A stretch of DNA of 64,000 nucleotides. Origin: Candidatus Schekmanbacteria bacterium. Its GTDB lineage: Bacteria; Schekmanbacteria; GWA2-38-11; J061. A model generated the notes under the pieces. It had not been told where the DNA came from and searched no databases. It saw nothing but the letters and a program-made list of their open reading frames with translations. The stretch is from NCBI GenBank assembly GCA_016219965.1, contig JACRJM010000007.1:186001-250000 (forward strand). The letters run 5' to 3'. Positions 1 to 64,000 of this stretch are shown here, piece by piece. A program made the translations under genes and the position numbers. The stretch's first letter is position 1, and every line of letters begins with the position of its first letter.

Positions 1-1
1 T

Positions 2-1099
2 ACAATCGCTGAGATAGACTTAAAGGCACTTGGGAATAATTTAAAACAGGTTCAAGGGCTCATCCCTCAAGGCGGTGAAGTTCTCGCTGTCGTAAAAGCT
101 AATGCCTATGGACATGGTGCAGTTCAAGTGTCCAGACATCTTGAAAAAAAAGATATCGATATTTTCGGTGTAGCCTATCTTAAAGAAGCTCAGGAGTTGA
201 GGGAAGCAGGAATCTCCAAAGAGGTTCTCATATTCGGAGGGATAACAGAAGAGGAAGTGGAATCTGCCGTCCAATATAATGTGACTCCGGTACTTCTCAC
301 AAAGAAGATTGCTGTAAAATTAGATAAAGAGGGAAAGAGACAAAAGAAGATAATCCCTGTTCATATTGAAATTGAAACCGGCATGGGAAGGCTCGGTATA
401 TCTCCGGATGAGGCGCAGACCTTCGTTAGCTTTATAAAAACTTTGCCCAATATCAGGCTTGAAGGAATAATGACGCATTTTGCAGAATCTGAATCATCTG
501 ATAAGCTTTATACGTCAATGCAGATTGAGCTTTTTCGGAAGACAGTTGATGCAATAATGCCTGATTTCAAAAAATCAAAAGCTCATTCGACAAACAGCGG
601 AGCCCTCATCCAGCATCCCAAATCTTTTTCAGATTTATCAAGAATAGGGTTAATGCTCTATGGATACCAGCCCGGAAAAATAAATGACAGCAGGCTAAAC
701 CTTAAGCCGGTCATGACGCTTAAGACAAGGGTGATCTTCGTAAAAGAAGTTAAGAGAGGCACATCGATAAGCTATGGCAGGACATTCACTGCTCCCAAAA
801 AAATGAAAATAGCGACGATTGCATGCGGCTATGCTGACGGACTAAACCGCGGACTTTCAAACTGCGGGGAAGTGCTGATACGGGGAAAACGCGCCCCAAT
901 AACTGGAAGAATCTGCATGGACCAGACCATGGTGGATGTAACACATATTAATGGCGCGGCAGAAGGGGATGAAGCTGTAATCATAGGAACACAGGGGAAA
1001 GAAACTATAACAGCAGACGACATTGCGGCAAAACTTGGAACTATCCCCTATGAGGTACTTTGTGGAGTCTCAAAAAGAGTGGACAGGGTATTTGTGTAA
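2..1099 (+). CDS. alr: Alanine racemase, 5' end cut by window edge
   Basis: PLP-dependent interconversion of L- and D-alanine, which supplies D-alanine for peptidoglycan in the cytoplasm. The frame is open from base 2, so the true start lies upstream of the window. The PLP-lysine motif VVKANAYGHG is at about 89-118 (Lys codon 95-97), and the second catalytic-base region ISYGRTF is present near 769-789. The C-terminal beta-domain ends with GVSKRVDRVFV. A GTG at 128 lies after the PLP lysine and cannot be the real start. The gene converges on plsX with a 29-base gap and no clear terminator. Only a few N-terminal residues seem to be missing. Confidence 0.95.
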   Translation, partial: TIAEIDLKALGNNLKQVQGLIPQGGEVLAVVKANAYGHGAVQVSRHLEKKDIDIFGVAYLKEAQELREAGISKEVLIFGGITEEEVESAVQYNVTPVLLTKKIAVKLDKEGKRQKKIIPVHIEIETGMGRLGISPDEAQTFVSFIKTLPNIRLEGIMTHFAESESSDKLYTSMQIELFRKTVDAIMPDFKKSKAHSTNSGALIQHPKSFSDLSRIGLMLYGYQPGKINDSRLNLKPVMTLKTRVIFVKEVKRGTSISYGRTFTAPKKMKIATIACGYADGLNRGLSNCGEVLIRGKRAPITGRICMDQTMVDVTHINGAAEGDEAVIIGTQGKETITADDIAAKLGTIPYEVLCGVSKRVDRVFV

Positions 1100-1128
1100 A
1101 GAGTGCCTCTCGTAGAAAATGTTGTATC

Positions 1129-2199
1129 TTATTTCTCCCTTCCCTTGCGGAAAGCTCTTACTATATTTGCCCATAAGCCTTTTTTCCCGGAAGGGGCCTC
1201 TGTCTGCTCTTCCTGAATCCTTGTAATCTCGTCAACAAGCAGCTTATTGAAGTTTTTTGAGGAAAAATCATTTGCTGCGCGAATCGCATTCTTTATAGCT
1301 GTTGCAGAAGACCTTCCGTGACAGACAACGCAGATCCCATTGAGTCCGAGAAGTGGGGAGCCGCCATAGTTGGCAAAATCCAGCCTGTCTACTGTATTCC
1401 CGACAGCAGACTTTACAAAGTAAGAACCTATTTTATTTAAAACCCCGTGAGAAGACTCATTCCTGAACATGTTTATGCAGGTGTTCCCAAAGCCTTCCAA
1501 TGATTTTAAAAAAATATTTCCCACAAATCCGTCGGCAACAACGATATCAGCTTTGCCGGCAAAAACATCAGAAGGTTCGATATTCCCGATAAAGTTTAAA
1601 CTCGTCCCTGCAATAAGCTCATACGTTTCCTGCACAAGCCTGTTCCCCTTGGTTTTCTCGGTGCCGTTGCTTAAAAGTCCTATGGACGGGTTTCCCTTGC
1701 CGAGAATCTGCGCAGAGTAGATATGTCCCATAATGGCAAACTGCAAAAGCCACTGCGGTTTGCAGTCCACATTGGCTCCGCTGTCTAAAAGCAGGCAGTA
1801 ACCTTTTGAGGTCGGAATGCGTGTTGTTATGGAAGGTCTTATTATCCCCGGGATGAGCTTTATTGTGTTTATTGCTGAATACATAAGCGCACCGGTGTTG
1901 CCTGCGCTCACAAAGGCATCGGCTTTGTTGTCGCGCACCATTGATAAACCGACGCTAAGCGAAGAATCCGGTTTTTTGTAATAAGACTCGGATGGGATAT
2001 CATCCATCGTTACGACATCATTCGAATGGACTATCTCGATAAGAGATTTGGGTACTCCACGCTCAGGGATGTGCCCAAGTATTTTTTCTCTTCTGCCCAC
2101 AAGAGCGACTTTAATGCCAAAATCCCTTGCTGCTTCACATGCTCCTGCGACGACTGCATGGGGTGCAAAATCCCCCCCCATTGCGTCAACGGCAATCAT
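1129..2199 (-). CDS. plsX: Phosphate acyltransferase PlsX
   Basis: Makes acyl-phosphate from acyl-ACP, the first step of the PlsX/PlsY route to phosphatidic acid at the cytoplasmic membrane. The 356-residue protein opens with the family motif IAVDAMGGDFAP and carries the expected GNTGAL and DGFVGN stretches. The C-terminus (about residues 330-356) is a basic tail. It is the last gene of galU-hsp20-lon-yceD-rpmF-plsX and starts 22 bases after rpmF. The yceD-rpmF-plsX order is a conserved bacterial arrangement that links ribosome and lipid synthesis. Length is normal for the family. Confidence 0.96.
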   Translation of the reverse strand: MIAVDAMGGDFAPHAVVAGACEAARDFGIKVALVGRREKILGHIPERGVPKSLIEIVHSNDVVTMDDIPSESYYKKPDSSLSVGLSMVRDNKADAFVSAGNTGALMYSAINTIKLIPGIIRPSITTRIPTSKGYCLLLDSGANVDCKPQWLLQFAIMGHIYSAQILGKGNPSIGLLSNGTEKTKGNRLVQETYELIAGTSLNFIGNIEPSDVFAGKADIVVADGFVGNIFLKSLEGFGNTCINMFRNESSHGVLNKIGSYFVKSAVGNTVDRLDFANYGGSPLLGLNGICVVCHGRSSATAIKNAIRAANDFSSKNFNKLLVDEITRIQEEQTEAPSGKKGLWANIVRAFRKGREK

Positions 2200-2221
2200 A
2201 TTAAAATGCCAGCATTAAGGT

Positions 2222-2410
2222 TTAAGAAGCTGTCTCTTCGATCTTTACTACTTCTTTGCCTTTATAGAAGCCGCAATGCCTGCATACCCTGTGAGGAAGT
2301 TTTGGTTCCTGACACTGGGGGCACGTAGTATATTGAGGAACTGTCAAAGCATCGTGGCTTCTTCTTTTACCTCTTCTTGACCTTGAAGTTTTTCTGCTTG
2401 GAACTGCCAT
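2222..2410 (-). CDS. rpmF: 50S ribosomal protein L32
   Basis: A 62-residue protein of the large ribosomal subunit. The N-terminus [20 protein letters not shown] is typical of the family. The zinc-ribbon pairs CPQC and CRHC (about residues 34-37 and 47-50) are both complete, so this is the zinc-binding (C+) form. It lies between yceD and plsX, its usual neighbours, with 23 and 22 bases on either side. Short acidic tail at the C-terminus. Confidence 0.97.
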
Positions 2411-2433
2411 TTCATTCTCCTGTTTTTCAGCGT

Positions 2434-2970
2434 TTAGTTAATATTCTTTTTTAATTCTGCAAGCACGGAAAGGCGGGGGTCGATCTTTTTCTCAATACAA
2501 CCGCAATCGTTTTCATTCCTGTCTGCACCGCATACCGCACAGAGTCCTTTGCAGTCAGCGGAACAGAGCGGCTTCATCGGTATGGAAAGGATGATCTGTT
2601 GTGAAGCAAGATCCTGAAGATCTATAAAATCCTCTTTTAAATAGTCCACCTCAAGCTCCTCTGACTCAAGCTCAACGTCCGATGACTCATTCCGTAGCTC
2701 ATATCGTTTATACTCCACTTTAAATGGAGACGTTATTTTTGAGCAGATCCTTTTCAAACATCTGCTGCAGTCAAGTTCTGCGGAGAAAACCACGCTTCCC
2801 GTGACAACGACTATACTCCCTGACATGTAAACATCTGCATCCAGTTCTACCGGGGTTTTGAGATTAACATCTATATCCTCAAAACATCCGGCGTCCATCT
2901 CTTCATGGATGTGAAGTCCTTCGTCAGGAATATTATCTAATACAATCTTAAGCCTGTTTGCGATGCTCAT
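2434..2970 (-). CDS. yceD: YceD family protein (DUF177)
   Basis: A 178-residue protein of the DUF177/YceD family, associated with 23S rRNA accumulation and with rpmF expression in other bacteria. It has the family CSRC pair in the centre, then a Cys-rich segment with [13 protein letters not shown] and CGC near residues 135-160, likely a metal-binding knuckle. The start overlaps the 3' end of lon by 23 bases, which suggests translational coupling. It precedes rpmF as in most genomes. The detailed biochemical role is unknown. Confidence 0.88.
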
Positions 2971-5359
2971 AATAATTATTCTTTTTTACTGTACCTGTGG
3001 TCTTTTTTCTTTTGTCAACAAAGACATGCTTAAGAACCTCATCCATTGTCTCAACAAAAATGTAATTCAAATTCTTTTTGATGTTCTCAGGAATCTCATA
3101 AAGGTCTTTTTCATTTTCCTTCGGTACTATTATTGTCTCAATCCCCGCTCTTTTTGCAGCCAGGGATTTTTCCTTCAATCCGCCTATAGGTAAAACCCTT
3201 CCCCTCAGGGTTATTTCTCCTGTCATTGCGAGATCATTATTGACCGGCTTTTTAGTCAAAGCAGAAATAAGAGAGGTAGCCATTGTTATACCTGCCGAAG
3301 GGCCATCTTTGGGAATTGCACCGGCAGGAACATGAATATGAATATCTATCTTTGAAAAAAGATCATCCTTCAACCCTAATTCCTTTGATTTGGCACGGGC
3401 ATAGCTTAACGCTGCCTTGGCTGATTCCTGCATGACTTCTCCAAGCTGCCCTGTCAATATAAGAGCGCCCTTCCCTTTCATCACAGTTGATTCAATATGT
3501 ATCAGCTCTCCGCCTGAAGGCGTCCATGCAAGCCCGGTGGAAACTCCGATTTCATTCTTAACCTTTTCTGACTCACGGAGATATTTACGTACACCTAAAA
3601 AAGTATGGATGTTTTCCACGGTTATCTGTTTAAGTTTTTTATCACCTGCGGCTACTTTCTTTGCAACCTTCCTGCATATGGTAGCCACTTCACGTTCAAG
3701 GTTCCTGAGTCCGGCCTCCCTCGTATAATCTGATACTATTGTTGCGATTACAGAATCAGTAAACCGGATATATTTATCAGTTATACCATGGTCAGTAAGC
3801 TGACGGGGAAGTATGAACTTCTTGGCAATCATCACCTTTTCTTCTTCAGTGTACCCAGGGATTTCAATTATCTCCATTCTGTCCTTCAGCGCAGCCGGAA
3901 TGGGATCAGTCATATTTGCAGTTGTTATGAACATCACCTTTGAAAGATCAAAGGGAAGGCCCAGGTAATGGTCGGTAAAACTGTCATTCTGCTCGGGGTC
4001 TAAGACTTCAAGAAGCGCTGATGACGGATCACCTCTGAAATCCATTCCAAGCTTATCAATTTCATCCATCATGAAAACAGGGTTATTCACACCTGCCTGC
4101 TTTATCCCCTGTATGATCTTTCCAGGCATTGCTCCGACATAAGTACGGCGGTGTCCTCTTATCTCAGCCTCATCCTTTACTCCGCCAAGTGAAATCCTGA
4201 TAAACTTTCTGCCCAGCGCCCTTGCTATGGATTTGCCAAGCGATGTTTTGCCGACTCCGGGAGGTCCCACAAAACAGAGGATTGGCCCCTTCATCTGTTT
4301 TTTGAGTTTGCATACACCGAGATATTCCAATATCCTCTCTTTTACCTTCTCAAGGTCATAATGGTCCTCGTTAAGGACCTCTTCTGCCTTTTTTATATTA
4401 AGATTATCAGTTGTTGTCTTGCTCCATGGAAGCTCTACAAGGGATTCAAGATAAGTCCTTACGACTGCTGATTCTGCAGCATCAGGATGCATCCTTTCCA
4501 GGCGCGTTAACTGTTTCTCTGCTTCAGATTTTACTTTCTCCGGCATCTTTGCCTTTTTTATCTTATCCTTAAATTCGCTTATCTCCTCAGCTTTCTCATC
4601 AACCTCCCCAAGTTCCTTCTGGATTGCCTTTAGCTGTTCCCTCAGGTAGTACTCCCTCTGGGTCTTGTTCATCTCATCTTTTGCTTCGCTCTGGATTTTG
4701 TTCTTCACCATGAGAACCTCAAGCTCATTGGCAAGGAACTCCCCGACTTTCTTCAGTCTCTTCATGGAGTCGGCAATCTCAAGAACTTCCTGCGCCTCAT
4801 CAACCTTTATATTAAGGTTTGAAGCCACCAGATCTGCAAGCCTCCCCGGATCATCCAAATTGTCAGCAAGGACAAGGATATCAGGCGGAATAGTCTGCCC
4901 TAAAGAAATCACTTTCTGAAGCTGTTCCCTCACGCTCCTCATCTGAGCTTCTACTTCCGGAACCCTATGTTCAGTCTTATGTTCTTTTATAATCTCAATC
5001 TTGACCTTGAAGAAAGGCTCCTTTGCCGAATAATCAACTATTTTCGCTTTTGCAATTCCCTGTACAAGAATTTTAACTCTTCCATCAGGGAGTTTCAGCA
5101 TCCTCATTATCATCCCTACTGTCCCTATGCGGCTTATTTCGTCGGTAGTCGGATTTTCGTTGGCACCATCCTTCTGGGAGCTCAGGAAAATCATCCTGTC
5201 TGCTGCAAGTGCACCATCCACCGAGCGGATAGATTTCTCTCTGCCTACAAAAAGAGGAACGATCATGAACGGGAATATAACTATATCGCGAAGCGGGAGC
5301 AAAGGAAGCTCACGCGGTATCTGAATATCTTCTATATTCAATGCATCAAACATTTCCAT
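2948..5359 (-). CDS. lon: ATP-dependent protease La (Lon)
   Basis: Cytoplasmic AAA+ serine protease that degrades misfolded and regulatory proteins. It has 803 residues, the usual LonA length. Order: N-terminal substrate domain (about 1-215), coiled coil, AAA+ module with Walker A GPPGVGKT (Lys371) and Walker B FMMDEIDK, then the protease domain with KDGPSAG (catalytic Ser688) and the lysine in [14 protein letters not shown]. The C-terminus overlaps yceD by 23 bases. It follows hsp20 by 21 bases, so a small heat-shock protein and Lon are probably co-transcribed. The start could also be the second Met two codons later. Confidence 0.97.
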
Positions 5360-5380
5360 TAAAAATGCCTTTCATGTAAA

Positions 5381-5827
5381 TCATTTAATGTTTATCTTTT
5401 TAACTATTCCCCGTTTGTCCGCTACTTTGTTAAAACTTATATGCAGTACTCCTTTTGAACATACTGCCCGGGCACTTCCTGTATCACATGGCACCGGGAG
5501 CCTCACTGTCCGTTTGAAACCACCGAACTTCCTTTCCATGCGGAGAAAGCTTACCTCCTCCTGCTCCATTATTTCATCTTTTTTGAAAATTTTAAGCGTC
5601 AGCTCATCCCCCTGGATAGCAATGTCCATATCTTCAGTCCTGACGCCTGGAACTTCAAACTGTATGCAAAGTTCTTTCTCATTTTCAAATATATCAAGAA
5701 GCGGAAAGGGTTGCCCATGTTCCAAATCTCTAATATCCTCAAGCTGATTGTCAGTTATGTAAAATATCGTCCTTTCAAGATCAGACGAATCAATCACCCT
5801 GAAGTCCTTTATATTCCCTTTACCCAT
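5381..5827 (-). CDS. Small heat-shock protein, Hsp20 family
   Basis: A 148-residue alpha-crystallin-type holdase that binds unfolding proteins without ATP. The alpha-crystallin domain covers about residues 43-140: an FEVPGVRTEDMDIAI stretch, then FKRTVRLPVP, with GVLHISF near the end in place of the common GVL-x-I/V-x-[I/V] motif. The start lies 2 bases from the galU stop and the stop lies 21 bases before lon, so it is an operon member between a sugar-nucleotide enzyme and Lon. It is clearly different in sequence from the second Hsp20 at 18370-18819. Confidence 0.9.
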   Translation of the reverse strand: MGKGNIKDFRVIDSSDLERTIFYITDNQLEDIRDLEHGQPFPLLDIFENEKELCIQFEVPGVRTEDMDIAIQGDELTLKIFKKDEIMEQEEVSFLRMERKFGGFKRTVRLPVPCDTGSARAVCSKGVLHISFNKVADKRGIVKKINIK

Positions 5828-5829
5828 GG

Positions 5830-6696
5830 TTAATTAATATTTAGACTTTTAAGATATTCCCTGAACTGACTTCCTAATAAAGGCCTGTTAAGGGCAAACT
5901 CAACTGTGGCTTTTAAAAAGCCAAGCTTATCTCCTGTATCATATCTTTTGCCTTCAAACTCATAACCATACATACTCTGTTTTTCGAGAAGCTTTTTTAA
6001 TGCGTCTGTAAGTTGTATTTCCCCATTTTTTCCGGGTGGAGTCTCCCTCAATATATCAAAAATCTCTGGTACGAGTATGTACCGTCCTATTATGGCAAGT
6101 CGTGACGGTGCATTTTCCGGATCAGGTTTTTCAACCATATTTGCTATCTTGTGAAGCCTCCCATTGCTGCTCTCAGGCTCAATTATACCATAGCTCTTCG
6201 TTTCCTCTTTGGCTACCTCCTGAATAGCTATGACAGTAGAACCTACCTCATCATAAACATCCATCATCTGCTTCATACAAGGCTTTTTGGCACTAATAAT
6301 GTCATCTGCAAGGAACACGGCAAAAGGTTCATCTCCAACTATCTGGGCAGCACATAATATTGCGTGACCAAGTCCCAATGGCTTTTTCTGCCTTGTATAG
6401 TTAAAAGAAACCATGTTTGATATTTTCTGTATCTCTGAAAGCATGTCATTGGCATTTTTTTCCTCCAATGCCGATTCAAGCTCGACTGAAATATCGAAAT
6501 GGTCTTCAATAGCCCTTTTGCCTCGCCCTGTTACCATCGTAATATGCTCAATCCCGCTTGCTATAGCCTCCTCAACCACATATTGTATAATCGGTTTGTC
6601 AACAAGTGGAAGCATCTCTTTTGGAGAAGCTTTGGTTGCAGGCAAAAATCTTGTTCCCAAACCTGCAACTGGAATAACAGCTTTCTTGATTTTCAT
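5830..6696 (-). CDS. galU: UTP-glucose-1-phosphate uridylyltransferase
   Basis: Makes UDP-glucose from UTP and glucose-1-phosphate, a precursor for envelope glycans. The 288-residue protein has the nucleotidyltransferase signature GLGTRFLPATKASPKEML (about residues 12-29), the VDKPIIQYVVEEA segment, LADDII and the VEKP motif. Length and motifs match bacterial GalU rather than RfbA. It is the first gene of a six-gene minus-strand operon; a sigma70-like promoter is at 6752-6779. Confidence 0.95.
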   Translation of the reverse strand: MKIKKAVIPVAGLGTRFLPATKASPKEMLPLVDKPIIQYVVEEAIASGIEHITMVTGRGKRAIEDHFDISVELESALEEKNANDMLSEIQKISNMVSFNYTRQKKPLGLGHAILCAAQIVGDEPFAVFLADDIISAKKPCMKQMMDVYDEVGSTVIAIQEVAKEETKSYGIIEPESSNGRLHKIANMVEKPDPENAPSRLAIIGRYILVPEIFDILRETPPGKNGEIQLTDALKKLLEKQSMYGYEFEGKRYDTGDKLGFLKATVEFALNRPLLGSQFREYLKSLNIN

Positions 6697-6751
6697 AAAA
6701 ATTCTCTCTTTTTATTATCTTGGGATTTTTCCTTATGATTCAAAGTGCGTG

Positions 6752-6779
6752 ATATTATAGAAATGACCTTAAAAGTCAA
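6752..6779 (-). promoter_or_regulatory. Putative promoter of the galU operon
   Basis: Read on the minus strand: TTGACT (6779-6774), 16-base spacer, TAATAT (6757-6752). A TATAAT hexamer overlaps at 6759-6754 but gives a 14-base spacer. It lies 56 bases or more upstream of the galU start in an otherwise gene-free 185-base gap. Inferred from sequence only. Confidence 0.4.
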
Positions 6780-6881
6780 GGAATAACACAGTGTTGGGCA
6801 TAATCTTTATTTTATCCAATATTGCTCGTTTATTGCACCTTCAGGCATAATGTTTTATCTGCTTCAGGCGATAAAAAGCAT

Positions 6882-7454
6882 ATGAAAAACCTGAAAAAAA
6901 GTGCATTAACGCTTCTTCTTATTTCAGCATTCTGCACTATACCCCATTACTGCAGCGCTGACACCCAATTATATCTACCAGTTAGATCTGATGAAATTAA
7001 ACAAAATTGTAAAACATTAGACGGAAAGCTGATAGCATTTGTTGATTTTTTCCAAAGGCTTTCTGAAAACAGAAACATAAACGCAGAAGCAAAAGGGTTT
7101 TCAAGCGAAAGATATAGCATTTTTATCGGGAAAATCAACTCAGAGATATCTTGTTACGTTGAAAAAGGCTCGGATATTGAAAAAGCTCTTTCCAATACCA
7201 GAGAAAATGAGAAGATCACTGTTAGCGGCGAGTTTAAAAATGTTGGAAAAGGTATTATATTAGTTCACGAAATTGATAAAGGCTGGAAAATAGAGAACTA
7301 TGATTCATCTCCGCAGTGGAAAACAGAAGGAACTTCGGGCAACAATAACTCAGACTATAAATATTGGTATGAGGGAGGAAAAGTAAAAGTTCCCTATAAA
7401 TATGACAAAAAGAAATATAAAATATTTCTTCCATACCCCTCACAAAATCAATAA
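6882..7454 (+). CDS. Hypothetical exported protein
   Basis: About 190 residues with a clear N-terminal signal peptide: a basic start (MKNLKKS), a hydrophobic core of about 15 residues, then an Ala-rich cleavage region before DTQLYLP. The ATG at 6882 is preferred over an in-frame upstream ATG at 6822, because it places the charged and hydrophobic parts of the signal correctly. The mature part is charged and ends in a Tyr/Lys-rich tail. I recognise no family. It is a single gene, divergent from galU and 143 bases ahead of a lipoprotein gene. Confidence 0.65.
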   Translation: MKNLKKSALTLLLISAFCTIPHYCSADTQLYLPVRSDEIKQNCKTLDGKLIAFVDFFQRLSENRNINAEAKGFSSERYSIFIGKINSEISCYVEKGSDIEKALSNTRENEKITVSGEFKNVGKGIILVHEIDKGWKIENYDSSPQWKTEGTSGNNNSDYKYWYEGGKVKVPYKYDKKKYKIFLPYPSQNQ

Positions 7455-7597
7455 ATCTCCTCTAAATTTATTATCTTAACTAAAATTTAACGCTCGGTTT
7501 TGTAATACTAAAATAGCTTGACTCTCTTATTATATTATTCTAATTTAAACGGGGTAAACGGTAGGGGGAAAAGAGAATAATAAAAGGGGAAATTTTT

Positions 7598-8680
7598 ATG
7601 AGAATAAAAAATATTTTTATTAGTTTGTTAACTTTTTGTGCCTTTATCTTCGTTATAAGCGCGTGCAGTGCGCTGGCAGATTCTGCAACCGATCAAAGCA
7701 CAGAAAATAAAACTTCTACCGAGTCAGTCCAGCCCACAGATAATACAAATACAAACGAGAGTGCACCTCCCAGTGAAGGAACTCCAGTTAAAGTAACAAA
7801 AAAAATCAAGGATAAAGAGACCAGAAAGGCTGACAGGAATAAAGACGGGAAAACCGATTTTTGGGATTACTATGAAAAAGGCGTTAGAATCTGGTATGGA
7901 GAAGACAAGGATGCTGATGGGAAACCGGACATATGGACTTATGTAACAAAAGAGGGAGACAAATACATAGTAACAAGAGTTGAAATGGACAGGAATAAGG
8001 ATGAAAAAGCTGATATATTCTTATACGGCAAAGACGGAGCAGTAGACAAAACTGAATTTGACGACAATTTTGATGGGAAGATCGAGAGAATCCAATATCT
8101 GGAAAATACGAAAGTAGTGAAAGAAGAGCTGGATACCAATAACAACGCCAAGATGGATACAACACGTTATTTTACAACAGATGGCAAGGTAACAAAGGTT
8201 GAATACGACAATGATGAAAATGGAGCAATGGAGAAGGTCGAGCTTTATGACAATACCGGCAAGCTTACGGAAGTACAGACAGACAAGAACCAGGATGGTA
8301 AAATGGATTCCTATGCGTACTTCGAGAATGGAACACTTGTAAGGCGCGATATAGATTCCAATATGGACGGCAAGATAGATTTATGGGAAACATATACAGG
8401 TGGAAAGCTTACACAGAGAGTTTTCGCTGAAAGAGGTACAAAAAACAGGTGGGAATATTATCAGAATGGCGTTTGCACAGAGGTTAAGATTGATAAGAAT
8501 TTTGACGGGAAGATTGACACCTGGCAGGAATTCAGGGATGGCAAGCTTGTAAAAATAATGTTGGACGAAGACAATAACGGAAAAATTGATACATGGCAGG
8601 AAATACAGAACAATAAGATCGTAAGCGTTGAACAAGATACAGACGGCGACGGGAAGCCTGATGTAACATCCTATTATTGA
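7598..8680 (+). CDS. Lipoprotein with tandem DxNxDGxxD repeats
   Basis: A 360-residue lipoprotein: a hydrophobic signal then the lipobox ISAC (Cys23), a Ser/Thr/Glu-rich linker to about residue 65, then repeats of roughly 27-28 residues to the C-terminus. Each repeat starts with a calcium-loop-like motif such as DRNKDGKTD, DSNMDGKID, DKNFDGKID or DTDGDGKPD and is followed by an aromatic/Gly strand such as WQEFRDGKLVK. I count eleven recognisable loops and one degenerate repeat (AERGTKNRW). The loops resemble dockerin/EF-hand loops, so calcium binding is likely but inferred. The ribosome site AAAAGGGGA lies 8 bases before the ATG. The function is unknown. Confidence 0.85.
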   Translation: MRIKNIFISLLTFCAFIFVISACSALADSATDQSTENKTSTESVQPTDNTNTNESAPPSEGTPVKVTKKIKDKETRKADRNKDGKTDFWDYYEKGVRIWYGEDKDADGKPDIWTYVTKEGDKYIVTRVEMDRNKDEKADIFLYGKDGAVDKTEFDDNFDGKIERIQYLENTKVVKEELDTNNNAKMDTTRYFTTDGKVTKVEYDNDENGAMEKVELYDNTGKLTEVQTDKNQDGKMDSYAYFENGTLVRRDIDSNMDGKIDLWETYTGGKLTQRVFAERGTKNRWEYYQNGVCTEVKIDKNFDGKIDTWQEFRDGKLVKIMLDEDNNGKIDTWQEIQNNKIVSVEQDTDGDGKPDVTSYY

Positions 8681-8693
8681 TACTCCAGCTACT

Positions 8694-8918
8694 GTGACAA
8701 GATTTTTTTACAGCATTGGCAGGACTTTTGAGTTCATAGGAATAATATTCACCAGCATATCAGTTCTGCTCTTCGGCAAAGGTGGATCAATGGCTGCCCC
8801 CATGTTTTTTGTAATGTTGGGAGGAGTGTGGTTTGTTGTGGGCTGGCTGATAGTAAAAAACAGTATTGCCAAATTAACACTCCAGGAAAAAGAAAAAAAA
8901 TCAGACAAGAGTTTTTAA
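8694..8918 (+). CDS. Small two-helix membrane protein
   Basis: A 74-residue protein starting at GTG, 13 bases after the lipoprotein stop. Two hydrophobic segments are visible (about residues 12-27 and 33-54) separated by a short Gly/Lys turn, then a highly charged C-terminal tail (LQEKEKKSDKSF). The ribosome site is weak, so translation may be coupled to the upstream gene. No family recognised. It converges on plsC with an 8-base gap. Confidence 0.5.
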   Translation: MTRFFYSIGRTFEFIGIIFTSISVLLFGKGGSMAAPMFFVMLGGVWFVVGWLIVKNSIAKLTLQEKEKKSDKSF

Positions 8919-8926
8919 ACCAGTAT

Positions 8927-9583
8927 TTATTCCAGGGACATTTCAGGAGCAAGCTTCCTCATTTCATGAATTAGTTTTTCAACCATCTCAGCGTAAAGCT
9001 CATTGGAAGGCTCTCTTTTTTTGTATTCTGAAAAATCAACCGGCTTTCCTATGACTATACGAAGATCATTGAAAAATCCGGGAATGACCTTCCCTTTAGG
9101 CAAAAACTTCAACATCCCATCTGCGACTAGCGGAACAACAACAGCATTGCTGTCATAAATTATCTTTCCCACCCCTCTCATTCCTTTGCCTATCTTCCCA
9201 TCCAAGGAACGGGTCCCTTCAGGATGCATGACAACTATATGATTGTGTGAAAGCTCGCATATTTTTTGCATTGCCCTTTCATTATACCTGCCTCTGAAAA
9301 CAGGAAAGGCTCCATTGGCGCTTATAAATAAACGCATAAAAAAATTTTTAAAAAGCTCTGCTTTAGCAGGGAATAATACTTTGCGAGGAAAAAAAATGTG
9401 ACCGATAAGCCATGAATCCAATGCTGATACATGATTTGCCATAACCAGCATCCCTTCCCCCCTTGGGAGCAGTTCTTTTCCCCTTACCTTCAGGCGATTT
9501 AATACTCTGAACAAAAGGAATGTTACGACAACCATTGGAAGGTAAACTAATATATATAGGATAAAATCCCTGATTTTAGACAT
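8927..9583 (-). CDS. plsC: 1-acyl-sn-glycerol-3-phosphate acyltransferase
   Basis: Transfers a second acyl chain to lysophosphatidic acid at the inner membrane. The 218-residue protein has a hydrophobic N-terminus (about 10-25), the catalytic NHVSALD motif (H-x4-D, about residues 51-56), the substrate motif VFRGRYN in the second block and the HPEGTRS motif (EGTR). Length fits bacterial PlsC-like enzymes. It is the last gene of a minus-strand run that begins with the ABC-transporter genes at 14691 and follows the DUF1844 gene by 18 bases. A related acyltransferase with another acceptor cannot be excluded. Confidence 0.88.
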   Translation of the reverse strand: MSKIRDFILYILVYLPMVVVTFLLFRVLNRLKVRGKELLPRGEGMLVMANHVSALDSWLIGHIFFPRKVLFPAKAELFKNFFMRLFISANGAFPVFRGRYNERAMQKICELSHNHIVVMHPEGTRSLDGKIGKGMRGVGKIIYDSNAVVVPLVADGMLKFLPKGKVIPGFFNDLRIVIGKPVDFSEYKKREPSNELYAEMVEKLIHEMRKLAPEMSLE

Positions 9584-9601
9584 GTCGCGTTATTATTTAA
9601 T

Positions 9602-10036
9602 TTACAAGCCCTCTTTGAGCTTGGCAACATATTTCATCTTCAGGTCGGCAGCAGCTTCTTCAAGCAACTGAGCCTCCTGTTCAATGAGATTCCCCTGGGT
9701 TTTAGCCTTTAACATGTCCATAGTATCAATCATCATCTTAGCTACCGGGAGATTGACTTGCGGATTTTGTATTTCCGGGTTACGGCTGTATCCTAAATAA
9801 AAGCTCCCCTGCTCGTACAGGGTAATTATATGCATGGAAAAACTTACTTCGGGCAATGATGGTTCAGGCTCACTATTATCTTTTTCTGCAATAGTTCCAC
9901 TATCTTTTTTTCTCTCTGCATCCCTTTTCTTGCTGGCCTCTTCCTTCTTTATTTCCTTTTCATCCATGAAAGCGGCGCGCTTGTCCTTTACCTTAAATTG
10001 ACTCTCCTGCTCCTCTTCTCTGTCATCCTTTCCCAT
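9602..10036 (-). CDS. DUF1844 domain protein
   Basis: A 144-residue protein: a very charged, Lys/Glu-rich N-terminal half (about residues 1-60), then a conserved C-terminal helical domain with SFSMHIITLYEQGSFYLGY and AKMMIDTMDMLKAKTQGNL, which matches the DUF1844 family. No signal peptide. The family is common in Deltaproteobacteria, Acidobacteria and Planctomycetes and has no firm function. It sits 17 bases downstream of the DUF4340 gene and upstream of plsC in the same operon. Confidence 0.8.
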   Translation of the reverse strand: MGKDDREEEQESQFKVKDKRAAFMDEKEIKKEEASKKRDAERKKDSGTIAEKDNSEPEPSLPEVSFSMHIITLYEQGSFYLGYSRNPEIQNPQVNLPVAKMMIDTMDMLKAKTQGNLIEQEAQLLEEAAADLKMKYVAKLKEGL

Positions 10037-10053
10037 ATTACCATCCTGCCATA

Positions 10054-11427
10054 TTAATTGTTTGCTAAAAAATAAAACTCCGGTTCTCTGCCGAGGTAAT
10101 CCCGAAGGAGAATACTGTCAATCAGCGCCACATCGCTTGAATCTCCATTTTTACAATAAACCAGCAACCCTTCCGTATCATGTTTTCCTATAATGAACCG
10201 TCCAAGTTTCTTTTCCTGTACTCCAAAAAGCGTAACCTCTGCCTGAGGATTATTGAAACCATAGAGAGCAAGGTCTGATACTGGTCCTTCAACGAATTTC
10301 TTCGCAGATACATTTGTGACTATATTTTCGAGCACTTTTACCTTGAGGATATCCACGTTCATACTTTTTCCTGAAACAGATCCCGTCCATATTCCACTCG
10401 GATCTTTTTTGAAGAAAATTTCCCCTCTTTTATTTTTTAACTGCATTGCTTCAATATCAGCAGTGCCGAAAGGCATAATCTTGAGAGGACGCAGATTAAT
10501 CAGCTTCAATGGAAGCTTTTGAATAAAATTTTCTTCTATAAAAAATATACCGTCACGCATATTAGATACTGCATACATACCTGAACCAATTTTTTCTTTG
10601 CTTAACGAAGCCTCAAATACCTTTCCCCCATTATTATAAAAAGCAAGCTTAATTTCAGGAACGTCCAGTCCATATTTTTTCAAATCCTCTTTCGTAGCTT
10701 TTTCAAGAACAAATTGTTTTATGACCGCATTGTTCAGCAAACTCATGTATTCATAGATATTCTTATCATCAGCTTTGCATTTGACAGGAGATACTATTTC
10801 CCACAAATCTTTATACTTCTTCAGGGAATAGTTCTCTTTTCCTCCAACTGTTATTTCTATCCTGGAAATTTCATCTCCTGGTATTTGCAGGAGGTGTTTC
10901 GCACGCATCTCATACGCTGAGTGCATAATAGCCCTTTTAATAGCCGGCGACACCATGAATATATCTTCTTCATTGTTAATTCTTACATAAACAACATCCG
11001 TTACAACACTCTGTTCTCCGATCTCTACAGATACAACAGGTTTCAAATCGCTATTGTAAAAAACAAACCCTGATGAAGGTGTCTTAAGGCCGTATACAGA
11101 AAGGTCTCCCCCTTCAGGGTTAATCTTTTTTGTCGCTTCTATCTCTAAAACTTTATCCAGTATGCCGGATATTGTTTGTTCGTCAGCTCTATCTTCAAAA
11201 GGCTTCTTCAGCAACCACTGGCCATTCCTATCCTTTTCTGCATAGAACTCATCTTTACCGGTATTCATCCTTAAAGCAGAAATATCATCAGGATTATAAT
11301 TAAATATTACCTTATCCTCTTTCTCAATATTCTCCTTTTCAGCCTTCCGGCTCTTATCAAAATCATAAAAAAAATAAAATACAGCCAAGACGGCTAAAAG
11401 CAGGACTATTTTATAAATCGTCTTCAT
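10054..11427 (-). CDS. DUF4340 domain protein
   Basis: A 457-residue protein with one N-terminal membrane anchor (about residues 5-22) and a long extracytoplasmic part built of repeated DUF4340 modules, seen as recurring LKKYGLDVPEIKLAFY, VYGLKTPSSGFVFY and LALYGFNNPQAEVTLF units followed by IGK/IGE turns. The start overlaps the GldG-like gene by 4 bases. In other genomes this family follows GldG-like ABC components, as it does here, so it is probably part of the same envelope complex. Confidence 0.85.
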   Translation of the reverse strand: MKTIYKIVLLLAVLAVFYFFYDFDKSRKAEKENIEKEDKVIFNYNPDDISALRMNTGKDEFYAEKDRNGQWLLKKPFEDRADEQTISGILDKVLEIEATKKINPEGGDLSVYGLKTPSSGFVFYNSDLKPVVSVEIGEQSVVTDVVYVRINNEEDIFMVSPAIKRAIMHSAYEMRAKHLLQIPGDEISRIEITVGGKENYSLKKYKDLWEIVSPVKCKADDKNIYEYMSLLNNAVIKQFVLEKATKEDLKKYGLDVPEIKLAFYNNGGKVFEASLSKEKIGSGMYAVSNMRDGIFFIEENFIQKLPLKLINLRPLKIMPFGTADIEAMQLKNKRGEIFFKKDPSGIWTGSVSGKSMNVDILKVKVLENIVTNVSAKKFVEGPVSDLALYGFNNPQAEVTLFGVQEKKLGRFIIGKHDTEGLLVYCKNGDSSDVALIDSILLRDYLGREPEFYFLANN

Positions 11428-12983
11428 AGTTTTTTTCTTCTAATCCAAATAAAAGTACCCGTCACTAAAATAATGCACGGAAGAGCTATTACTGAAACAA
11501 TAAAAATTATATTTCCTTCCGTCCTCGTAATACTAACAGAAGAAAATTCCTTATGCTTTGTCTTTATAAAGATCAGTTCTCCTTCATCAGCAAGCCAGTT
11601 GACACAATTCATGAAAAGATCCATATTCCCTGAAAGGCCTATATAGGCATTGGAAGCAAAATCAGAGTCGCCAATGGCTATTACACTGTACCCATAATCC
11701 TTCCCTGTCATGGTCCCATAGAAAACACCACCTATACATGCTGGGCCCTTTTTATCTTTTGACGGGTCAAAAGACGGTCTAAGACTGCCTCCCTCTTCAA
11801 TCCAGCTAGAAGACGAAGTATATAGCAATCCTTCAAAGCGGTTTTCAGCTCCACCTTCTTTTCTGCCGGATTCGGCAGGCTGCGAAAAATCAACAGACCT
11901 TGCAAGCGGGAAGAATGTCAAAGGCTGGAATCCGGCAGTTGCAGGATGTTTGCCATAACGGTTTACTGCAGAAGTAAAAACATCTCCTCCTATGATTCTG
12001 GCTGCATTTTCATCCGCTATGACATCATTTTTAAATATAAGCCCTATATTCTCTGCAAGCTGGAGAACTCTCCCTGAATAGAAAGGATCAATCATGATTA
12101 AAAGTTTTCCGCCAGTTCCGAGGAATTTTTTTATCATATCTACTTCCTGTTGAGTGTAATCCATTGTAGGTCCGGCTATAACGAGTATCGTGCAATTATC
12201 AGGAACCTTATCACTGGAGTAAAGACTGAAGGGCTCAACTTTGTAGTTTGTTTTCACCAGACTATTCTTTACGATCGAATATCCATCTCTCGTACTGTCA
12301 GAGGAGTTTATATTTTTCTCTCCATGGCCGGTAACAAAGTAAATAGACTTATCCAGCTGTCGCGTTACCTTGACAATGGCATTGGTAAATGATTCCTCTG
12401 TTATGTTGTTGATCTTTGTTTCAACCCCGGCAGATTCAACAACTATTGTGTTGTACTGGGAAATGCCATAACGCTTTGCTTCAGCCGGTTGTTTATCAGG
12501 ATCAATCAATCTAAAAGTTATCATCTTTGAACAATAAGAATATTCCTTTAGCAGAGCCTGGAAGCCATTTTTCGATTCTGCTCCTTCCTGGAAGAATCCT
12601 GTAATAATCACACTTTTGTTAAGCCCGGTAAGTATTTTTTTTGTCTCGTCTGAGAGGCTGTGTTCACCACTGCGGGTCACATCGATACGGAACCCATTAT
12701 TAAAACTTAAAAAATTCAAAACTACCAGAATAGCGCCAACAAGGATAATGGATATTATTGAGCCTGTTCCTCTTTTAAACTTCTTGAATCCTTCACCTTT
12801 TCTGATGAGCGATATGTTAATCGCTGCCCATACAGCAAACCCTATAAGTCCTGCAAAAACGGCAAGGTCTCTGTAGAAAAAATTTAAAACAAAAAAACGT
12901 TCCCACACCTGAGATGCAATAATTACTGCAATACTCAAATAAAAAAGTATGCTTATCTTTCCTTTAAACAATTTTATCTCCAC
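11424..12983 (-). CDS. GldG-like ABC transporter auxiliary protein
   Basis: A 519-residue membrane protein: two N-terminal transmembrane helices (about 10-30 and 35-57), a third at about 72-93 just before the FNNGFRIDVTRSGEHSLSD segment, a large extracytoplasmic domain with TGHGEKNI and AGPTMDYTQQEVDMIKKFL, and a last helix at the C-terminus (about 490-512) before IRRKKL. This matches the ABC_transp_aux/GldG family. It overlaps the permease gene by 10 bases and the DUF4340 gene by 4. In gliding Bacteroidetes GldG works with GldA and GldF; here the set is a general ABC system of unknown substrate. Confidence 0.85.
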   Translation of the reverse strand: MEIKLFKGKISILFYLSIAVIIASQVWERFFVLNFFYRDLAVFAGLIGFAVWAAINISLIRKGEGFKKFKRGTGSIISIILVGAILVVLNFLSFNNGFRIDVTRSGEHSLSDETKKILTGLNKSVIITGFFQEGAESKNGFQALLKEYSYCSKMITFRLIDPDKQPAEAKRYGISQYNTIVVESAGVETKINNITEESFTNAIVKVTRQLDKSIYFVTGHGEKNINSSDSTRDGYSIVKNSLVKTNYKVEPFSLYSSDKVPDNCTILVIAGPTMDYTQQEVDMIKKFLGTGGKLLIMIDPFYSGRVLQLAENIGLIFKNDVIADENAARIIGGDVFTSAVNRYGKHPATAGFQPLTFFPLARSVDFSQPAESGRKEGGAENRFEGLLYTSSSSWIEEGGSLRPSFDPSKDKKGPACIGGVFYGTMTGKDYGYSVIAIGDSDFASNAYIGLSGNMDLFMNCVNWLADEGELIFIKTKHKEFSSVSITRTEGNIIFIVSVIALPCIILVTGTFIWIRRKKL

Positions 12984-13759
12984 CTCTCGGAATCAAGCGC
13001 TTCATATGTCACATAAAGACCAAAAAAAATAAAACTCAGATAGAAAACCACATCCCTTGTATCTAATACTCCCTGCAATGAATCGCCGAGATGTATAAAT
13101 AGGGAAAAAAACGAAATGACCTCTCCAGCCTTGCCGCCGATATTTTCACCAAGCCATCCCACGAGCCAGAATATCAGGAGCACGCCAAAACTTGTTATAG
13201 CGGCAATTATCTGATTCTCAGTCAGACTTGAAGCTACCATTCCGACCGCAATGAATGCAGCCCCCAGAAGAAAGAGCATAAGATAGGATATAAGAACTGG
13301 CTTTATATCAGGGTTTCCGAAGCTGAAAAGTATAAGTGGATACTGGATGGTTGTAAGAAGCATTACAGCATAAAAAAATAGACACGAAAAAAACTTTCCA
13401 AGCATTATCTGCAGAGTTGTTACAGGCGAAGTCATGAGAAGCTCAAATGTACCGGAACGTTTCTCCTCGGCAAAAAGTCTCATGGAAACTGTCGGCATAA
13501 GCAGAAGCAGCAGCATGCTGAGGTTGCTGAAAAGAGGAGTCAATACCCAGTCATTTATGCTTAACTCTGCCGACAGTTCAGGATATTTAATTTTAATCTG
13601 TAAGAACTGTATAACCTTCATATTGAACTCAGAAAGGTAATTAAAAAAAACAAAACCATTCATCACTGAAAACACCGCAATCACCACATAGGCAATTGGA
13701 GAGGTAAAATAAGATTTTATTTCTTTTTTTACTATGGATGCTGTTACACCCATTTTCAA
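12974..13759 (-). CDS. ABC-2 type permease, GldF-like
   Basis: A 261-residue permease with about six hydrophobic helices. The conserved family segment MRLFAEEKRSGTFELLMTSP follows the second helix, as in GldF/NosY-type permeases. The N-terminus has the KKEIKSYFTSPIAYVV motif of this family. The gene overlaps its ATPase by 4 bases and the GldG-like gene by 10, so all three are translated as a block. Confidence 0.88.
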   Translation of the reverse strand: MKMGVTASIVKKEIKSYFTSPIAYVVIAVFSVMNGFVFFNYLSEFNMKVIQFLQIKIKYPELSAELSINDWVLTPLFSNLSMLLLLLMPTVSMRLFAEEKRSGTFELLMTSPVTTLQIMLGKFFSCLFFYAVMLLTTIQYPLILFSFGNPDIKPVLISYLMLFLLGAAFIAVGMVASSLTENQIIAAITSFGVLLIFWLVGWLGENIGGKAGEVISFFSLFIHLGDSLQGVLDTRDVVFYLSFIFFGLYVTYEALDSERWR

Positions 13760-14691
13760 ATCTCCTTCTCGTCAGTAACAAGACCCAGGAATACATCCTC
13801 CAGACTTAAAGAAACCTTCTTTATTTCTTTAAGTCCATATCCTTTATTAACACAGGCTATAACCAGATTTTCCCTTATGTCAGATTCTGGGGCAACCTCA
13901 ATCAGGAAACGCCCTTCTTCGCTGGTGAGGCGGGAAACCAAAACCACACCTTCTATTTTTTCAAGCTCTTTTTCCGCATCCTGAGGGGGAGAGGAAAGAA
14001 GCAATTCTATTTTTTCAGATTTTCTCAAATGTTTTGAAATATCTTCATAGCTATCTGTGGCAATAATCTTACCCTTGTTTATAATTATAACCTTGTTGCA
14101 CGTCATTGTAACCTCGGGAAGAATATGCGTACTCAGTATGACTGTTCTTTCTCCTGCAAGTTCTTTTATAAGCATACGGATATCTGTTATCTGTTTTGGA
14201 TCAAGCCCGACTGTAGGCTCATCAAGGATAAGAACTTCAGGGTCATGTATGAGAGCCTGGGCAAGGCCAACCCTCTGCCTGAATCCCTTTGAGAGGTTCC
14301 CTATAAGCCTTCTTCTTACATCTTTAAGCCCGCATTTCGAAACTACATATTCAATACCATCTTCCAATTTTTTATTCACAAGTCCGCGCAGGCTTCCCGT
14401 ATACCTGAGGTAAGACTCAACAGTCATATCTCTATAAAGAGGAGGTGTTTCAGGAAGATATCCGATCCTTTTTTTCACCTCCATGGGATCCTTCAAAATA
14501 TCAAATCCGGCTATAGTGGCAGTTCCCGAAGTAGGCGGAATAAAGCAGGTGAGCATCCTCATGGTAGTGGTTTTCCCTGCACCATTAGGGCCAAGGAACC
14601 CCACAATATCTCCCTTCCCTATGGAAAATGAAATATTGTCAACTCCCATGATAGTTCGATAAAACTTAGTAAGTCCTCTTACCTCTATCAT
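13756..14691 (-). CDS. ABC transporter ATP-binding protein, GldA-like
   Basis: A 311-residue ATPase with Walker A GPNGAGKTT (about residues 34-42), signature LSKGFRQRVGLAQAL, Walker B VLILDEP and the D-loop GLDP. The C-terminal extension of about 90 residues is typical of GldA-type ATPases that work with ABC-2 permeases. First gene of the run ATPase-permease-GldG-DUF4340-DUF1844-plsC. The signature reads LSKGF rather than LSGGQ, as is common in this subfamily. Confidence 0.92.
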   Translation of the reverse strand: MIEVRGLTKFYRTIMGVDNISFSIGKGDIVGFLGPNGAGKTTTMRMLTCFIPPTSGTATIAGFDILKDPMEVKKRIGYLPETPPLYRDMTVESYLRYTGSLRGLVNKKLEDGIEYVVSKCGLKDVRRRLIGNLSKGFRQRVGLAQALIHDPEVLILDEPTVGLDPKQITDIRMLIKELAGERTVILSTHILPEVTMTCNKVIIINKGKIIATDSYEDISKHLRKSEKIELLLSSPPQDAEKELEKIEGVVLVSRLTSEEGRFLIEVAPESDIRENLVIACVNKGYGLKEIKKVSLSLEDVFLGLVTDEKEI

Positions 14692-14808
14692 CCCGCAACC
14701 TTAAAAAAATGTTCTAAGAATATTTTATATCAACAACTGATAGTTTTAATTGAACACCAGATATATCTAAATCAAAAATAAAAACAGCGAAATTTAAACA
14801 ACTCAAAA

Positions 14809-15918
14809 TCACTTGAACTCTTTCAGTCTGTCAATAAATCCTTTTTTCTGTTTTGTCTCTTTGCTATTTTCAAACTGAGAAAGTTCCCTTATAAGTTCCT
14901 CTTCCCTTTTTGAAATGCTGGTGGGAATTTTAACGAATAATTCAATAATCTGATCCCCTTTACCCATTCCTCTTATTACAGGCATCCCTTTACCACGGAG
15001 AGTTATCCTGTCGCCATTCTGCGTCCCCTTTGGCACTTTAACAGAAGTTGTACCTTCGAGAGTAGGGGCATTTATTTCCCCCCCCAGCACTGCCTGCGGA
15101 AATGAAATCCCTACCCTGCAATAAAGATCATTTTCATAACGTTTAAACAATTCATCTTCCTGAACAAAAATAACCACATAAAGATCTCCGGCCGGTCCTC
15201 CGCGCTCTCCTGCTTCTCCTTCCCCTCGCAGTCTAAGCTTAGATCCGGTATCGACACCAGCAGGTATTTTTACGGAAAGTTTCTTTTTGTCCTCAACCTT
15301 TCCTCTGCCCGAGCATTTTTGGCAGGGATTTTGTATAATCACTCCCTGTCCCCGGCAGTGCGGACATGTAGTGCTTATGCTGAAAAAACCCTGCGAACGG
15401 CTTACCTGCCCTCTTCCGTTGCATGTAGGGCATCTTGCCGGTTTAGTACCGGGTTTGGCTCCTGTCCCATCGCAAGTATGGCATGTCTCAGCTCTTTCTA
15501 TTTCTATTTCTTTTTCTAACCCAAAAGCTGCTTCATGCAGCGAAATCTGAATATCATATCTAAGATCAGATCCTCTCTGAGGGCCTGTACGACTTCTCGA
15601 ACCTGATGCTGAAAAACCAAAGAAATCGCCGAATATATCGCCTAAGTTTGAAAAAATATCACCAGCATCTGAAAACCCCTGAAAGCCGGCACCTTTTAAG
15701 CCTTCATGTCCGTACATATCATAGGTACGCCTTTTTTCCGGGTCATTCAGAACTTCATATGCTTCTGCTGCTTCCTTGAATTTTTCTTCTGCCTCTTTGT
15801 TCTCCGGATTTCTGTCCGGATGATATTGCATTGCAAGTTTCCGGTACGTTTTCTTTATCTCCTCCTGGGAGGCCTCTTTTTTTACGCCAAGTATCTGGTA
15901 ATAATCATTTTTAACCAA
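14809..15918 (-). CDS. dnaJ: Chaperone DnaJ, second copy
   Basis: A 369-residue class I DnaJ co-chaperone that stimulates DnaK ATPase. J-domain at 1-70 with the HPD motif in QYHPDRNP, Gly/Phe linker with [10 protein letters not shown], zinc domain with four CxxCxGxG-type repeats ([32 protein letters not shown]), then the C-terminal substrate domains. It is last in the chaperone cluster, 23 bases after the second grpE. Its sequence is clearly diverged from the dnaJ at 17194-18312, so the pair is not a recent duplication. Confidence 0.95.
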
Positions 15919-15941
15919 GGCAGGATCCCTTTCTTAATCTT

Positions 15942-16601
15942 CTATTTCTGTTTCTCAAATTTCCCCACAATAACCTTTGACGGGCGTAAAACCTGATCTT
16001 CCAGGATATACCCTTTCTGAGCCTCTTCTATTACTTTTCCGTCAATTTCCTCTTTATCAACATTGGCAGTACTTATTGCATCATGATATTTTGGATCAAA
16101 ATCCTCTCCAATGCTTTCAATCTCCATTACTCCGCTGTTTTTTAGTTTTTGCTGGAACTGTTTTTTTACCATTTCAATTCCATCAAAAAACGAATCAAAA
16201 TCTTTTTTCTCTTTTGCTATATTAAGACCGCGTTCCAGGTTGTCTAAAAGCTCAAGCATATCTTCTAAAAATTTTATTTTACCATTTAAAACTCTTCTTT
16301 CAATATCCTTTGTAAGCCTGAGCCTGAAATCTTCATTTTCTTTCTGAGACTTTCGCACAAGTTGTGAAAGTTCAATCATCTTCTGTTTGTTTTCGTCAAG
16401 CTCTTTTTGAAGGCTTTCAACATATGTGGGAAGTTTTGGAAATGCGGATTCAGTACTCTGAGTTTTATCAGTCTCATCCGAAGTTGACGACCTTTTATCA
16501 ACAACTTTGACCTTTATTTCATCAGCTTCATCAACTTTATTTTTTCTGCTTTCCACTGAATCACTCCTCATACCGGAAACGTTTCCTTCAATATTGTACA
16601 C
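15942..16601 (-). CDS. GrpE-like nucleotide exchange factor, second copy
   Basis: Up to 219 residues. A charged, disordered N-terminus (about 1-65) leads to a long coiled coil (about 65-110), then the GrpE-type C-terminal beta domain with GIEMVKKQFQQKLKNSGVMEIESIGEDFDPKYHDA and VIEEAQKGYILEDQVLRPSKV. The last two motifs are hallmark GrpE signatures. The start is uncertain: the frame opens at GTG 16601 without a clear ribosome site, and an ATG at 16571 is an alternative. It pairs with the second dnaJ downstream. Confidence 0.88.
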   Translation of the reverse strand: MYNIEGNVSGMRSDSVESRKNKVDEADEIKVKVVDKRSSTSDETDKTQSTESAFPKLPTYVESLQKELDENKQKMIELSQLVRKSQKENEDFRLRLTKDIERRVLNGKIKFLEDMLELLDNLERGLNIAKEKKDFDSFFDGIEMVKKQFQQKLKNSGVMEIESIGEDFDPKYHDAISTANVDKEEIDGKVIEEAQKGYILEDQVLRPSKVIVGKFEKQK

Positions 16602-16626
16602 AGTAAATTAAAAGGAGGCACTTACA

Positions 16627-17181
16627 TCAAACATGAACGGAAACTATGACCTTAGATGGTCTCAACAACCTGCTGTTTAGCATATATCCCGCCTGTAGTT
16701 CCTCGATAACAGTTCCATCTTCAACATTTTCATTCTTCTCTGTAGCAACCGCTTCATGCATCTCAGGATCAAACTGTTTTCCTACTGTCTCGATCTTCTT
16801 AATACCTTCTTTTGCGAGGAAATCAAGCACCTGTTTATAGATTAAATCCAGACCTTCTTTCATTGAACTTCCGGTATCCTCTGTCCCGCTAAGGTGATAT
16901 AGCGCCTTGCTCATGTTGTCAACAACCCCAAGCATTGGTATAAGCATCTGTATTTTACCTTCTTCAAAAAAAGTCCTTTTTTCCTTTTCAGTCCTTTTTT
17001 TATAGTTATCAAATTCAGCACGCATTCTTTGAAGCATATCAAGGTACTGTTCCGATTTTTTTTCGCATTCAGCAATACGAGCTTTTAAATCATCAGCTGA
17101 TTTATCACCGGTCTCAATATTTTCTTTTTCACATTCATTAGAGTCTTCTTCATCAACTGATATTTCAATTCTCTTATTCAT
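16627..17181 (-). CDS. grpE: Nucleotide exchange factor GrpE
   Basis: A 184-residue GrpE that releases ADP from DnaK. An acidic N-terminus (about 1-35) is followed by a coiled coil (about 35-85) with FDNYKKRTEKEK, and then the beta domain with IKKIETVGKQFDPEMHEAV and TVIEELQAGYMLNSRLLRPSKV. It lies 12 bases after the first dnaJ and 25 bases before the second grpE. Length and motifs fit canonical GrpE better than the second copy does. Confidence 0.94.
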   Translation of the reverse strand: MNKRIEISVDEEDSNECEKENIETGDKSADDLKARIAECEKKSEQYLDMLQRMRAEFDNYKKRTEKEKRTFFEEGKIQMLIPMLGVVDNMSKALYHLSGTEDTGSSMKEGLDLIYKQVLDFLAKEGIKKIETVGKQFDPEMHEAVATEKNENVEDGTVIEELQAGYMLNSRLLRPSKVIVSVHV

Positions 17182-17193
17182 TAATATTTCTCC

Positions 17194-18312
17194 CTAAATA
17201 ATACTATCTCTGGGGTTAAATCTTGTGTGCTCTGAAAATTCCTTAAGAATGTCCTTTGACTTCTCATCAAGGTTCTGAGGAATAACAATCTTAACTTCCA
17301 CGAACTGGTCCCCTCTTTGTCCGCTTTTGAGGCTTGGTACACCTTTCCCGGAAAGTCTGAATTTCTGCCCGCTTTGCGTGCTTTGAGGTATTTTCATCTC
17401 CGCCTTGCCGTCCACTGTGGGAACGGTAATCTTAGCACCAAGCGCAGCCTCAGACACGGTTATGGGGACAATACAGTAAATGTTATCCCCTTTTCTTTCA
17501 AAAAATTTATGAGGCCTTACTTTTGTAATAATATAAATATCACCATTGGGGCCGCCCATAAGCCCGGGTTCACCTTTTCCTGTAAGCCTGATTTTGGAAC
17601 CATTGTCAACGCCAGGGGGTATCTTCACTGATATTCTTTCAGTCTTTTGAACCATTCCGGTTCCTGAACAATGATGGCACATAGCAGTATTATATTTACC
17701 GACCCCTCCGCATCGTCTACAGGTCTGGGTGACCGTAAACAAACCTCTGCCTGTCCTTATCTTTCCGCTCCCTCCGCATTCAGAACAAACTGATGGAGAA
17801 GTTCCGGGTTGGGCACCTGAACCCCCGCAATCCGAACACCTGTCATTTTTCCTTATCTCCAGAGTAGTGGTAAGTCCCCTGATGGTATCTTCAAAACTTA
17901 TTTCCATTGGATATTGGATATCATTTCCCCTTACAGGGCCTCTTCCTCTTTGCTGCTCAGGGCGTGTACCGCCAAACATCTCGGAAAAAATATCTGAAAC
18001 AAAACCTTCACCAAAATCAAAATCCATGGGATTTACATTCCCCGGGCCACCTCTCCCCTGCCTCGCAGAAAAAGGATCAAAACCGCCGCCAAAAGCCTGA
18101 TGACCCAGCATGTCGTACTTTTTCTTTTTTTCAGGGTCATTCAGCACCTCATAGGCCTCAGAAATCTCTTTAAACTTATCCTCTGAAGCTTTACTTCCGG
18201 GATTAACATCAGGATGGTGTTTTCTCGCAAGCTTCCTGTATGCTTTCTTTATGTCACTGTTTGAAGCACCCTTTTTGACCCCCAAAACTTCATAGTAATC
18301 TTTTTTTGCCAT
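17194..18312 (-). CDS. dnaJ: Chaperone DnaJ, first copy
   Basis: A 372-residue class I DnaJ. J-domain at 1-70 with HPD in KHHPDVNP, Gly/Phe region around residues 70-105, zinc domain with [24 protein letters not shown] and CHHCSGTG, then C-terminal substrate-binding domains with [13 protein letters not shown]. It follows a factor-independent terminator at 18341-18364 that would partly separate it from dnaK-hsp20, and precedes grpE by 12 bases. Confidence 0.95.
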
Positions 18313-18340
18313 TATTAATTTTCTGCTAAATGAAAAAATT

Positions 18341-18364
18341 TGCGGGGGCTTTTTTACCCCCGCA
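18341..18364 (-). terminator. Rho-independent terminator after hsp20
   Basis: Perfect 8-bp stem TGCGGGGG/CCCCCGCA around an 8-base loop. On the minus strand it is followed by AAATTTTTTCA, so it would end or attenuate transcription from dnaK-hsp20 before the dnaJ-grpE-grpE-dnaJ genes. The other side is also T-rich. Confidence 0.75.
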
Positions 18365-18369
18365 TTCTT

Positions 18370-18819
18370 TTATTTGGAACTGATTTCAATTTTTTTCTCT
18401 TGTGCTTCTTTTTTCTTGGACATTGTTATTTTCAGAACTCCATCTTTGAAATTTGCAGTCACATTTTCCTGGTCAACCCTTGAAGGGATGCTGAAGGCTC
18501 TGGAAAATGCCCCATATGCCCTTTCCATGCGATAATAATTTTCTTTCTTAGCTTCCTTTTCAAGCTTCCTCTCACCTTTCAATGTAAGCACATTGTCCTC
18601 AAGCTTTATCTCTATATCTTTTTCTTCCACTTCCGGAAGCTCAGCCTTCAATACAACACTTTCATCAGTTTCATAAATATCAACAGATGGACTCCAAAGT
18701 CCGTCAAGATCATGCTCTTTCGTTAAATCAGACTTTGAGAAAACATCATCAAAAAGTTTATTCATTCTGTCCCTTATTGTAACCATATCCCTGAAGGGAT
18801 CCCATCTTACAATCGCCAT
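18370..18819 (-). CDS. Small heat-shock protein, Hsp20 family
   Basis: A 149-residue alpha-crystallin holdase. The N-terminus MAIVRWDPFRDMVTIRDRMN is typical of class A bacterial Hsp20 proteins. The alpha-crystallin domain covers about residues 43-140 with LKAELPEVEEKDIEIKL, AFSRAFSIPSRVD and GVLKITM (the G-x-L-x-I motif). It lies 26 bases after dnaK, with the terminator right after its stop, so dnaK-hsp20 forms the first transcription unit of the cluster. Confidence 0.94.
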   Translation of the reverse strand: MAIVRWDPFRDMVTIRDRMNKLFDDVFSKSDLTKEHDLDGLWSPSVDIYETDESVVLKAELPEVEEKDIEIKLEDNVLTLKGERKLEKEAKKENYYRMERAYGAFSRAFSIPSRVDQENVTANFKDGVLKITMSKKKEAQEKKIEISSK

Positions 18820-18845
18820 GTTTTAGCACCTCCTTCTATCTAACT

Positions 18846-20765
18846 TTAGTTCTTGTCCTCAAATTCAGCGTCAACCACATCATCTCCCTGCGAAGCTCCT
18901 GTTCCCTGCGAAGCAGATTCAGATCCTTCTGCGGAGCTCCCAGAACCTTCCGGTGAAGCTGAAGACTGCTGAGCCTGCTGATACATAAACTCAGCAAGTT
19001 TATGCGCTGACTTCGTAATGTTTTCTATGGCTTTCTTCATTGTGTCAACATCCTCTGTCGCAAGAGCATCTTTTCCTTCCTTTAGCGCTGCTTCAATATT
19101 TGAAACATCACTGGCAGGCACCTTGCTCTTGTTTTCATTCAATGTCTTCTCAGTGGAATATACAAGGGAATCAAGCTGATTCCTCACATCTACCTGTTCC
19201 CTCTTTTTCTTATCATCAGAAGCGTGGATATCAGCATCCTTTACCATCTTCTCAATCTCATCTTTAGAGAGTCCAGACGAGGAGGTAACTGTTATTTTCT
19301 GCTCCTTATTGGTTGCTCGATCTTTCGCTGTTACGTGGATAATACCATTTGCATCTATATCAAAAGTAACCTCGATCTGCGGTACACCGCGCGGGGCGGC
19401 AGGTATTCCTACAAGCTGGAACTTGCCAAGCGTTCTGTTGTCACGGGCCATTTCTCTTTCTCCCTGGAGGACGTGTATCTCAACACTTGTCTGGTTGTCA
19501 GCAGCAGTAGAAAAGACTTCTGACTTTCTTGTTGGAATCGTCGTATTCCTTTCTATAAGCCTTGTCAGTACTCCGCCGAGAGTTTCAATTCCAAGCGAAA
19601 GAGGAGTTACATCAAGTAGAAGAACATCCTTTACGTCTCCTGCAAGAACACCACCCTGTATGGCAGCACCTATTGCCACTACCTCATCAGGATTAACCCC
19701 TTTATGAGGCTCTTTGCCGAAAAAGTTTTTAACAAGTTCCTGTACTTTTGGTATTCTGGTTGAACCTCCGACAAGAACGACTTCATCTATCTTCTCAGGG
19801 GGAATACCTGCATCATCAAGAGCTCTTCTGCATGGACCGAGGGTCCTCTTTAGCAGGTCATCTACCATTTTTTCAAATTCAGATCTTGAAAGCTTGATAT
19901 TAAGGTGCTTTGGCCCTGATGCATCTGCTGTAATAAATGGAAGATTTATTTCACTTTCTGAAACGCCGGAAAGCTCAATCTTTGCCTTTTCACCAGCTTC
20001 CTTGAGCCTCTGCATTGCCATTGGGTCACGGCTTAAATCTATACCCTGGTCTTTCTTAAACTCCGCAACAAGCCATTCAATAATCCTCTGATCTAAATCA
20101 TCGCCTCCCAGGTGTGTGTCGCCATTGGTAGATTTAACTTCTACTACTCCGTCCCCAACCTCCAGAACCGATATATCAAAAGTGCCGCCGCCGAAGTCAA
20201 ATACAGCTATTGTTTCATCCTTTTTCTTATCAAGACCATATGCAAGCGCAGCAGCAGTAGGTTCGTTTATAATCCTCTTTACATCGAGACCTGCAATGAT
20301 TCCTGCATCTTTGGTTGCCTGCCTCTGACTGTCATTAAAATACGCAGGTACCGTGATAACTGCCTCTGTGACCTTTTGTCCCAGATAATCTTCTGCTGCG
20401 GATTTAAGCTTTTGAAGAATCATGGCAGATATTTCAGGCGGGGAATAAAGCTTTCCGCTTATATTCACCTTTACCTCGCCGCCGGTATCTTCAACCTTGT
20501 AAGGAATATTTTTTATCTCGCTCGGCACTTCCCCATATCTTCTTCCCATGAACCTTTTTATGGAATAAACCGTATTGGTAGGATTAGTAACAGCTTGTCT
20601 CTTTGCTATCTGCCCTACAAGTCTCTCTGCATCCTTTGCAAAACCAACCACAGAAGGAGTAGTTCTGCTCCCCTCAGCATTGGGAATAACAGTAACATCG
20701 CCGCCTTCCATTACAGCCACAACTGAGTTTGTTGTACCAAGATCTATACCAACTATCTTTCCCAT
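18846..20765 (-). CDS. dnaK: Chaperone DnaK (Hsp70)
   Basis: A 639-residue Hsp70. ATPase domain 1-385 with [17 protein letters not shown], the phosphate loop [18 protein letters not shown] and [10 protein letters not shown]; linker DVLLLDVTP; substrate domain to about 505; helical lid; and a Gly/Ser/Gln-rich tail ending [12 protein letters not shown], the usual DnaK C-terminus. A strong ribosome site (GGAGG) lies about 8 bases before the ATG, and a near-consensus promoter is at 20808-20836. Only one dnaK is in the cluster, against two dnaJ and two grpE. Confidence 0.98.
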
Positions 20766-20807
20766 TTTATTAACCTCCGGTTTTTATGATTGCATTTTTC
20801 TAACCTC

Positions 20808-20836
20808 AATATAGAATGTGAGTGTTGTACTGTCAA
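20808..20836 (-). promoter_or_regulatory. Promoter of dnaK-hsp20
   Basis: Read on the minus strand: a perfect -35 TTGACA (20836-20831), a 17-base spacer and -10 TATATT (20813-20808), 43 bases or more upstream of the dnaK ATG. This is a housekeeping-type promoter. I see no CIRCE (TTAGCACTC-N9-GAGTGCTAA) and no sigma32-type CCCCAT box. Confidence 0.7.
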
Positions 20837-21199
20837 GTATTTTTAATAAAAATTTATCATATTTATAATTGTAATTCCCATTGCATTATACATAACTTTT
20901 TGAAATATAATAATATATAATGTGATTTGGCCAAAGAAAGAAATACTGCTCAAGATAAGTTAGATATAAATTGACGAGGAGATAGATTTGAAGAAAAGGT
21001 CAGAAACATTAAAGCAGATAAGCACCATTACTAATTCGTAAAAAAACAACATTTCGTGATTAAAACAAAAAGATATAACATCTAAAGAATAAAAACCTTT
21101 CCTCTTGAAAATTTTTCTGAAAGCTAATAAGACAGGTTTGAACGTTTTTAGAATTTTTTCAGAAAATCAACAATCTTACTTTCGTAGGAGAACATAGTT
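20837..21199. other. AT-rich intergenic region
   Basis: Gap between the divergent dnaK and DUF169 genes. It is very AT-rich. A ribosome site GAGGAG before TTG at 20988 would give only an 18-codon frame ending at 21041, which I do not call. A partial dyad (GAAAATTTTTCTGAAA near 21107-21122 and TTTTTTCAGAAAATC near 21155-21169) could be regulatory or chance. Nothing else seen. Confidence 0.5.
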
Positions 21200-21868
21200 A
21201 TGAGTCTTAACAAGGAACTTAATGATCAGTTAATGGCAAAAGAAAACTATGAGCGTAAAATTCTGGCATTTAAAATTTATGATGATATTCCCCAGGGGAT
21301 AGAATTCTACGGCAATGACATGAGCATGCTATGCGCTATTGCGGCCGAGGCATGGGAAAAACCCAGCCCATTTTATGTTACCAAGGAAAACTGCGTATGC
21401 GGCGGTTCTTTATATGCCGGGATAGGCTCAAGAAAAGTTTCAAAGGAAGAGCGGGAAGTGGGCATGAGCGTTCTTTTCGGAGAAGGAGCACCTTATGGCT
21501 CAAAAGCGGTTTTCAGGAAGGTCGGCCAACAAATTCCAAAACATCATAAACATCACAAATACCTTGTAATTGGCGGACTTGACAAGGTAGAAAATCCTGA
21601 CATTGTCCACATAACAGGGAATGCAAACCAGATTTACAAGCTTACAAAATCCTACACTTGGGAGACAGGCGAACTTGTACACGGACTTTCAGGAACATCA
21701 TGGTGCGCCCAGTCGCTTCCCGGCTCATACAGGGACCAGAAGATCACCTTCACCCTCGGCGACCATGGAGGAAGGAGCCTCATGGGTGTTAAAGATTATG
21801 AACTATTCTGCACTATCCCATACAAGCTGCTTCCAATGGTTGTAAAAAACCTAGACAAAGCATTATAG
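21200..21868 (+). CDS. DUF169 family protein
   Basis: A 222-residue cytoplasmic protein of the DUF169 family, whose function is not established. Visible features are a Cys pair in NCVCGGSLYAGIG (about residues 61-73), a His cluster PKHHKHHKY near residues 114-122 and a central LSGTSWCAQSLPG segment. The CxCGG and His-rich stretches could bind metal or a cofactor. It starts after a good ribosome site (TAGGAG). An SDR gene follows 22 bases after the stop, so the two probably form an operon at the edge of the first bilin-reductase-like locus. Confidence 0.8.
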   Translation: MSLNKELNDQLMAKENYERKILAFKIYDDIPQGIEFYGNDMSMLCAIAAEAWEKPSPFYVTKENCVCGGSLYAGIGSRKVSKEEREVGMSVLFGEGAPYGSKAVFRKVGQQIPKHHKHHKYLVIGGLDKVENPDIVHITGNANQIYKLTKSYTWETGELVHGLSGTSWCAQSLPGSYRDQKITFTLGDHGGRSLMGVKDYELFCTIPYKLLPMVVKNLDKAL

Positions 21869-21890
21869 CCCTGTGAGGAGGAAAACTTAT

Positions 21891-22697
21891 ATGGATACAA
21901 GATGCAGAAGATTAGCTGGGAAAAATGCCATTGTGATCGGAGGGGGAAGCGGAATCGGCAGAGCAGGTGCCATAAGGATGGCTCAGGAAGGGGCGAACAT
22001 AATCATCGCCGACATCGTAAAAGAAAGAGTTGATAAAACAGTACCTGAAATAGAAAAACTCGGGAGAAAATCTCTTGGCTTTGTCGTTGATGCGGCAAAG
22101 CTCAATGAACTTGACGAGCTTGCAAAAAAATCAATCGATGCATTCAGACAGATTGACATACTTGTTTACAGCGCAGGTGTAGGAGATAAAAACGATCCAA
22201 TACTTGAAGTATCATTGGAAAAATGGGAATGGATCTTTGCCGTAAACCTGAAGGGGCTTCTTTATATTACACAAAAGATTGCAGCCCATATGATTGAAAA
22301 GGAGCTAAAAGGAAAAATCATAACATTTTCTTCAACAATGGCAAAAACACCGCAGGGTGGAGGCGGCGGAGCATACGTTGCGTCAAAAGCAGGCGTAATT
22401 GGTCTTACAAAAGCACTTGCCTGTGAGCTTGGAATCTATAACATAAATGTGAACTGCATATGCCCCGGACTTATTGACACACCAATATGGCACACCGGAG
22501 ACAGGGCAGCCGATATGCCGCCGGGGAGCATGGTGAAGATGGTTGCAGAACAGGCGATTATTAACGGGCAGCTAAAAATCCAGCGGGTAGGGGCGCCTGA
22601 AGACCTTGCCGGTGGGATTGCATTTCTGGCATCAAGTGATTCGGATTATGTGACGGGACAGGCTTTCAACTTATGCGGAGGCCTCGAATTCCACTGA
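21891..22697 (+). CDS. SDR family oxidoreductase
   Basis: A 268-residue NAD(P)-dependent short-chain dehydrogenase. Rossmann motif GGGSGIGR near residue 20, LVYSAGVGD, catalytic SSTMAK Ser, and Y-x3-K in AYVASKAG; the C-terminus has YVTGQAFNLCGGLEF, matching the family VTGQ-x-GG pattern. The ATG at 21891 is chosen over an in-frame GTG at 21873 because the ribosome site GAGGAG sits between them. Substrate unknown. It shares a transcript with the DUF169 gene and ends 1 base before an inverted-repeat element. Confidence 0.9.
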   Translation: MDTRCRRLAGKNAIVIGGGSGIGRAGAIRMAQEGANIIIADIVKERVDKTVPEIEKLGRKSLGFVVDAAKLNELDELAKKSIDAFRQIDILVYSAGVGDKNDPILEVSLEKWEWIFAVNLKGLLYITQKIAAHMIEKELKGKIITFSSTMAKTPQGGGGGAYVASKAGVIGLTKALACELGIYNINVNCICPGLIDTPIWHTGDRAADMPPGSMVKMVAEQAIINGQLKIQRVGAPEDLAGGIAFLASSDSDYVTGQAFNLCGGLEFH

Positions 22698-22698
22698 T

Positions 22699-22822
22699 GG
22701 GAATGTAAGATTTGGCCTTATACTTTGGCATCCGCCAGCTTACAAATACTCACATACCAAAAAGTATGCTCCGTTTTGTTCGCTGACAGCTTTCGCGTCT
22801 AAGTCTCAAATCTTACATTCCC
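22699..22822. repeat. Inverted-repeat element R1, 124 bp
   Basis: Perfect 16-bp terminal inverted repeats: GGGAATGTAAGATTTG at 22699-22714 and its complement at 22807-22822. An inner hairpin CATAC/GTATG sits at 22753-22768, inside the family core GGAGCATAC (read on the minus strand). It has the same ends and core as R4 and R5. No coding capacity. A non-autonomous mobile element or REP-like unit. Confidence 0.85.
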
Positions 22823-22840
22823 AAGTAAATAGCTTTATTA

Positions 22841-22898
22841 AGTACACTCCGCTTTACTCAACGTCCGCTTTCGCGTCTTCCACGCAAATATTCCACTC
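22841..22898. repeat. Half copy R2 of the inverted-repeat family
   Basis: Contains the core-proximal ACTCCGC and the outer TCTTCCACGCAAATATTCCACTC arm, similar to the right half of R1 and R3, without the left terminal repeat. Confidence 0.6.
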
Positions 22899-22918
22899 AA
22901 GTAAAAATGGTTTACCTA

Positions 22919-22986
22919 TTCACAAACACTATGCTCCGCGTTTCTCACCGGTCATTGCCTCGTCTTCCATCCAAATCTTGCACCCC
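22919..22986. repeat. Half copy R3 of the inverted-repeat family
   Basis: Contains CTATGCTCCGCGTTTCTCAC and the arm CGTCTTCCATCCAAATCTTG. Read on the minus strand, it closely matches the left half of R4 (GACGAGGCAGTGAC, GGTGAGAAACGCGGAGCATA). It ends 2 bases past the stop of the toxin pseudogene. Confidence 0.7.
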
Positions 22987-22988
22987 AA

Positions 22989-23303
22989 TTATTTTTCTCT
23001 ATCTTCCTTTTCCCAAAGCTTTTTCAAGTCCCGCCTCCCATGGATTATTCCCAATATCTCAATTCGTAGCCGGGAAATTTTATATACTAAGCGGTAATCT
23101 TGAACAAAAAGTTCGCGAATTTTTGAATTGCTGATTTCGGGAACTACACGTCCTCTTTCTGCAAATTCATTGAGAGTTTTACTCGCAAAAATAATTTCCT
23201 GAACAAAACCTGCTGCATAAAAGACTGAATCTTTTTATATAAATTCTGCAATATCGCTTAAATCAGTAACCGCTTCCTGCGACCAAATTACTTTGCGAGC
23301 CAT
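22989..23303 (-). pseudogene. ParE/RelE-type toxin with in-frame stop
   Basis: Reading the minus strand from ATG 23303 gives a 104-residue toxin of the ParE/RelE superfamily. It starts MARKVIWSQEAVTDLSDIAE and continues with KDSVFYAAGFVQEI, the core ELFVQDYRLVYKI and IEILGIIHGRRDL, all typical. The frame is broken once, by TAA at 23237-23235 (codon 23), between EFI and KDS. No frameshift is seen, so this is a single nonsense change. The antitoxin gene overlaps its start by 16 bases. Sequencing error cannot be excluded. Confidence 0.8.
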
Positions 23304-23476
23304 TTTGCCATCTTCTTCTCAACTTCTTCCTGCGTATAAAACCGACCTTCTTCTATATCTTTCAATCCACGCTCAATTTTTTGAAGGACATATAGATGAT
23401 ACTGTATATCTTCCAGTGTGCTGTTTTCCGGTAAGCTACTAAGAAGATTTCTTACTTCCTGTTTTGCTTTCCCCAT
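23288..23476 (-). CDS. Antitoxin of a ParDE/RelBE-type module
   Basis: A 62-residue, charged, helical protein with no cysteine. The end GRFYTQEEVEKKMAKWLAK, with EGRFYTQEEV, is typical of short antitoxins encoded before ParE/RelE toxins. Its stop overlaps the toxin start by 16 bases. A ribosome site AAAGGGA lies 5-6 bases before the ATG. It seems intact although the toxin gene is interrupted. Confidence 0.75.
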   Translation of the reverse strand: MGKAKQEVRNLLSSLPENSTLEDIQYHLYVLQKIERGLKDIEEGRFYTQEEVEKKMAKWLAK

Positions 23477-23629
23477 AACAATCCCTTTTAGCTAAAATAT
23501 TTTTATATTTGTTCAATGTTGAAAAAAACCAAACTACTTTCATAGTATTTAGGTCCAACTGTTTAGATAGTATCTTATTTGATTCCAATTTGAAAACATT
23601 TTTTCACACAAGATGAGAACAAGCGTTGA

Positions 23630-23866
23630 TGGATTATAATATTATGGCGTGATATTGATGTTGCCATAGTTTCGCCTGATTTTTCAGGAACGCCATTTTA
23701 TGACAGAGGAATGTTTATACCATATCAGTTAAATACTGATTTCAGAATCGAAGTGCATCTTTTCAGACCGGAAGATTTTACCAACGACAACTTCTTTGGC
23801 AAAGAAATTATAAGATGCGAAATTGAAGGGGTAAAAAAATATTATTTTGAGGAATGCAAGATTTGA
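23630..23866 (+). pseudogene. Nucleotidyltransferase-domain protein, 5' truncated
   Basis: The frame is open from 23630 after TGA 23627-23629 but has no usable start. It encodes WRDIDVAIVSPDFSGT, then LNTDFRIEVHLFRPEDF and FFGKEIIRCEIEGVK. The DIDVAIV strand and the IEVHLFRPEDF block match MNT-type nucleotidyltransferases, while the GSxARG helix that should come first is absent. The last codons (EECKI, TGA at 23864-23866) lie inside inverted-repeat element R4, which therefore supplies the stop. Confidence 0.7.
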
Positions 23867-23972
23867 GTGGAAGACGAGGCAGTGACTGGTGAGAAACGCG
23901 GAGCATACTCAGTTGTATGTGAGCAGTTGCGAACCAGGCACTAACGAAGTATTACCTCAAATATTGCATTCC
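23851..23972. repeat. Inverted-repeat element R4, 122 bp
   Basis: Terminal repeats GGAATGCAAGATTTGAG (23851-23867) and its complement with one mismatch (23956-23972). Inner core CGGAGCATACTCAGTTGTATG near 23899-23919. It overlaps the end of the nucleotidyltransferase remnant and stops 11 bases before the stop codon of the bilin-reductase-like gene. Confidence 0.85.
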
Positions 23973-23983
23973 CTCCGCGAAAC

Positions 23984-24706
23984 TTAGAACAGGGCTTCTA
24001 AGGAAAGCTCCGCCATCTCTTCCCCCACAGCCTTTACCACCATAATCCCGCCCGGATCCTTCTCCCTGAAGTTAATCCTGATCGCTTCCCTGCGTTCAAT
24101 GAGACGCTTCATGTAATTTTTATCTTTCGGCTCTGCTTTCTTCCAGAGATCAACGAATATCTTGAAATAATCCATTGTCAGTTCCATTATCTTGTTCTGC
24201 GAATCCTTTGTGCTTGGCGCAATATTCCCTGTAATGCAGTAAGGAGAGCTCAATGCCCTGAACCAGTTAGTGCTCATGCCGCTAAGTCCGGGAAAGTATG
24301 TTCTTGTTCCCTTGTCATAGGCATCTTCGAGAGGGTCAAGATTCTTCTCCATGTAAGGGATATCAACAATGCAGTCTGCCGTTGGATAAAGATCAATAAT
24401 GAAAAAGCTCCCCTTCTTGTTTTCCGCCCAATAAGAAGAAAAAACAGGAAGATCATGTTCATCATCAGGCCAGATCATCATGGCATAGGACATAAGCATT
24501 TCTTTAAAGCTCTGAAAACCGACTACAATCTTTTGAAGTTTGGGAGCCTTGTAAAGATACTTGTAGCTTTTAAAGCCCTCTCCATTTAAATCCCAGAGGG
24601 GCTTTATGTCCTTACCATTGTAAGACTCCATTCTCGTTCCGCCGAAAACCTTGACGGCATCTTCCATCACCTCCATGTATGGAGGAAAACTATATTCTTC
24701 AGACAT
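23984..24706 (-). CDS. Ferredoxin-dependent bilin reductase-like protein A
   Basis: A 240-residue soluble protein. The block HDLPVFSSYW followed by FFIIDLYPTADC corresponds to the PLLGxD...LDFxP region of ferredoxin-dependent bilin reductases (PcyA/PebA/RCCR superfamily). The Asp in IIDLYP aligns with the catalytic Asp of PcyA. Then come LEDAYDKG and NWFRALSSPYCI, and the C-terminus has the family pattern ...FREKDPGGIMVVKAVGEEMAELSLEALF, like the FGEEWAE...LF end of PcyA. A second paralogue is at 55501-56208. In this segment there are no photosynthesis genes. Substrate unknown; the call rests on motif reading. Confidence 0.72.
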   Translation of the reverse strand: MSEEYSFPPYMEVMEDAVKVFGGTRMESYNGKDIKPLWDLNGEGFKSYKYLYKAPKLQKIVVGFQSFKEMLMSYAMMIWPDDEHDLPVFSSYWAENKKGSFFIIDLYPTADCIVDIPYMEKNLDPLEDAYDKGTRTYFPGLSGMSTNWFRALSSPYCITGNIAPSTKDSQNKIMELTMDYFKIFVDLWKKAEPKDKNYMKRLIERREAIRINFREKDPGGIMVVKAVGEEMAELSLEALF

Positions 24707-24800
24707 TTTTATCTCCCAGATTTAAAAGTTTTATAATCACAGAACAAAACATTTATTTGTTCGATACATTAAGTAATTCAATTTTCAAAGTTTCATTCTT

Positions 24801-24826
24801 TTGTCAATCTAAAATTAGTCTGACAA
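24801..24826. promoter_or_regulatory. 26-bp palindrome in divergent promoter region
   Basis: TTGTCA-N2-CTAA-N2-TTAG-N2-TGACAA, symmetric at 20 of 26 positions. It lies midway between the divergent starts of the bilin-reductase-like gene (24706) and the metallophosphoesterase gene (24874). Shape and position fit an operator for a dimeric regulator. Inferred. Confidence 0.5.
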
Positions 24827-24873
24827 TCTTCAGGCTGTTGCTTTTTGAAGTTAAAGTTTGTATATAAACTGCC

Positions 24874-26100
24874 ATGCGAAACACGAGTTTACTTTATCTT
24901 GTACTTTCTCTTTTATTGTTCTCGACTATCATTGTAACAACACAGTGGTATCTCGGCAAAAGGACGCTTAGATGGGTTGGGAGGCTTGACCTTCCAGATA
25001 AGAAGAAAAGACTTTTAAAGGGACTAACAATCTGCGCCCTGGTTTTTCTTAATATGCCTTTGGTTTACACCTTTATCGCAGGCGTTCCGAAGAACCCGGT
25101 TCCCCCGCTAATCATGTATCCCATAGTTTATCCATATGCTATATGGGGAAGCTCTTATGTGTTTATCTTAATAATCCTGAAGCTAAAAGATCTCATCTCT
25201 TTTGCTTTGAGAAAAACAAAAACTCTTGCAGGCAGAAGTTCCTCACAACCAGCGGAAAATGAAATTTATACTGACCCTTCACGGAGAAATTTTTTAAGCA
25301 TTGCAGGGAAAAGTATAGTGGCTGCACCTGTTGCTCTTTCATGTTACGGAGTATTTATAGGCAAACAAAATTATATAACACGGGAAGTGAATATCAATAT
25401 CCCCGGTTTACCGATGGAACTTCAAAGACTAAAAATAGTCCAGATAAGCGATATCCATTGCGGCATATTCATGGGCGAAGCTGAAATCAGGAAATGGATA
25501 AACATCCTGGAATCTCTTAAGCCTGACATACTTCTTGTAACTGGAGATTTTGTAGGCACTTCCAATGACTCGGTCGAATATTGCGCCGCAGGACTAAAAT
25601 ATCTCCGCTCTATGATGCCTATATACGCATGCCTCGGAAATCACGATTATTACGGCAATGAAAAAGATTTAATCGGCGCTATCAGCAATAGTGGTGTAAA
25701 CATACTCCGAAACAGCTCTGATACAATTGCATTTAAGGGTGCAGACTTAAATATTTGCGGTGTAGAGGACATGATGAATTCAGATCCTGATCTTGCAATC
25801 GCAGTAAAAAAGATTGATGACACTAAAGCCACAATCCTTATGTCCCATAATCCAAACTATTTCAAAGAAGCAAAAAAACATGGAATAGACCTCACCATAT
25901 CAGGGCATACGCATGGAGGACAGGTAGATATAAATCTTGCAGGCCTTTACTTAAGCCCGGCTCAGCTCATAACCAAATATGTAAAAGGGCATTTCATAGA
26001 AAACGGATGCAACCTTTATGTTAATGCAGGAATCGGCACTATAGGATTTCCTCTCCGTCTCAATGTCCCGCCTGAAATAACAGTTTTCAAGCTCATTTAA
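24874..26100 (+). CDS. Membrane-anchored metallophosphoesterase
   Basis: A 408-residue protein. Four hydrophobic helices in the N-terminal 120 residues, then SRRNFLSIAG followed by a hydrophobic stretch (an internal Tat-like anchor), then a calcineurin-like phosphoesterase domain (about 185-408). Metal-binding motifs are complete: SDIHCG, GDFVG, GNHDYY, MSHNP and GHTHGGQ. The closest families are YaeI/YkuE-type phosphodiesterases that act on lipids or envelope substrates. Divergent from the bilin-reductase-like gene; ends at a terminator shared with the convergent PCP_red gene. Confidence 0.88.
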   Translation: MRNTSLLYLVLSLLLFSTIIVTTQWYLGKRTLRWVGRLDLPDKKKRLLKGLTICALVFLNMPLVYTFIAGVPKNPVPPLIMYPIVYPYAIWGSSYVFILIILKLKDLISFALRKTKTLAGRSSSQPAENEIYTDPSRRNFLSIAGKSIVAAPVALSCYGVFIGKQNYITREVNINIPGLPMELQRLKIVQISDIHCGIFMGEAEIRKWINILESLKPDILLVTGDFVGTSNDSVEYCAAGLKYLRSMMPIYACLGNHDYYGNEKDLIGAISNSGVNILRNSSDTIAFKGADLNICGVEDMMNSDPDLAIAVKKIDDTKATILMSHNPNYFKEAKKHGIDLTISGHTHGGQVDINLAGLYLSPAQLITKYVKGHFIENGCNLYVNAGIGTIGFPLRLNVPPEITVFKLI

Positions 26101-26130
26101 TTAATTTTACCTTTGAATCATCAAATAAAA

Positions 26131-26172
26131 AAGCTGCGGCAATAACGTCCAAAGTACATACTGCCGCAGCTT
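26131..26172. terminator. Bidirectional terminator
   Basis: Perfect 11-bp stem AAGCTGCGGCA/TGCCGCAGCTT with a 20-base loop between two convergent genes. It is flanked by an A-run on the left (AAATAAAA) and a weaker T-run on the right, so it is strongest on the minus strand. Confidence 0.75.
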
Positions 26173-26201
26173 AAAGTAAATTTAACCTTTTATTTTAAAA
26201 A

Positions 26202-27131
26202 CTAATTTGCTGATTTGAAAATCTTCTCGAAAATTGGCGCAATGCCTGTTCTCGTGAGGATTGAAGTAATGCTCTCTTCTCCGATTGCCTTTTCTTTTAT
26301 AAACTGTATTGATTTTTCAAGCGCGCTGAAAAGCTCCGCCTCAGTTGCCACACGATATATCTCGTATCCTACCTTGTGGTGGCGTCCAAATGCGCCTCCC
26401 ACAGTCAATGCATATCCTCTTTTTTCTACACCGAGAGTCCCTGTGGGGCATACTTTAACGCAGGCTTCGCATATCTTGCACTTGCCGTAATCTATCTTAG
26501 GTTTCCCGTTTATCAGAAGAACAGCATTATCAGGGCATCTGTTCACGCAGGCATAACACTGGGAACATTCAACATCTGTGACTATCGGAATAGCTGTACC
26601 ATGAATCCCAAATTCCTTGTGTGCCGTACCTGTGCATGAGTTGGGGCAGGCAGAAATGGAAAATGATATTCTGTTATGAGGGAGTATCCTCTCGTCATCA
26701 TGAAGCATGTCAGCCACCATTTCTGAAACCTTCAATTCCTGGAGCCTTTTCTTCAATTTAGCGGCTAACTGCCTTACCTCGGCAATCTGTGATGTACAGC
26801 GGAAGTACTGAGCATGGCAAAGATCGATATCGAACATATCTATTTCCTTTGCCAGGATGTCGCGTGCTTCCTTTTCCATCTTCTCCATTAAATCTGCTTC
26901 GCCTTCTTTAATCCTCTTATCCCATTCTTTGAGCCTTGATTCTTCAGAAACAACGCCAAAATAAACTCTTTTTGTTGCCTCAATCTCCTTCATTGTTACT
27001 TTGCTGCTTTTGTTAAAGCGTGCTTTCTTTTCAGCAAACACCTTTGCCATTGCCTTCGCCATGTCTGACAAGGGCATTTTTATAAATGCCTGTTCCGCCT
27101 CTGGTTCCCACTGCATATTGCAATCCTCCAA
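26202..27131 (-). CDS. PCP_red / sirohaem-reductase-like / ferredoxin fusion A
   Basis: A 309-residue iron-sulfur protein. Residues 6-55 (QWEPEAEQAFIKMP...) fit the PCP_red domain, the C-terminal domain of the protochlorophyllide reductase BchB. A sirohaem-reductase-like half follows: C-x6-C in CHAQYFRC, then C-x3-C in ACPNSCTG followed by HKEFGIHG. Next is a 2x[4Fe-4S] ferredoxin with CSQCYACVNRCP and CKICEACVKVCP, and finally GYALTVGGAFGRHHKVG, as in AsrC/DsrA-type proteins. The first ferredoxin-like domain of true sulfite reductases is missing. A paralogue is at 56230-57141. Probably an electron-transfer or reductase subunit. Confidence 0.8.
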   Translation of the reverse strand: MEDCNMQWEPEAEQAFIKMPLSDMAKAMAKVFAEKKARFNKSSKVTMKEIEATKRVYFGVVSEESRLKEWDKRIKEGEADLMEKMEKEARDILAKEIDMFDIDLCHAQYFRCTSQIAEVRQLAAKLKKRLQELKVSEMVADMLHDDERILPHNRISFSISACPNSCTGTAHKEFGIHGTAIPIVTDVECSQCYACVNRCPDNAVLLINGKPKIDYGKCKICEACVKVCPTGTLGVEKRGYALTVGGAFGRHHKVGYEIYRVATEAELFSALEKSIQFIKEKAIGEESITSILTRTGIAPIFEKIFKSAN

Positions 27132-27232
27132 AAATTGTTAAAGTTGATAAAAAAATAGTCATTTTAAATAAAAATGCAAAGGGTTTTTTTTAGTTTGGCG
27201 CAAATGTAAAAGTTATGAACAGAGGAAAATTA

Positions 27233-27889
27233 TTAAAGAGCATGGTCAAGGAGCATAATCATGGGCCTCTTAGGAAGTGTTCCCTTTGTTATGGTTATCT
27301 CGCTTGTTGCCATGAGAGATATGTTTCTTTTCCGATCTACAAACTCATCAATGCGGGCAAGAGGGAAGCCGCACTTATCGGTCTTGTAATGCATAGGGAT
27401 TGTAATCCGGGGCAAAATTGATTGGATCACCTTGTCAGCTTCCTGGGAGTCGATCGTAAAAATACCGCCAATCGGTATTAGAAGAACATCAACAGGCTTT
27501 ATCTTTCCTGCCAGTTCTTCATCTATTTCATGTCCAAGGTCTCCAAGATGGCACACCGTAACATCATCAACCGTCATCTTGAATATGATAATTTTCCCGC
27601 GCTCAGCTCCGCCCTGTTTGTCATGGTGTGCTTCAATTCCCTCAATATTTATCCCATTAACAGAAAACTTGTCTGCACTGTCAATAAGCTTGAATTCTCC
27701 AGGGACTCCTTCCGAATGGCCGTGGTCTCTATGGTTATGAGAGCAAAGCACAGCATCAGCGGTATCGTTTATCGGATGATATCCAATCGCTCCGTCGTAA
27801 CCTCCGGCTTCGTAAGGATCAGTTATTATCTTTGTTCCGTTGTCACCGGTTATAAGAAATGATGAATGTCCATACCATTTTATTTTCAA
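27233..27889 (-). CDS. Metallo-beta-lactamase fold hydrolase (UPF0173-like)
   Basis: A 218-residue cytoplasmic hydrolase of the YtkL/UPF0173 group. Starts MKIKWYGHSSFLI as in the family. The zinc motif SHNHRDHGH (HxHxDH) is complete, with HLGDLGH and PMHYKT supplying the later His/Asp ligands. It lies 101 bases upstream of the PCP_red fusion on the same strand and could be co-transcribed with it. It diverges from the O-methyltransferase gene. The substrate is unknown for this group. Confidence 0.88.
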   Translation of the reverse strand: MKIKWYGHSSFLITGDNGTKIITDPYEAGGYDGAIGYHPINDTADAVLCSHNHRDHGHSEGVPGEFKLIDSADKFSVNGINIEGIEAHHDKQGGAERGKIIIFKMTVDDVTVCHLGDLGHEIDEELAGKIKPVDVLLIPIGGIFTIDSQEADKVIQSILPRITIPMHYKTDKCGFPLARIDEFVDRKRNISLMATSEITITKGTLPKRPMIMLLDHAL

Positions 27890-27983
27890 TCCATTCCTCC
27901 TTCAGATAAATCTGGCTGATAAATCCATTCTGTTCTATATATCTCTACTTGTAATCCTACATAGATTTTTTGATAATAGCAAT

Positions 27984-29033
27984 ATGACGAAGAAAAAAAG
28001 AGTTATTACTAATAATTTCATAAATTCTAAGGTCAGCAAGGACCCTATATGGGAAATGGCAATGGCTTTTCAGGTGAGCAAAGCCCTTTTCCTGGCAAAT
28101 AACCTTGATATATTCACGATTCTTTCCCGGAAACCGGACACCGCTGAAGCAACCGCAAAAAAGCTGAAACTTCAATCCAGACCTGTAGAGAGGCTTTTAA
28201 ACGCCATGTCAGCTTTCGGGCTGCTGAAGAAAAAAGACGGGAAATATTATAATACCGATATGTCTGAGACTTTTCTGGTCAAGGGAAGGCCTGAGTACTT
28301 CGGGAATTATCTCAATGCCATCAACGAGGTTTACCGCGCGTGGTCGGATTATGAAAAAGTCGTAGAAAACAACAGTTCAATCCCTCTTTTTCGCAAAGAT
28401 TATGCGGAAGGACAGGAGGTCATTCACAGGATGATGCTCGCACAGGAGGGATTCAGCTTCAGGCAGGCCGCCTATCTTCCGGAAGTATACGATTTTTCCG
28501 GGCACAGACTTCTTCTCGATGTCGGCGGAGGCACAGGAATCTTTTCTGTAATGGCAGTTAATGCTAACCCGAATCTCATGTCCATTATATTTGATGTGCC
28601 TCCCGTATGTGCCGTTGCCCGCGAACGGATAAAACTTTACAAGGCAGAGAAAAAGATCAAAATCATGGAAGGTAATTTCATCACAGACAATCTGCCGCAG
28701 GGTGCGGATGCGGCGTTACTCTCAACAATCCTTGATGCCTATGATGATAATGATTGCAGACATCTCATAAAAAAGGTATTTGATAGTTTAAAGCCAGGGG
28801 GCACCATTATCGCAAATGAGATGATGCTCAATAAAGAAGGGACTGGCCCGCTTTTTCCTGCGATTTTTTCCCTTGAACTCATGATTGAAAGAAACCGCGG
28901 CAACTCGAGAAAAATCGATGAAATAAAAGGGTGGATGAAAGACGCAGGATTTACGAAAATAAAATGCAGACCGCTTTGGCTAAAAGGAGAGACTTATCTT
29001 AACTGCTGGATTGTAACCGGAAAGAAACGATGA
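27984..29033 (+). CDS. Class I O-methyltransferase, HIOMT/BchU-like
   Basis: About 349 residues. The N-terminal winged-helix dimerisation domain (about 20-100, with ATAKKLKLQSRPVERLLNAM) precedes the SAM-binding domain with LLDVGGGTGIFS and a late LKPGGTIIANEM loop. This is the architecture of hydroxyindole O-methyltransferase, CrtF and BchU. The ATG at 27984 is preferred over an in-frame start at 27840, which would run into the divergent MBL gene. It overlaps the PHP gene by 4 bases. BchU-like enzymes methylate bacteriochlorophyllides, but this family is broad and the substrate is not inferable. Confidence 0.85.
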   Translation: MTKKKRVITNNFINSKVSKDPIWEMAMAFQVSKALFLANNLDIFTILSRKPDTAEATAKKLKLQSRPVERLLNAMSAFGLLKKKDGKYYNTDMSETFLVKGRPEYFGNYLNAINEVYRAWSDYEKVVENNSSIPLFRKDYAEGQEVIHRMMLAQEGFSFRQAAYLPEVYDFSGHRLLLDVGGGTGIFSVMAVNANPNLMSIIFDVPPVCAVARERIKLYKAEKKIKIMEGNFITDNLPQGADAALLSTILDAYDDNDCRHLIKKVFDSLKPGGTIIANEMMLNKEGTGPLFPAIFSLELMIERNRGNSRKIDEIKGWMKDAGFTKIKCRPLWLKGETYLNCWIVTGKKR

Positions 29034-29743
29034 AAGAAAAATATGCTCTAGACCTTCATGTTCATACAAGTAATTTCAGCCTCTGTAGCAGGCTTTCCCC
29101 ACATGCGCTTGTTGCAAGGGCGATGGAACTCCAACTTGACGGTATAGTCATTACCGAACATGGCAAGGTATGGTCAGGAACTCAGATTGAAGACCTTAAA
29201 GAAAGCACCGGAGCCGATGATCTGTTAATACTTTCAGGACAGGAAATACGCGCCATTAGCAATAAAGGAACGGAAGGGGATGTTCTCGTTTATGGAGTTG
29301 ATGAAAACCTTCCAGAGTATTTGTCCATAGAAGAGCTCCTTGCGATAGTGGAAAGCTCCGGAGGAGCTGCCGTTGCGGCCCACCCCAGAAGAAATATACT
29401 AAGCTTCGGGGAAGAGATATTTAATTATTCTTTTGACGGCATAGAGTCTTTAAACTCAAACTATGGATATAATGACATCATGTTGTCTCTAAATGACATG
29501 AAGAGGTTAGACTGTGCATTCACCGGCGGAAGCGATGCGCACACTGTGTCCAGAGTAGGCAATTATCTTACTTTTTTTGAGCAAGCCGTAGAAAGCATTG
29601 CAGACATCGTGTCAGCTATCAGGAACAAAAAATGCAGGCCTGCTTGCGGTATCATGAATGAAAGGGAAATGAAGGAACTTCTTCAGAAAAATAACATTGA
29701 AATGTTCTTACAGAATGACAACCTAAGGGAATGCACCGGGTGA
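29030..29743 (+). CDS. PHP domain metallophosphoesterase
   Basis: A 237-residue protein of the PHP superfamily. Metal motifs are visible in order: DLHVHTS near residue 8, TEHGK, HPRR and GSDAHT at the end of the domain. Length fits the stand-alone PHP-C/TrpH-like group that hydrolyses nucleotides or histidinol-phosphate-like substrates. It overlaps the methyltransferase gene by 4 bases and the M50 protease gene by 13. Confidence 0.85.
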   Translation: MKEKYALDLHVHTSNFSLCSRLSPHALVARAMELQLDGIVITEHGKVWSGTQIEDLKESTGADDLLILSGQEIRAISNKGTEGDVLVYGVDENLPEYLSIEELLAIVESSGGAAVAAHPRRNILSFGEEIFNYSFDGIESLNSNYGYNDIMLSLNDMKRLDCAFTGGSDAHTVSRVGNYLTFFEQAVESIADIVSAIRNKKCRPACGIMNEREMKELLQKNNIEMFLQNDNLRECTG

Positions 29744-30573
29744 CCAAGGGAAGATTACTTCATATATCTCTTTTCATTGCCACTGTATGTACTACCCTGT
29801 TCATGGGCTCATATTTTGAGGGGGGAGATCCGCTCAAACATTTTAATGATATACTAAGAGGCATCCCTTATTCATTCACGCTTCTTACCATACTGGGCGC
29901 CCATGAGTACGGTCATTACAGGATGTGCAGGCGCTACGGAGTTCCGGCAACCCTTCCATACTTCATTCCTGCACCGCCGCCGTTTATTCTGGGTACATTT
30001 GGCGCCGTAATAAAAATCAAGGCGCGTCTTCCTGACAGGAACGCACTCTTTGACGTCGGCTGCGCAGGCCCGCTTTCAGGGATTGCCGTAGCAATACCTG
30101 CCTGCATATACGGGATAGCGACTTCAGATATAACTCCACTAACCGGCAAGGAAGGAATAATATTAGGCGACTCACTCCTCTTTTCACTGATAAGCTTCAT
30201 GATAAAGGGACCTATACCGCAGGGGCATGACCTTGTTTTGAATTCCGTGGCATTCGCCGGCTGGTTCGGATTTCTTGTGACAGCTTTTAACCTCCTCCCC
30301 ATAGGACAGCTTGACGGGGGGCATATACTTTATTCTGTCATAGGCAACAAAGCCGAACAATACAGCAGGCTTCTCGTCTTTGTCCTTATACCAATGGGTT
30401 TTTTCTGGCCCGGATGGTTCTTCTGGGCAATATTGCTCTTTATAATGGGTTTTAAACATCCGCCCACAATATATGATTTTGTACCACTTGACTCAAAAAG
30501 GAGGCTTCTAAGCTTTCTCATACTTATAATATTCGTACTCACCTTCATCCCCGTGCCTATTGAGGTTAAATAG
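29731..30573 (+). CDS. M50 family site-2 intramembrane metalloprotease
   Basis: A 280-residue polytopic protein with about six transmembrane helices. The zinc motif HEYGHY (HExxH) lies in the first half and the third ligand motif QLDGGHIL (LDG) in the second half, as in S2P proteases. The PPPFILGTFGAVI stretch is typical of the plant-chloroplast/bacterial EGY1-like group. It overlaps the PHP gene by 13 bases and is 4 bases from the rhomboid gene, so two intramembrane proteases are made from one transcript. Confidence 0.88.
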   Translation: MHRVTKGRLLHISLFIATVCTTLFMGSYFEGGDPLKHFNDILRGIPYSFTLLTILGAHEYGHYRMCRRYGVPATLPYFIPAPPPFILGTFGAVIKIKARLPDRNALFDVGCAGPLSGIAVAIPACIYGIATSDITPLTGKEGIILGDSLLFSLISFMIKGPIPQGHDLVLNSVAFAGWFGFLVTAFNLLPIGQLDGGHILYSVIGNKAEQYSRLLVFVLIPMGFFWPGWFFWAILLFIMGFKHPPTIYDFVPLDSKRRLLSFLILIIFVLTFIPVPIEVK

Positions 30574-30576
30574 AGA

Positions 30577-31251
30577 TTGCTTATCCCTATTAAAGACGAC
30601 AATCCCACAACGACATTCCCTTTCATTACTATTCTTTTAATCGCTGCAAATGCGGCAGTTTTCTTTTATCAGATGTCGCTCGGAAAATATGTGGAAGTAT
30701 TCATATTCAAAGCAGCCCTCATCCCTCATGAATTTACTTTATCATTGAAGCCAAGCCTGTTCTACGGCCTTCCTTTAATAAAGAAATTCATAGCATCCAT
30801 GTTTCTCCACGGTGGGTTTGTGCACATCAGCGGCAACATGCTTTTCCTCTGGATATTCGGAAACAACGTGGAAGACACACTGGGACATATGCGGTTTCTT
30901 TTATTCTATCTTCTCTGCGGAATCATAGCCTCGTCGGTACACATATTCATGAACCCGAGCTCTACAGTCCCCATTATAGGAGCGAGCGGCGCTATAGCAG
31001 GGGTCCTTGGCGCATATTTTCTTCTCTTCCCGCGCGCAAGGGTCTGGGTGCTTTTTTTCTTCATCATCTTCATCAGGCTTATCCCTGTGCCTGCCGTGAT
31101 CGTCCTCGGCATGTGGTTTATACTACAGATTTTAAGCGCACCGGCAGGAGGCGATGTAGCATGGTATGCACATATTGGAGGCTTCATAACAGGGATGACG
31201 CTGATAATGGCATTCCAGAGAAGTAAAAGAAAGTACCGGAGATTTCTTTAA
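30577..31251 (+). CDS. Rhomboid family serine protease
   Basis: A 224-residue intramembrane protease starting at TTG 30577, 3 bases after the M50 stop. Six transmembrane helices. Active-site motifs: HGGFVHISGNMLFLWIFG (Asn before the catalytic helix), GASGAIAG with catalytic Ser, and HIGGFITG with catalytic His. Length and motifs match bacterial GlpG/YqgP-like rhomboids. Translation is probably coupled to the M50 gene. Confidence 0.92.
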   Translation: MLIPIKDDNPTTTFPFITILLIAANAAVFFYQMSLGKYVEVFIFKAALIPHEFTLSLKPSLFYGLPLIKKFIASMFLHGGFVHISGNMLFLWIFGNNVEDTLGHMRFLLFYLLCGIIASSVHIFMNPSSTVPIIGASGAIAGVLGAYFLLFPRARVWVLFFFIIFIRLIPVPAVIVLGMWFILQILSAPAGGDVAWYAHIGGFITGMTLIMAFQRSKRKYRRFL

Positions 31252-31275
31252 AAAAGATAATACCAAAAACGGTCG

Positions 31276-31956
31276 CTAATTAAGAAACGTCACAACTCCG
31301 GCAATAACAGCAATAGCACCTAAACCCATTCCCGTATATTGGGCAGCTCGTTTTCGTCCCTCCCATGTATCTGTACCATGGAATGGGAATTCAGTTGAAA
31401 AATCCTCATCATTGACTTTTATGGAAGAAAGCTGGATTGTTGCCATATGCTCTTCATTTAAACGGTATGGGAAAATTATATAAATATCTTTGGGACCTTC
31501 ACCGGTTATATTTATTTTTGATTTGGCAAGAATATCTCTGTCTACAACCTCATCTACACCTTGAATGGGCGAACTTTCTTTCTCTTCATACTCTGCAAGC
31601 ACAAGTGCCTTGATCCCGGCAGGGTCTATCTGGACAACATCATCATTCTTTTTCTCAACCACCAGCTTGAAGATTGTGTATTTCTCGCTCTTTAAAGTCT
31701 TCAGTTTCTGCGAAGCCGCTTTCGATGAGCCGGCAATCTTCGCTATATCATCTCTCAAATCTGCAATGTTTGACTTGTAAAGCTTAAATGCCACTGAGCC
31801 CTTTTTTACGGTTTCAAAGGCTTCAGTTGCCTGCCTTACATCCTGTTTTACAGGCGCAAGAGTCCTGTACTGGTAGCGGGGTGCACAGGCAAATAATATA
31901 CATGCCGCCAGACAGTTGATTGAAATAGTTAAAAAAACTCTTTTAGAACCGAACAT
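31276..31956 (-). CDS. Hypothetical lipoprotein
   Basis: A 226-residue lipoprotein with signal and lipobox (FACAP, Cys24). The mature part starts with a helical segment rich in Ala/Lys (about 40-110), followed by beta-rich sequence with a DIYIIFPYRLNEEHMATIQL segment. The C-terminal 20 residues (TGMGLGAIAVIAGVVTFLN) are hydrophobic and could be a second anchor. No family recognised. Convergent with the rhomboid gene. Confidence 0.65.
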   Translation of the reverse strand: MFGSKRVFLTISINCLAACILFACAPRYQYRTLAPVKQDVRQATEAFETVKKGSVAFKLYKSNIADLRDDIAKIAGSSKAASQKLKTLKSEKYTIFKLVVEKKNDDVVQIDPAGIKALVLAEYEEKESSPIQGVDEVVDRDILAKSKINITGEGPKDIYIIFPYRLNEEHMATIQLSSIKVNDEDFSTEFPFHGTDTWEGRKRAAQYTGMGLGAIAVIAGVVTFLN

Positions 31957-32091
31957 ATTCCTGTTATTATTTTAAATGCCGGAGTGCGATTCTATTTATA
32001 GAATACATTGTTCAAGGTCAAGATATATTGATATAACGTTATATTAATAAACGAGCAGGCATTAAATCCTGTTTTTTTTATTGGGAGATAT

Positions 32092-33084
32092 ATGAGCAGG
32101 GAAAGAAGATTCAGAAAACGTTTCACCATTTCCATGATAATGTCTGCCGGCGTGTTTGCAGTGCTCAGCATATACAGTGACCTTCCGGAGCTAAAAAAAT
32201 CGTTTCTTTCTTTCTCATGGAGATATCTTCCTCTTGTCACTGTCCTTGTATTTCTTAATTACGTCATACGTTTCTTTAAATGGGACCATTATTTAAAACT
32301 TCTCAACATAAAGCTCTCACGCAGTGAGAGCTTTTCCATATTCATGAGCGGAATGATTATGACCGTGACTCCGGGCAAATTCGGAGAAGTGTTGAAATCC
32401 TATCTTCTGAAAAAGATAAACCACACTTCCATATCAAAATCATCCCCCATAATCCTGGCAGAAAGGATAACCGACCTCCTTGCATTTTGTCTGCTAGCAG
32501 GCATAGGAAGCTATTCCCTCCACAAAGGCGAAAAGGTCATAACAGCAGGGCTTGTCGTGATAGGCCTGATAATTTTCATCATCGGAAGAAAGCCTACCTT
32601 TATAGCCATACTGAATTTCTTCAAGCGAATCCCTTTCGTTGCAAAACATTCCTCAAAGCTGGAAAGAGCATACGATAGTGCCGCGAATCTTCTGGCTTTG
32701 AAAAATATTCTTTTCCCCACAATAATCAGCATACCTTCATGGTTTTCCGAGTGCCTTGCATTTTATTTCATCCTTAGCGGGCTTGGCTGTGAAGTGACGC
32801 TTTTCAAGGCAACATTCATTTACTGCATATCAACAATAATCGGGGCATTGAGCATGCTGCCGGGAGGCCTGGGCGCCATGGAAACAAGCATGACAGGGAT
32901 GCTTATTCTCGCAGGGGTAAAAAAATCATCAGCAGTGGCTGGAACAATCCTCATAAGGTGTTTCACATTGTGGTTTGCCGTAATTACAGGAGCATTCTTC
33001 TTCTATCTGAACCACAAACGATTCGGAGACATCGACGACGCAATAGAGGAAAGTTCAAAATCTGAAACAGCAGAACAGGGTTAA
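32092..33084 (+). CDS. Lysylphosphatidylglycerol synthase/flippase-like membrane protein
   Basis: A 330-residue polytopic protein of the LPG_synthase_TM (UPF0104/AglD-like) family with about eight hydrophobic segments. Conserved motifs: TPGKFGEVLKSYLL, ILAERITDLLAF and LPGGLGAMETSM. The soluble acyltransferase part of MprF is absent, so it is the flippase-type half only. It likely moves a lipid or lipid-linked sugar; substrate unknown. Convergent overlap of 4 bases with the radical SAM gene. Confidence 0.85.
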   Translation: MSRERRFRKRFTISMIMSAGVFAVLSIYSDLPELKKSFLSFSWRYLPLVTVLVFLNYVIRFFKWDHYLKLLNIKLSRSESFSIFMSGMIMTVTPGKFGEVLKSYLLKKINHTSISKSSPIILAERITDLLAFCLLAGIGSYSLHKGEKVITAGLVVIGLIIFIIGRKPTFIAILNFFKRIPFVAKHSSKLERAYDSAANLLALKNILFPTIISIPSWFSECLAFYFILSGLGCEVTLFKATFIYCISTIIGALSMLPGGLGAMETSMTGMLILAGVKKSSAVAGTILIRCFTLWFAVITGAFFFYLNHKRFGDIDDAIEESSKSETAEQG

Positions 33085-34556
33085 GAACGGGAAGATTCTT
33101 TTTTCGTAAAAAAAGACCTGAAGAAAATAAAGAACATCTCTCTGAACATTATCTCGCCCCACGTAGAATATACAAATGGTCCTGTAAACACATAAAGCAT
33201 TTTGCTTAATTTCACCCATTTTTTCCTGATCACAAGGTCAAAGAGCGGACGCAGAAACGGAAATTTGTTATATGCAGGAGTAATGTTGCGTATAGTCTCG
33301 GAGAAATCCTTATTCTTTATATTAATGATAGACGAGCCGTGGGTAGAGCTTTTCCCTTCCCTTATGTTTTCCATTATTTCTTCATCTATGTAACCATTCT
33401 TAATCCCGAATTCACATGCCTCGGTTTCAGGATAGGGATAAAATATTGATGCATTTACTCCGTCACATCTGCTTTGTTTCAGGAAATTCAGTGTATCCTG
33501 CATATGGGAAATATCTTCTCCCACCATGCCATAGATGACATTCATGAAAAGTTTAATGCCGCTTCCTCTTATCATATTCACTGTTTCAAGGATCTTTTCT
33601 CTCGACACATTCTTCTTCATTATTTTGTTTCTCACATAGTCATTCCCTGAATCGAGCCCATAGATTACACACTCGCAGGATGCTTCTTTCATTATCTTAA
33701 CAACCTCCGGGGTAAGAGTTGACGGATGAACCTGGCAGAGAAATGGAACATTTACCTTTCTTTTGTATTCCTCGCAGAATTCCCCTACCCATTTGCTGTT
33801 AAGGGTAAAGATGTCGTCGGCAAAAAAAACTTTTCTTACCTTGTACTTCTTCTTGAAATAGACAAGCTCCTCCATGACATTCGCAATGCTCCTCCGGCGA
33901 AGGTGCTTTTCATCTATGCCATAGATTCTCTCCATCTGGTTGTTAAAGCAGAACGTGCACCTGTAAGGGCATCCCCTTCCTGTTATGACAGTGAGTATTC
34001 CTGCAAATGTATGATGGTAAAAAAGATCTCTGTCAGGAAATGGAATCGGGTCAAGGTCGGCGATTAAAGGCCTTAAGGGGTTCTTTATAATGACGCCGTC
34101 TTTTTTTAGCCATAAATTACGGACATTTGAAATGTCTTCCTTTCTCGCCATCCTGTCTATAAGCTCGGGGACTCCTTCTTCACCTTCCCCTATATAGACC
34201 ATATCAATGTCGGGGTGCTTCAATACATGTTCGGGAACGCTGGTCGGGTGAATACCTCCCGCGATGACAGGGATATCAAAATGCTTTTTGACAAGAGACG
34301 ATGTCTCCTTGACATAGGAATAAAGAGGAGTGACGCAGGAAAAGGCAAAGAGGTCAGGGTTTATCTCTTTTATTTTTGAGATTAACTTCCCTTCCTTCTT
34401 TTTTCCCTTGAGGGCTTTGATGTCATAAAAGCCCATGTAGCTGTCAAAACCAGTATCAAAGATAAGGCTGACCTCATGGCCAGCTTTCTTCAAAATGCTC
34501 GAAAGATACTGGATTCCGAGGTTTTCCTGTTCTTTGTAGAAAAAAAGTATTTTCAT
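33081..34556 (-). CDS. B12-binding radical SAM protein
   Basis: A 491-residue enzyme. N-terminal cobalamin-binding domain (about 1-130, with GGIHPTSVPEHV), then a radical SAM domain with the [4Fe-4S] motif CPYRCTFC (C-x3-C-x2-C) after TGRG and the GYG/GLDSG-type loop IYGLDSGND. The C-terminal segment is a mixed helical extension. It is in the BchE/HpnJ-like superfamily, whose members act on tetrapyrroles, hopanoids and other substrates. No clear operon partner; convergent with the flippase-like gene. Confidence 0.88.
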   Translation of the reverse strand: MKILFFYKEQENLGIQYLSSILKKAGHEVSLIFDTGFDSYMGFYDIKALKGKKKEGKLISKIKEINPDLFAFSCVTPLYSYVKETSSLVKKHFDIPVIAGGIHPTSVPEHVLKHPDIDMVYIGEGEEGVPELIDRMARKEDISNVRNLWLKKDGVIIKNPLRPLIADLDPIPFPDRDLFYHHTFAGILTVITGRGCPYRCTFCFNNQMERIYGIDEKHLRRRSIANVMEELVYFKKKYKVRKVFFADDIFTLNSKWVGEFCEEYKRKVNVPFLCQVHPSTLTPEVVKIMKEASCECVIYGLDSGNDYVRNKIMKKNVSREKILETVNMIRGSGIKLFMNVIYGMVGEDISHMQDTLNFLKQSRCDGVNASIFYPYPETEACEFGIKNGYIDEEIMENIREGKSSTHGSSIINIKNKDFSETIRNITPAYNKFPFLRPLFDLVIRKKWVKLSKMLYVFTGPFVYSTWGEIMFREMFFIFFRSFFTKKESSRS

Positions 34557-34628
34557 AAGGGCTTTCTTTATCGCCTTTGATATATAAAGCTTGATTTGAA
34601 CTTACTTTATTGCTCTCCTATTTTCAAG

Positions 34629-35300
34629 TTAAAGCATGAGAATCGCTGACATCCTGCCGGCACTCTTTCCGTCTCTTCTGTAAGAATAAAAAAGTTCTTC
34701 ATCACAGAAAGTACAATAATCTAAAACATCAATATTGCTCCGGCTTATTCCTTCCCTTTGAAGCTCTAAGGCAACGGCATCTCTAAGTGAAACAAAAAAC
34801 TTCTCATTCCTTTTTTCAACTACATCCAATCGCCCATCAAACTCCTGCTTAAACTTCAAAGCTACATCTTCGCCCACCTCATAACAACAACTCCCGATAG
34901 ATGGACCTACGGCAGCGAAAAGTTCAGATGCCTTGGCTCCTGAGATTTCCACTATCTTCCTGATTGTCTTCCCTGCAATGTTCTGTACAGTACCTTTCCA
35001 CCCTGAATGGATGACTGCTCCAACGCGGTTCAATCTATCTGTAACAATTACAGGAACACAATCGGCCGTCAATATTCCTATTGGGATTTTAGGCTCTCTG
35101 GTTATAACTGCATCTGCATCTTCTTTGGCGGTGTTTTGACCATCTGCAATAATTATCCTGTCCCCATGAACCTGTTTTGGGAACACTATATTACCAATGC
35201 CTGTTCCTGTCGTATCTCCATTCCGGGTTGAGAAACAGTGAAATGCCGGGCAGTTTTTTTCTAAAAGTTTCGATTTTATTAGCAGCGGCTTATTATTCAT
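34629..35300 (-). CDS. pgeF: Peptidoglycan-editing/purine nucleoside hydrolase family protein
   Basis: A 223-residue protein of the YfiH/PgeF (multicopper-oxidase-like, DUF152) family. All three zinc-site motifs are present: PKQVHG, LTADCVPV and VIHSGWKGT. GPSIGSCCYEVG follows. Length is normal. Members have been linked to removal of L-Ser from peptidoglycan precursors and to purine nucleoside phosphorolysis. Stand-alone gene. Confidence 0.9.
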   Translation of the reverse strand: MNNKPLLIKSKLLEKNCPAFHCFSTRNGDTTGTGIGNIVFPKQVHGDRIIIADGQNTAKEDADAVITREPKIPIGILTADCVPVIVTDRLNRVGAVIHSGWKGTVQNIAGKTIRKIVEISGAKASELFAAVGPSIGSCCYEVGEDVALKFKQEFDGRLDVVEKRNEKFFVSLRDAVALELQREGISRSNIDVLDYCTFCDEELFYSYRRDGKSAGRMSAILML

Positions 35301-35426
35301 GCTATTAACATATCAGAGATAGTTTAAAGCTATCAACAAATTTAAATTGAAAAAGAAAGTCTGTTGCATTTAATATTGTTTATATAAAAATATTATTATG
35401 TTTTAGCAAATTGGGAACAGCTGAAT

Positions 35427-35894
35427 ATGGGAATGACAAAATATCTTGCCTCGCTTCCGTTATTTGAAGGGCTCTCAAAAAGGGAACTTCGGGAAATAGA
35501 AGCAATAATTCATCAGCGGAACTTTAAGGATATGGAAGTCATATCGCAGGCTGGTGAACTTCCTCTTGCAATCTATGTCATAAAAAAGGGGCAGGTGAAT
35601 CTTGTTATTGGAAAACCCGGAGAAGTGGGGGACATCATCGAAACGCTCGTAAGCGGTGATGTTGTAGGCGAGATATGCCTCTTTGACGATGAGCCCAGAT
35701 TCACTTCAATCATATCTATAGGCGATACCGAGACCTATGGGATGTTCAAGTACGATATAGAAGAACTTATGAGAAGAAACGAAAAGCTCGGTTTTAAAAT
35801 AGTAAGAAATATCGGGAAAAAACTTGCAAGCAGAGTCAGGAAGCTTAGCCATCTTGTTTATGAAAGAACAGGAGGTTCAGGAGCTGATGAATGA
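35427..35894 (+). CDS. Cyclic nucleotide-binding domain protein
   Basis: A 155-residue protein made almost wholly of one cNMP-binding beta-barrel (about 5-120, with LFEGLSKRELREIE, YVIKKGQVNLVIG and GDVVGEICLFDDEPR) plus a short C-terminal helix. No helix-turn-helix, so it is not a CRP-type regulator. Its stop overlaps the transporter gene that follows by 8 bases, which suggests it controls that protein. Confidence 0.88.
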   Translation: MGMTKYLASLPLFEGLSKRELREIEAIIHQRNFKDMEVISQAGELPLAIYVIKKGQVNLVIGKPGEVGDIIETLVSGDVVGEICLFDDEPRFTSIISIGDTETYGMFKYDIEELMRRNEKLGFKIVRNIGKKLASRVRKLSHLVYERTGGSGADE

Positions 35895-36981
35895 CAGACT
35901 TATAGTCCCAATAAAATATCCTCAAAAATTCCTCCTTCGTGATTTAAGCCTTATAATTGCTTTTTTTATCTTAGTAATCACGGGGATCTATTATTTAAGA
36001 AAGCCTCTGATACCATTTTTCGTGGCATCAGTTTTTTCTTACATAGTTCTTCCGCTCGTTGACGGCATTGAAAGGCTGGGGATAAACCGTATTATCGCAA
36101 CTGCATTAGTCTTTGCAATACTGGGAAGTATTATCATAGGCTCGATGCTAAATTTCGGACCACTTCTTCTAAACCAGATAGAAGACATAAAGATCAAACT
36201 GCCTGACTATAAAGTTGAGCTCCAGCAGGAAGAAAAGAAAATAGAGGACAGGGTGCAAAGCCTTCAATACTACATCCAGCGGCAACTTCCATTCCTTGGG
36301 AACCTTCATTTGCTTGAAAACGTAATACCTACAGTTTTATCATATCTCAGCAGTTCCATTATGGATCTGCCGGCAGTTTCTACAATGTTTGGGCTGATTT
36401 CCATTATAGTTTTTGTGCCATTCATATCTTTCTTTCTTGTCCTTGAGAGCAGATCAATCAAAAAATATCTGATAAGCCTTGTGCCTAACCGCTATTTCGA
36501 GGTCTCTGTCAACTTCCTCTACAGAATAAACAAACAGACAGAGGCATATCTTGGAGGCGTAATAACAGAAGCAATAATTGTAGGGATTCTTTCAGCCATA
36601 GGACTCTATGTCTTAGGGATAAATTATTTTCTCTTCATAGCCTTTATTGCAGCCATCTTCAATGTGGTACCTTATTTAGGCCCTCTTTCAGGAGCATTGC
36701 TTGCAATCGTCATCACGCTGCTTGACAAAGGCTCATTCTCTACTGCACTCAGGGTCATAGCTCTTTTTATATTAATAAGGCTCATAGATGATCTTATCGT
36801 AATACCTACTGTAATGTCGCGCACAGTAAAGACGCATCCCGTAACGGTCCTTCTTGTCATACTTATAGGGGAATATCTTCTCGGTATAGTAGGAATGGTA
36901 ATTGCCGTTCCGTTCTTCCAGGTATTAAAGCTTATTGTAAAAGAGATACAGGGGATAGTAAACAGATACGCTTTAGCTTAA
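35887..36981 (+). CDS. AI-2E family transporter (PF01594)
   Basis: A 364-residue membrane protein with about eight transmembrane helices. The family traits are a long extracytoplasmic helical region (about 90-150, rich in Glu/Lys) between helices, and the late YLGPLSGALLAI and KTHPVTVLLVILIGEYLLG segments. Start: ATG at 35887, with an AGGAGGTTCAGGAG region just upstream, overlaps the previous gene by 8 bases. Some relatives are Na+/H+ antiporters or AI-2 exporters; substrate unknown. The last 20 codons are duplicated at 38872-38939. Confidence 0.85.
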   Translation: MNDRLIVPIKYPQKFLLRDLSLIIAFFILVITGIYYLRKPLIPFFVASVFSYIVLPLVDGIERLGINRIIATALVFAILGSIIIGSMLNFGPLLLNQIEDIKIKLPDYKVELQQEEKKIEDRVQSLQYYIQRQLPFLGNLHLLENVIPTVLSYLSSSIMDLPAVSTMFGLISIIVFVPFISFFLVLESRSIKKYLISLVPNRYFEVSVNFLYRINKQTEAYLGGVITEAIIVGILSAIGLYVLGINYFLFIAFIAAIFNVVPYLGPLSGALLAIVITLLDKGSFSTALRVIALFILIRLIDDLIVIPTVMSRTVKTHPVTVLLVILIGEYLLGIVGMVIAVPFFQVLKLIVKEIQGIVNRYALA

Positions 36982-37044
36982 ATGGAAAGATATTTTGATC
37001 TTCTATGGTAAGAAATTTTCTAAAATATTTCGTGAACAAATCCA

Positions 37045-38808
37045 ATGGACATGCCTGCTTCAAATTTCAAGACCTATAGCAAAATACTCCCTCTAATTAT
37101 AATAGCTGCATCATTTTTTGCATACGCCAATACGTTAACTAATGACTTTGTATTTGATGATGTTATTAATATAACCGGCAACAAATGGATAACAGATACG
37201 AAATACCTTAAAGAGATATTTACTAATAATGTAGCCGGCTTTAATAGCAGATATAGTACGAGCTACTACCGGCCAGCAATGCATGTCATACAAATTGGAA
37301 TCTACTATTTCTTCAAATTAACTCACTGGGCATGGCATTTAATCAATATTTTTTTTCATGCAGCGGTATCACTTATTTTATACTTCATTTGCATCAAATT
37401 ATTCTCTAAACAAGAATTTTCTTGTGAATTTCCCTGCCGTTATCTCTCATTTATAGCTTCTTTAACATTCTCATTGCATCCAATCCACACTGAGGCGGTT
37501 GCCTGGACGTCAGGACTGCCGGACATATCATGCTCACTATTTTTTTTATTATCCTTTTACCTGTACATAAACTCCTGTGAAAAAAGAAATCTCTTTAATC
37601 TGAGCTACATACTATCAATAACAGCTTATTTTATTGCCATGCTTTGCAAGGAACCGGCAATTACCTTACTGATTCTAATAATCGCATACGACTATTCTCA
37701 AACATTAAAATTTAAAAAAATATTTTCAGATATAAATAAATATATGCCGTATTTTATATTAGCTCTTCTTTATCTTGCATTAAGATATAATGCCTTAGGA
37801 GGATTTGCTCCTTCAAAACAATATTCCAAACTAACCAATTATGAGCTGGTAATAAATGCATTTGCATTATTTCAGGAATTCCTGACAAAGTTAATTATTC
37901 CCATAAATTTAAACGTATTTCACGATTTCAAGCCACTAAATTCAATATTTAGCACCTCGGGAATAATTTCATTTGCAGCCATTACAGCTTTTATTATTGC
38001 CATTTATTTTGCACGAAAAAATAAAATCTTATTTCTCAGCCTCATCATGATACTGGTTCCACTATTGCCTGCGCTTTATATACCCGGAATCGGGAAAAAT
38101 CCATTTGCGGAAAGATACCTTTATCTTCCATCAGCCGGATTCGCAATTCTAATATCTTTATTAATTGGTTACTCATTTAGTAAAAAACATTATGTTAATA
38201 TTTTAAATGTCTTATTACTGGTAGTAGCTCTTACTTTTTTTGGAGGGACTTTCAGCAGAAATTATGTATGGAAAAGTGACTTAACCCTCTGGACAGATAC
38301 GGTCAAAAAATCTCCTTATAATGCCTGGGTGCATGAATATTATGGATATGCACTGTATGTGAATGGACAAGTTGACGAGGCTGTAAAAGAGTACCATGAT
38401 TCAATAAAAACAGACAATAGCATTCCTGATGCTCATATCAATCTTGGAGTTGCATACTTCACCAAAGGATTAATTGATGAAGCAATTAAAGAATTTCTAA
38501 AGACTATTGAAATAAAGCCTGATTTTGTCGAAGCCCATGATTATTTAGGTAGAGCTTATGAACAAAAGGGATTGACAGAAAAAGCCTTTATTGAATACAA
38601 AAAATCAATTGAAATAGATAATAATTATTCTGAAGGACACTATCAGGTTGGAAGAATATATTTTATAAACAGAGATCCTGAACGGGCTCTGAATGAATTT
38701 AATATAGCTTTAAAAATAAACCCTCTTAATAAATTATATCAGGATACAGTGAATGAATTAATGCAAGTCTATCCGGCAATAGCTGAGAAAAATCCTTTTC
38801 CTGAATAA
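37045..38808 (+). CDS. TMTC-like membrane glycosyltransferase with TPR tail
   Basis: A 587-residue protein. About ten transmembrane helices in the first 400 residues, with the GT-C type pattern FVFDDVINITGN near the N-terminus and YYRPAMHVIQ, then HPIHTEAVAWTSGLPD, followed by four TPR units in the C-terminal 170 residues (INLGVAYFTKGLIDEAIKEF and similar). The architecture matches TMTC-like protein O-mannosyltransferases. It is more AT-rich than its neighbours. A duplicated fragment of the upstream permease gene follows, which suggests insertion here. Confidence 0.85.
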   Translation: MDMPASNFKTYSKILPLIIIAASFFAYANTLTNDFVFDDVINITGNKWITDTKYLKEIFTNNVAGFNSRYSTSYYRPAMHVIQIGIYYFFKLTHWAWHLINIFFHAAVSLILYFICIKLFSKQEFSCEFPCRYLSFIASLTFSLHPIHTEAVAWTSGLPDISCSLFFLLSFYLYINSCEKRNLFNLSYILSITAYFIAMLCKEPAITLLILIIAYDYSQTLKFKKIFSDINKYMPYFILALLYLALRYNALGGFAPSKQYSKLTNYELVINAFALFQEFLTKLIIPINLNVFHDFKPLNSIFSTSGIISFAAITAFIIAIYFARKNKILFLSLIMILVPLLPALYIPGIGKNPFAERYLYLPSAGFAILISLLIGYSFSKKHYVNILNVLLLVVALTFFGGTFSRNYVWKSDLTLWTDTVKKSPYNAWVHEYYGYALYVNGQVDEAVKEYHDSIKTDNSIPDAHINLGVAYFTKGLIDEAIKEFLKTIEIKPDFVEAHDYLGRAYEQKGLTEKAFIEYKKSIEIDNNYSEGHYQVGRIYFINRDPERALNEFNIALKINPLNKLYQDTVNELMQVYPAIAEKNPFPE

Positions 38809-38871
38809 CTTACCCTACTGTAACAGAATCAGCGTGATTCTTCATATGAGATGATTCGCGCCATCTCCATT

Positions 38872-38939
38872 TTTCCCAGGTATTAAAGCTGATTGTAAAA
38901 GAGATACAGGGAATAGTGCACCGCTACGCCCTGGCGTGA
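38872..38939 (+). pseudogene. Fragment of an AI-2E transporter 3' end
   Basis: Reads QVLKLIVKEIQGIV-HRYALA-stop (codons 38877-38939), nearly identical to the last 20 residues of the transporter ending at 36981 (QVLKLIVKEIQGIV-NRYALA). The first 42 shared bases differ at two positions. It is not part of a longer open frame. It marks either an old duplication or the decayed end of a second transporter gene. Confidence 0.8.
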
Positions 38940-38946
38940 AATAATT

Positions 38947-40353
38947 TTATTCCTTCTCCTCAAGTTTCTTGCGCAATGTGTTCCTGCTTATGCCGAGGAT
39001 TTCTGCTGCTTTGCTCTGGTTAAGGCCTGTCTTTGTCATTACTGCCTGAATAAGGGATGATTCAAAGCGTTCAGTAAGCTTCATAAAGACATCATTATTC
39101 CCCTCTTCAACGAACTGTAAAGCAACTTCCCTGACAGCATCTTCAAAAGATACCACTCCCCCGGCCCCCTCTTTTACTTCAACCGCCAAGTCAACATCTT
39201 CTTCGCTTAAAAACTCGCTTCTTTTAAGGAGCATACCGCGCAGTATGACATTCTCAAGTTCCCTCACATTGCCGGGCCAGGAATTTCTCATAAGCACTTT
39301 CATGGCACCGTCAGTGATATGTCTTGTAGCAAGGTCCATCTCTTCCCTGAATTTATTTACAAAGTGGTTTGCAAGGATCGGGATATCCTCTTTTCTCTCG
39401 CGCAGAGGAGGTATAAGTATGGGAAAAATATTCAGCCTGTAGTAAAGGTCATCCCTGAATCTCTTGCTTGCAACTTCCTCTTTAAGGTCCTTGTTCGTAG
39501 CAGTAATGATGCGTACATCTATGCGCCGTGCCCTGCTTTCCCCGACCGTCTCTATCTCCTTTTCCTGAAGGGCGCGAAGAAGTTTCCCCTGCAACGAATA
39601 CTCAAGCTCCCCAATCTCATCGAGGAATATGGTGCCTCCTTCAGCGCTCTGAAATTTTCCGGGACTTGTACCATAAGCACCGCTGAAAGAGCCTCTCTTA
39701 TGACCGAAGAGCTCGCTTTCTAGGATTCCCGATGGTATTGCTGCGCAGTTCACTTTGATAAAAGGTTTCCCAACACGGGAGCTGTAATAATGTATGGACT
39801 TTGCAACAAGCTCCTTCCCAGTTCCGCTCTCACCAAGAAGAAGCACAGTGGTGTCGCTTGCCGCGACCCTTCCAATGGTTTTGAAAAGCTCGCGCATCTT
39901 AGCGCTTTTCCCGACAATAAGATTCTCTTTGGAGTCACCAACGATCTCAGTTCTGAGTTCCTCCACCCGTTCCTTAAGATCAAGAAGTTTCATGACCTTT
40001 TCAATAAGGAACTTCACCTCTTCGATATCAAAGGGTTTTGAAAGATAATCATATGCGCCTTTTTTCATCGCCTCGATTGTGTTTTCCATGCTGTCCTGAG
40101 CGGTCATTAATATGAAATAACAGTCAGGCCTTATTGCAAGACCCTTCTCAAGGACTTCAAAACCTGAATATCCGGGCATATTGAGGTCTAAGAATGCGAT
40201 ATGGCAGGGATACTCCTCAAGGATGCCAATCGCCTCTTTCCCGGAGTTTGCGATATGTACTGCATAGCCTTCTCTCTCACAGAACTTTCTCATTATCTTT
40301 GTGAGATTCTTCTCGTCGTCAGCTATCAGTATAGTTGGGATCTTCGGAGTCAT
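38947..40353 (-). CDS. Sigma54-dependent response regulator, NtrC-like
   Basis: A 468-residue regulator. Receiver domain 1-120 with phosphoacceptor Asp in IAFLDLNMPG; AAA+ domain with Walker A GESGTGKE (about 174-181), EGGTIFLDEIGEL Walker B, and R-finger region; Fis-type helix-turn-helix at the end (NQSKAAEILGISRNTLRKKL). The loop that contacts sigma54 reads GSFSGA where the family norm is GAFTGA. It overlaps the kinase gene by 4 bases. Target genes cannot be seen from here. Confidence 0.93.
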   Translation of the reverse strand: MTPKIPTILIADDEKNLTKIMRKFCEREGYAVHIANSGKEAIGILEEYPCHIAFLDLNMPGYSGFEVLEKGLAIRPDCYFILMTAQDSMENTIEAMKKGAYDYLSKPFDIEEVKFLIEKVMKLLDLKERVEELRTEIVGDSKENLIVGKSAKMRELFKTIGRVAASDTTVLLLGESGTGKELVAKSIHYYSSRVGKPFIKVNCAAIPSGILESELFGHKRGSFSGAYGTSPGKFQSAEGGTIFLDEIGELEYSLQGKLLRALQEKEIETVGESRARRIDVRIITATNKDLKEEVASKRFRDDLYYRLNIFPILIPPLRERKEDIPILANHFVNKFREEMDLATRHITDGAMKVLMRNSWPGNVRELENVILRGMLLKRSEFLSEEDVDLAVEVKEGAGGVVSFEDAVREVALQFVEEGNNDVFMKLTERFESSLIQAVMTKTGLNQSKAAEILGISRNTLRKKLEEKE

Positions 40354-41447
40354 ATCTTTATCTTTTTATAGGGGAGTATCACTCTGAAAAGTGCGCCGCC
40401 GTCCGGCTTGTTTTCAGCCTCGATAAATCCATTGTGCTCTGTTATTATTTTAAGTGAAATTGCAAGTCCCAACCCTGTCCCCTCCTTCTTTGTTGTAAAA
40501 AAAGGAGTAAACAATTTCTCTTTCAGGTCATCATCTATACCGGAGCCATTGTCTGTTACCTCCACGCCGATATAGCCGTAGTCTTCCCTGTTCTGCGTAG
40601 CCAGCACAGGTCTGCGGATGTATCTTGTGCGCACATTGATGATCCCGCCGGAATTTTGTGACTGAACTGCATTTTTAATTATATTCTGAAAAACCTGTAT
40701 AAGCTCATCAAAATTCCCAGAAATCTCAGGAAGACTCGGATCATATTCCTTGGTAAGGGTAGCACTCTCCGCTGCACGGTCAAGGGATATTATTTTTATT
40801 ACATGGTCAAGCACAGCATGGATGTTTATATTTTCAAGTTGTTTTTCCTTTTTTGATAGAAGAAGCGAAAGCTCTTTTGTGAGATCATTGAGCCTTGTGA
40901 CTTCGGAAAGGATTATTTCAAGAAATTCCTCTGAATCCCCTTTTATGTCATTGTCACGCATCAACATCTGCGCAGCCCCCTTTATTGAACCGAGAGGATT
41001 TCTTACCTCATGGATTATCCAGTGAGAGAGCGACTCAATGTTCTTGATTCTCTCTATATTATCTTCCCTTGATTCTATCTCCCGTGTCACGGAGTTGTCT
41101 TTTATAAGAAGAACAAGGGAAAGCCCGGGAACGCCTGCGGAGGGAGATACAGGAGATGACGAGACCTCGACAGGGAGAACGGGTTTTCCCCTCCTGTAAA
41201 AAAACGAGCGCGTGTTGGAACAGACCTCCCCCTTTGAGAGGGACGTGTCTATGATCTTTATTATATCAGGACTTGTAGAGAAAAGTTCCCTGTAGGGGAG
41301 CGACTTCAATATGGCTGACGAAGTTCCCGCTATTTCCTCAAAAAGATTGTTTGCAGAGAAAATTTTCCCATCAGTTCCTATCAGAGCCACTGCAATCGGA
41401 AGCAGCGATATGAACCGTTCAATATTTCCAGCAGGATTTTCATTCAT
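40350..41447 (-). CDS. PAS-domain sensor histidine kinase, NtrB-like
   Basis: A 365-residue soluble kinase. An N-terminal PAS domain (about 12-125) without transmembrane helices leads to the HisKA helix with SHWIIHEVRNPLGSIKG (phospho-His in HEVRNPL), then the ATPase domain with N-box FQNIIKNAVQ, G1 DNGSGI, F-box and G2 GTGLGLAIS. The lack of membrane helices suggests a cytoplasmic signal. It overlaps its response regulator gene by 4 bases. Confidence 0.93.
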   Translation of the reverse strand: MNENPAGNIERFISLLPIAVALIGTDGKIFSANNLFEEIAGTSSAILKSLPYRELFSTSPDIIKIIDTSLSKGEVCSNTRSFFYRRGKPVLPVEVSSSPVSPSAGVPGLSLVLLIKDNSVTREIESREDNIERIKNIESLSHWIIHEVRNPLGSIKGAAQMLMRDNDIKGDSEEFLEIILSEVTRLNDLTKELSLLLSKKEKQLENINIHAVLDHVIKIISLDRAAESATLTKEYDPSLPEISGNFDELIQVFQNIIKNAVQSQNSGGIINVRTRYIRRPVLATQNREDYGYIGVEVTDNGSGIDDDLKEKLFTPFFTTKKEGTGLGLAISLKIITEHNGFIEAENKPDGGALFRVILPYKKIKI

Positions 41448-41458
41448 TCCTGAACGGG

Positions 41459-42841
41459 TTATACGGGCCGGTTTGTTTTAACTGGTACCGGTTTAACTGA
41501 CTCATTCACAATGCCAGTTGTATTCACGGAATTGAGCTTTTTGAAAATAAGATCAAACTTGGATTCAAGCTCACCCAATATTTTCGCCTTTGTATCCTGA
41601 GACAGGTCCCATATCTCTTTCTTATACTGGCCGAACCCCTTTTTCCTTGTCTTATAGATGAACTGTTCTTCCGTCTCAGAATCCTTCTTTTCAGAGATAA
41701 ACTTTTCCTTGATAGCAGCATATATCTTCTGCTTCAGTTCAGACGGGAAATACCTGCTGTCGTAAATCATGTTCTGGAATGCAGTGGCAAGGTGCACCTC
41801 GACCGCTTCCCTCTGGGGAAAATGACCGAAAGCCTCTTCGGGCAGAGTTGAAGCCCCATGCTGAACAGCGCCGCCAAGTTTGAATTCTGCCTGCGATATC
41901 TTTGAAAGGTTCCCAAGCGTCTCAAGGTCAAGCTTTACTTCTGCAATGCGTCCGTCCGGAAGCGGAATCCCTCCGTGGCTTGTCCCTGTCTGGACACTTA
42001 TCTTTATGATCCCTGCAAGGTCTTTCCCGTATTTTGGAAGGCATCTGTAATAGCCTTTAAGATATGCCCGCAGTTCTTCCGGCGTGCTGTTCTTTTTTCC
42101 GACCTCTCCAATCTCTCCGCCTACCGCTACTGTGATACCTTTCGGTTCAAGGCTTCTTATATAACCTGTAAGCTCTGCTGCGATTTCGTAGTTTAACTCC
42201 TGCTGTTCATCTATAGTTGCTTTTGACAGGTCAACAAGTGTGGAAGAATCTATATCAATGTTATAGAATCCGGCTTCAATTGAATCCTTGATGAGTTTCT
42301 TAAGCCCTGATATCTCCGCACCCCTGTCCTTTGCAAATTTCGAAGCATTGACCTGATAATGGTCGCCAAGTATGAACACCGGGCCTTTTACATTTTCCTT
42401 AATGGCTGCCGCAAGCACACAGGCTGAATATTCTGAGGGCTCCTGAAAGGTATATCCTATCTCGCTCTTTGCTATCTCGAAGAGGAATGCTCCAGTGTTG
42501 TTTGCCCGGCCGGTTTTAAAGATTGACCTTGCAACATCGTAGGTGAGAACCCTTATGTTTATTGCAGGTGTCGTAATACCGGAGTATTTCCCAGCCGCTC
42601 TTGCCGCATAAAGCCCCTGTATGGAGGAGGGATATATGCCAACTGACTGTGCTGCCTCACGTATTATCCATTTAGAAAGCTTCACAGCGTTCTCGTCAGG
42701 GTTGAACACAGCGTTATAAATCAGCAGATCAACGCCGCTTTCACGAAGCGTTTTCTCATCAGTTACCCTGAGTTCGCTCCCCTCAAGGTTTATGAATGGT
42801 TTTATCTCATTTTTAAGTTCATTCAGGGACACTACTTTCAT
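41459..42841 (-). CDS. Class II aldolase-like TIM-barrel protein
   Basis: A 460-residue protein of the class II fructose-bisphosphate aldolase fold. Metal/phosphate regions: GDHYQVNASKF, VGGEIGEVGKKNSTPEE, QTGTSHGGIPLPDG and GAVQHGASTLP. It is about 150 residues longer than ordinary FbaA, with a Lys/Glu-rich C-terminal extension (about 375-460). This group sometimes lacks typical aldolase activity, so the reaction is uncertain. It lies 11 bases upstream of the kinase gene on the same strand and could be in the same unit. Confidence 0.75.
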   Translation of the reverse strand: MKVVSLNELKNEIKPFINLEGSELRVTDEKTLRESGVDLLIYNAVFNPDENAVKLSKWIIREAAQSVGIYPSSIQGLYAARAAGKYSGITTPAINIRVLTYDVARSIFKTGRANNTGAFLFEIAKSEIGYTFQEPSEYSACVLAAAIKENVKGPVFILGDHYQVNASKFAKDRGAEISGLKKLIKDSIEAGFYNIDIDSSTLVDLSKATIDEQQELNYEIAAELTGYIRSLEPKGITVAVGGEIGEVGKKNSTPEELRAYLKGYYRCLPKYGKDLAGIIKISVQTGTSHGGIPLPDGRIAEVKLDLETLGNLSKISQAEFKLGGAVQHGASTLPEEAFGHFPQREAVEVHLATAFQNMIYDSRYFPSELKQKIYAAIKEKFISEKKDSETEEQFIYKTRKKGFGQYKKEIWDLSQDTKAKILGELESKFDLIFKKLNSVNTTGIVNESVKPVPVKTNRPV

Positions 42842-42885
42842 ACATCCCTCCGCAAATGTTAAGGTTTCTTGATTTTGGTTATTTA

Positions 42886-44439
42886 CTATTCCACCCCTAT
42901 AGTCACGTAATGCGTCATCCCATTGCTTTGTACAAGAAAAAGTATTCCTTCCGGAAGTTTCGCCTTCGACATCGCATCTGCGAAGTCTTTAGTGTCCTTT
43001 ATCTCTTTCTTGTTAATTTCCTTTATTACATCGCCGCGCCTCAATCCTGCCTGCTCCGCAGGGCTTCCCTGTGCCACCTGGGATATGACAACGCCTTTTG
43101 TATCAGGAAGGTCAAGCTCCCTTGCTATATCAGGAGTGATCGCCTCAACTGCTATCCCGATCTTCTCCTCAGCATCTTCGCGGGATGCACTTTTCTTCAT
43201 CTGCCCCATATCCTCCGGGAATTCTCCAAGCGTAACACTTACATTCTTCTCACTGCCATCCCTTATGATTGTGAGGCTCACTGTTTTGCCGGGTCTCATA
43301 GTGGCAATCTTTATTGGAAGGTCCTTCTCGCTTTTTACTGATTCACCATCCACCTTGACTATGACATCCCCTCTTTTTATGCCTGCTTTTTCTGCTGGTC
43401 CTCCGGCTGTTACGTCACCAACCAATGCACCGTCTTTTGTCTTAAGCCCGAACTGTTTCATTATGTTTTCATCAATACCCTGTATTGCAACACCGATCCA
43501 CCCTCTGGTAACCTTCCCCTTATCCTTGAGCTGGACAAGGATGTTCTTGGCGAGGTTTACAGGAATTGAAAAACCTATACCGATATTTCCCGGAGTCCCC
43601 TGCGAATATATCATGGAATTTATGCCTACCACATTCCCCCGCAAATCTATAAGCGGTCCTCCGCTGTTCCCCGGATTAATCGGAGCATCTGTCTGTATGA
43701 AATCATCATAAGGGCCTGCTCCAATGGTACGGCGGTCTTTCCCGCTTACTATCCCTGCTGTCACGGTTTGATCAAGGCCGAAAGGATTTCCTATGGCTAT
43801 AACCCAGTCGCCTGTTCTCAGCTTGTCAGAATCACCAAGCTTGATCACAGGGAGGCTTCCGCTGTCTTTTATCTTTATTAAGGCAATATCAGTCTTGGGG
43901 TCAGTACCGATCACCTCGGCTTTATATTCTTTTCCGGTTGCGAGCTTTACGGTTATGGTGTCAGCTTTATCAACCACATGATTGTTTGTGACTATGTAAC
44001 CTTCGCTGCTGATTATAAAACCAGAGCCCTGTCCCTGCTGCCTGTATTCGCGGGGCATGTCCGGCATAAAGTGCCTGAAAAAATCATCTCCGCCGGGAAA
44101 ATCACCAAAAGGATTTTGTCCGCCAAATGGGGACATCCCCCTTCCACCGCCTGTTTTTATTTTCCTGTCGGTTTTAATGTTCACTACAGCGTCTTTTACC
44201 TTATCCACAACATCAGCAAAAGACGGATATCCCTGAACTGATGGTGCAACATTGGCAGGCGCCGAAGGCTTATTGTTTTCTCCTTCAATCCAGAACTGGT
44301 CGCCTGTTGAGGCTGATTTCAATCCCAGCATTGACGTAAAGTTGAATTTGTCTGTTTTAAACTTTTGTCCGGCTGAAAAATAAATCACCGCTACTGCAGC
44401 CACAAAAAGTACAACCACTAATTTTTTTCTAAACGACAT
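42886..44439 (-). CDS. degP: Periplasmic serine protease, HtrA/DegP family
   Basis: About 517 residues. N-terminal signal anchor (about 5-21), trypsin-like domain with His in TNNHVVD, Asp in DPKTDIALIKI and Ser in NPGNSGGPL, then two PDZ domains (WIGVAIQGI and TKGVVISQVAQGSPAEQAG). The ATG at 44439 is chosen over an in-frame start at 44469, because AGGAG lies 7 bases upstream of it and the signal then begins MSFRKKLVVVLF. The DegP group degrades and chaperones misfolded envelope proteins. The preceding divergent/tandem genes (OsmC, ferritin-like) suggest a stress island. Confidence 0.95.
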   Translation of the reverse strand: MSFRKKLVVVLFVAAVAVIYFSAGQKFKTDKFNFTSMLGLKSASTGDQFWIEGENNKPSAPANVAPSVQGYPSFADVVDKVKDAVVNIKTDRKIKTGGGRGMSPFGGQNPFGDFPGGDDFFRHFMPDMPREYRQQGQGSGFIISSEGYIVTNNHVVDKADTITVKLATGKEYKAEVIGTDPKTDIALIKIKDSGSLPVIKLGDSDKLRTGDWVIAIGNPFGLDQTVTAGIVSGKDRRTIGAGPYDDFIQTDAPINPGNSGGPLIDLRGNVVGINSMIYSQGTPGNIGIGFSIPVNLAKNILVQLKDKGKVTRGWIGVAIQGIDENIMKQFGLKTKDGALVGDVTAGGPAEKAGIKRGDVIVKVDGESVKSEKDLPIKIATMRPGKTVSLTIIRDGSEKNVSVTLGEFPEDMGQMKKSASREDAEEKIGIAVEAITPDIARELDLPDTKGVVISQVAQGSPAEQAGLRRGDVIKEINKKEIKDTKDFADAMSKAKLPEGILFLVQSNGMTHYVTIGVE

Positions 44440-44515
44440 TTTCACTCCTCCTTCGGATAGCCCCCTCATTGGATTATTAATCGAATCATTAATCCGTCAA
44501 CCGGCAATATCTCTT

Positions 44516-44908
44516 TTATTTTTTTGGTTTTATACTGAGTTTTATATCAGGTAAAGTATGCAATGTATTGTGAATCAGACAGTGCCCGGCAGTTTTAAGT
44601 ATCGCCTTTTCTCTTTCTTTATAATCCTCATCAGGCATTGTCATTTCAATTTCTATTTTATCTATCCTTTCTTGCTCATCTGAGACTGACCAGTTTACAT
44701 CTAAAGAAAGTCCCTTGCAGTTTATCCCTTTGGCATTGCAGTAAGACGTCACGTACACACCGATGCATGTCCCGAGCGAAGCGGCAAAAATCTCAGGAGG
44801 CGTAGGCCCCTCGTTCTTCCCCCCTTTTTGTTCCGGCAGATCCACTACAAATTCATGGTCCCGTGTCTTTACAGCGAATTGTTTCTCACCGTTATAAATA
44901 ATTTTCAT
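44516..44908 (-). CDS. OsmC family peroxiredoxin-like protein
   Basis: A 130-residue OsmC/Ohr-fold protein. The two redox cysteines are in SLGTCIGVYV (about residue 49) and AGHCLIHNTL (about residue 111). Glu in PPEIFAA is a family feature. It probably reduces organic peroxides. On the same strand as and 25 bases downstream of the ferritin-like gene. Confidence 0.9.
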   Translation of the reverse strand: MKIIYNGEKQFAVKTRDHEFVVDLPEQKGGKNEGPTPPEIFAASLGTCIGVYVTSYCNAKGINCKGLSLDVNWSVSDEQERIDKIEIEMTMPDEDYKEREKAILKTAGHCLIHNTLHTLPDIKLSIKPKK

Positions 44909-44933
44909 AGCGTTTCTCCTATGAATGGGAACA

Positions 44934-45389
44934 TCAGCTTTTAATCTCGCTCAGTTTCTTTTCAAGATTCTTCAGGTGCTCTTTCTCAAAGGATATGAAC
45001 TGGGTGCAGAAATCCCTTGTTTCCTTATCATAAGATATTGAGTTAAGCGCTTCATAAAACTTCACAGCGCTTTCCTCAAGCTTTATACCCAATGAAATCG
45101 CATCTTTTTCAGTCATTGCCCTTTTAAGGAACTCTTCTTTGGAAGGAAGTGTCAATCCCGGGAATTTCTCAGACTTAAAACCTGATATATCCCACTCTTC
45201 TCCGGAAATCCTTTCAATCTGCTGCTTAATAAGATTCTGGTGAATCTCTTCTTCTTTTGCGAAGTCTTTGAAAATCTTTTTTACGCTTTCGCTGGATGAG
45301 ACATCTGACGCCCACCTGAAAAATTCCCATGCATACTTTTCAGCCTGAATAGCCCTGACAAGCTCCTCTATCATTTGTTCACTTTGCAT
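44934..45389 (-). CDS. Ferritin-like diiron protein (rubrerythrin domain)
   Basis: About 151 residues. A four-helix bundle with metal-ligand motifs: Glu near the N-terminus (AIQAEKYAWEFF), E-x2-H in EEEIHQNL, Glu in LEESAVKFYE and E-x2-H in EKEHLKNLE. There is no C-terminal rubredoxin, so it is the short rubrerythrin-like type, probably an oxidative-stress or iron protein. The frame is open upstream to 45476. A short tandem repeat GTGAACAAATG covers two possible starts (45389 and 45374), each preceded by AAGTGA. Confidence 0.82.
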   Translation of the reverse strand: MQSEQMIEELVRAIQAEKYAWEFFRWASDVSSSESVKKIFKDFAKEEEIHQNLIKQQIERISGEEWDISGFKSEKFPGLTLPSKEEFLKRAMTEKDAISLGIKLEESAVKFYEALNSISYDKETRDFCTQFISFEKEHLKNLEKKLSEIKS

Positions 45390-45612
45390 TTGTTCACTTC
45401 GCTCTGTCACAAAAGACCCTCCCGCAGTAAATAACACTCTCCACAGTAAGTTCAGAGACATTCGCTCATTAAGCATTTCTAATAAGCATTTCCAATGTCT
45501 TCGAGCTTTAATGAAGTATATAATATATCAAACAAAAAAAACTTTACAATGAATATCTCAATGAGTATTGATTAGCAGATAGAAGTATATATTGTTCACT
45601 TAAGGAGACTCT

Positions 45613-46449
45613 ATGTTTAAAAATATCCTGATACCTCTTGATAATTCTTCCTACAGCACGACTTCCCGCAAATTTGCACTCTGGTTCGCATCGAAGTTTT
45701 CATCAAGGCTTTATGGACAGCATGTTATTGATCTCATAACCCTTGAAGGACCTTTCTTGCATGACCTATCAGGCTCAATGGGATTCGAGCCATATCTTAA
45801 CCTTTCCATAAAAATGAAAGAGGTTCTCGAATCAAGGGGGAAAGAGATTCTAAATGATTTTAAAGATGAATGTGATAAATCGAATGTGGCATCTGAAAGC
45901 TACCTTGACACGGGTATTATCTCTAACGAAATATGCAACAGGGCAAAAATGGCAGACCTTGTCGTGCTTGCCCAGAAGGGGATAAATGCCATGTTCGAAA
46001 GGGGGATGCTTGGCTCTATCACAGAAACAGTAGTAAGGAAATGCCCGAAGCCTGTGCTTCTTACTCCGGGAGAATTCAGAGATATAAGAAAAGCTCTCCT
46101 TTGCTATGATGGAAGCAACTATGCTGGTCAGGCGATGCAGACAGCAGCCGAGTTCGCTTCACAGACAGGGATTTCGCTTACCATATTAAATGCAGGGAAA
46201 GATAAAGAAGAGGGAATGAGAACCCTTAATGAGGCAAAGAAATATTTTGAATCATATAGTATAAATTCTGAGTTTGTCTTTGTAGAAGGACACGCAAATG
46301 AAGCAATCGTCGATTATTCGAAGAAAAACGGCATAGACCTCATATTCATGGGAGCATACGGCCATAGCAGGATAATAGAGATGGTCATAGGAAGCACCAC
46401 AGAATATGTATTGCGCAATACAGATTGTGCTGTCCTCGTAAGGAGATAA
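45613..46449 (+). CDS. Universal stress protein with two Usp domains
   Basis: A 278-residue protein with two tandem UspA domains. The first (about 1-148) has ILIPLDNSS and the [17 protein letters not shown] end. The second (about 150-278) ends with [22 protein letters not shown], i.e. the ATP-type G-x2-G-x9-G-S/T motif. A good ribosome site (AAGGAG) precedes the ATG. The following gene is clpB, 28 bases away. Confidence 0.93.
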
Positions 46450-46477
46450 CGAGAGAAACGAGAAGGAGGGAAGAGAA

Positions 46478-49090
46478 TTGAATTTCGATAAATTCACTAT
46501 CAAAGCCCAGGAGGCAATAAGAGAAGCCCAGCAAATTGCGGAGAAGAACGAACAACAGCAGATAGAGGTGGAACACCTGCTTGTTGCGCTCCTAACCCAA
46601 CAGTCCCAGCAGGAAGGAATCGTAATACCCATACTTCAGAGGCTTGGCGCTGACCCGCGGATTGTAATTGAAAGGCTTGAAGAGGAGATAAAGAAATTCC
46701 CGAAAGTATATGGCGGTGCCGCAGGACAGGTCTATATCTCGCCAAGACTTAACGCTGTTCTTGAGAATGCCTTTAAAGAAGCAGAGAGGCTGAAAGATGA
46801 GTATGTGAGCACTGAACATATCCTGCTCGCCATTGCAGATGAAAAAAACGGTAAGGCTTCAAAAATACTCGCATCCTTAGGCGTAACGAAAGACTCCATA
46901 TTCAAAGTACTCGTAAACATAAGAGGAACGCAGAGGGTAACAGACCAGAACCCGGAAGACAAATACCAGGCAATAAAAAGATACAGCCGCGACCTGACAG
47001 AACTTGCCCGGAAAGGGAAGCTCGACCCTGTAATTGGACGCGATGACGAGATAAGGCGCGTTGTGCAGGTGCTTTCACGGAGGACAAAGAACAATCCCGT
47101 GCTCATCGGAGAACCAGGTGTTGGGAAAACTGCGATCGCAGAAGGCCTGGCACGCAGAATAGTCGAAGGCGACATACCTGAAGGGCTAAAGAACAAGACT
47201 CTTGTCGCACTCGACATGGGCGCCCTTATCGCAGGAGCAAAATACCGCGGAGAATTTGAAGACAGGTTGAAAGCGGTCTTAAAAGAGATCACCGAAGGCG
47301 AAGGAAAGATAATCCTTTTTATAGATGAGCTTCACACTCTTGTCGGAGCAGGGGCAGCGGAGGGAGCAATCGATGCATCTAATATGTTGAAGCCCGCGCT
47401 TGCCCGCGGAGAGTTAAAATGCATCGGCGCCACAACCCTTGATGAATACAGGAAATATATAGAGAAAGATGCCGCCCTCGAAAGAAGGTTCCAGCCTGTC
47501 CTTATAAAGGAACCAACGGTTGAAGATAGTATCGCTATATTGCGCGGTCTTAAGGAAAGATATGAGATTCATCATGGGGTAAAGATAAAGGACTCCGCCA
47601 TAGTTGCAGCGGCAACCCTCTCAGACAGGTACATCTCTGACAGATTCCTCCCCGACAAGGCCATAGACCTCATAGATGAGTCTGCGTCAAAACTTCGCAT
47701 AGAGATAGACAGCATGCCCACCGAGATAGACGAGATAAACCGCCGCATGACGCAGATGGAAATAGAAAGACAGGCGCTTAAAAGAGAGAAGGACCGGGCA
47801 TCGGAAATAGCGCTTGAAAAACTTGAAAAAGAGCTATCAGAGCTGCGGGAAAAGATCGGGGTAATGAAACTGCACTGGGAAAATGAGAAAAAGAAGATAG
47901 GAAAAATAAGAGCGCTCAAAGAAAACATTGAAAGGGTGAAGACAGAGGCTGACAAGGCACAAAGAGAAGGCAACTTAGAAAGAACATCCGAGCTTAGATA
48001 CGGAGAGCTTGTTAAACTCACAAAAGAGCTTGATGGGGAAAGCAGTGCGCTTGCAAAGCTTCAGGAAACACAGAAATTCCTGAAAGAAGAAGTGGATGAA
48101 GAAGATGTGGCGGAAGTCGTATCAAAATGGACAGGGATTCCTGTCTCCAGGATGTTAGAAGGAGAAAAGGCAAAACTCATCCATATGGAGGAGCGTTTAA
48201 GACAACGCGTCGTGGGGCAGGACCATGCCATAGAAGCAATATCAAGGGCTGTAAGACGTGCCCGCGCCGGTCTTCAGGACACTAACCGCCCAATCGGCTC
48301 ATTCATATTCTTAGGACCCACCGGCGTCGGAAAGACAGAGCTTGCGCGGGCGCTTGCAGAATTTCTCTTCGATAATGAACAGAACATGGTACGGATAGAC
48401 ATGTCTGAATATATGGAAAGACATTCTGTCGCCCGTCTTATAGGGGCGCCTCCCGGCTATGTCGGCTACGAAGAGGGAGGAATGCTCACCGAAGCAGTAA
48501 GAAGAAAACCATACTCGGTCATTCTATTTGACGAGATCGAGAAGGCCCATCAGGATGTCTTCAATCTCCTTCTTCAGGTGTTGGACGAGGGAAGGCTTAC
48601 AGACGGTCATGGCAAGACAGTGGATTTCAAGAACACAGTGATAATCATGACATCAAACATCGGAAGCCAGTGGATAGTGGAGCTTGGAGACAAACAATAT
48701 GAAGAGATGTCGCGCAGGATAAACGAGGCTTTAAAACAGAACTTCAGACCAGAATTTTTAAACAGGATAGATGAGATAGTCATATTCCACTCCCTTACAC
48801 GTGACAACATCTTGAAGATAGTCGACATCCAGGCAAGTCTACTCAGAAAACATTTGAAAGAAAGAAACATTGATATTGAGATTTCAGATTCTGCAAAGGA
48901 ATTCCTTCTCTCCGAAGGGTTTGATGAATCCTTTGGCGCAAGACCGTTAAAGCGTGTGATCCAGCGCCGCATACAGGATGCCCTTGCATTAAAGATACTT
49001 GAAGGGGAATTCAAGGATGGAGATATTGTCAGCATAGACACTGATAAGAAAAAAGGGGAGTTGATATTTACAAAAACAACCATACAATAA
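46478..49090 (+). CDS. clpB: ATP-dependent disaggregase ClpB
   Basis: An 870-residue AAA+ protein that rescues aggregates together with DnaK. N-domain 1-145, first AAA+ with [15 protein letters not shown] (about 205-220), a long middle coiled coil (about 410-525) that identifies it as ClpB rather than ClpA/C, then second AAA+ with [14 protein letters not shown] and a C-terminal segment with [20 protein letters not shown]. The start is TTG at 46478, with AGGAGGG upstream, right after uspA. Length is normal. Confidence 0.96.
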
Positions 49091-49104
49091 TAAATGTAAG
49101 GGAA

Positions 49105-49173
49105 AACCACAGAGTGTTCTGAGATTCTGCTGGTTAAATAATGTATATATTTCTCTCTGTGTCCTCTGTGGTT
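49105..49173. repeat. Inverted repeat with CCTCTGTGGTT motif
   Basis: AACCACAGAG at 49105-49114 and its complement CTCTGTGGTT at 49164-49173, with 49 bases between. The TCTCTGTGTCCTCTGTGGTTA string is a short dispersed repeat found in many bacterial genomes. It may also act as a transcript-end structure for clpB. Confidence 0.45.
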
Positions 49174-49209
49174 AAGATTGGTTTTTAACCATTAAAATGG
49201 GGGATAGTC

Positions 49210-49461
49210 ATGGAAGAAAAAGAAATCGGATATATCACTGATTATTTCCACAAGATTGATGTTGCAGCAATAAAGATCACAGCAGAAGGGATTGCCGTGG
49301 GAGACAGGATTCACATAAAAGGACACACAACTGATTTTGAGCAGACAGTGGATTCAATACAGATCGAGCATGCCGCAGTCCAGAAAGCCAATAAAGGCGA
49401 TGATGTAGGAATCAAAATCAAAGACCGCGTCAGACAGTATGACAAGGTTTATAAGTTATAA
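49210..49461 (+). CDS. Small EF-Tu domain-2-like protein
   Basis: An 83-residue beta-barrel protein: VGDRIHIKGHTTDFEQTVDSIQ and KGDDVGIKIKDRVRQYDKVYKL match the small translation elongation factor-like (domain 2) family often seen next to U32 peptidases or translation genes. It has no G-domain, so it is not a GTPase. A ribosome site (GGGGGAT) precedes the ATG. Confidence 0.8.
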   Translation: MEEKEIGYITDYFHKIDVAAIKITAEGIAVGDRIHIKGHTTDFEQTVDSIQIEHAAVQKANKGDDVGIKIKDRVRQYDKVYKL

Positions 49462-49464
49462 ATC

Positions 49465-51672
49465 TTACTTAACCGTAACCTCCCCCGACACATCTACGTT
49501 ATTGTTTTCATCTGCTTCGACTATGGCTTCGCCGCTGTCGCAGAAGGCTTTGATATAGTATTTTCCTTTTGCTTCTTTCTTTGGCACTTTCCATTTCAGG
49601 GTAATCTTTGCAGACTTTCCGGTTTTAAGAGCTTGTACGGATTTTGTCCCAATCAAAGTATCTGAGCTTAGTGAACCAGCATCTGTGTTATTATTGTCAG
49701 ACAAATAGAAATTAATATTTGAAGTGCCTGCCTTAGCTTTGACTTTGTTCTTGATAGCAGCCGTTAAGAAATAACTGCTTCCTTTTATCACTGTCTTTGG
49801 AGATTTAACATTCGTCACTGTAAGATCAGGAAAACTTGTATCTATATTAGAAACTTCAATTATACGAAGTCCACCGTAACCATCAGCAATATAAACCTTG
49901 GAACCAGAGACAAATATTTTCTGTGCAGAATTGGGAGTATTATATGTTCCAAGAAACTTAGGAGAAGACGGATTTGATACATCTATTATGTGAAGCCCTG
50001 CTTCTCCGTCAGCTACATATGCCGTAGTGCCGAAAATAAAAATGTCATTAACCCACCAGCCAAGATTATCATACGAACCACGAAACACGAGCAAAGCAGG
50101 GTTAGATACATCAATTATCTGAAGACTATCATTACCAGCCACATATGCAGTTGTGCCGGAAACATAGACCGCTTGAGCAGAGCCATGATTACCAAAATAT
50201 GAACCAAGAGGCAGAGGCGAAGATGAATCTGACACATCTATTATCTGAAGAGCTGATTCACCATCCACCGCATATACAGTTTTACCGGATACATATACGT
50301 CGGAAGCGGTCATATTATAGTATGCACTACTAAACACTAAAGATGCAGGTTTCAATACATCTATTATCTCAACCCCTGCATAATCTGCTACATACGCAGT
50401 ATTACCGGAAACATGCACACTATTAGCCGAGATACGCGTAGGGTATTCCCCAAGAGACACTGGAGAAGATGGATTAGATACGTCTATCATTTGAAGACCG
50501 GAATCACCATCAGCTACATATGCTTTATTTCCTTTAACATATACCCCCTGAGCGTAGCCGGGCGTATCATATGAACCAAGTAACTCAGGTAACCTCGGTT
50601 TCGATACGTCAATTATATGAAGACCTGTATCTCCATCAGTTACATATGCCTTAGTTCCCGACACATATACATCATTTGCATTAATAGAAGGCTCATTGTA
50701 TGCCCCAATCAATACTGCTGAAGAAATATCTGATACATCTATTATCTGAAGGCCCCCTGAACCAGCTACATATGTTTTCGTGCCTGATACATATATACCA
50801 TAAGTCGAGAATGGAGGACCATATGAGCTAAGAAGAACTGGTGCAGCAGGATTTGAAAAGTCTATTATCTCAAGACCTAAATACTCATGAGCTACGTATG
50901 CTGTAGTGCCGGAAACGTATATACCATTAGCATAGCTTGCTGGTGTATAGTAGGATCCAAGAATCACTGGGGCGAATGGATCTGACACATCTATTATATA
51001 AATACCTTTGTAACTAACTACATATGCTACAGCACCGGATACATATACATTCCGGGCAACATATATATGCAATGAGCTAAGAAGCACAGGAGAAGACGGA
51101 TTTGATATATCCATTATCATAAGGCCCAAACCGTCATCAGCTACATATGCTGTGTTACCCGATACATATACACCATTAGTCCAGTTGGTATCGTATGAAC
51201 CGATAATTACCGGAGAAGATGGATTTGATACATCTATTATCTGAAAGCCTGAATAACCATCTGCCACATATGCCGTTGTACCGGAAACATAGACACTATC
51301 AGCGTAGCCGGGAGTATCGACTAATCCAAGTAGCTTAGGTGATGAAGGCTTTGATGCATCGATAATTATCAACCCTGCGGTCTGTGCTGCCAAATATACA
51401 GTCTTGCCGGAAATAAAAATATCTGCTGTTTCATTTTTGGTTCCATAGCTCCCAACCCTAATAGGTTCCAATGGATTTGAAACATCAAGTACAACGAAGC
51501 CGCTTGACGTTGCGACATAGGCATAGTTGTCTTTTACAACTACATCCCTATATGCACCTCCAAAAAAACCCAAATCTTTAAAATTAACCCCAGCACTCGG
51601 TGAATTAAATGCAAGAAAAATAAAAACAATCAGAAACAAAAAAAATCTTTTGGTTGGAAAAATTTTCCTCAT
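49465..51672 (-). CDS. LVIVD-repeat beta-propeller surface protein
   Basis: About 735 residues. A signal peptide (KRFFLFLIVFIFLAF, cleavage after an Ala), then 14 LVIVD-type repeats of about 42 residues (core VYVSGTTAYVAD...GLQIIDVSNPSSP), then a CARDB-like domain at the C-terminus (about 635-735, LTVTNVKSPKTVIKGSSYF...DENNNV). Fourteen repeats would build two seven-bladed propellers; that is inferred. The ATG at 51672 is chosen because it gives a proper signal; AGGGAGGAG directly abuts it. The frame extends upstream to TTG 51726. Probably secreted or surface-bound. Confidence 0.87.
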   Translation of the reverse strand: MRKIFPTKRFFLFLIVFIFLAFNSPSAGVNFKDLGFFGGAYRDVVVKDNYAYVATSSGFVVLDVSNPLEPIRVGSYGTKNETADIFISGKTVYLAAQTAGLIIIDASKPSSPKLLGLVDTPGYADSVYVSGTTAYVADGYSGFQIIDVSNPSSPVIIGSYDTNWTNGVYVSGNTAYVADDGLGLMIMDISNPSSPVLLSSLHIYVARNVYVSGAVAYVVSYKGIYIIDVSDPFAPVILGSYYTPASYANGIYVSGTTAYVAHEYLGLEIIDFSNPAAPVLLSSYGPPFSTYGIYVSGTKTYVAGSGGLQIIDVSDISSAVLIGAYNEPSINANDVYVSGTKAYVTDGDTGLHIIDVSKPRLPELLGSYDTPGYAQGVYVKGNKAYVADGDSGLQMIDVSNPSSPVSLGEYPTRISANSVHVSGNTAYVADYAGVEIIDVLKPASLVFSSAYYNMTASDVYVSGKTVYAVDGESALQIIDVSDSSSPLPLGSYFGNHGSAQAVYVSGTTAYVAGNDSLQIIDVSNPALLVFRGSYDNLGWWVNDIFIFGTTAYVADGEAGLHIIDVSNPSSPKFLGTYNTPNSAQKIFVSGSKVYIADGYGGLRIIEVSNIDTSFPDLTVTNVKSPKTVIKGSSYFLTAAIKNKVKAKAGTSNINFYLSDNNNTDAGSLSSDTLIGTKSVQALKTGKSAKITLKWKVPKKEAKGKYYIKAFCDSGEAIVEADENNNVDVSGEVTVK

Positions 51673-51914
51673 CTCCTCCCTATTATAAATAATTTTATCA
51701 CAAAGCAATATTAATAAAAGTTTCAAAACTGCTTAACGTAAAAGTTATTTATAAATACTATAGTTTCACATATACAAGCATAATTCAATAATCAATACAG
51801 CTATACCAATTTGTTTTTTTTATGTAGCAGAGAACAAAATTAATTAATATGGAAACAGCAGATAGCACTATTTTTTAAGTAGCATTAATGAGTTTACTGT
51901 AATAAAAAAAGTAA

Positions 51915-53609
51915 ATGTTCCTGCCAACAACAAAAGAAGAAGTAAAGAAACTGGGATGGGAAAACCTTGATGTAATCATCGTAACAGGCGACACCTACAT
52001 AGACAGTCCATTCATAGGCGCGGCTGTTATCGGGAAATGCCTTCTGAAATCCGGATACAGGGTTGGCATAATTGCGCAGCCCGATGCCTATAGTGAAATA
52101 GACATTACACGCCTCGGCGAGCCTCAATTGTTCTGGGGAGTGACAGCAGGCTCGCTCGACTCAATGGTAGCCAATTACACTGCCTCAAAGAAAAGAAGAA
52201 AGAGCGATGACTTCACGCCGGGAGGGATAAACGACAGAAGACCTGACAGGGCAGGTATTGCTTATACAAATCTTATAAGAAAATATTTCAAGGGCACAAA
52301 ACCAATAGTGCTTGGCGGCATCGAGGCAAGTTTAAGAAGGATAGCCCACTATGATTACTGGGATAATAAAATCCGCAAATCCATATTGTTCGATGCAAAG
52401 GCTGATGTGCTGGTCTATGGAATGGGTGAAAAAGCGGTAATCGAGCTTGCAGAGAAATTAAAGGCAAAGAACGAATTAAAAGATATTCGCGGCATCTGCT
52501 ATATATCAAAAGAACTTATAGACGGCTATATAGTTCTTCCCTCAGCAGAAGAGGTGAAAAAAGACAAAGATAAATTCACAGAGATGTTCAGCACTTTTTA
52601 TATTAATAATGATCCAATAACAGGCAAGGGATTATGCCAGAAGCAGGACACAAGATATCTGGTACAGAACCCACCGGCACATTGGCTTACAGAAAAAGAG
52701 CTGGATAAAATTTACGGCATGGAATTTGAAAGGGAAGTCCATCCCTATTATCGAAAGCTTGGGAATGTGAGGGCGCAGGATACGATAAAGTTCTCGATCA
52801 CCACCCACCGCGGATGTTTCGGGGAATGCAATTTCTGTTCAATCTCTGTCCATCAGGGGAAAACCGTAATATCAAGAAGCCCGCAGTCAATTGTAAGAGA
52901 AGCGGAGAAAATTGCGAAACTTCCGGATTTCAAAGGATACATACTTGATGTTGGCGGCCCCACTGCAAACATGTACGGCATCGAGTGCAGTAAAAAAATA
53001 AAATCAGGAAGCTGTCAGAATAAACGCTGCATGTATCCGAAAATCTGCGCATCATTGAATGTATGCCATAAAGGACAGATAGATTTACTGCGCAAGCTCA
53101 AAAAAGTGCAGGGAGTGAAAAAGATTTTCATCGCATCAGGGATAAGGCATGACATGGTGGTAGAAGATGAAAAATACGGAAACGATTATCTTCACGAAAT
53201 AATCAGCTCACATACATCGGGACAGCTAAAGATCGCCCCTGAACATACAGAGGACAATGTCCTTGCCGCAATGGGGAAGACCGGAAAAAAATACCTCAAG
53301 GAATTCAAAGAAAGATTTTATGCCATCAACAGCAAGGCAGGGAAACAACAGTTTCTTACTTATTACATAATCGCCGCCCATCCCGGATGCGATGAAAAGG
53401 ACATGAGAAAGCTCAAAGATTTCACGGCAAGGGAACTCAAAATAACGCCGGAGCAGGTGCAGATTTTCACTCCAACGCCTTCGACATTCTCGACACTCAT
53501 GTATTACACAGGCAAAGATCCATTCACAGGTAAAACAATATTCGTTGAAAGAGATATCAAGAGGAAAGAAAGACAGAAAGAAATTATTGTCACCGGAAGA
53601 GCGAACTGA
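51915..53609 (+). CDS. YgiQ family radical SAM protein
   Basis: A 564-residue radical SAM protein. The N-terminal region contains VIIVTGDTYIDSPFIGAAVI, as in YgiQ; the [4Fe-4S] motif is CFGECNFC (C-x3-C-x2-C) after THRG. A cysteine cluster follows at about residues 357-375 (GIECSKKIKSGSCQNKRCMYP, shortened here), typical of the family, and the C-terminus ends with QVQIFTPTPSTFSTLMYYTG. Function in the cell is not established. Confidence 0.92.
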   Translation: MFLPTTKEEVKKLGWENLDVIIVTGDTYIDSPFIGAAVIGKCLLKSGYRVGIIAQPDAYSEIDITRLGEPQLFWGVTAGSLDSMVANYTASKKRRKSDDFTPGGINDRRPDRAGIAYTNLIRKYFKGTKPIVLGGIEASLRRIAHYDYWDNKIRKSILFDAKADVLVYGMGEKAVIELAEKLKAKNELKDIRGICYISKELIDGYIVLPSAEEVKKDKDKFTEMFSTFYINNDPITGKGLCQKQDTRYLVQNPPAHWLTEKELDKIYGMEFEREVHPYYRKLGNVRAQDTIKFSITTHRGCFGECNFCSISVHQGKTVISRSPQSIVREAEKIAKLPDFKGYILDVGGPTANMYGIECSKKIKSGSCQNKRCMYPKICASLNVCHKGQIDLLRKLKKVQGVKKIFIASGIRHDMVVEDEKYGNDYLHEIISSHTSGQLKIAPEHTEDNVLAAMGKTGKKYLKEFKERFYAINSKAGKQQFLTYYIIAAHPGCDEKDMRKLKDFTARELKITPEQVQIFTPTPSTFSTLMYYTGKDPFTGKTIFVERDIKRKERQKEIIVTGRAN

Positions 53610-53646
53610 TATTTGCGCGATTTCTTTTTACTGCGCACATTTACGG

Positions 53647-54393
53647 TCAACCGATATTTTCATCGATGTATGAGCCAAGAGCAATTTTTCTCAGTTCATG
53701 AAGGCTTGATGTATCATTAGGGTAATTAACGGTAGTCACTTTAAAATCTATCTCCCCCACGCCAGCGACATTTATTTTCGATAATTTTTCTTTTATCTGA
53801 TATTTGAGGCTTTTTGTACCTTTCTCATCAACGGATGGAATGATGCATACATAGGTTTCAGGCGTATAGCGGAAAACAGTGTTGTTGCCTGTAATAAACT
53901 CCCTGAAAACTTTTGTTGCAGCACAGATTATTTCATTGCCGGTTTTATACCCAAATTCCTTATCTGTTTCGAGCAGGTCTTTTATCTCTACCACTACTAT
54001 TGAAAAAGGAGCTGAAGAAGCCTGTGCTCTTTTAAACTGCATTGCAAGACAGTCTTCAAAATGTTCTCTGGCACCAAAAGAAAGAAGACTTTCCCTGATG
54101 GATTCTTCTTTAAACTGTTCAGCTACAGATCTTTCTTCAAGCACTTTCCTGCGGAATTTCTTTAGCATTGAGCGTGTTTCCGCAACGTAACCAACAAAAA
54201 GAACAGAGAGTATCAGAAATGAATAGAAATAAACTTTGCCGTAAGGAAGACCAAGTATGAGGGTATATTGATAAATTGTTATAAGTGAAAAGAACATGAA
54301 AAAGACAAGGAGGAAAAGCATCAAAGACAGAAGCTGCCAACTTCTTTTTTCTATGTCTTCAATCTTTTCTTCTTTTTTTGCCATCTCTCCCAA
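53647..54393 (-). CDS. Membrane protein with degenerate GGDEF domain
   Basis: A 248-residue protein. Two transmembrane helices (about 20-45 and 52-70), a short coiled coil (about 75-100), then a GGDEF-fold domain with FSIVVVEIKDL in the usual FSLL-x-D place and NTVFRYTPETYVCIIP where active cyclases have R-x-GGEEF. The GG(D/E)EF residues are thus absent. It is probably not a diguanylate cyclase; it may bind nucleotide or act as a scaffold. The Met at codon 4 is an alternative start. Confidence 0.8.
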   Translation of the reverse strand: MGEMAKKEEKIEDIEKRSWQLLSLMLFLLVFFMFFSLITIYQYTLILGLPYGKVYFYSFLILSVLFVGYVAETRSMLKKFRRKVLEERSVAEQFKEESIRESLLSFGAREHFEDCLAMQFKRAQASSAPFSIVVVEIKDLLETDKEFGYKTGNEIICAATKVFREFITGNNTVFRYTPETYVCIIPSVDEKGTKSLKYQIKEKLSKINVAGVGEIDFKVTTVNYPNDTSSLHELRKIALGSYIDENIG

Positions 54394-54510
54394 TCTTAAA
54401 AAATATAAGGAGACTGCAAGATGAAGCTGCTCTATCTCAAATTATAAATAATTCTAACCTGACAGATGGCTTACAAGCAATAGATTCTTGAAGGATTGCA
54501 AAAAGCAGAT

Positions 54511-54546
54511 GAGATCGCCACGCTCCCTGCGGTCTCTCGCGATGAC
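54511..54546. repeat. REP-like palindromic repeat
   Basis: GAGATCGCCACGCTCCCTGC then GGTCTCTCGCGATGAC: outer GATCGC/GCGATG dyad around a GC-rich core. This sequence type (GAGATCGC...GCGATGAC) is widespread as an intergenic repeat in bacterial genomes. Directly upstream of R5. Confidence 0.5.
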
Positions 54547-54566
54547 AAAAAGTATGGGCAGTTTTT

Positions 54567-54688
54567 GCGAATGAGGGATTTGGATGTCAGGCGAGGAAGC
54601 GGAGGATTAGCATACCGGAGCGTACTTTTTGTACGTGAGGATTGCTAACCGAACGCTGACAAAGCATCACGCCAAATCCCTCATTCGC
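54567..54688. repeat. Inverted-repeat element R5, 122 bp
   Basis: Perfect 17-bp terminal repeats: GCGAATGAGGGATTTGG (54567-54583) and its complement (54672-54688). Core CGGAGCGTACTTTTTGTACG near 54619-54638 with an inner hairpin GTAC/GTAC. Same length and layout as R1 and R4. With the REP-like unit it fills most of the 305-base gap at 54394-54698, just downstream of the second bilin-reductase-like cassette. Confidence 0.85.
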
Positions 54689-54698
54689 TACAAACTAC

Positions 54699-55433
54699 TT
54701 AAATTCTTGCGTAGCAAGTCTCCCCCGGTGTCATCTTAATATCCACACCCATCTCTTTCCCAAATCCTGAGTAGAGAGGTATGCAGAGGTTATTGCAGAC
54801 ATCTTTCCACTCGATGCTGAACATCTTAAGAGGTTTGCAGACTTCAAGAATCCCTACATATGGGCAGGGGAAACTTCTCTCACCCGGCTTTACAGTTATT
54901 TCTTCAAAAAGCTGGACAGAACACATTGTTCCGTCAAACGTTGTCGTAAGCGCCAACTCAGGCCCAAAAGATGCTATCTGGACTTTTGCCCTGTGGAGTA
55001 TGGGCATCATTGTGTTTATGTAGTGAGTAATAAACTCTTTCTGTATTCCTTTCTGAACGGCAAAATCTATGGAATTAAGCCATGATTTTGTTAGCGCATC
55101 ATTGAACTTGTGCTGATATGGTCTTTGGTTCGCATATGTCTTGAAAAGAACTTTTAAGGCTTTCCCTATCTGCTCGGAATCAAATTGCGGGAGAGGGAGT
55201 CTCTCTCCTCCTTTGCCTCCACCCATTCCGGTTCCTGCTCCGGCGCCCATTCCTGTTCCCATACCTTCAGGCTTCTGTCCGCCACCCTGAGGCATTCCGC
55301 CTGCCTCTCCGACAGCCATAGCCAGAATAGGGTTTGTAAGAATGGCCGCACTTCCCAGTACACCAGAATACTTCAGAAAATCCCTGCGGGTACTATTTTT
55401 TTCTGAAGCCGTTTCATTTAACTCTTTTTTCAT
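54699..55433 (-). CDS. Tat-exported protein of the second bilin-reductase-like cassette
   Basis: A 244-residue protein with a twin-arginine signal (NSTRRDFLKYSG, then hydrophobic segment to AMA), a Gly/Met-rich linker (about 43-78, with GMGTGMGAG repeats) and a C-terminal domain of about 165 residues. That domain contains MCSVQLFEE, SFPCPYVG, and ends VCNNLCIPLYSGFG ... GETCYARI. The Cys pattern resembles the L-2-amino-thiazoline-4-carboxylic acid hydrolase (ATC_hydrolase)/V4R-like fold, weakly. Third gene of the cassette, 67 bases after the bilin-reductase-like gene. Exported after folding, so a cofactor is likely. Confidence 0.6.
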   Translation of the reverse strand: MKKELNETASEKNSTRRDFLKYSGVLGSAAILTNPILAMAVGEAGGMPQGGGQKPEGMGTGMGAGAGTGMGGGKGGERLPLPQFDSEQIGKALKVLFKTYANQRPYQHKFNDALTKSWLNSIDFAVQKGIQKEFITHYINTMMPILHRAKVQIASFGPELALTTTFDGTMCSVQLFEEITVKPGERSFPCPYVGILEVCKPLKMFSIEWKDVCNNLCIPLYSGFGKEMGVDIKMTPGETCYARI

Positions 55434-55500
55434 AACGTCTCCTTTTTATTAGTAACTGTTGTACGAGTAACCGTTAAAAAAGTTTTAAAGCTGTTCAATG

Positions 55501-56208
55501 TCAGAATAAAAGAGAAAATACAAACTCTGCTGTCTCATCGCCAAAGGCTTTCCTCAACGGACCTTCTCCGGGATCATTCTCGCGAAGCGTTGCAAACATG
55601 GCTTTTTTCCTGCCAGTCAAAAGCTCCATGTATTTTGGATCCTGTTTTTGAGCATCAGCCCAAAACTTTGTATAGAGATTTAGATAATCCGCTGTGATCT
55701 CAAGAGACTTGTCTTCTATGCCTTCCTGTTCATATTTGAATTTCCCGCTGGTGTAAAATGGAGACAACATTGCCCTGAACCAGAGATAGTTCTCCCGGCA
55801 CATTCCATGAATATCCTTATACTTTTCCCACAAAGACTCCATTGGTTCCGCATACTTTGTGAGATAACCTAAATCGCGCCCGCAATCAGCAGTCGGAATA
55901 AGGTCAACCCTCAAGCTTACATGACTCGCAGCCTGGACAAGTTCGGAAGAGAATACGGGAAGGTCATACTCATCTTTGGGCACAACAGTTGTCGCCCATA
56001 CGATAAGTTTCCCGCCGAGAATCGTAGCTTTCATCATTATGATCTTTTCAATCTTCTCAGCCTCGTAACAACGGATCTCCTCTTTCATCATATCTGATTC
56101 TATGTTTTCAAGGAATGTGATGTCTTTGCCTTTGAAGGTAGTCATCCGTTTCGGGTTTATGAGCTTTAGCCCCTCAAGCAATGTTTCAAAATAAGGAATA
56201 TTTTTCAT
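55501..56208 (-). CDS. Ferredoxin-dependent bilin reductase-like protein B
   Basis: A 235-residue soluble protein, paralogue of 23984-24706. Shared blocks: YDLPVFSSELV, then LRVDLIPTADCGRDLGY with the catalytic-type Asp, LWEKYKDIHGMCRENYLWFRAM (shortened here) and LSPFYTSGKF. The C-terminus LTGRKKAMFATL... ENDPGEGPLRKAFGDETAEF, ending LLF, matches the bilin reductase tail (KNDKT...FGEEWAE...LF). It starts 21 bases after the PCP_red fusion gene, so both are made from one transcript, unlike locus A, where another gene lies between them. Substrate unknown. Confidence 0.75.
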   Translation of the reverse strand: MKNIPYFETLLEGLKLINPKRMTTFKGKDITFLENIESDMMKEEIRCYEAEKIEKIIMMKATILGGKLIVWATTVVPKDEYDLPVFSSELVQAASHVSLRVDLIPTADCGRDLGYLTKYAEPMESLWEKYKDIHGMCRENYLWFRAMLSPFYTSGKFKYEQEGIEDKSLEITADYLNLYTKFWADAQKQDPKYMELLTGRKKAMFATLRENDPGEGPLRKAFGDETAEFVFSLLF

Positions 56209-56229
56209 CTGAGTCTCCGGTAAAAAGAT

Positions 56230-57141
56230 CTAACATTTGCATTTGTGCGGCGGGCTGGCAAAAACACGTCTTGTTATATAGTCAAGCCCCACCTTGTCAA
56301 CGACCTGAGCAAGAAAATGCTCATCGCCCATTTTTTCCTTTATAAGGTTTACTACTGCATCAAGAGTTTTGAATATATCCTCTTTCTGCCCTATCCTGAA
56401 TACTTCTTTGCCTACAGTCTGCATCCTGCCGAATGTGCCTCCAACAAGTATCCTGTATCCTTTTTCTTTTGATGATATCGTACCCGTTGGACATGCTTTG
56501 ATGCACATACCGCAAAGAACGCAAAGCCTCTCATTGATAACAGGCTTTGCCTGCTCTTCGAAGCTGACTGCTCCGTCCCAGCAGACATGGTAACATTTCT
56601 TGCAGTTGATACATTCCACATTTTCATTCACCTGCGGTCTTTCTACTCCATGAATCCCGAAGTCCTTGGCTTCAGGGGCAGAGCACCCGCTGGCACAGCT
56701 TGAGATTGATACCGTGAACTTATTATGCGAAATTAATGGACCATGCGCCTTATCCGCCATTATCTCGGTAATCCCATATTCTTCCAGCTTCTCAATGATA
56801 GGGACAACCAGCTCTCTTACATCTATTATCTGGGCAGGACATCCGAAATATTTGGAATGGCAGGCTTCAACCTGATAGAGACAGTCTTTCCCTTCCTTTT
56901 CCGTAGGAGGGATTTCAGGCATGTCCCCGCTTGCCATGCAGGCGCAAAGCTTATCAACAAACTTCTTTCCGAAGAACTCGTCATAGTCTTTTATTGTCTG
57001 CTTCACATCTTCAACTATTACCTTTGCATGCTTTTCCCGACGGGCGATCTTTTCAGCATAGATTCTCCTCATAGGTATCTGAGGAGGACCTGCGACAATG
57101 TTATTATCAAAATATTCTACCGCTTCTTTTTCCCACTCCAT
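56230..57141 (-). CDS. PCP_red / sirohaem-reductase-like / ferredoxin fusion B
   Basis: A 303-residue iron-sulfur protein, paralogue of 26202-27131 with the same domain order. PCP_red-like N-terminus (MEWEKEAVEYFDNN...RRIYAEKIARREKH), C-x6-C in CHSKYFGC, C-x3-C in SCASGCSAPEAKDFGIHG, ferredoxin with CINCKKCYHVCW and CVLCGMCIKACP, then GYRILVGGTFGRMQTVG. The first ferredoxin cluster reads CYHVCW, so Trp replaces the usual Pro after the last Cys. The protein ends with KCKC. Likely electron donor or partner of the adjacent bilin-reductase-like protein. Confidence 0.82.
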   Translation of the reverse strand: MEWEKEAVEYFDNNIVAGPPQIPMRRIYAEKIARREKHAKVIVEDVKQTIKDYDEFFGKKFVDKLCACMASGDMPEIPPTEKEGKDCLYQVEACHSKYFGCPAQIIDVRELVVPIIEKLEEYGITEIMADKAHGPLISHNKFTVSISSCASGCSAPEAKDFGIHGVERPQVNENVECINCKKCYHVCWDGAVSFEEQAKPVINERLCVLCGMCIKACPTGTISSKEKGYRILVGGTFGRMQTVGKEVFRIGQKEDIFKTLDAVVNLIKEKMGDEHFLAQVVDKVGLDYITRRVFASPPHKCKC

Positions 57142-57266
57142 TTAAAACCTCCAATATAATTTAAAAGCCTGTTTCTGTTGGTTACACACAATTTTCAACG
57201 TTAGTAAAAAACATGGCAAAAGTCCAAAACAGAAAAGCAGTGTAGCGCAACCGCTCAAAATACTTA

Positions 57267-57734
57267 CTAATTGCTTTTCCTCTGGGCCAAAATAATTCCG
57301 GCACAGGCAATAAACGAGATCAGTGGGAATAGAAATTCAGGAACGTAAACACCGGGAATAAGCCTTCCTTCCGTTGAAAACCTCGCAAAGTTTTCAGCAA
57401 GTATATAGACCAGCGTGAAAAGGAAATTGGACATGAATGCCCAAAACTTTTTTAGTGCTGAAGTCTTTAATGGTTTAACAAGCACATAATAATAAAGGAC
57501 TATGAATGCGACTGTATAAGTATTGATCAGGATACTGTAAAAAGGCGCCTTAAGAAAATAATGATTTATGATATAAAAACTTGCGCCAACAAGGGTTACA
57601 AGAGAATACCTCCATCCATCTAATTCAACCTTAAACCACTTTTTATACATATAAATTAGGAAGAGATAAGCAATCCAGGTACCGAAAGCCAGCTCATAAA
57701 ACTGCACCTTCCCTTCCCAGCTTTTGTCTATCAT
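57267..57734 (-). CDS. Five-helix membrane protein, unknown
   Basis: A 155-residue polytopic protein. Hydrophobic segments at about 15-30, 44-61, 68-87, 98-114 and 131-149, with a short Arg/Lys tail (QRKSN). No motif points to a family. It lies 125 bases downstream (minus strand upstream side) of the cassette and could have its own promoter. Confidence 0.6.
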   Translation of the reverse strand: MIDKSWEGKVQFYELAFGTWIAYLFLIYMYKKWFKVELDGWRYSLVTLVGASFYIINHYFLKAPFYSILINTYTVAFIVLYYYVLVKPLKTSALKKFWAFMSNFLFTLVYILAENFARFSTEGRLIPGVYVPEFLFPLISFIACAGIILAQRKSN

Positions 57735-57781
57735 ATATGCATCCCGCTATATAAATTAATCATTCCGTAATCAATATGCTT

Positions 57782-57845
57782 TTGGCTTGTCAGTTCCCAC
57801 GGCAGGCACCTGCTCTTCAGTGCCAGAGTGGGACTGGCAAGCCAA
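57782..57845. repeat. 64-bp imperfect hairpin
   Basis: TTGGCTTG-T-CAGT-T-CCCAC (57782-57800) pairs with GTGGGACTGGCAAGCCAA (57828-57845), one G-U pair and one bulge; an inner stem GGCAC/GTGCC (57805-57809, 57820-57824) extends it. Not followed by a T-run, so not a standard terminator. Different in sequence from the R1/R4/R5 family. Confidence 0.6.
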
Positions 57846-58032
57846 CCTTCACACATCACGCCATATTAACCATACTCCGGAATGCCATTTAAGTATCAGG
57901 GTGAATAGACCATGTCAATGATATTCTGAATGATATTATTGTTTGTTCAATGTTTTTTATTTGTTTTTTGTTGCTTTTCTTTAAAAGGCATTTTAAAAAC
58001 GACAAATTTATTAAATAAACCTTGAAGAGGTA

Positions 58033-58048
58033 TATATTAATTAATATA
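58033..58048. promoter_or_regulatory. Perfect AT palindrome before a membrane-protein gene
   Basis: TATATTAATTAATATA, a perfect 16-bp palindrome ending 1 base before an ATG at 58050. Position suits an operator or a promoter -10 area; if so, the true start would be the later ATG at 58104. AT-rich palindromes also arise by chance. Confidence 0.3.
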
Positions 58049-58049
58049 C

Positions 58050-58574
58050 ATGTTTATGTTGAACACTTATCCTATATATCTGACTAAATTTCTGAGAAAA
58101 ACGATGAACAATGAAAGCGGAAAAGTCAGTTATACTCTAAAAGAAAAGCAACCTTCCTCAAAAAAACTATTGCCTTTTCACGGAAAAAATTACATTCGCA
58201 TTTCGCTTTACGCATTAATTGTACTTTTCCTTGGCAACCTTAATGCTATCGTTGATGCAGTATTGCATCCGGAGATTGAATATTTCGATCATGAACACCT
58301 GATAGTAGGCGGTATTGTAATGGTAGTAACGGCAGTTCTCTTTGGCGTTGCCTCTGTTTATCTTCTTCGCCTTGAGAAAACCATAGAAACACTTAACACG
58401 CTTAAAGGATTGCTTCCAATCTGCAGCAACTGCAAAAAAATCCGCGATCCTGAAAATGCGTGGCATGCACTTGAAAACTACCTCAGCGAAAGAAGCGATA
58501 TTTTATTCACTCACAGCATCTGTCCCGAGTGCTACAAAAAACTCTACGGAGATTTACAGAAAAAGTTATTTTAA
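58050..58574 (+). CDS. Two-helix membrane protein with CxxC sensor-tail domain
   Basis: Up to 174 residues (start 58050 or 58104). Two transmembrane helices (about 52-72 and 87-109), then a C-terminal domain of about 50 residues: LLPICSNCKKIRDPENAWHA and THSICPECYKKLYGDLQ. Two CxxC pairs suggest a zinc or iron-sulfur site. This tail is common at the end of PAS sensor proteins and histidine kinases, but here it stands alone behind two membrane helices. Convergent with the SDR gene, overlap of 4 bases. Confidence 0.75.
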   Translation: MFMLNTYPIYLTKFLRKTMNNESGKVSYTLKEKQPSSKKLLPFHGKNYIRISLYALIVLFLGNLNAIVDAVLHPEIEYFDHEHLIVGGIVMVVTAVLFGVASVYLLRLEKTIETLNTLKGLLPICSNCKKIRDPENAWHALENYLSERSDILFTHSICPECYKKLYGDLQKKLF

Positions 58575-59338
58575 AGCCGTGCGCCGCCAGTCACCTCGAT
58601 AACCTGTCCAGTAATAAACGAAGATTCTTCTGATGCCAGAAACAATGCACAGTTAGCAATATCTATCGGCTGACCCACTCTGCCGAGCGGATAACGGAAT
58701 TCGCAGTCTGCCTTTAGAGCTTCCCATTCATCCTTTGATACATTGGATTTTATTGTCTCTGTCTCAACAAGAGAAGGGGCAATGGCATTCACATTGATCC
58801 CGTAAGGTCCGAGATACTGGGCAACAGACCTTGTAAAACCTTCCATTGCAGCCTTAGTGGCTGAATATGTGAGCTGTATGGGGTTCCCCCTCCTTGCGAT
58901 AGATGACATATTTATGATTTTTCCATAGCGTTTTTCCATCATATACTTGCCTGCCTCGCGGGTACAAACAAACATTGATTTGATGTTAAGGTCAATGCTC
59001 TTGTTCCAGTTCTCCGAAGAGATCTCATCAAGCCCTTTCATTATTTCAAAATCATAACCTACATTGTTTACAAGAATATCAATTCTCCCGAGCTTTTCAA
59101 TGCTTGCGCTTATGAGCTTTATAAGCTCCTCTTCCTTAAAAGCATCTGCATAGACAAAGAGTGCGCGTCCCCCTTTATCTTTAATGTATTTTACGCGCTT
59201 TTCCCCTGCTTCAGTGTTGATGTCGGAAAGTAAAACTATTGCCCCTTCCTCTGCAAACCTTTCTGCAATGGCACCTCCGATAGCACCGGCTGCGCCGGTT
59301 ACAACTGCCGTCTTATCTTTAAGTCTCATAATCTCCAT
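58571..59338 (-). CDS. SDR family oxidoreductase
   Basis: About 255 residues. TGAAGAIGGAIAERF (cofactor motif), NNVGYD, SSIARRG catalytic Ser, Y-x3-K in LTYSATKAAMEG and FITGQVIEVTGGARL at the end. This fits 3-oxoacyl-ACP reductase (FabG)-like and related dehydrogenases; the substrate is not defined. The ATG at 59338 (with GGGGG upstream) or 59329 (GGAG upstream) is preferred over the upstream in-frame ATG at 59416. Confidence 0.9.
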   Translation of the reverse strand: MEIMRLKDKTAVVTGAAGAIGGAIAERFAEEGAIVLLSDINTEAGEKRVKYIKDKGGRALFVYADAFKEEELIKLISASIEKLGRIDILVNNVGYDFEIMKGLDEISSENWNKSIDLNIKSMFVCTREAGKYMMEKRYGKIINMSSIARRGNPIQLTYSATKAAMEGFTRSVAQYLGPYGINVNAIAPSLVETETIKSNVSKDEWEALKADCEFRYPLGRVGQPIDIANCALFLASEESSFITGQVIEVTGGARL

Positions 59339-59451
59339 ACCCCCATAATATTTAATTCTACCGAACCTTTTTAATAATAGTTCAGGAATCCTAAGCGACA
59401 TTAACCCAGAAATCAAGCCATCATTTCAGATGATTACTTTCTTTTTTTAAA

Positions 59452-59481
59452 TTGACTCTGTCTGCCAACCTAAAATACTAT
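59452..59481 (+). promoter_or_regulatory. Putative promoter of the arsR-type gene
   Basis: TTGACT (59452-59457), 18-base spacer, TACTAT (59476-59481), 32 bases before the ArsR-family start. Spacing is within the sigma70 range; the -10 is 4 of 6. Confidence 0.4.
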
Positions 59482-59513
59482 CTTTTACAACTTAACCGGT
59501 TTATTTATCGCAT

Positions 59514-59858
59514 ATGAAAAGATTGGTTGAAACATTCAAAGTCATTTCTGAGGAAACAAGGCTGAGGCTTTATAATCTACTTATAATTACTGAAAAAGAA
59601 CTAAACGGGACAATACTTGCAGAGGCGATTCAAAAGCCTCAGTACGCTGTTTCAAAGCATATAAACTTCCTTGTGAGAAGCGGACTGGTAAATGCAAGGA
59701 GAGAAAGCCAGAAGATTTTTTATTCCATCTCTCCGCTTACAAAAAATGCACGTATAGATATTTTAAAGCTTTTTGATTCTCTCTGTGATGATGCATCGAT
59801 TTTCAGGGAGGACCTTTCCCGCCTTAAAAATCTTGATGAAAAAACTGAGAGAAGTTAA
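59514..59858 (+). CDS. ArsR family transcriptional regulator
   Basis: A 114-residue winged-helix regulator: ISEETRLRLYNLLI at the start, recognition helix in AIQKPQYAVSKHINFLVRSGLV and FYSISPLT in the wing. No ELCVCDL-type metal motif; the ligand is unknown. A methyltransferase gene follows 33 bases later and is probably controlled with it. Such ArsR-methyltransferase pairs occur in arsenic and metabolite loci, but no ars gene is nearby. Confidence 0.88.
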   Translation: MKRLVETFKVISEETRLRLYNLLIITEKELNGTILAEAIQKPQYAVSKHINFLVRSGLVNARRESQKIFYSISPLTKNARIDILKLFDSLCDDASIFREDLSRLKNLDEKTERS

Positions 59859-59891
59859 CCTTTCCGGAAAAAGACAAGAGAGAAAATATAA

Positions 59892-60602
59892 ATGGCTAAA
59901 AATCCTGAGAACATCAATGCTTCAAATCCAGACCGTTTCAACATTGAGTCAGATGTATTTGACATAAAAATCCGCCAGGTCATCCCTGATTACGACAAGC
60001 TTATTGCTGAGATTATCAACGCCATACCTTTTAAACCTGACTCATCTATTTCTGCTCTCGATATAGGGATTGGAACCGGAGCAGTTACAGAAAAATTCTT
60101 CCGCAAGTTTGCCAATTCACAGGTGACCGGCATCGACTTGTCCCTTAGAATGCTGGGGAAAGCGGCAAACAGGCTCCGCAATAACATAGACAGGGTGAAA
60201 CTTTTCAGGGAGTCCGTCGAAGGGTTCGAAGTTAATAAAAAATATGACTGCATCTATTCAAACCTCGTCCTTCATCATCTTAAAACAGATGAAGAAAAAA
60301 TATCATGCTACCGGAAGATATACAGCTCTCTCAATGAAGGCGGATTCTTTGTTAATGGAGATATTATCCTTGGCAAAAACAATGAGGAGAACTCTGAATT
60401 AATTAAAAGATGGAAAGATTTTCTTTCCCGTACTTTCGGAGGCCCTGAGGAAGCACAATGGTGGATAGACAGACATTTTGAGGAAGATTTTCCGGCAACA
60501 GTTGAAAATCATATTCTCTGGCTCAAAGAGGCGGGCTTTAAAAACGTAAAAACATATTGGACCAATCTTAACTTCGCAGTCATTGGCGGGTTGAAAGAAT
60601 AA
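59892..60602 (+). CDS. SAM-dependent methyltransferase
   Basis: A 236-residue class I methyltransferase. SAM motif LDIGIGTGAVTEKF (about 57-70), TGIDLSLRML (motif II) and CIYSNLVLHHL (motif IV). Fold type methyltransferase-25/11. Start after AAGACAAGAGAG. Convergent with modC. Substrate unknown. Confidence 0.85.
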   Translation: MAKNPENINASNPDRFNIESDVFDIKIRQVIPDYDKLIAEIINAIPFKPDSSISALDIGIGTGAVTEKFFRKFANSQVTGIDLSLRMLGKAANRLRNNIDRVKLFRESVEGFEVNKKYDCIYSNLVLHHLKTDEEKISCYRKIYSSLNEGGFFVNGDIILGKNNEENSELIKRWKDFLSRTFGGPEEAQWWIDRHFEEDFPATVENHILWLKEAGFKNVKTYWTNLNFAVIGGLKE

Positions 60603-60616
60603 TCAAATATACAATT

Positions 60617-61714
60617 TTATCCTGCATGGGCAAAAACATTTATAGCATTCTTTCTTAAGGCAACCCTTATATCGGAACCATTAGTAAGGCTCAGTTTCAT
60701 GAAATTAGCGGAAGGAATATTTATTTCAAAGTCAAATTCTTCCTCCCCGCCTAACGGCCTGATGATTTTAAAATAAAGCGTAAAGCTCACACCATGGGGA
60801 ATAACATTGACAATTTTTCCCTCAAAGACATTATCCTCCAGCGATTTTCTTATCTCACGCCAGGATTTGATTATCTTGATTTCCTGCGGGAATACGCAAA
60901 ATTCAATCTTCATCCCTTCTCTTATTCCCTCTCTCCAGGGGGTAACAATATCATAGGGACACTCTACTACTATCCTGTCAGTATTTTTATCAGCGCTTTT
61001 TACGGTACCTGTAAAGATATTCCTGATGCCGAGAAAGCCTGCAACCTGTTTATTCGCAGGACTATAAAAAATAGACTCCCTTGAACCGCACTGCGCAATT
61101 TTTCCGTCAATGAGAACAGCCATTTTATTGCTAAGTGTAAATGCCTCTTCAAGGTCATGGGTAATATGTATCACTGTTGTTGATAAGTCTTTGTGAATCT
61201 CTCTCATGTCAATCCAGAGCTTTTTCCTTAAACCTTCGTCAATTGAGGAATAAGGTTCATCGAGAAGAAGAATGGCTGGATTCCGAACAAGCGCCCTGAC
61301 AAGGGAAACCCTCTGCTTTTCTCCTCCGCTTAACTGCTGCGGCATACGCTCTAAAATCCCTTCAATCCTGAAAAGTTTAGAAAGTTCATCAAGCTTTTTT
61401 ATATTTTCAGAAGTTATATTGCCGCAGCCAAAAAAAATATTGTCCCGCACATTATGAAACGGGAATAAGACGTGATCCTGCGGGACATATCCGAATTTTC
61501 TCTGCTCAGGAGGCTTGTTGCTTATGTCATCACCATTTACCATTATCCTGCCGCTCTGAGTTTCTCTCAACCCTGCTATGCATTCAAGGAGCATGGTTTT
61601 GCCGGCACCTGTCGGACCCAGTATGGTAAAATACTCGCCGTCATTGACGGTAAAGCTCACGTCAGATATTGAATGTTGACCCGCCCGGCAGGAAACTTTA
61701 TCAATTGCTATCAT
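60617..61714 (-). CDS. Molybdate/tungstate ABC transporter ATPase
   Basis: A 365-residue ATPase of the ModC/WtpC type. Walker A GPTGAGKT (about 33-40), signature LSGGEKQRVSLVRAL, Walker B ILLLDEP and switch His in VIHITHD. A C-terminal regulatory part (about 230-365), with MKIEFCVFPQEIKII and ending ALRKNAINVF, is probably a TOBE-type molybdate-binding domain. It overlaps the permease gene by 4 bases. Confidence 0.88.
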   Translation of the reverse strand: MIAIDKVSCRAGQHSISDVSFTVNDGEYFTILGPTGAGKTMLLECIAGLRETQSGRIMVNGDDISNKPPEQRKFGYVPQDHVLFPFHNVRDNIFFGCGNITSENIKKLDELSKLFRIEGILERMPQQLSGGEKQRVSLVRALVRNPAILLLDEPYSSIDEGLRKKLWIDMREIHKDLSTTVIHITHDLEEAFTLSNKMAVLIDGKIAQCGSRESIFYSPANKQVAGFLGIRNIFTGTVKSADKNTDRIVVECPYDIVTPWREGIREGMKIEFCVFPQEIKIIKSWREIRKSLEDNVFEGKIVNVIPHGVSFTLYFKIIRPLGGEEEFDFEINIPSANFMKLSLTNGSDIRVALRKNAINVFAHAG

Positions 61715-62499
61715 GAGATTTTTTCAGCGGTTAATTTCCGTATGAGGAGCAAAACAGAGAGCGCCATGGCAACAAGTATAAAAACCACTGCCATTGCCCT
61801 TTCAATATCAGCATTGGCAAAGCTTAAATAAATGGCAACCGGCAATGTCTCGGTTTTCATTGGCATTGCGCCGGCAAGCGTGACAGTGGCTCCGAATTCC
61901 CCTATAGCCCGTGCCCATGTCAGAATTGCAGATGCGATAAGTCCGTTCTTCGCAAGTGGTACTACTACCTTGAAAAAAGAGGCAGATGAGCTTAACCCCA
62001 AAGTGCGGCTTACTTTTTCGTATCTTGTATCAATGCTGTCAAAAGTTGATTTAAGAAGTCTCACTGCAAGAGCGCAGACAACTGTGAACTGGGCAAGTAT
62101 GATTCCAGGAACTTCAAAAACAAATGGAATGGTAAATTTTTCAACTGTCTTTCCAGCATTGGTATTGAAGAAGATAAGGAGCATGGCGCCTATTGCTATG
62201 GGGGAAAGGATTATAGGCACGTCAAGTAACATATCTATAATTCCTTTACCGCGAAACTGAAATCTTGAAAGGGCAAATGATGCAGGAACAGCTACAAGCA
62301 TTGAGAGTATGGTAGATACGGTTGCAGTAAAAATGCTGAGCTTTATGGCAAAGAGTATCTTTTCTGAAAACAGAATTGCTGTGAATCTTTGGAGGCCAAC
62401 TGTCGCCGCTCCGCACACAAGAAGGATTATAAAATAAAGGAAAAGAGAGATAAGCAGACCGACGGCCCCTGTCTTAAATGCCCTGTCACTAAAATACAT
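61711..62499 (-). CDS. Molybdate/tungstate ABC transporter permease
   Basis: A 262-residue permease with about six transmembrane helices. The ABC-interaction loop (EAA motif) is WARAIGEFGATVTLAGA near residues 200-215, the ModB/CysT-like form. The stop overlaps modC by 4 bases and the start shares a base with the modA-like stop. Confidence 0.9.
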   Translation of the reverse strand: MYFSDRAFKTGAVGLLISLFLYFIILLVCGAATVGLQRFTAILFSEKILFAIKLSIFTATVSTILSMLVAVPASFALSRFQFRGKGIIDMLLDVPIILSPIAIGAMLLIFFNTNAGKTVEKFTIPFVFEVPGIILAQFTVVCALAVRLLKSTFDSIDTRYEKVSRTLGLSSSASFFKVVVPLAKNGLIASAILTWARAIGEFGATVTLAGAMPMKTETLPVAIYLSFANADIERAMAVVFILVAMALSVLLLIRKLTAEKIS

Positions 62500-63329
62500 C
62501 AGTAATCTCCAACCTTATATTCTCCTCCAATGTTGGCGTATGGAGCTATTGCCTTGACATCTTCCAGCGTCGGACTGTACCCCATTTTTCGCAGTATGTT
62601 CAAAGAGTGATCGATAGAAAGGAAGTTTATAAATCTTAAGGCACTGTTTTTTTTCTCTGTAAAGGTAGTCAGTGCCGCAGGCACAAAGGCAAGCCTTTTT
62701 ATATCTGCCTGCTTAAGCGGGATAGATTTTATTTTTTCATGATTCCACTTTTCAAAAACCGACCACCCTATTGCGGCATCTACGTTCCCCATGGCGACAA
62801 TAGATGCCACTTTCTCGCAGCTTTCAGCATAGGTTATTATATTGGGTTTAACCTTTTCATAGATTCCGTTTTCTTTGAGTATTTCCAAAGCATAAACACC
62901 AAGACAGACTGATTCAGGGTTTCCGATGAGCACTTTGATTCCGGGACGTGCAAGGTCTTTAAGGCTTTCAACTTTTTGCGGATTTAGAGATGGAACAACA
63001 ATTGACGGAATAAGATAGGTAATAACTTTGAAATTACCCTTTTCAACAACACCGTCTCTTTCAGCCTTCAGAAGAAAATCATTGGAGCCGGGAATATAAA
63101 TATCGCCGCGCTTTGCAAGCTTTAACTCTGAGAGCATTACCCCGGAGCTTCCTATGTGCAGATTTACTGCAATGCCTGTATCTTCCTTAAATTTTGCCGC
63201 AATCTCTTCTATGGCAGGCTTTACTGCCGACCCGCAGAAGACTTCAATGTACGAATCATCAGCAGAAACCAGGAAAGGTATTGAGGAACAAAGTATAAAG
63301 AAGATTAAAATAGATATTTTAAACTTCAT
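62499..63329 (-). CDS. Molybdate/tungstate ABC transporter substrate-binding protein
   Basis: About 276 residues. Signal peptide FKISILIFFILCSSIPFLVS, then the ModA/WtpA motif VFCGSAVKPAIEEIAAKF and NLHIGSSGVMLSELKLAKRG, with DIYIPGSNDFL (oxyanion-contact region). The ATG at 63329 is chosen because AAAGGAAAAGAA precedes it; the frame also runs upstream without a stop into a modE remnant (63330-63503). Confidence 0.9.
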   Translation of the reverse strand: MKFKISILIFFILCSSIPFLVSADDSYIEVFCGSAVKPAIEEIAAKFKEDTGIAVNLHIGSSGVMLSELKLAKRGDIYIPGSNDFLLKAERDGVVEKGNFKVITYLIPSIVVPSLNPQKVESLKDLARPGIKVLIGNPESVCLGVYALEILKENGIYEKVKPNIITYAESCEKVASIVAMGNVDAAIGWSVFEKWNHEKIKSIPLKQADIKRLAFVPAALTTFTEKKNSALRFINFLSIDHSLNILRKMGYSPTLEDVKAIAPYANIGGEYKVGDY

Positions 63330-63503
63330 TTCTTTTCCTTTCTTCTCCTTAAAAAAATTGAAATCCTTAAATCTCGCATCAACTGACTTATTTATGCCTT
63401 TAGAAAGATTTTCAAACATCCTGATAAGACGCCTTGCATTATCTGTAAGAACCGTGCCTCCGCAGTTTGCTCCCCCCTTTGTCTTTTCAACGAGCTTATG
63501 TAT
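63330..63503 (-). pseudogene. modE 3' remnant in frame with modA
   Basis: Between the hybrid-kinase end and modA the minus strand encodes HKLVEKTKGGANCGGTVLTD and NARRLIRMFENLSKG. This matches the C-terminal half of the ModE-type winged-helix domain (PLVE-x-x-x-GGxxGGGA-x-LT-x-x-G). The N-terminal helices are gone; the open frame begins after TAG at 63506-63504, at the end of the kinase gene. It continues into modA without a stop. A truncated regulator left behind by a rearrangement. Confidence 0.7.
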
Positions 63504-64000
63504 CTAAAACTTCTCTTATCTTCTTCAGCAGATCTGATGGATTGGAGGGTTTCTGTATAAAATGCATGTCTTTGTCGAGGACACCATTCTGGCTGATAAC
63601 ATCAGCAGAATATCCGCTCATAAAGAGTGCCTTTATTCCCGGTTTGATCTTTTTTACTTCTCCGAACATTTCCCTACCATTTTTCTTAGGCATAATGATA
63701 TCTGAGATAATAAGGTTGATTTTCTCCCGGTATTCAGAAAATACTCTTATGGATTCATCTCCATCTGTCGCCTCAAAAACTTTATACCCAAACTCTTCAA
63801 GCAATAATCTTATAACGTTTCTGACAGCTTCATTGTCTTCAACTAAAAGGATTGTCTCATTGCCTGAAGGAATGGCAGTAGGTGCTTTATCTTCCCTGTG
63901 GTGAAAACTTGATTCTGACAAGGGAAGATATATTCTGAATATCGTTCCCTCACCGGTTTCGCTGTAAACATTAATAAAACCGTCATGCTGTTTGATTGTC
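63496..64000 (-). CDS. Hybrid sensor histidine kinase, 5' part outside window
   Basis: The frame runs open to the window edge. The first residues seen, KQHDGFINVYSETGEGTIFR, then IYLPL, are the end of a histidine-kinase ATPase domain. After a linker (SESSFHHRED...) comes a C-terminal receiver domain: TILLVEDNEAVRNV, phosphoacceptor Asp in LIISDIIMP, MSGYS and Lys in FIQKP. A stand-alone receiver starting at TTG 63921 is unlikely, as the upstream kinase sequence is in frame. The stop lies inside the modE remnant area. Confidence 0.88.
   Translation of the reverse strand, partial: TIKQHDGFINVYSETGEGTIFRIYLPLSESSFHHREDKAPTAIPSGNETILLVEDNEAVRNVIRLLLEEFGYKVFEATDGDESIRVFSEYREKINLIISDIIMPKKNGREMFGEVKKIKPGIKALFMSGYSADVISQNGVLDKDMHFIQKPSNPSDLLKKIREVLDT

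Follow-up and report, generated by a model that had tools for sequence, protein, structure and literature searches.

Ferredoxin-dependent bilin reductases (FDBRs) belong to the enzymes behind the light-harvesting pigments of algae. A putative FDBR-like reductase gene (FDBR-A) and a fusion protein gene (fusA) lie about 1.5 kb apart, as measured, on either side of a divergent gene in a 64,000-nucleotide stretch (the window) of a genome from the uncultured phylum Candidatus Schekmanbacteria, and a second reductase and fusion (FDBR-B and fusB) are adjacent elsewhere in the window. This raises the question of whether locus A repeats the pair of locus B, as the first-pass annotation had proposed, and what FDBR-A does. 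The comparison set consisted of four Schekmanbacteria genomes including the host: G001 from a sister genus (370 contigs), G002 from the same order (99% complete), and G003 (70% complete). The features of locus A are as follows.

21200..21868 (+), DUF169 protein in the conserved FDBR-A block (70% in G001)
21873..22697 (+), SDR oxidoreductase in the FDBR-A block of both genera
22698..23983 (unstranded), insertion/decay zone from SDR to FDBR-A, with palindromic REP-like repeats and gene remnants
23984..24706 (-), FDBR-A, FDBR/RCCR-fold reductase-like protein of 240 aa (Pfam Fe_bilin_red, predicted fold)
24874..26100 (+), LpxG/YaeI-like metallophosphoesterase (MPE), divergent from FDBR-A, adjoining fusA in G001 too (53%)
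26202..27116 (-), fusA, PCP_red-like N-terminus, siroheme-type 4Cys half of a sulfite-reductase domain, and 2x[4Fe-4S] ferredoxin
27233..27889 (-), MBL-fold hydrolase (Lactamase_B_3), co-directional with fusA and immediately upstream of it, an adjacency also present in G002
27840..29033 (+), Methyltransf_2 O-methyltransferase family protein

The bilin reductase-like gene that had been called at 24706-23984 is real. Its 240-aa ORF matched Pfam Fe_bilin_red (PF05996) with an E-value of 2.7e-12 and 47.3 bits, and FDBR-B matched it with 65.4 bits (cut-off 31). The AlphaFold2 model of FDBR-A (pLDDT 73.9, pTM 0.76), for which viral FDBR loci were used solely as rows for structure prediction, has the FDBR fold: it aligned with PebB (6qx6) at Z 21.8 over 224 residues with an rmsd of 2.6, and with HY2 (Z 21.1), PcyA (Z 20.9), and red chlorophyll catabolite reductase (RCCR; Z 20.2), 218-224 residues being aligned across the four. 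FDBR-A and FDBR-B resemble PcyA, PebA, PebB, PebS, HY2, and RCCR in scoring above the Fe_bilin_red cut-off, in the DLPxF motif, in the conserved DPG-motif Asp and, through the FDBR-A model, in fold. They differ from these enzymes in that Asp105 (PcyA numbering) is replaced, that eight paralogues occur in one genome, and that neither heme oxygenase nor V4R was found in the four genomes.

The first-pass annotation had reckoned with two copies; the host instead carries eight FDBR-like genes and three fusion genes (fusA, fusB, and fusC). G001 has 12 FDBR-like genes and the other two Schekmanbacteria genomes three each. No FDBR match was found in 37 other genomes searched, and a survey of 386 genomes, with at most seven candidates scored per genome, yielded eight genomes with a match, four of them outside the phylum with one match each. 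By family score in the genome search, FDBR-A ranks sixth of the eight host copies (46.7 bits, best copy 146.3). The placement of the Schekmanbacteria group relative to known FDBRs was weak on our tree (48/10). FDBR-like proteins of Schekmanbacteria have already been published (Rockwell et al. 2023, PMC10151467), in a tree that assigns them to the RCCR outgroup. This group is of the same phylum and protein family as the host genes; its copy number, gene context, residue pattern, and partner genes do not appear in the text consulted. In a literature search, 'Schekmanbacteria' and 'bilin' occurred together only in PMC10151467, and the text searched held no account of FDBR copy number, missing oxygenase, residue switches, or contexts in Schekmanbacteria.

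At the column of the catalytic Asp105, the 26 Schekmanbacteria sequences carry Asp (11), Glu (7), Asn (6), or Tyr (2), and the full 34-sequence tree shows five changes at this column. FDBR-A has Tyr and FDBR-B has Glu, each fixed across genera, and FDBR-A retains the DPG-motif Asp and the invariant Asp102 (FDBR-B numbering). As the switches are fixed across genera, different chemistry is plausible for A and B. The earlier proposal of two related substrates or steps is therefore reasonable for the reductases, but its extension to a unit of reductase plus fusion is not supported (see below).

The reading that we favour, with moderate confidence, is that these genes form a lineage-specific set of the FDBR/RCCR/HemF fold, in which FDBR-B is ferredoxin-fed by fusB, FDBR-A has no dedicated partner of the fusB type, and the substrates are unlikely to be heme-oxygenase biliverdin. 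FDBR-A would be one of eight paralogues in a Schekmanbacteria radiation of the FDBR/RCCR fold. It probably takes electrons from ferredoxin to reduce a conjugated substrate, for which a tetrapyrrole distinct from that biliverdin is the likeliest candidate. The eight copies may split the work between substrates or reduction sites, the proton-relay Asp105 having been replaced by subgroup: FDBR-A carries Tyr and FDBR-B Glu, while the other copies have Asn or Asp. The co-oriented fusB is a candidate dedicated electron donor of FDBR-B, with a ferredoxin domain joined to a putative tetrapyrrole/Fe-S module.

The supply of biliverdin bears on this reading. Heme oxygenase was detected in none of the four Schekmanbacteria genomes at E<=0.1, a Synechococcus control being positive, and V4R proteins, a marker of pre-PcyA bilin clusters, were found in 0/4; these assemblies are fragmented, and a missing heme oxygenase or missing linkage could partly be a gap. 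HutW above cut-off was also found in 0/4. HutW/ChuW was rejected as a bilin source, as it gave sub-cut-off matches only, which we take to be probably HemW. HMB synthase was present in three of the four genomes, indicating that tetrapyrroles are made. The HemF-like family (PF01218), which has the same fold, is multiplied as well (seven in the host, four in G001). HemF coproporphyrinogen III oxidase shares the fold of the FDBR-A model (Z 15.5), but is a Pfam family separate from FDBR, with a weak profile link to A/B-type FDBRs (hhalign probability 46). Against the HemF-like set, hhalign gave E-values, each from one comparison, of 0.1 for known FDBRs, 5e-4 for all FDBRs, and 2e-4 for ten FDBRs of the A/B clade (11 members, the G001 FDBR-A row being left out), which is suggestive of a link between FDBR and HemF-like profiles.

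A wider reading, possible but improbable in our estimate, is an oxygenase-free metabolism with parallel FDBR-like (8 in the host, 12 in G001) and HemF-like (7 and 4) radiations of one fold, novel chemistry where Asp105 would be, and partners of the ferredoxin type. Rockwell et al. 2023 (PMC10151467) argue that FDBRs arose after oxygen, since the known enzymes of the fold, namely FDBRs behind heme oxygenase, RCCR, and HemF, are all oxygen-dependent. If true, the oxygenase-free reading would break this printed rule of ultimate O2 dependence for the fold, and might reveal an ancestral FDBR function. With both branches of the fold multiplied in this phylum and heme oxygenase undetected, the claim of oxygen dependence becomes directly testable by protein expression.

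We consider it unlikely that FDBR-A and FDBR-B are bilin reductases of the ordinary kind, with biliverdin as their substrate, either scavenged or supplied by an oxygenase missed by the models. The family and fold of FDBR are clear, and pre-1 enzymes, which also lack Asp105, are reported in the main text of PMC10151467 to have kept slight activity without Glu76, His88, and Asp105. Against this stand the 0/4 counts for heme oxygenase and V4R, the best scores with the NCBIfam PcyA/PebA/PebB equivalogs (29.5 bits for A and 43.3 for B, far under the cut-off of 327), and the published position of the group in the RCCR outgroup. That FDBR-A is catalytically dead, with Tyr for Asp105, and binds a tetrapyrrole or similar ligand is distinctly unlikely: the Tyr in both genera and the sixth rank by family score would suit such a protein, but the retained DPG-motif Asp and Asp102 and the strong purifying selection (dN 0.19) argue against it.

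The preferred reading assigns a dedicated partner to FDBR-B, and the features of locus B are as follows.

54699..55433 (-), TAT-signal protein that follows FDBR-B and has no Pfam family above cut-off
55501..56208 (-), FDBR-B, 235 aa, Glu at the Asp105 column
56230..57141 (-), fusB, 21 bp upstream of FDBR-B, adjacency kept in G001
57267..57734 (-), 155-aa protein preceding fusB, without a Pfam match

Locus B (fusB-FDBR-B) is the only conserved reductase-fusion pair. Directly behind FDBR-B, G001 has a HemF-like gene in place of the host's TAT-signal protein. Immediately upstream of another G001 FDBR lies an 84-aa 2x[4Fe-4S] ferredoxin, consistent with ferredoxin as the donor. By eye and without an alignment, a 173-aa protein next to the third A/B-type FDBR of G001 resembles the 155-aa protein.

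The second PCP_red fusion gene that had been placed at 27131-26202 (-) is a real ORF (309 aa with a TTG start; orthologues favour ATG at 27116), but PCP_red (PF08369, cut-off 32.5) scored 14.1 bits in fusA and had no reported match in fusB, and the recognised domains of fusA are NIR_SIR and 2x[4Fe-4S] ferredoxin. NIR_SIR scored 30.1 bits in fusA and 47.3 in fusB (cut-off 27), and the AsrC equivalog TIGR02912 scored 51 and 61.7, below its cut-off of 324.1. The four cluster Cys of the fusions are invariant in 9/9 alignment rows; the AlphaFold model of fusA (pLDDT 46.5) was too poor for use. The fusions share with Dsr-like proteins (Dsr-LP), AsrC, and the C-terminal half of Fsr (PMC3448663, PDB 7np8) a NIR_SIR domain, cysteines spaced as C-x6-C and C-x3-C, and a 2x[4Fe-4S] ferredoxin insertion. 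Positions 127-294 of the fusion profile align to Fsr 442-609; unlike in these proteins, a PCP_red-like segment replaces the first sulfite-reductase half. PCP_red-NIR_SIR-Fer4 proteins of two other bacteria (G259 and G320) have the fusion architecture in common over 278-279 aa at 20-29% identity. Unlike fusA and fusB, they pass the PCP_red cut-off (51.3 and 52.9 bits), and they adjoin genes that look by eye like hybrid cluster protein and CO dehydrogenase genes, not FDBR.

Synteny does not bear out the description of locus A as the same pair split by a divergent gene. In G001, FDBR-A lies by SDR/DUF169 on a contig that extends just 4.9 kb beyond it in one direction and 3.3 kb in the opposite one, with an SDR-to-FDBR-A interval of 84 bp versus the zone at 22698..23983 in the host. 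The G001 fusA lies by MPE on another contig, on which a FolC-like gene (named by eye) takes the expected place of FDBR-A. Both fusA, with MBL retained upstream, and fusC are present in G002, which has no A/B-type FDBR. FDBR-A keeps the DUF169/SDR block, and the conserved neighbours of fusA are MBL (G002) and MPE (G001); fusC occurs in 4/4 Schekmanbacteria genomes without an adjoining FDBR. The best explanation is that fusA belongs with the MBL hydrolase and is near FDBR-A only in the host among the genomes examined. The probability that fusA or fusC would by chance have an FDBR no more than 1.6 kb away is about 0.017, so FDBR-A and fusA may be functionally associated in the host alone.

The A and B paralogues are diverged, as had been noted (32% identity for FDBR, 32% for the fusion), and both copies of each have indeed been kept, being intact in G001 at 70-74% aa identity. 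Between the host and the sister genus, dN was 0.19-0.23 for the FDBR and fusion copies, reflecting strong purifying selection; synonymous change (dS) was saturated, so dN/dS ratios are not given. FDBR-A and FDBR-B are nearest paralogues of each other in the host (93/90), and the tree does not resolve the branching order among fusA, fusB, and fusC, a fusA+fusB constraint not being rejected (AU p 0.464). As the trees are compatible both with co-duplication and with its absence, linkage and presence decide against a unit. It is distinctly unlikely that reductase and PCP_red fusion make up a two-component enzyme that was duplicated as a unit, the two copies serving two related substrates or steps: both genera have all four genes and the trees would allow it, but linkage in G001, gene content in G002, and the neighbours of fusA and fusC speak against it. 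Instead of a duplicated pair, the unit for study is the fusB-FDBR-B operon together with the full set of paralogues.

The neighbours of FDBR-A and fusA had been named correctly in part. The metallophosphoesterase gene between them is present (Metallophos, 24874-26100 (+)), with LpxG (137 bits, cut-off 350) and YaeI (125 bits, cut-off 188) as the nearest NCBIfam models. The MBL hydrolase and the methyltransferase are both close by, but 'BchU/HIOMT-like' is a loose name for the latter, which scored 51.8 bits with the BchU model TIGR02716 (cut-off 276); its first called start is probably too early, the dimerisation domain beginning at residue 69. None of the DUF169, SDR, MBL, and methyltransferase neighbours is tetrapyrrole-specific, and an Rfam scan of the window gave no matches. 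Recurrent neighbour-family pairs numbered seven among 74 FDBR neighbours versus 12 among 184 control genes, and in this comparison the SDR and ABC pairs were not specific and were rejected as an FDBR-linked signal. None of the 184 control genes matched the Methyltransf_2 genes, and none of the three G001 Methyltransf_2 genes is on the same contig as an FDBR. In the host, three of the six have an FDBR no more than 5 kb away (P 2.5e-4, the family having been chosen after the window was seen), and this methyltransferase-FDBR association is a lead only.

The Candidatus Schekmanbacteria genome of the window measures 3.58 Mb in 18 contigs, with the window at 186001-250000 of contig C7. An ORF check of the window found FDBR-A and fusA where the first-pass annotation had placed them, and both genes are real. 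The genes concerned are as follows:

21200-21868 (+), DUF169 protein
21873-22697 (+), SDR
23984-24706 (-), FDBR-A (locus A)
24874-26100 (+), metallophosphoesterase (MPE)
26202-27116/27131 (-), fusA, NIR_SIR/ferredoxin fusion (locus A)
27233-27889 (-), MBL hydrolase
55501-56208 (-), FDBR-B (locus B)
56230-57141 (-), fusB, NIR_SIR/ferredoxin fusion (locus B)

FDBR-A generated a match to Fe_bilin_red in Pfam (E 2.7e-12), and fusA combines the 4Fe-4S half of a nitrite/sulfite reductase domain with a double [4Fe-4S] ferredoxin. The N-terminal start of fusA is PCP_red-like, and the name PCP_red fusion used in the annotation is defensible because two relatives of the same layout in other genomes pass the PCP_red cut-off, although fusA itself stays under the curated Pfam cut-off. 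PCP_red-NIR_SIR-ferredoxin proteins of two other genomes (loci L131 and L132) adjoin genes resembling those for hybrid cluster protein and carbon monoxide dehydrogenase.

Comparison with three related genomes, one from a sister genus in the same family (G001) and two from the same order (G002 and G003), revealed that FDBR-A and fusA at locus A are not a conserved unit. In G001, FDBR-A (73%) adjoins SDR and DUF169 on contig C252, with no fusA in the 4.9 kb on its other side, while fusA (73%) adjoins a metallophosphoesterase (53%) on contig C1, with a FolC-like gene (named by eye) below the latter where FDBR-A would be. In G002 (99% complete), fusA (66%) lies directly behind the MBL hydrolase (54%) in the gene order of the window, and its three FDBRs all fall outside the A/B type. 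Therefore, the window genome joins a DUF169-SDR-FDBR-A block to a (MBL-)fusA-MPE block, a combination not seen in the related genomes compared, and the claim that locus A repeats the same pair as locus B does not hold. At locus B, 21 bp separate fusB and FDBR-B, and this adjacency is also present in G001.

The SDR/FDBR-A junction is disturbed in the window genome, spanning 1.29 kb versus 84 bp in G001 and occupied by palindromic repeats and remnants of genes. Positions 22698-23983 hold two palindromic repeat units of ~120 bases plus partial copies, with arms (GGAATGYAAGATTTGAG) matching four times in 64 kb versus 0.08 expected; judged by eye, the remnants resemble a small toxin-antitoxin pair that carries an in-frame stop, together with a truncated nucleotidyltransferase. 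DUF169 genes also occur near two different FDBR paralogues in G001 (L039:2129-2842 and L038:7494-8165). Of the six Methyltransf_2 genes in the window genome, three have an FDBR no more than 5 kb away (window 27840-29033, L064:10537-11649, L066:13148-14182), and one of these three is directly upstream of it on the same strand.

Fe_bilin_red matches numbered eight in the window genome (seven above the family cut-off), 12 in G001, and three each in G002 and G003. Contig C7 holds six of the eight (P 2e-4 before correction for 18 contigs). In a survey of 386 genomes with at most seven candidates scored per genome, any match was found in eight genomes; four were outside the phylum, with one match each, and three of these are probably cyanobacteria because their scores were below E 1e-77. 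The four genomes together carry nine full-length fusions (3, 3, 2 and 1), and the fusion gene fusC was present in all four without a neighbouring FDBR. Using PcyA numbering set by the mutant chain 4eoe (H74A), Asp105 falls in the LFGCD motif, and this column contained Asp in 11, Glu in seven, Asn in six and Tyr in two of 26 Schekmanbacteria sequences. FDBR-A carries Tyr and FDBR-B carries Glu in both genera (window genome and G001), a sister of the two in G001 retains Asp, and the Asp of the DPG motif is retained in both FDBR-A and FDBR-B. These are sisters in the tree (93/90), inside a clade of 11 sequences from their own family only; dN was 0.17-0.25 with saturated synonymous change in all six orthologue pairs tested. 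The argument that two kept copies indicate two related substrates or steps gives way to a family of eight copies whose catalytic residues have switched. FDBR-like genes lacking both Asp105 and the DPG Asp (L042 in G002, L045 in G003) sit in clusters resembling glycosyltransferase/ABC export clusters, the one in G002 adjoining a B12-binding radical SAM gene.

Ten sequences went into a structure model of FDBR-A (pLDDT 73.9, with poorly modelled stretches at residues 109-117 and 123-152), and this model matched PebB, HY2, PcyA and RCCR (Z 20-22), PebS (16.9) and HemF (15.5). According to the available text of Rockwell et al. 2023 (PMC10151467), a Schekmanbacteria group falls between FDBRs and RCCRs and was put in the outgroup, and known enzymes of this fold are all oxygen-dependent; that text does not mention the copy number, context or residue pattern of the group. 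A literature search returned no further paper joining 'Schekmanbacteria' and 'bilin'. Schekmanbacteria are a natural test case for the claimed oxygen dependence of the FDBR/RCCR/HemF fold.

Searches for heme oxygenase, HutW and V4R did not find a standard bilin source in the four genomes: heme oxygenase was found in none of the four at E<=0.1 in a profile search with a positive Synechococcus control, HutW passed the cut-off in none, and none contained V4R, a component of the pre-PcyA clusters described in the literature. HMB synthase was present in three of the four genomes, the other being 70% complete, so tetrapyrroles are made. Ferredoxin-driven reduction, as in known FDBRs, would be the simplest account, with the fused ferredoxin of fusB probably serving FDBR-B and a free ferredoxin probably serving FDBR-A. 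The fusion carries a siroheme-type cysteine set, and a small ferredoxin gene lies directly upstream of another FDBR in G001.

A second multiplied family, HemF-like PF01218, generated seven, four, three and two matches in the four genomes, and in G001 a HemF-like gene (E 2.2e-11) lies directly behind FDBR-B. Profile comparison of A/B-type FDBRs with the HemF-like set gave a weak collinear link (probability 46, E 2e-4), which was weaker for known FDBRs (E 0.1). The seven genes in the window genome are on contigs C4, C7, C8 and C15 (L273-L278, L067:14518-15441); one, with a signal-peptide-like start, is 4.6 kb from an FDBR. By eye, several HemF-like genes in the window genome and G001 adjoin aldehyde ferredoxin oxidoreductase-like genes (L274, L279, L277), and a Pfam-checked gene of this type lies beside one FDBR in G001 (L035).

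Follow-up and report, generated by a model that had tools for sequence, protein, structure and literature searches.

Within the window, a 64,000-nucleotide stretch of DNA from a Candidatus Schekmanbacteria bacterium, positions 54699-57141 hold a cassette of three open reading frames on the minus strand, separated by intergenic gaps of 21 and 67 bases exactly as the first-pass annotation had placed them. A purine-rich, ribosome-binding-like stretch lies 5' of each frame (GGAGG, GGAG and AAGGAG). Gene 1 (56230..57141) encodes a 303-aa fusion protein, in which a sub-threshold PCP_red-like N-terminus is joined to a NIR_SIR domain of which only the second half is present and into which two [4Fe-4S] ferredoxin motifs are inserted; gene 2 (55501..56208) encodes a 235-aa reductase resembling FDBRs and RCCR; and gene 3 (54699..55433) encodes a 244-aa Tat-exported orphan with invariant H137, C190, C213, C217, and C240. 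Two more minus-strand genes lie upstream: a membrane protein (57267..57734), probably part of the cassette, and a short-chain dehydrogenase (SDR; 58571..59329), probably associated with it, whose open reading frame extends to 59416 but has its better start at the ATG at 59329. On the 3' side of the Tat gene, positions 54562-54693 form a 22-nt inverted repeat (91%) around an 88-nt spacer, and the segment enclosed by the arms has no second copy in the window.

Components of the cassette

The reductase is a member of the Fe_bilin_red family (PF05996), which bears out its earlier description as a bilin-reductase relative; the match (E=7.7e-18) scores 65.4 bits where 31 would suffice and spans positions 33-227 of the 228-position profile. 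A profile built from 26 paralogues recovers bilin reductase and RCCR structures from the PDB (6qwq, 9.7e-35; HY2-type 6kmd, 1.7e-26; PebA 2x9o, 5.2e-24; RCCR 3aga, 1.4e-9). The RCCR profile PF06405 does not match the cassette protein at E<=10, and it matches the paralogue L085 at 6.6e-4. At the catalytic columns of PcyA the cassette reductase carries E76M, H88A, and D105E, and it keeps the C-terminal Asp (D220 of PcyA; DPA motif of PebA/PebB) within RENDPGEG. D102 is the sole invariant column across the 26 paralogues, and other paralogues in the same genome have N88/D105/D220, as in PebA/PebB. The replacement of two PcyA catalytic residues by non-protic ones, together with the change of D105 to Glu, suggests that this reductase may have changed its substrate or lost activity. 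In a tree of 45 rows, the cassette reductase and its orthologue in the sister genome group at 100/100 and form one clade with four others at 99/95, while PcyA, PebA, PebB, and relatives from Myxococcota and the cyanobacterial phylum fall apart from this clade on one side of a weak branch (72/55). Neither a tblastn search of phages nor a genome-contig scan with the single reductase sequence gave a match.

The fusion protein matches NIR_SIR (E=2e-12, 47.3 bits, cut-off 27) and Fer4_10 (1.1e-8) and contains two 4Fe-4S motifs, so that an Fe-S protein is indeed the direct neighbor of the reductase. Its closest curated equivalog profile is AsrC (TIGR02912), at 5.8e-17 and far under the cut-off of that profile, and its nearest solved structure by sequence is the F420-dependent sulfite reductase Fsr (7np8, 7.9e-23). 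C94, C101, C149, and C153, as well as the eight ferredoxin Cys, are invariant in 8 Schekmanbacterial relatives. The sirohaem-type motifs claimed in the first-pass annotation hold as far as the four SiR-type Cys within NIR_SIR are concerned, with the pattern C-X6-C ... C-X3-C and thus X6 instead of X5, but the siroheme domain is incomplete: the NIR_SIR_ferr half, which carries a conserved VHLT(S/T)RQ..EIP segment in full-length relatives, is absent both in the Pfam scan and in an alignment with full-length relatives from Selenomonas and Methanocalculus. The PCP_red domain (PF08369) assigned earlier could not be recovered in the cassette protein at E<=10. Fusion paralogues show PCP_red matches at the same N-terminal place (2.5e-5, 9.8e-4, 0.026, 0.05, and 0.16), all under the Pfam cut-off, the best being that of L076 with 24.6 bits against 32.5; hence, "PCP_red-like" is a fair wording. 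No BchB/ChlB match of this N-terminus was found among solved structures. The same C-X6-C motif occurs outside the order in a relative (G027) that is itself a half-domain protein of 210 aa, and a genome-contig scan with fusion alignment A1, using strict degenerate patterns, found a full-length relative of the fusion only in Schekmanbacteria GWA2_38_11. There are also fusion paralogues without an FDBR neighbor, indicating that the fusion has other uses. Structure prediction from a 5-row alignment gave a mean pLDDT of 38.8, too low for use.

Export of the third protein, as proposed earlier, agrees with TIGR01409 (21 bits, cut-off 16.7) and an STRRDFLK motif, although Pfam TAT_signal remains below its cut-off (19 bits against 22.7). 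No known domain other than the Tat signal was found with Pfam and TIGR/NCBIfam profiles. Five homologues were detected among 386 genomes, confined to this genome (G000) and the sister genome (G001), and the five His and Cys residues listed above are among the invariant columns of these five members; this suggests, from sequence conservation, that they are candidate metal ligands and that the protein may bind a metal or cluster. In both genomes the family also occurs directly 3' of a divergent reductase-like gene (L078, 7761-8492, in G000; L219, 2194-2928, in G001), which Pfam does not recognize and which hhalign relates to the reductase profile with 94.6% probability. These genes belong to a conserved arrangement of a metallo-beta-lactamase gene (MBL), a DUF362/Tat gene, the unrecognized FDBR-fold gene, and a Tat 4-Cys gene (L078 4445-9800, G000:C3; L219 79-3618, G001:C280). 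In G000 a DUF169 protein precedes this arrangement, and its C-terminus has a PCP_red-like stretch that, at 4.3e-6, stays under the cut-off. A distant V4R/BchJ-like identity of the Tat protein, suspected from its Cys pattern, was rejected after a PDB profile search returned no such match. Its single-sequence structure prediction (mean pLDDT 43.4) was too low for use.

Recurrence of the pair and expansion of the family

The sister genome encodes an orthologous fusion-reductase pair (G001:C23) in the same order and on the same strand, each protein being 70% identical to its counterpart, indicating that the pair survived substantial divergence. The gaps in that operon are 51 and 79 bases, so that 51 bases separate fusion and reductase there, compared to 21 here. 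The recurrent pairing expected in the first-pass annotation is thus found in the sister genome, but neither of the two remaining genomes of the order yielded it; recurrence is narrow, with the pair in 2 of 4 genomes and in one family. The third gene of the sister operon belongs to the CPOX family (2.2e-11) and takes the place of the Tat gene, so that the Tat protein is not the fixed last component it was thought to be; being coproporphyrinogen-oxidase-like, this gene upholds the proposed link to tetrapyrrole-type enzymes. The upstream genes recur at another locus of the sister genome (L084, G001:C237) next to an FDBR-like gene of the same clade: the membrane protein is 56% identical to the protein directly after that gene (gap 6), and the SDR, which is FabG/BadH-like by NCBIfam without passing an equivalog cut-off, is 78% identical to an SDR upstream of it. 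The functional group is therefore probably made up of the SDR, membrane protein, fusion, reductase, and accessory protein.

The title of the first-pass annotation implied another such locus in the window. Both paralogues do exist there on the minus strand, an FDBR-like one of the cassette clade (23984..24706; PF05996 2.7e-12, clade support 99/95) and a fusion (26202..27131; NIR_SIR 3.9e-7, PCP_red 0.05), but a phosphoesterase gene on the opposite strand separates them. The conserved neighbor of this fusion is a metallo-beta-lactamase gene and not an FDBR: the same MBL-fusion pair is found in G002 (L080), and in the sister genome the fusion is not near an FDBR gene. Accordingly, 23984-27131 was rejected as a second instance of the pair.

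How widespread are such reductases? PF05996 has 8 matches in this genome and 12, 3, and 3 in the other three genomes of the order, and the paralogue profile counts 9, 13, 3, and 4 in the four, giving 8-9 FDBR-like genes here and 12-13 in the sister genome; no PF05996 match was found in 37 further genomes. By way of comparison, among 195 genomes from the phylum around a Myxococcales record, 3 have PF05996 in one copy each; among 117 sampled from the phylum around a cyanobacterial record, 50 have it, with at most 4 copies per genome. The 8-9 paralogues of the present genome probably differ in substrate. Classical heme oxygenase, sought with PF01126 only at E<=0.1, is found in none of the 4 Schekmanbacterial genomes, three of which are at least 97% complete. 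The CPOX (HemF) family has 7, 4, 4, and 2 matches in the four, some of them fragments; the seven in this genome lie at L159, L160, L161, L162, L163, L164, and L014, the last (14518-15441) having an N-terminal signal-like segment and lying near a cytochrome c peroxidase-like gene.

Redox or radical enzymes repeatedly neighbor genes of this superfamily, a descriptive pattern to test rather than a statistic. They include a Fer4 protein at L087 (gap 22), an SdhA-type flavoprotein at L014 (gap 3), an aldehyde ferredoxin oxidoreductase beside L085 (gap 21) and also near the CPOX-like genes L159 and L162, and B12-binding radical SAM proteins in three genomes. Each of the latter is encoded immediately upstream of a divergent gene of the FDBR fold (L158 8479-10521, G000:C9; L092 8524-10607, G002:C18; L095 526-2631, G003:C39); L158 and L092 are 51% identical, and all three match the BchE profile TIGR02026 weakly, below its cut-off (1.6e-13 to 4.4e-19). 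At L082 (4111-14821, G001:C7), a single contig of 25 kb carries four FDBR-like genes, including a tandem pair. Three loci of the present genome (window 27840-29033, L011 10537-11649, and L013 12648-13682) have homologous methyltransferases near FDBR-like genes; by eye, these enzymes resemble acetylserotonin O-methyltransferase/BchU.

Proposed function and competing explanations

What might the fusion and the reductase do together? Known FDBRs receive electrons from ferredoxin and add them two at a time. Our leading explanation, advanced tentatively, is a two-component reductase with an Fe-S donor fusion and an FDBR/RCCR-fold catalyst. The fusion (56230-57141) would be a dedicated low-potential electron donor, the reductase (55501-56208) would be the catalytic subunit, and electrons would pass two at a time to a conjugated substrate bound in the FDBR pocket. 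This substrate would most likely be a porphyrinoid or a linear or opened tetrapyrrole, in either case from a source other than classical heme oxygenase. The third gene would be an accessory that depends on the genome, a Tat-exported 4-Cys protein here and a CPOX-like protein in the sister genome. In favor of the donor role we count the two ferredoxin-type clusters with invariant Cys and the ferredoxin need of known FDBRs. We infer electron transfer from fusion to reductase and co-transcription of the genes, as well as a tetrapyrrole substrate, the last because of the fold superfamily, the PCP_red-like N-terminus, and the CPOX-like gene of the sister operon; the lack of a PF01126 match suggests that this substrate is not heme-oxygenase biliverdin. 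The observation of the first-pass annotation is thus confirmed, and its interpretation is partly supported.

The same lack of PF01126 matches also fits an alternative that we regard as unlikely, though it survives best of the three considered: an FDBR-fold protein recruited to a non-tetrapyrrole substrate, e.g., an aromatic, alicyclic, or quinone-like one, with cassette and SDR working in general anaerobic redox metabolism. The altered active site would be compatible with it, as would the 78% conserved FabG/BadH-type SDR beside a clade member in the sister genome, the aldehyde ferredoxin oxidoreductase, SdhA, and SDR neighbors elsewhere, and a number of paralogues above the need of bilin chromophore synthesis. 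Against it speak the CPOX-like third gene of the sister operon and the action on tetrapyrroles of all characterized members of the fold superfamily, FDBR, RCCR, and CPOX (PMC10151467).

A reversal of roles, in which the NIR_SIR fusion is the siroheme- or [4Fe-4S]-based catalyst and the FDBR-like protein serves it as a chaperone or substrate-binding subunit that might deliver siroheme or a precursor, seems improbable. Such a catalyst would make sense of the four invariant SiR-type Cys with two ferredoxin clusters, of the loss of PcyA catalytic residues in the partner, and of fusions that occur without an FDBR; however, the NIR_SIR_ferr half with its VHLT(S/T)RQ..EIP segment is missing, the motif is C-X6-C and not C-X5-C, and the 210-aa C-X6-C relative outside the order (G027) is likewise a half-domain protein. 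A genuine pre-PcyA system, the lineage named in the first-pass annotation, would convert biliverdin to phytobilins destined for bilin-binding proteins. It shares the Pfam family and finds an echo in the N88/D105/D220 paralogues of this genome, yet we reject it as very improbable on account of the missing PF01126 match in four genomes, A88/E105 in the cassette protein, our own tree, which keeps the cassette clade (99/95) apart from known FDBRs even though support for the branch of the latter is weak (72/55), the neighbors at the locus, among which neither a BBAG globin nor a V4R protein was seen by Pfam or inspection, and the outgroup position, on the RCCR side, of the Schekmanbacterial members in the published tree (PMC10151467).

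Significance and relation to known systems

Rockwell, Martin and Lagarias 2023 (PMC10151467) argue that O2 is ultimately needed by FDBRs, RCCR, and CPOX alike and that these enzymes originated together with oxygenic photosynthesis; they also noted Schekmanbacterial sequences between FDBRs and RCCRs. A lineage outside the known FDBRs, without a PF01126 match, with up to 8-13 copies and with some members beside dedicated putative donors, is a natural setting in which to test the claim of O2 dependence and to seek what the fold originally did; the fusion-reductase pair, being small and co-expressible, lends itself to testing of this kind. Beyond the two-component reductase, a broader and rather speculative reading is that Schekmanbacteria hold a large FDBR/RCCR/CPOX-fold radiation independent of O2 and heme oxygenase, whose members would each have their own redox or radical partner (the NIR_SIR/ferredoxin fusion, B12 radical SAM, aldehyde ferredoxin oxidoreductase, or flavoproteins) and would serve anaerobic tetrapyrrole opening, reduction, or salvage. 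If true, this would overturn the proposed O2 dependence of the fold family.

The Schekmanbacterial FDBR/RCCR-like sequences of that study come from the same phylum and family and very probably represent the same group as the cassette reductase. Their existence is therefore already published; the main text gives no gene neighborhoods, copy numbers, or partners for them, and context and expansion are apparently absent from it. New here are the 8-9 and 12-13 copies, the lack of a PF01126 match in four genomes, and the orthologous pair in the sister genome. FDBRs proper (PcyA, PebA, PebB, HY2, PcyX, and pre-PcyA) share with the cassette reductase the Pfam family and the C-terminal DPG/Asp region, whereas the cassette protein differs at E76M, H88A, and D105E, very probably belongs to the group that the published tree sets apart from known FDBRs, has its own Fe-S gene next door, and resides in a genome without a PF01126 match. 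RCCR has the same fold superfamily, and the paralogue profile matches RCCR structures, but the RCCR profile PF06405 does not recognize the cassette protein. The fusion resembles Fsr, AsrC, and DsrAB, in which a ferredoxin is inserted into NIR_SIR, in having the second half and two inserted [4Fe-4S] sites, and it departs from them in lacking the first half, with a PCP_red-like stretch in its place, and in its C-X6-C motif. Finally, subunit B of light-independent protochlorophyllide reductase carries the PCP_red domain to which several fusion paralogues show a weak likeness at the same N-terminal position, but PCP_red is undetected in the cassette protein itself, and the fusion has no nitrogenase-like domain.
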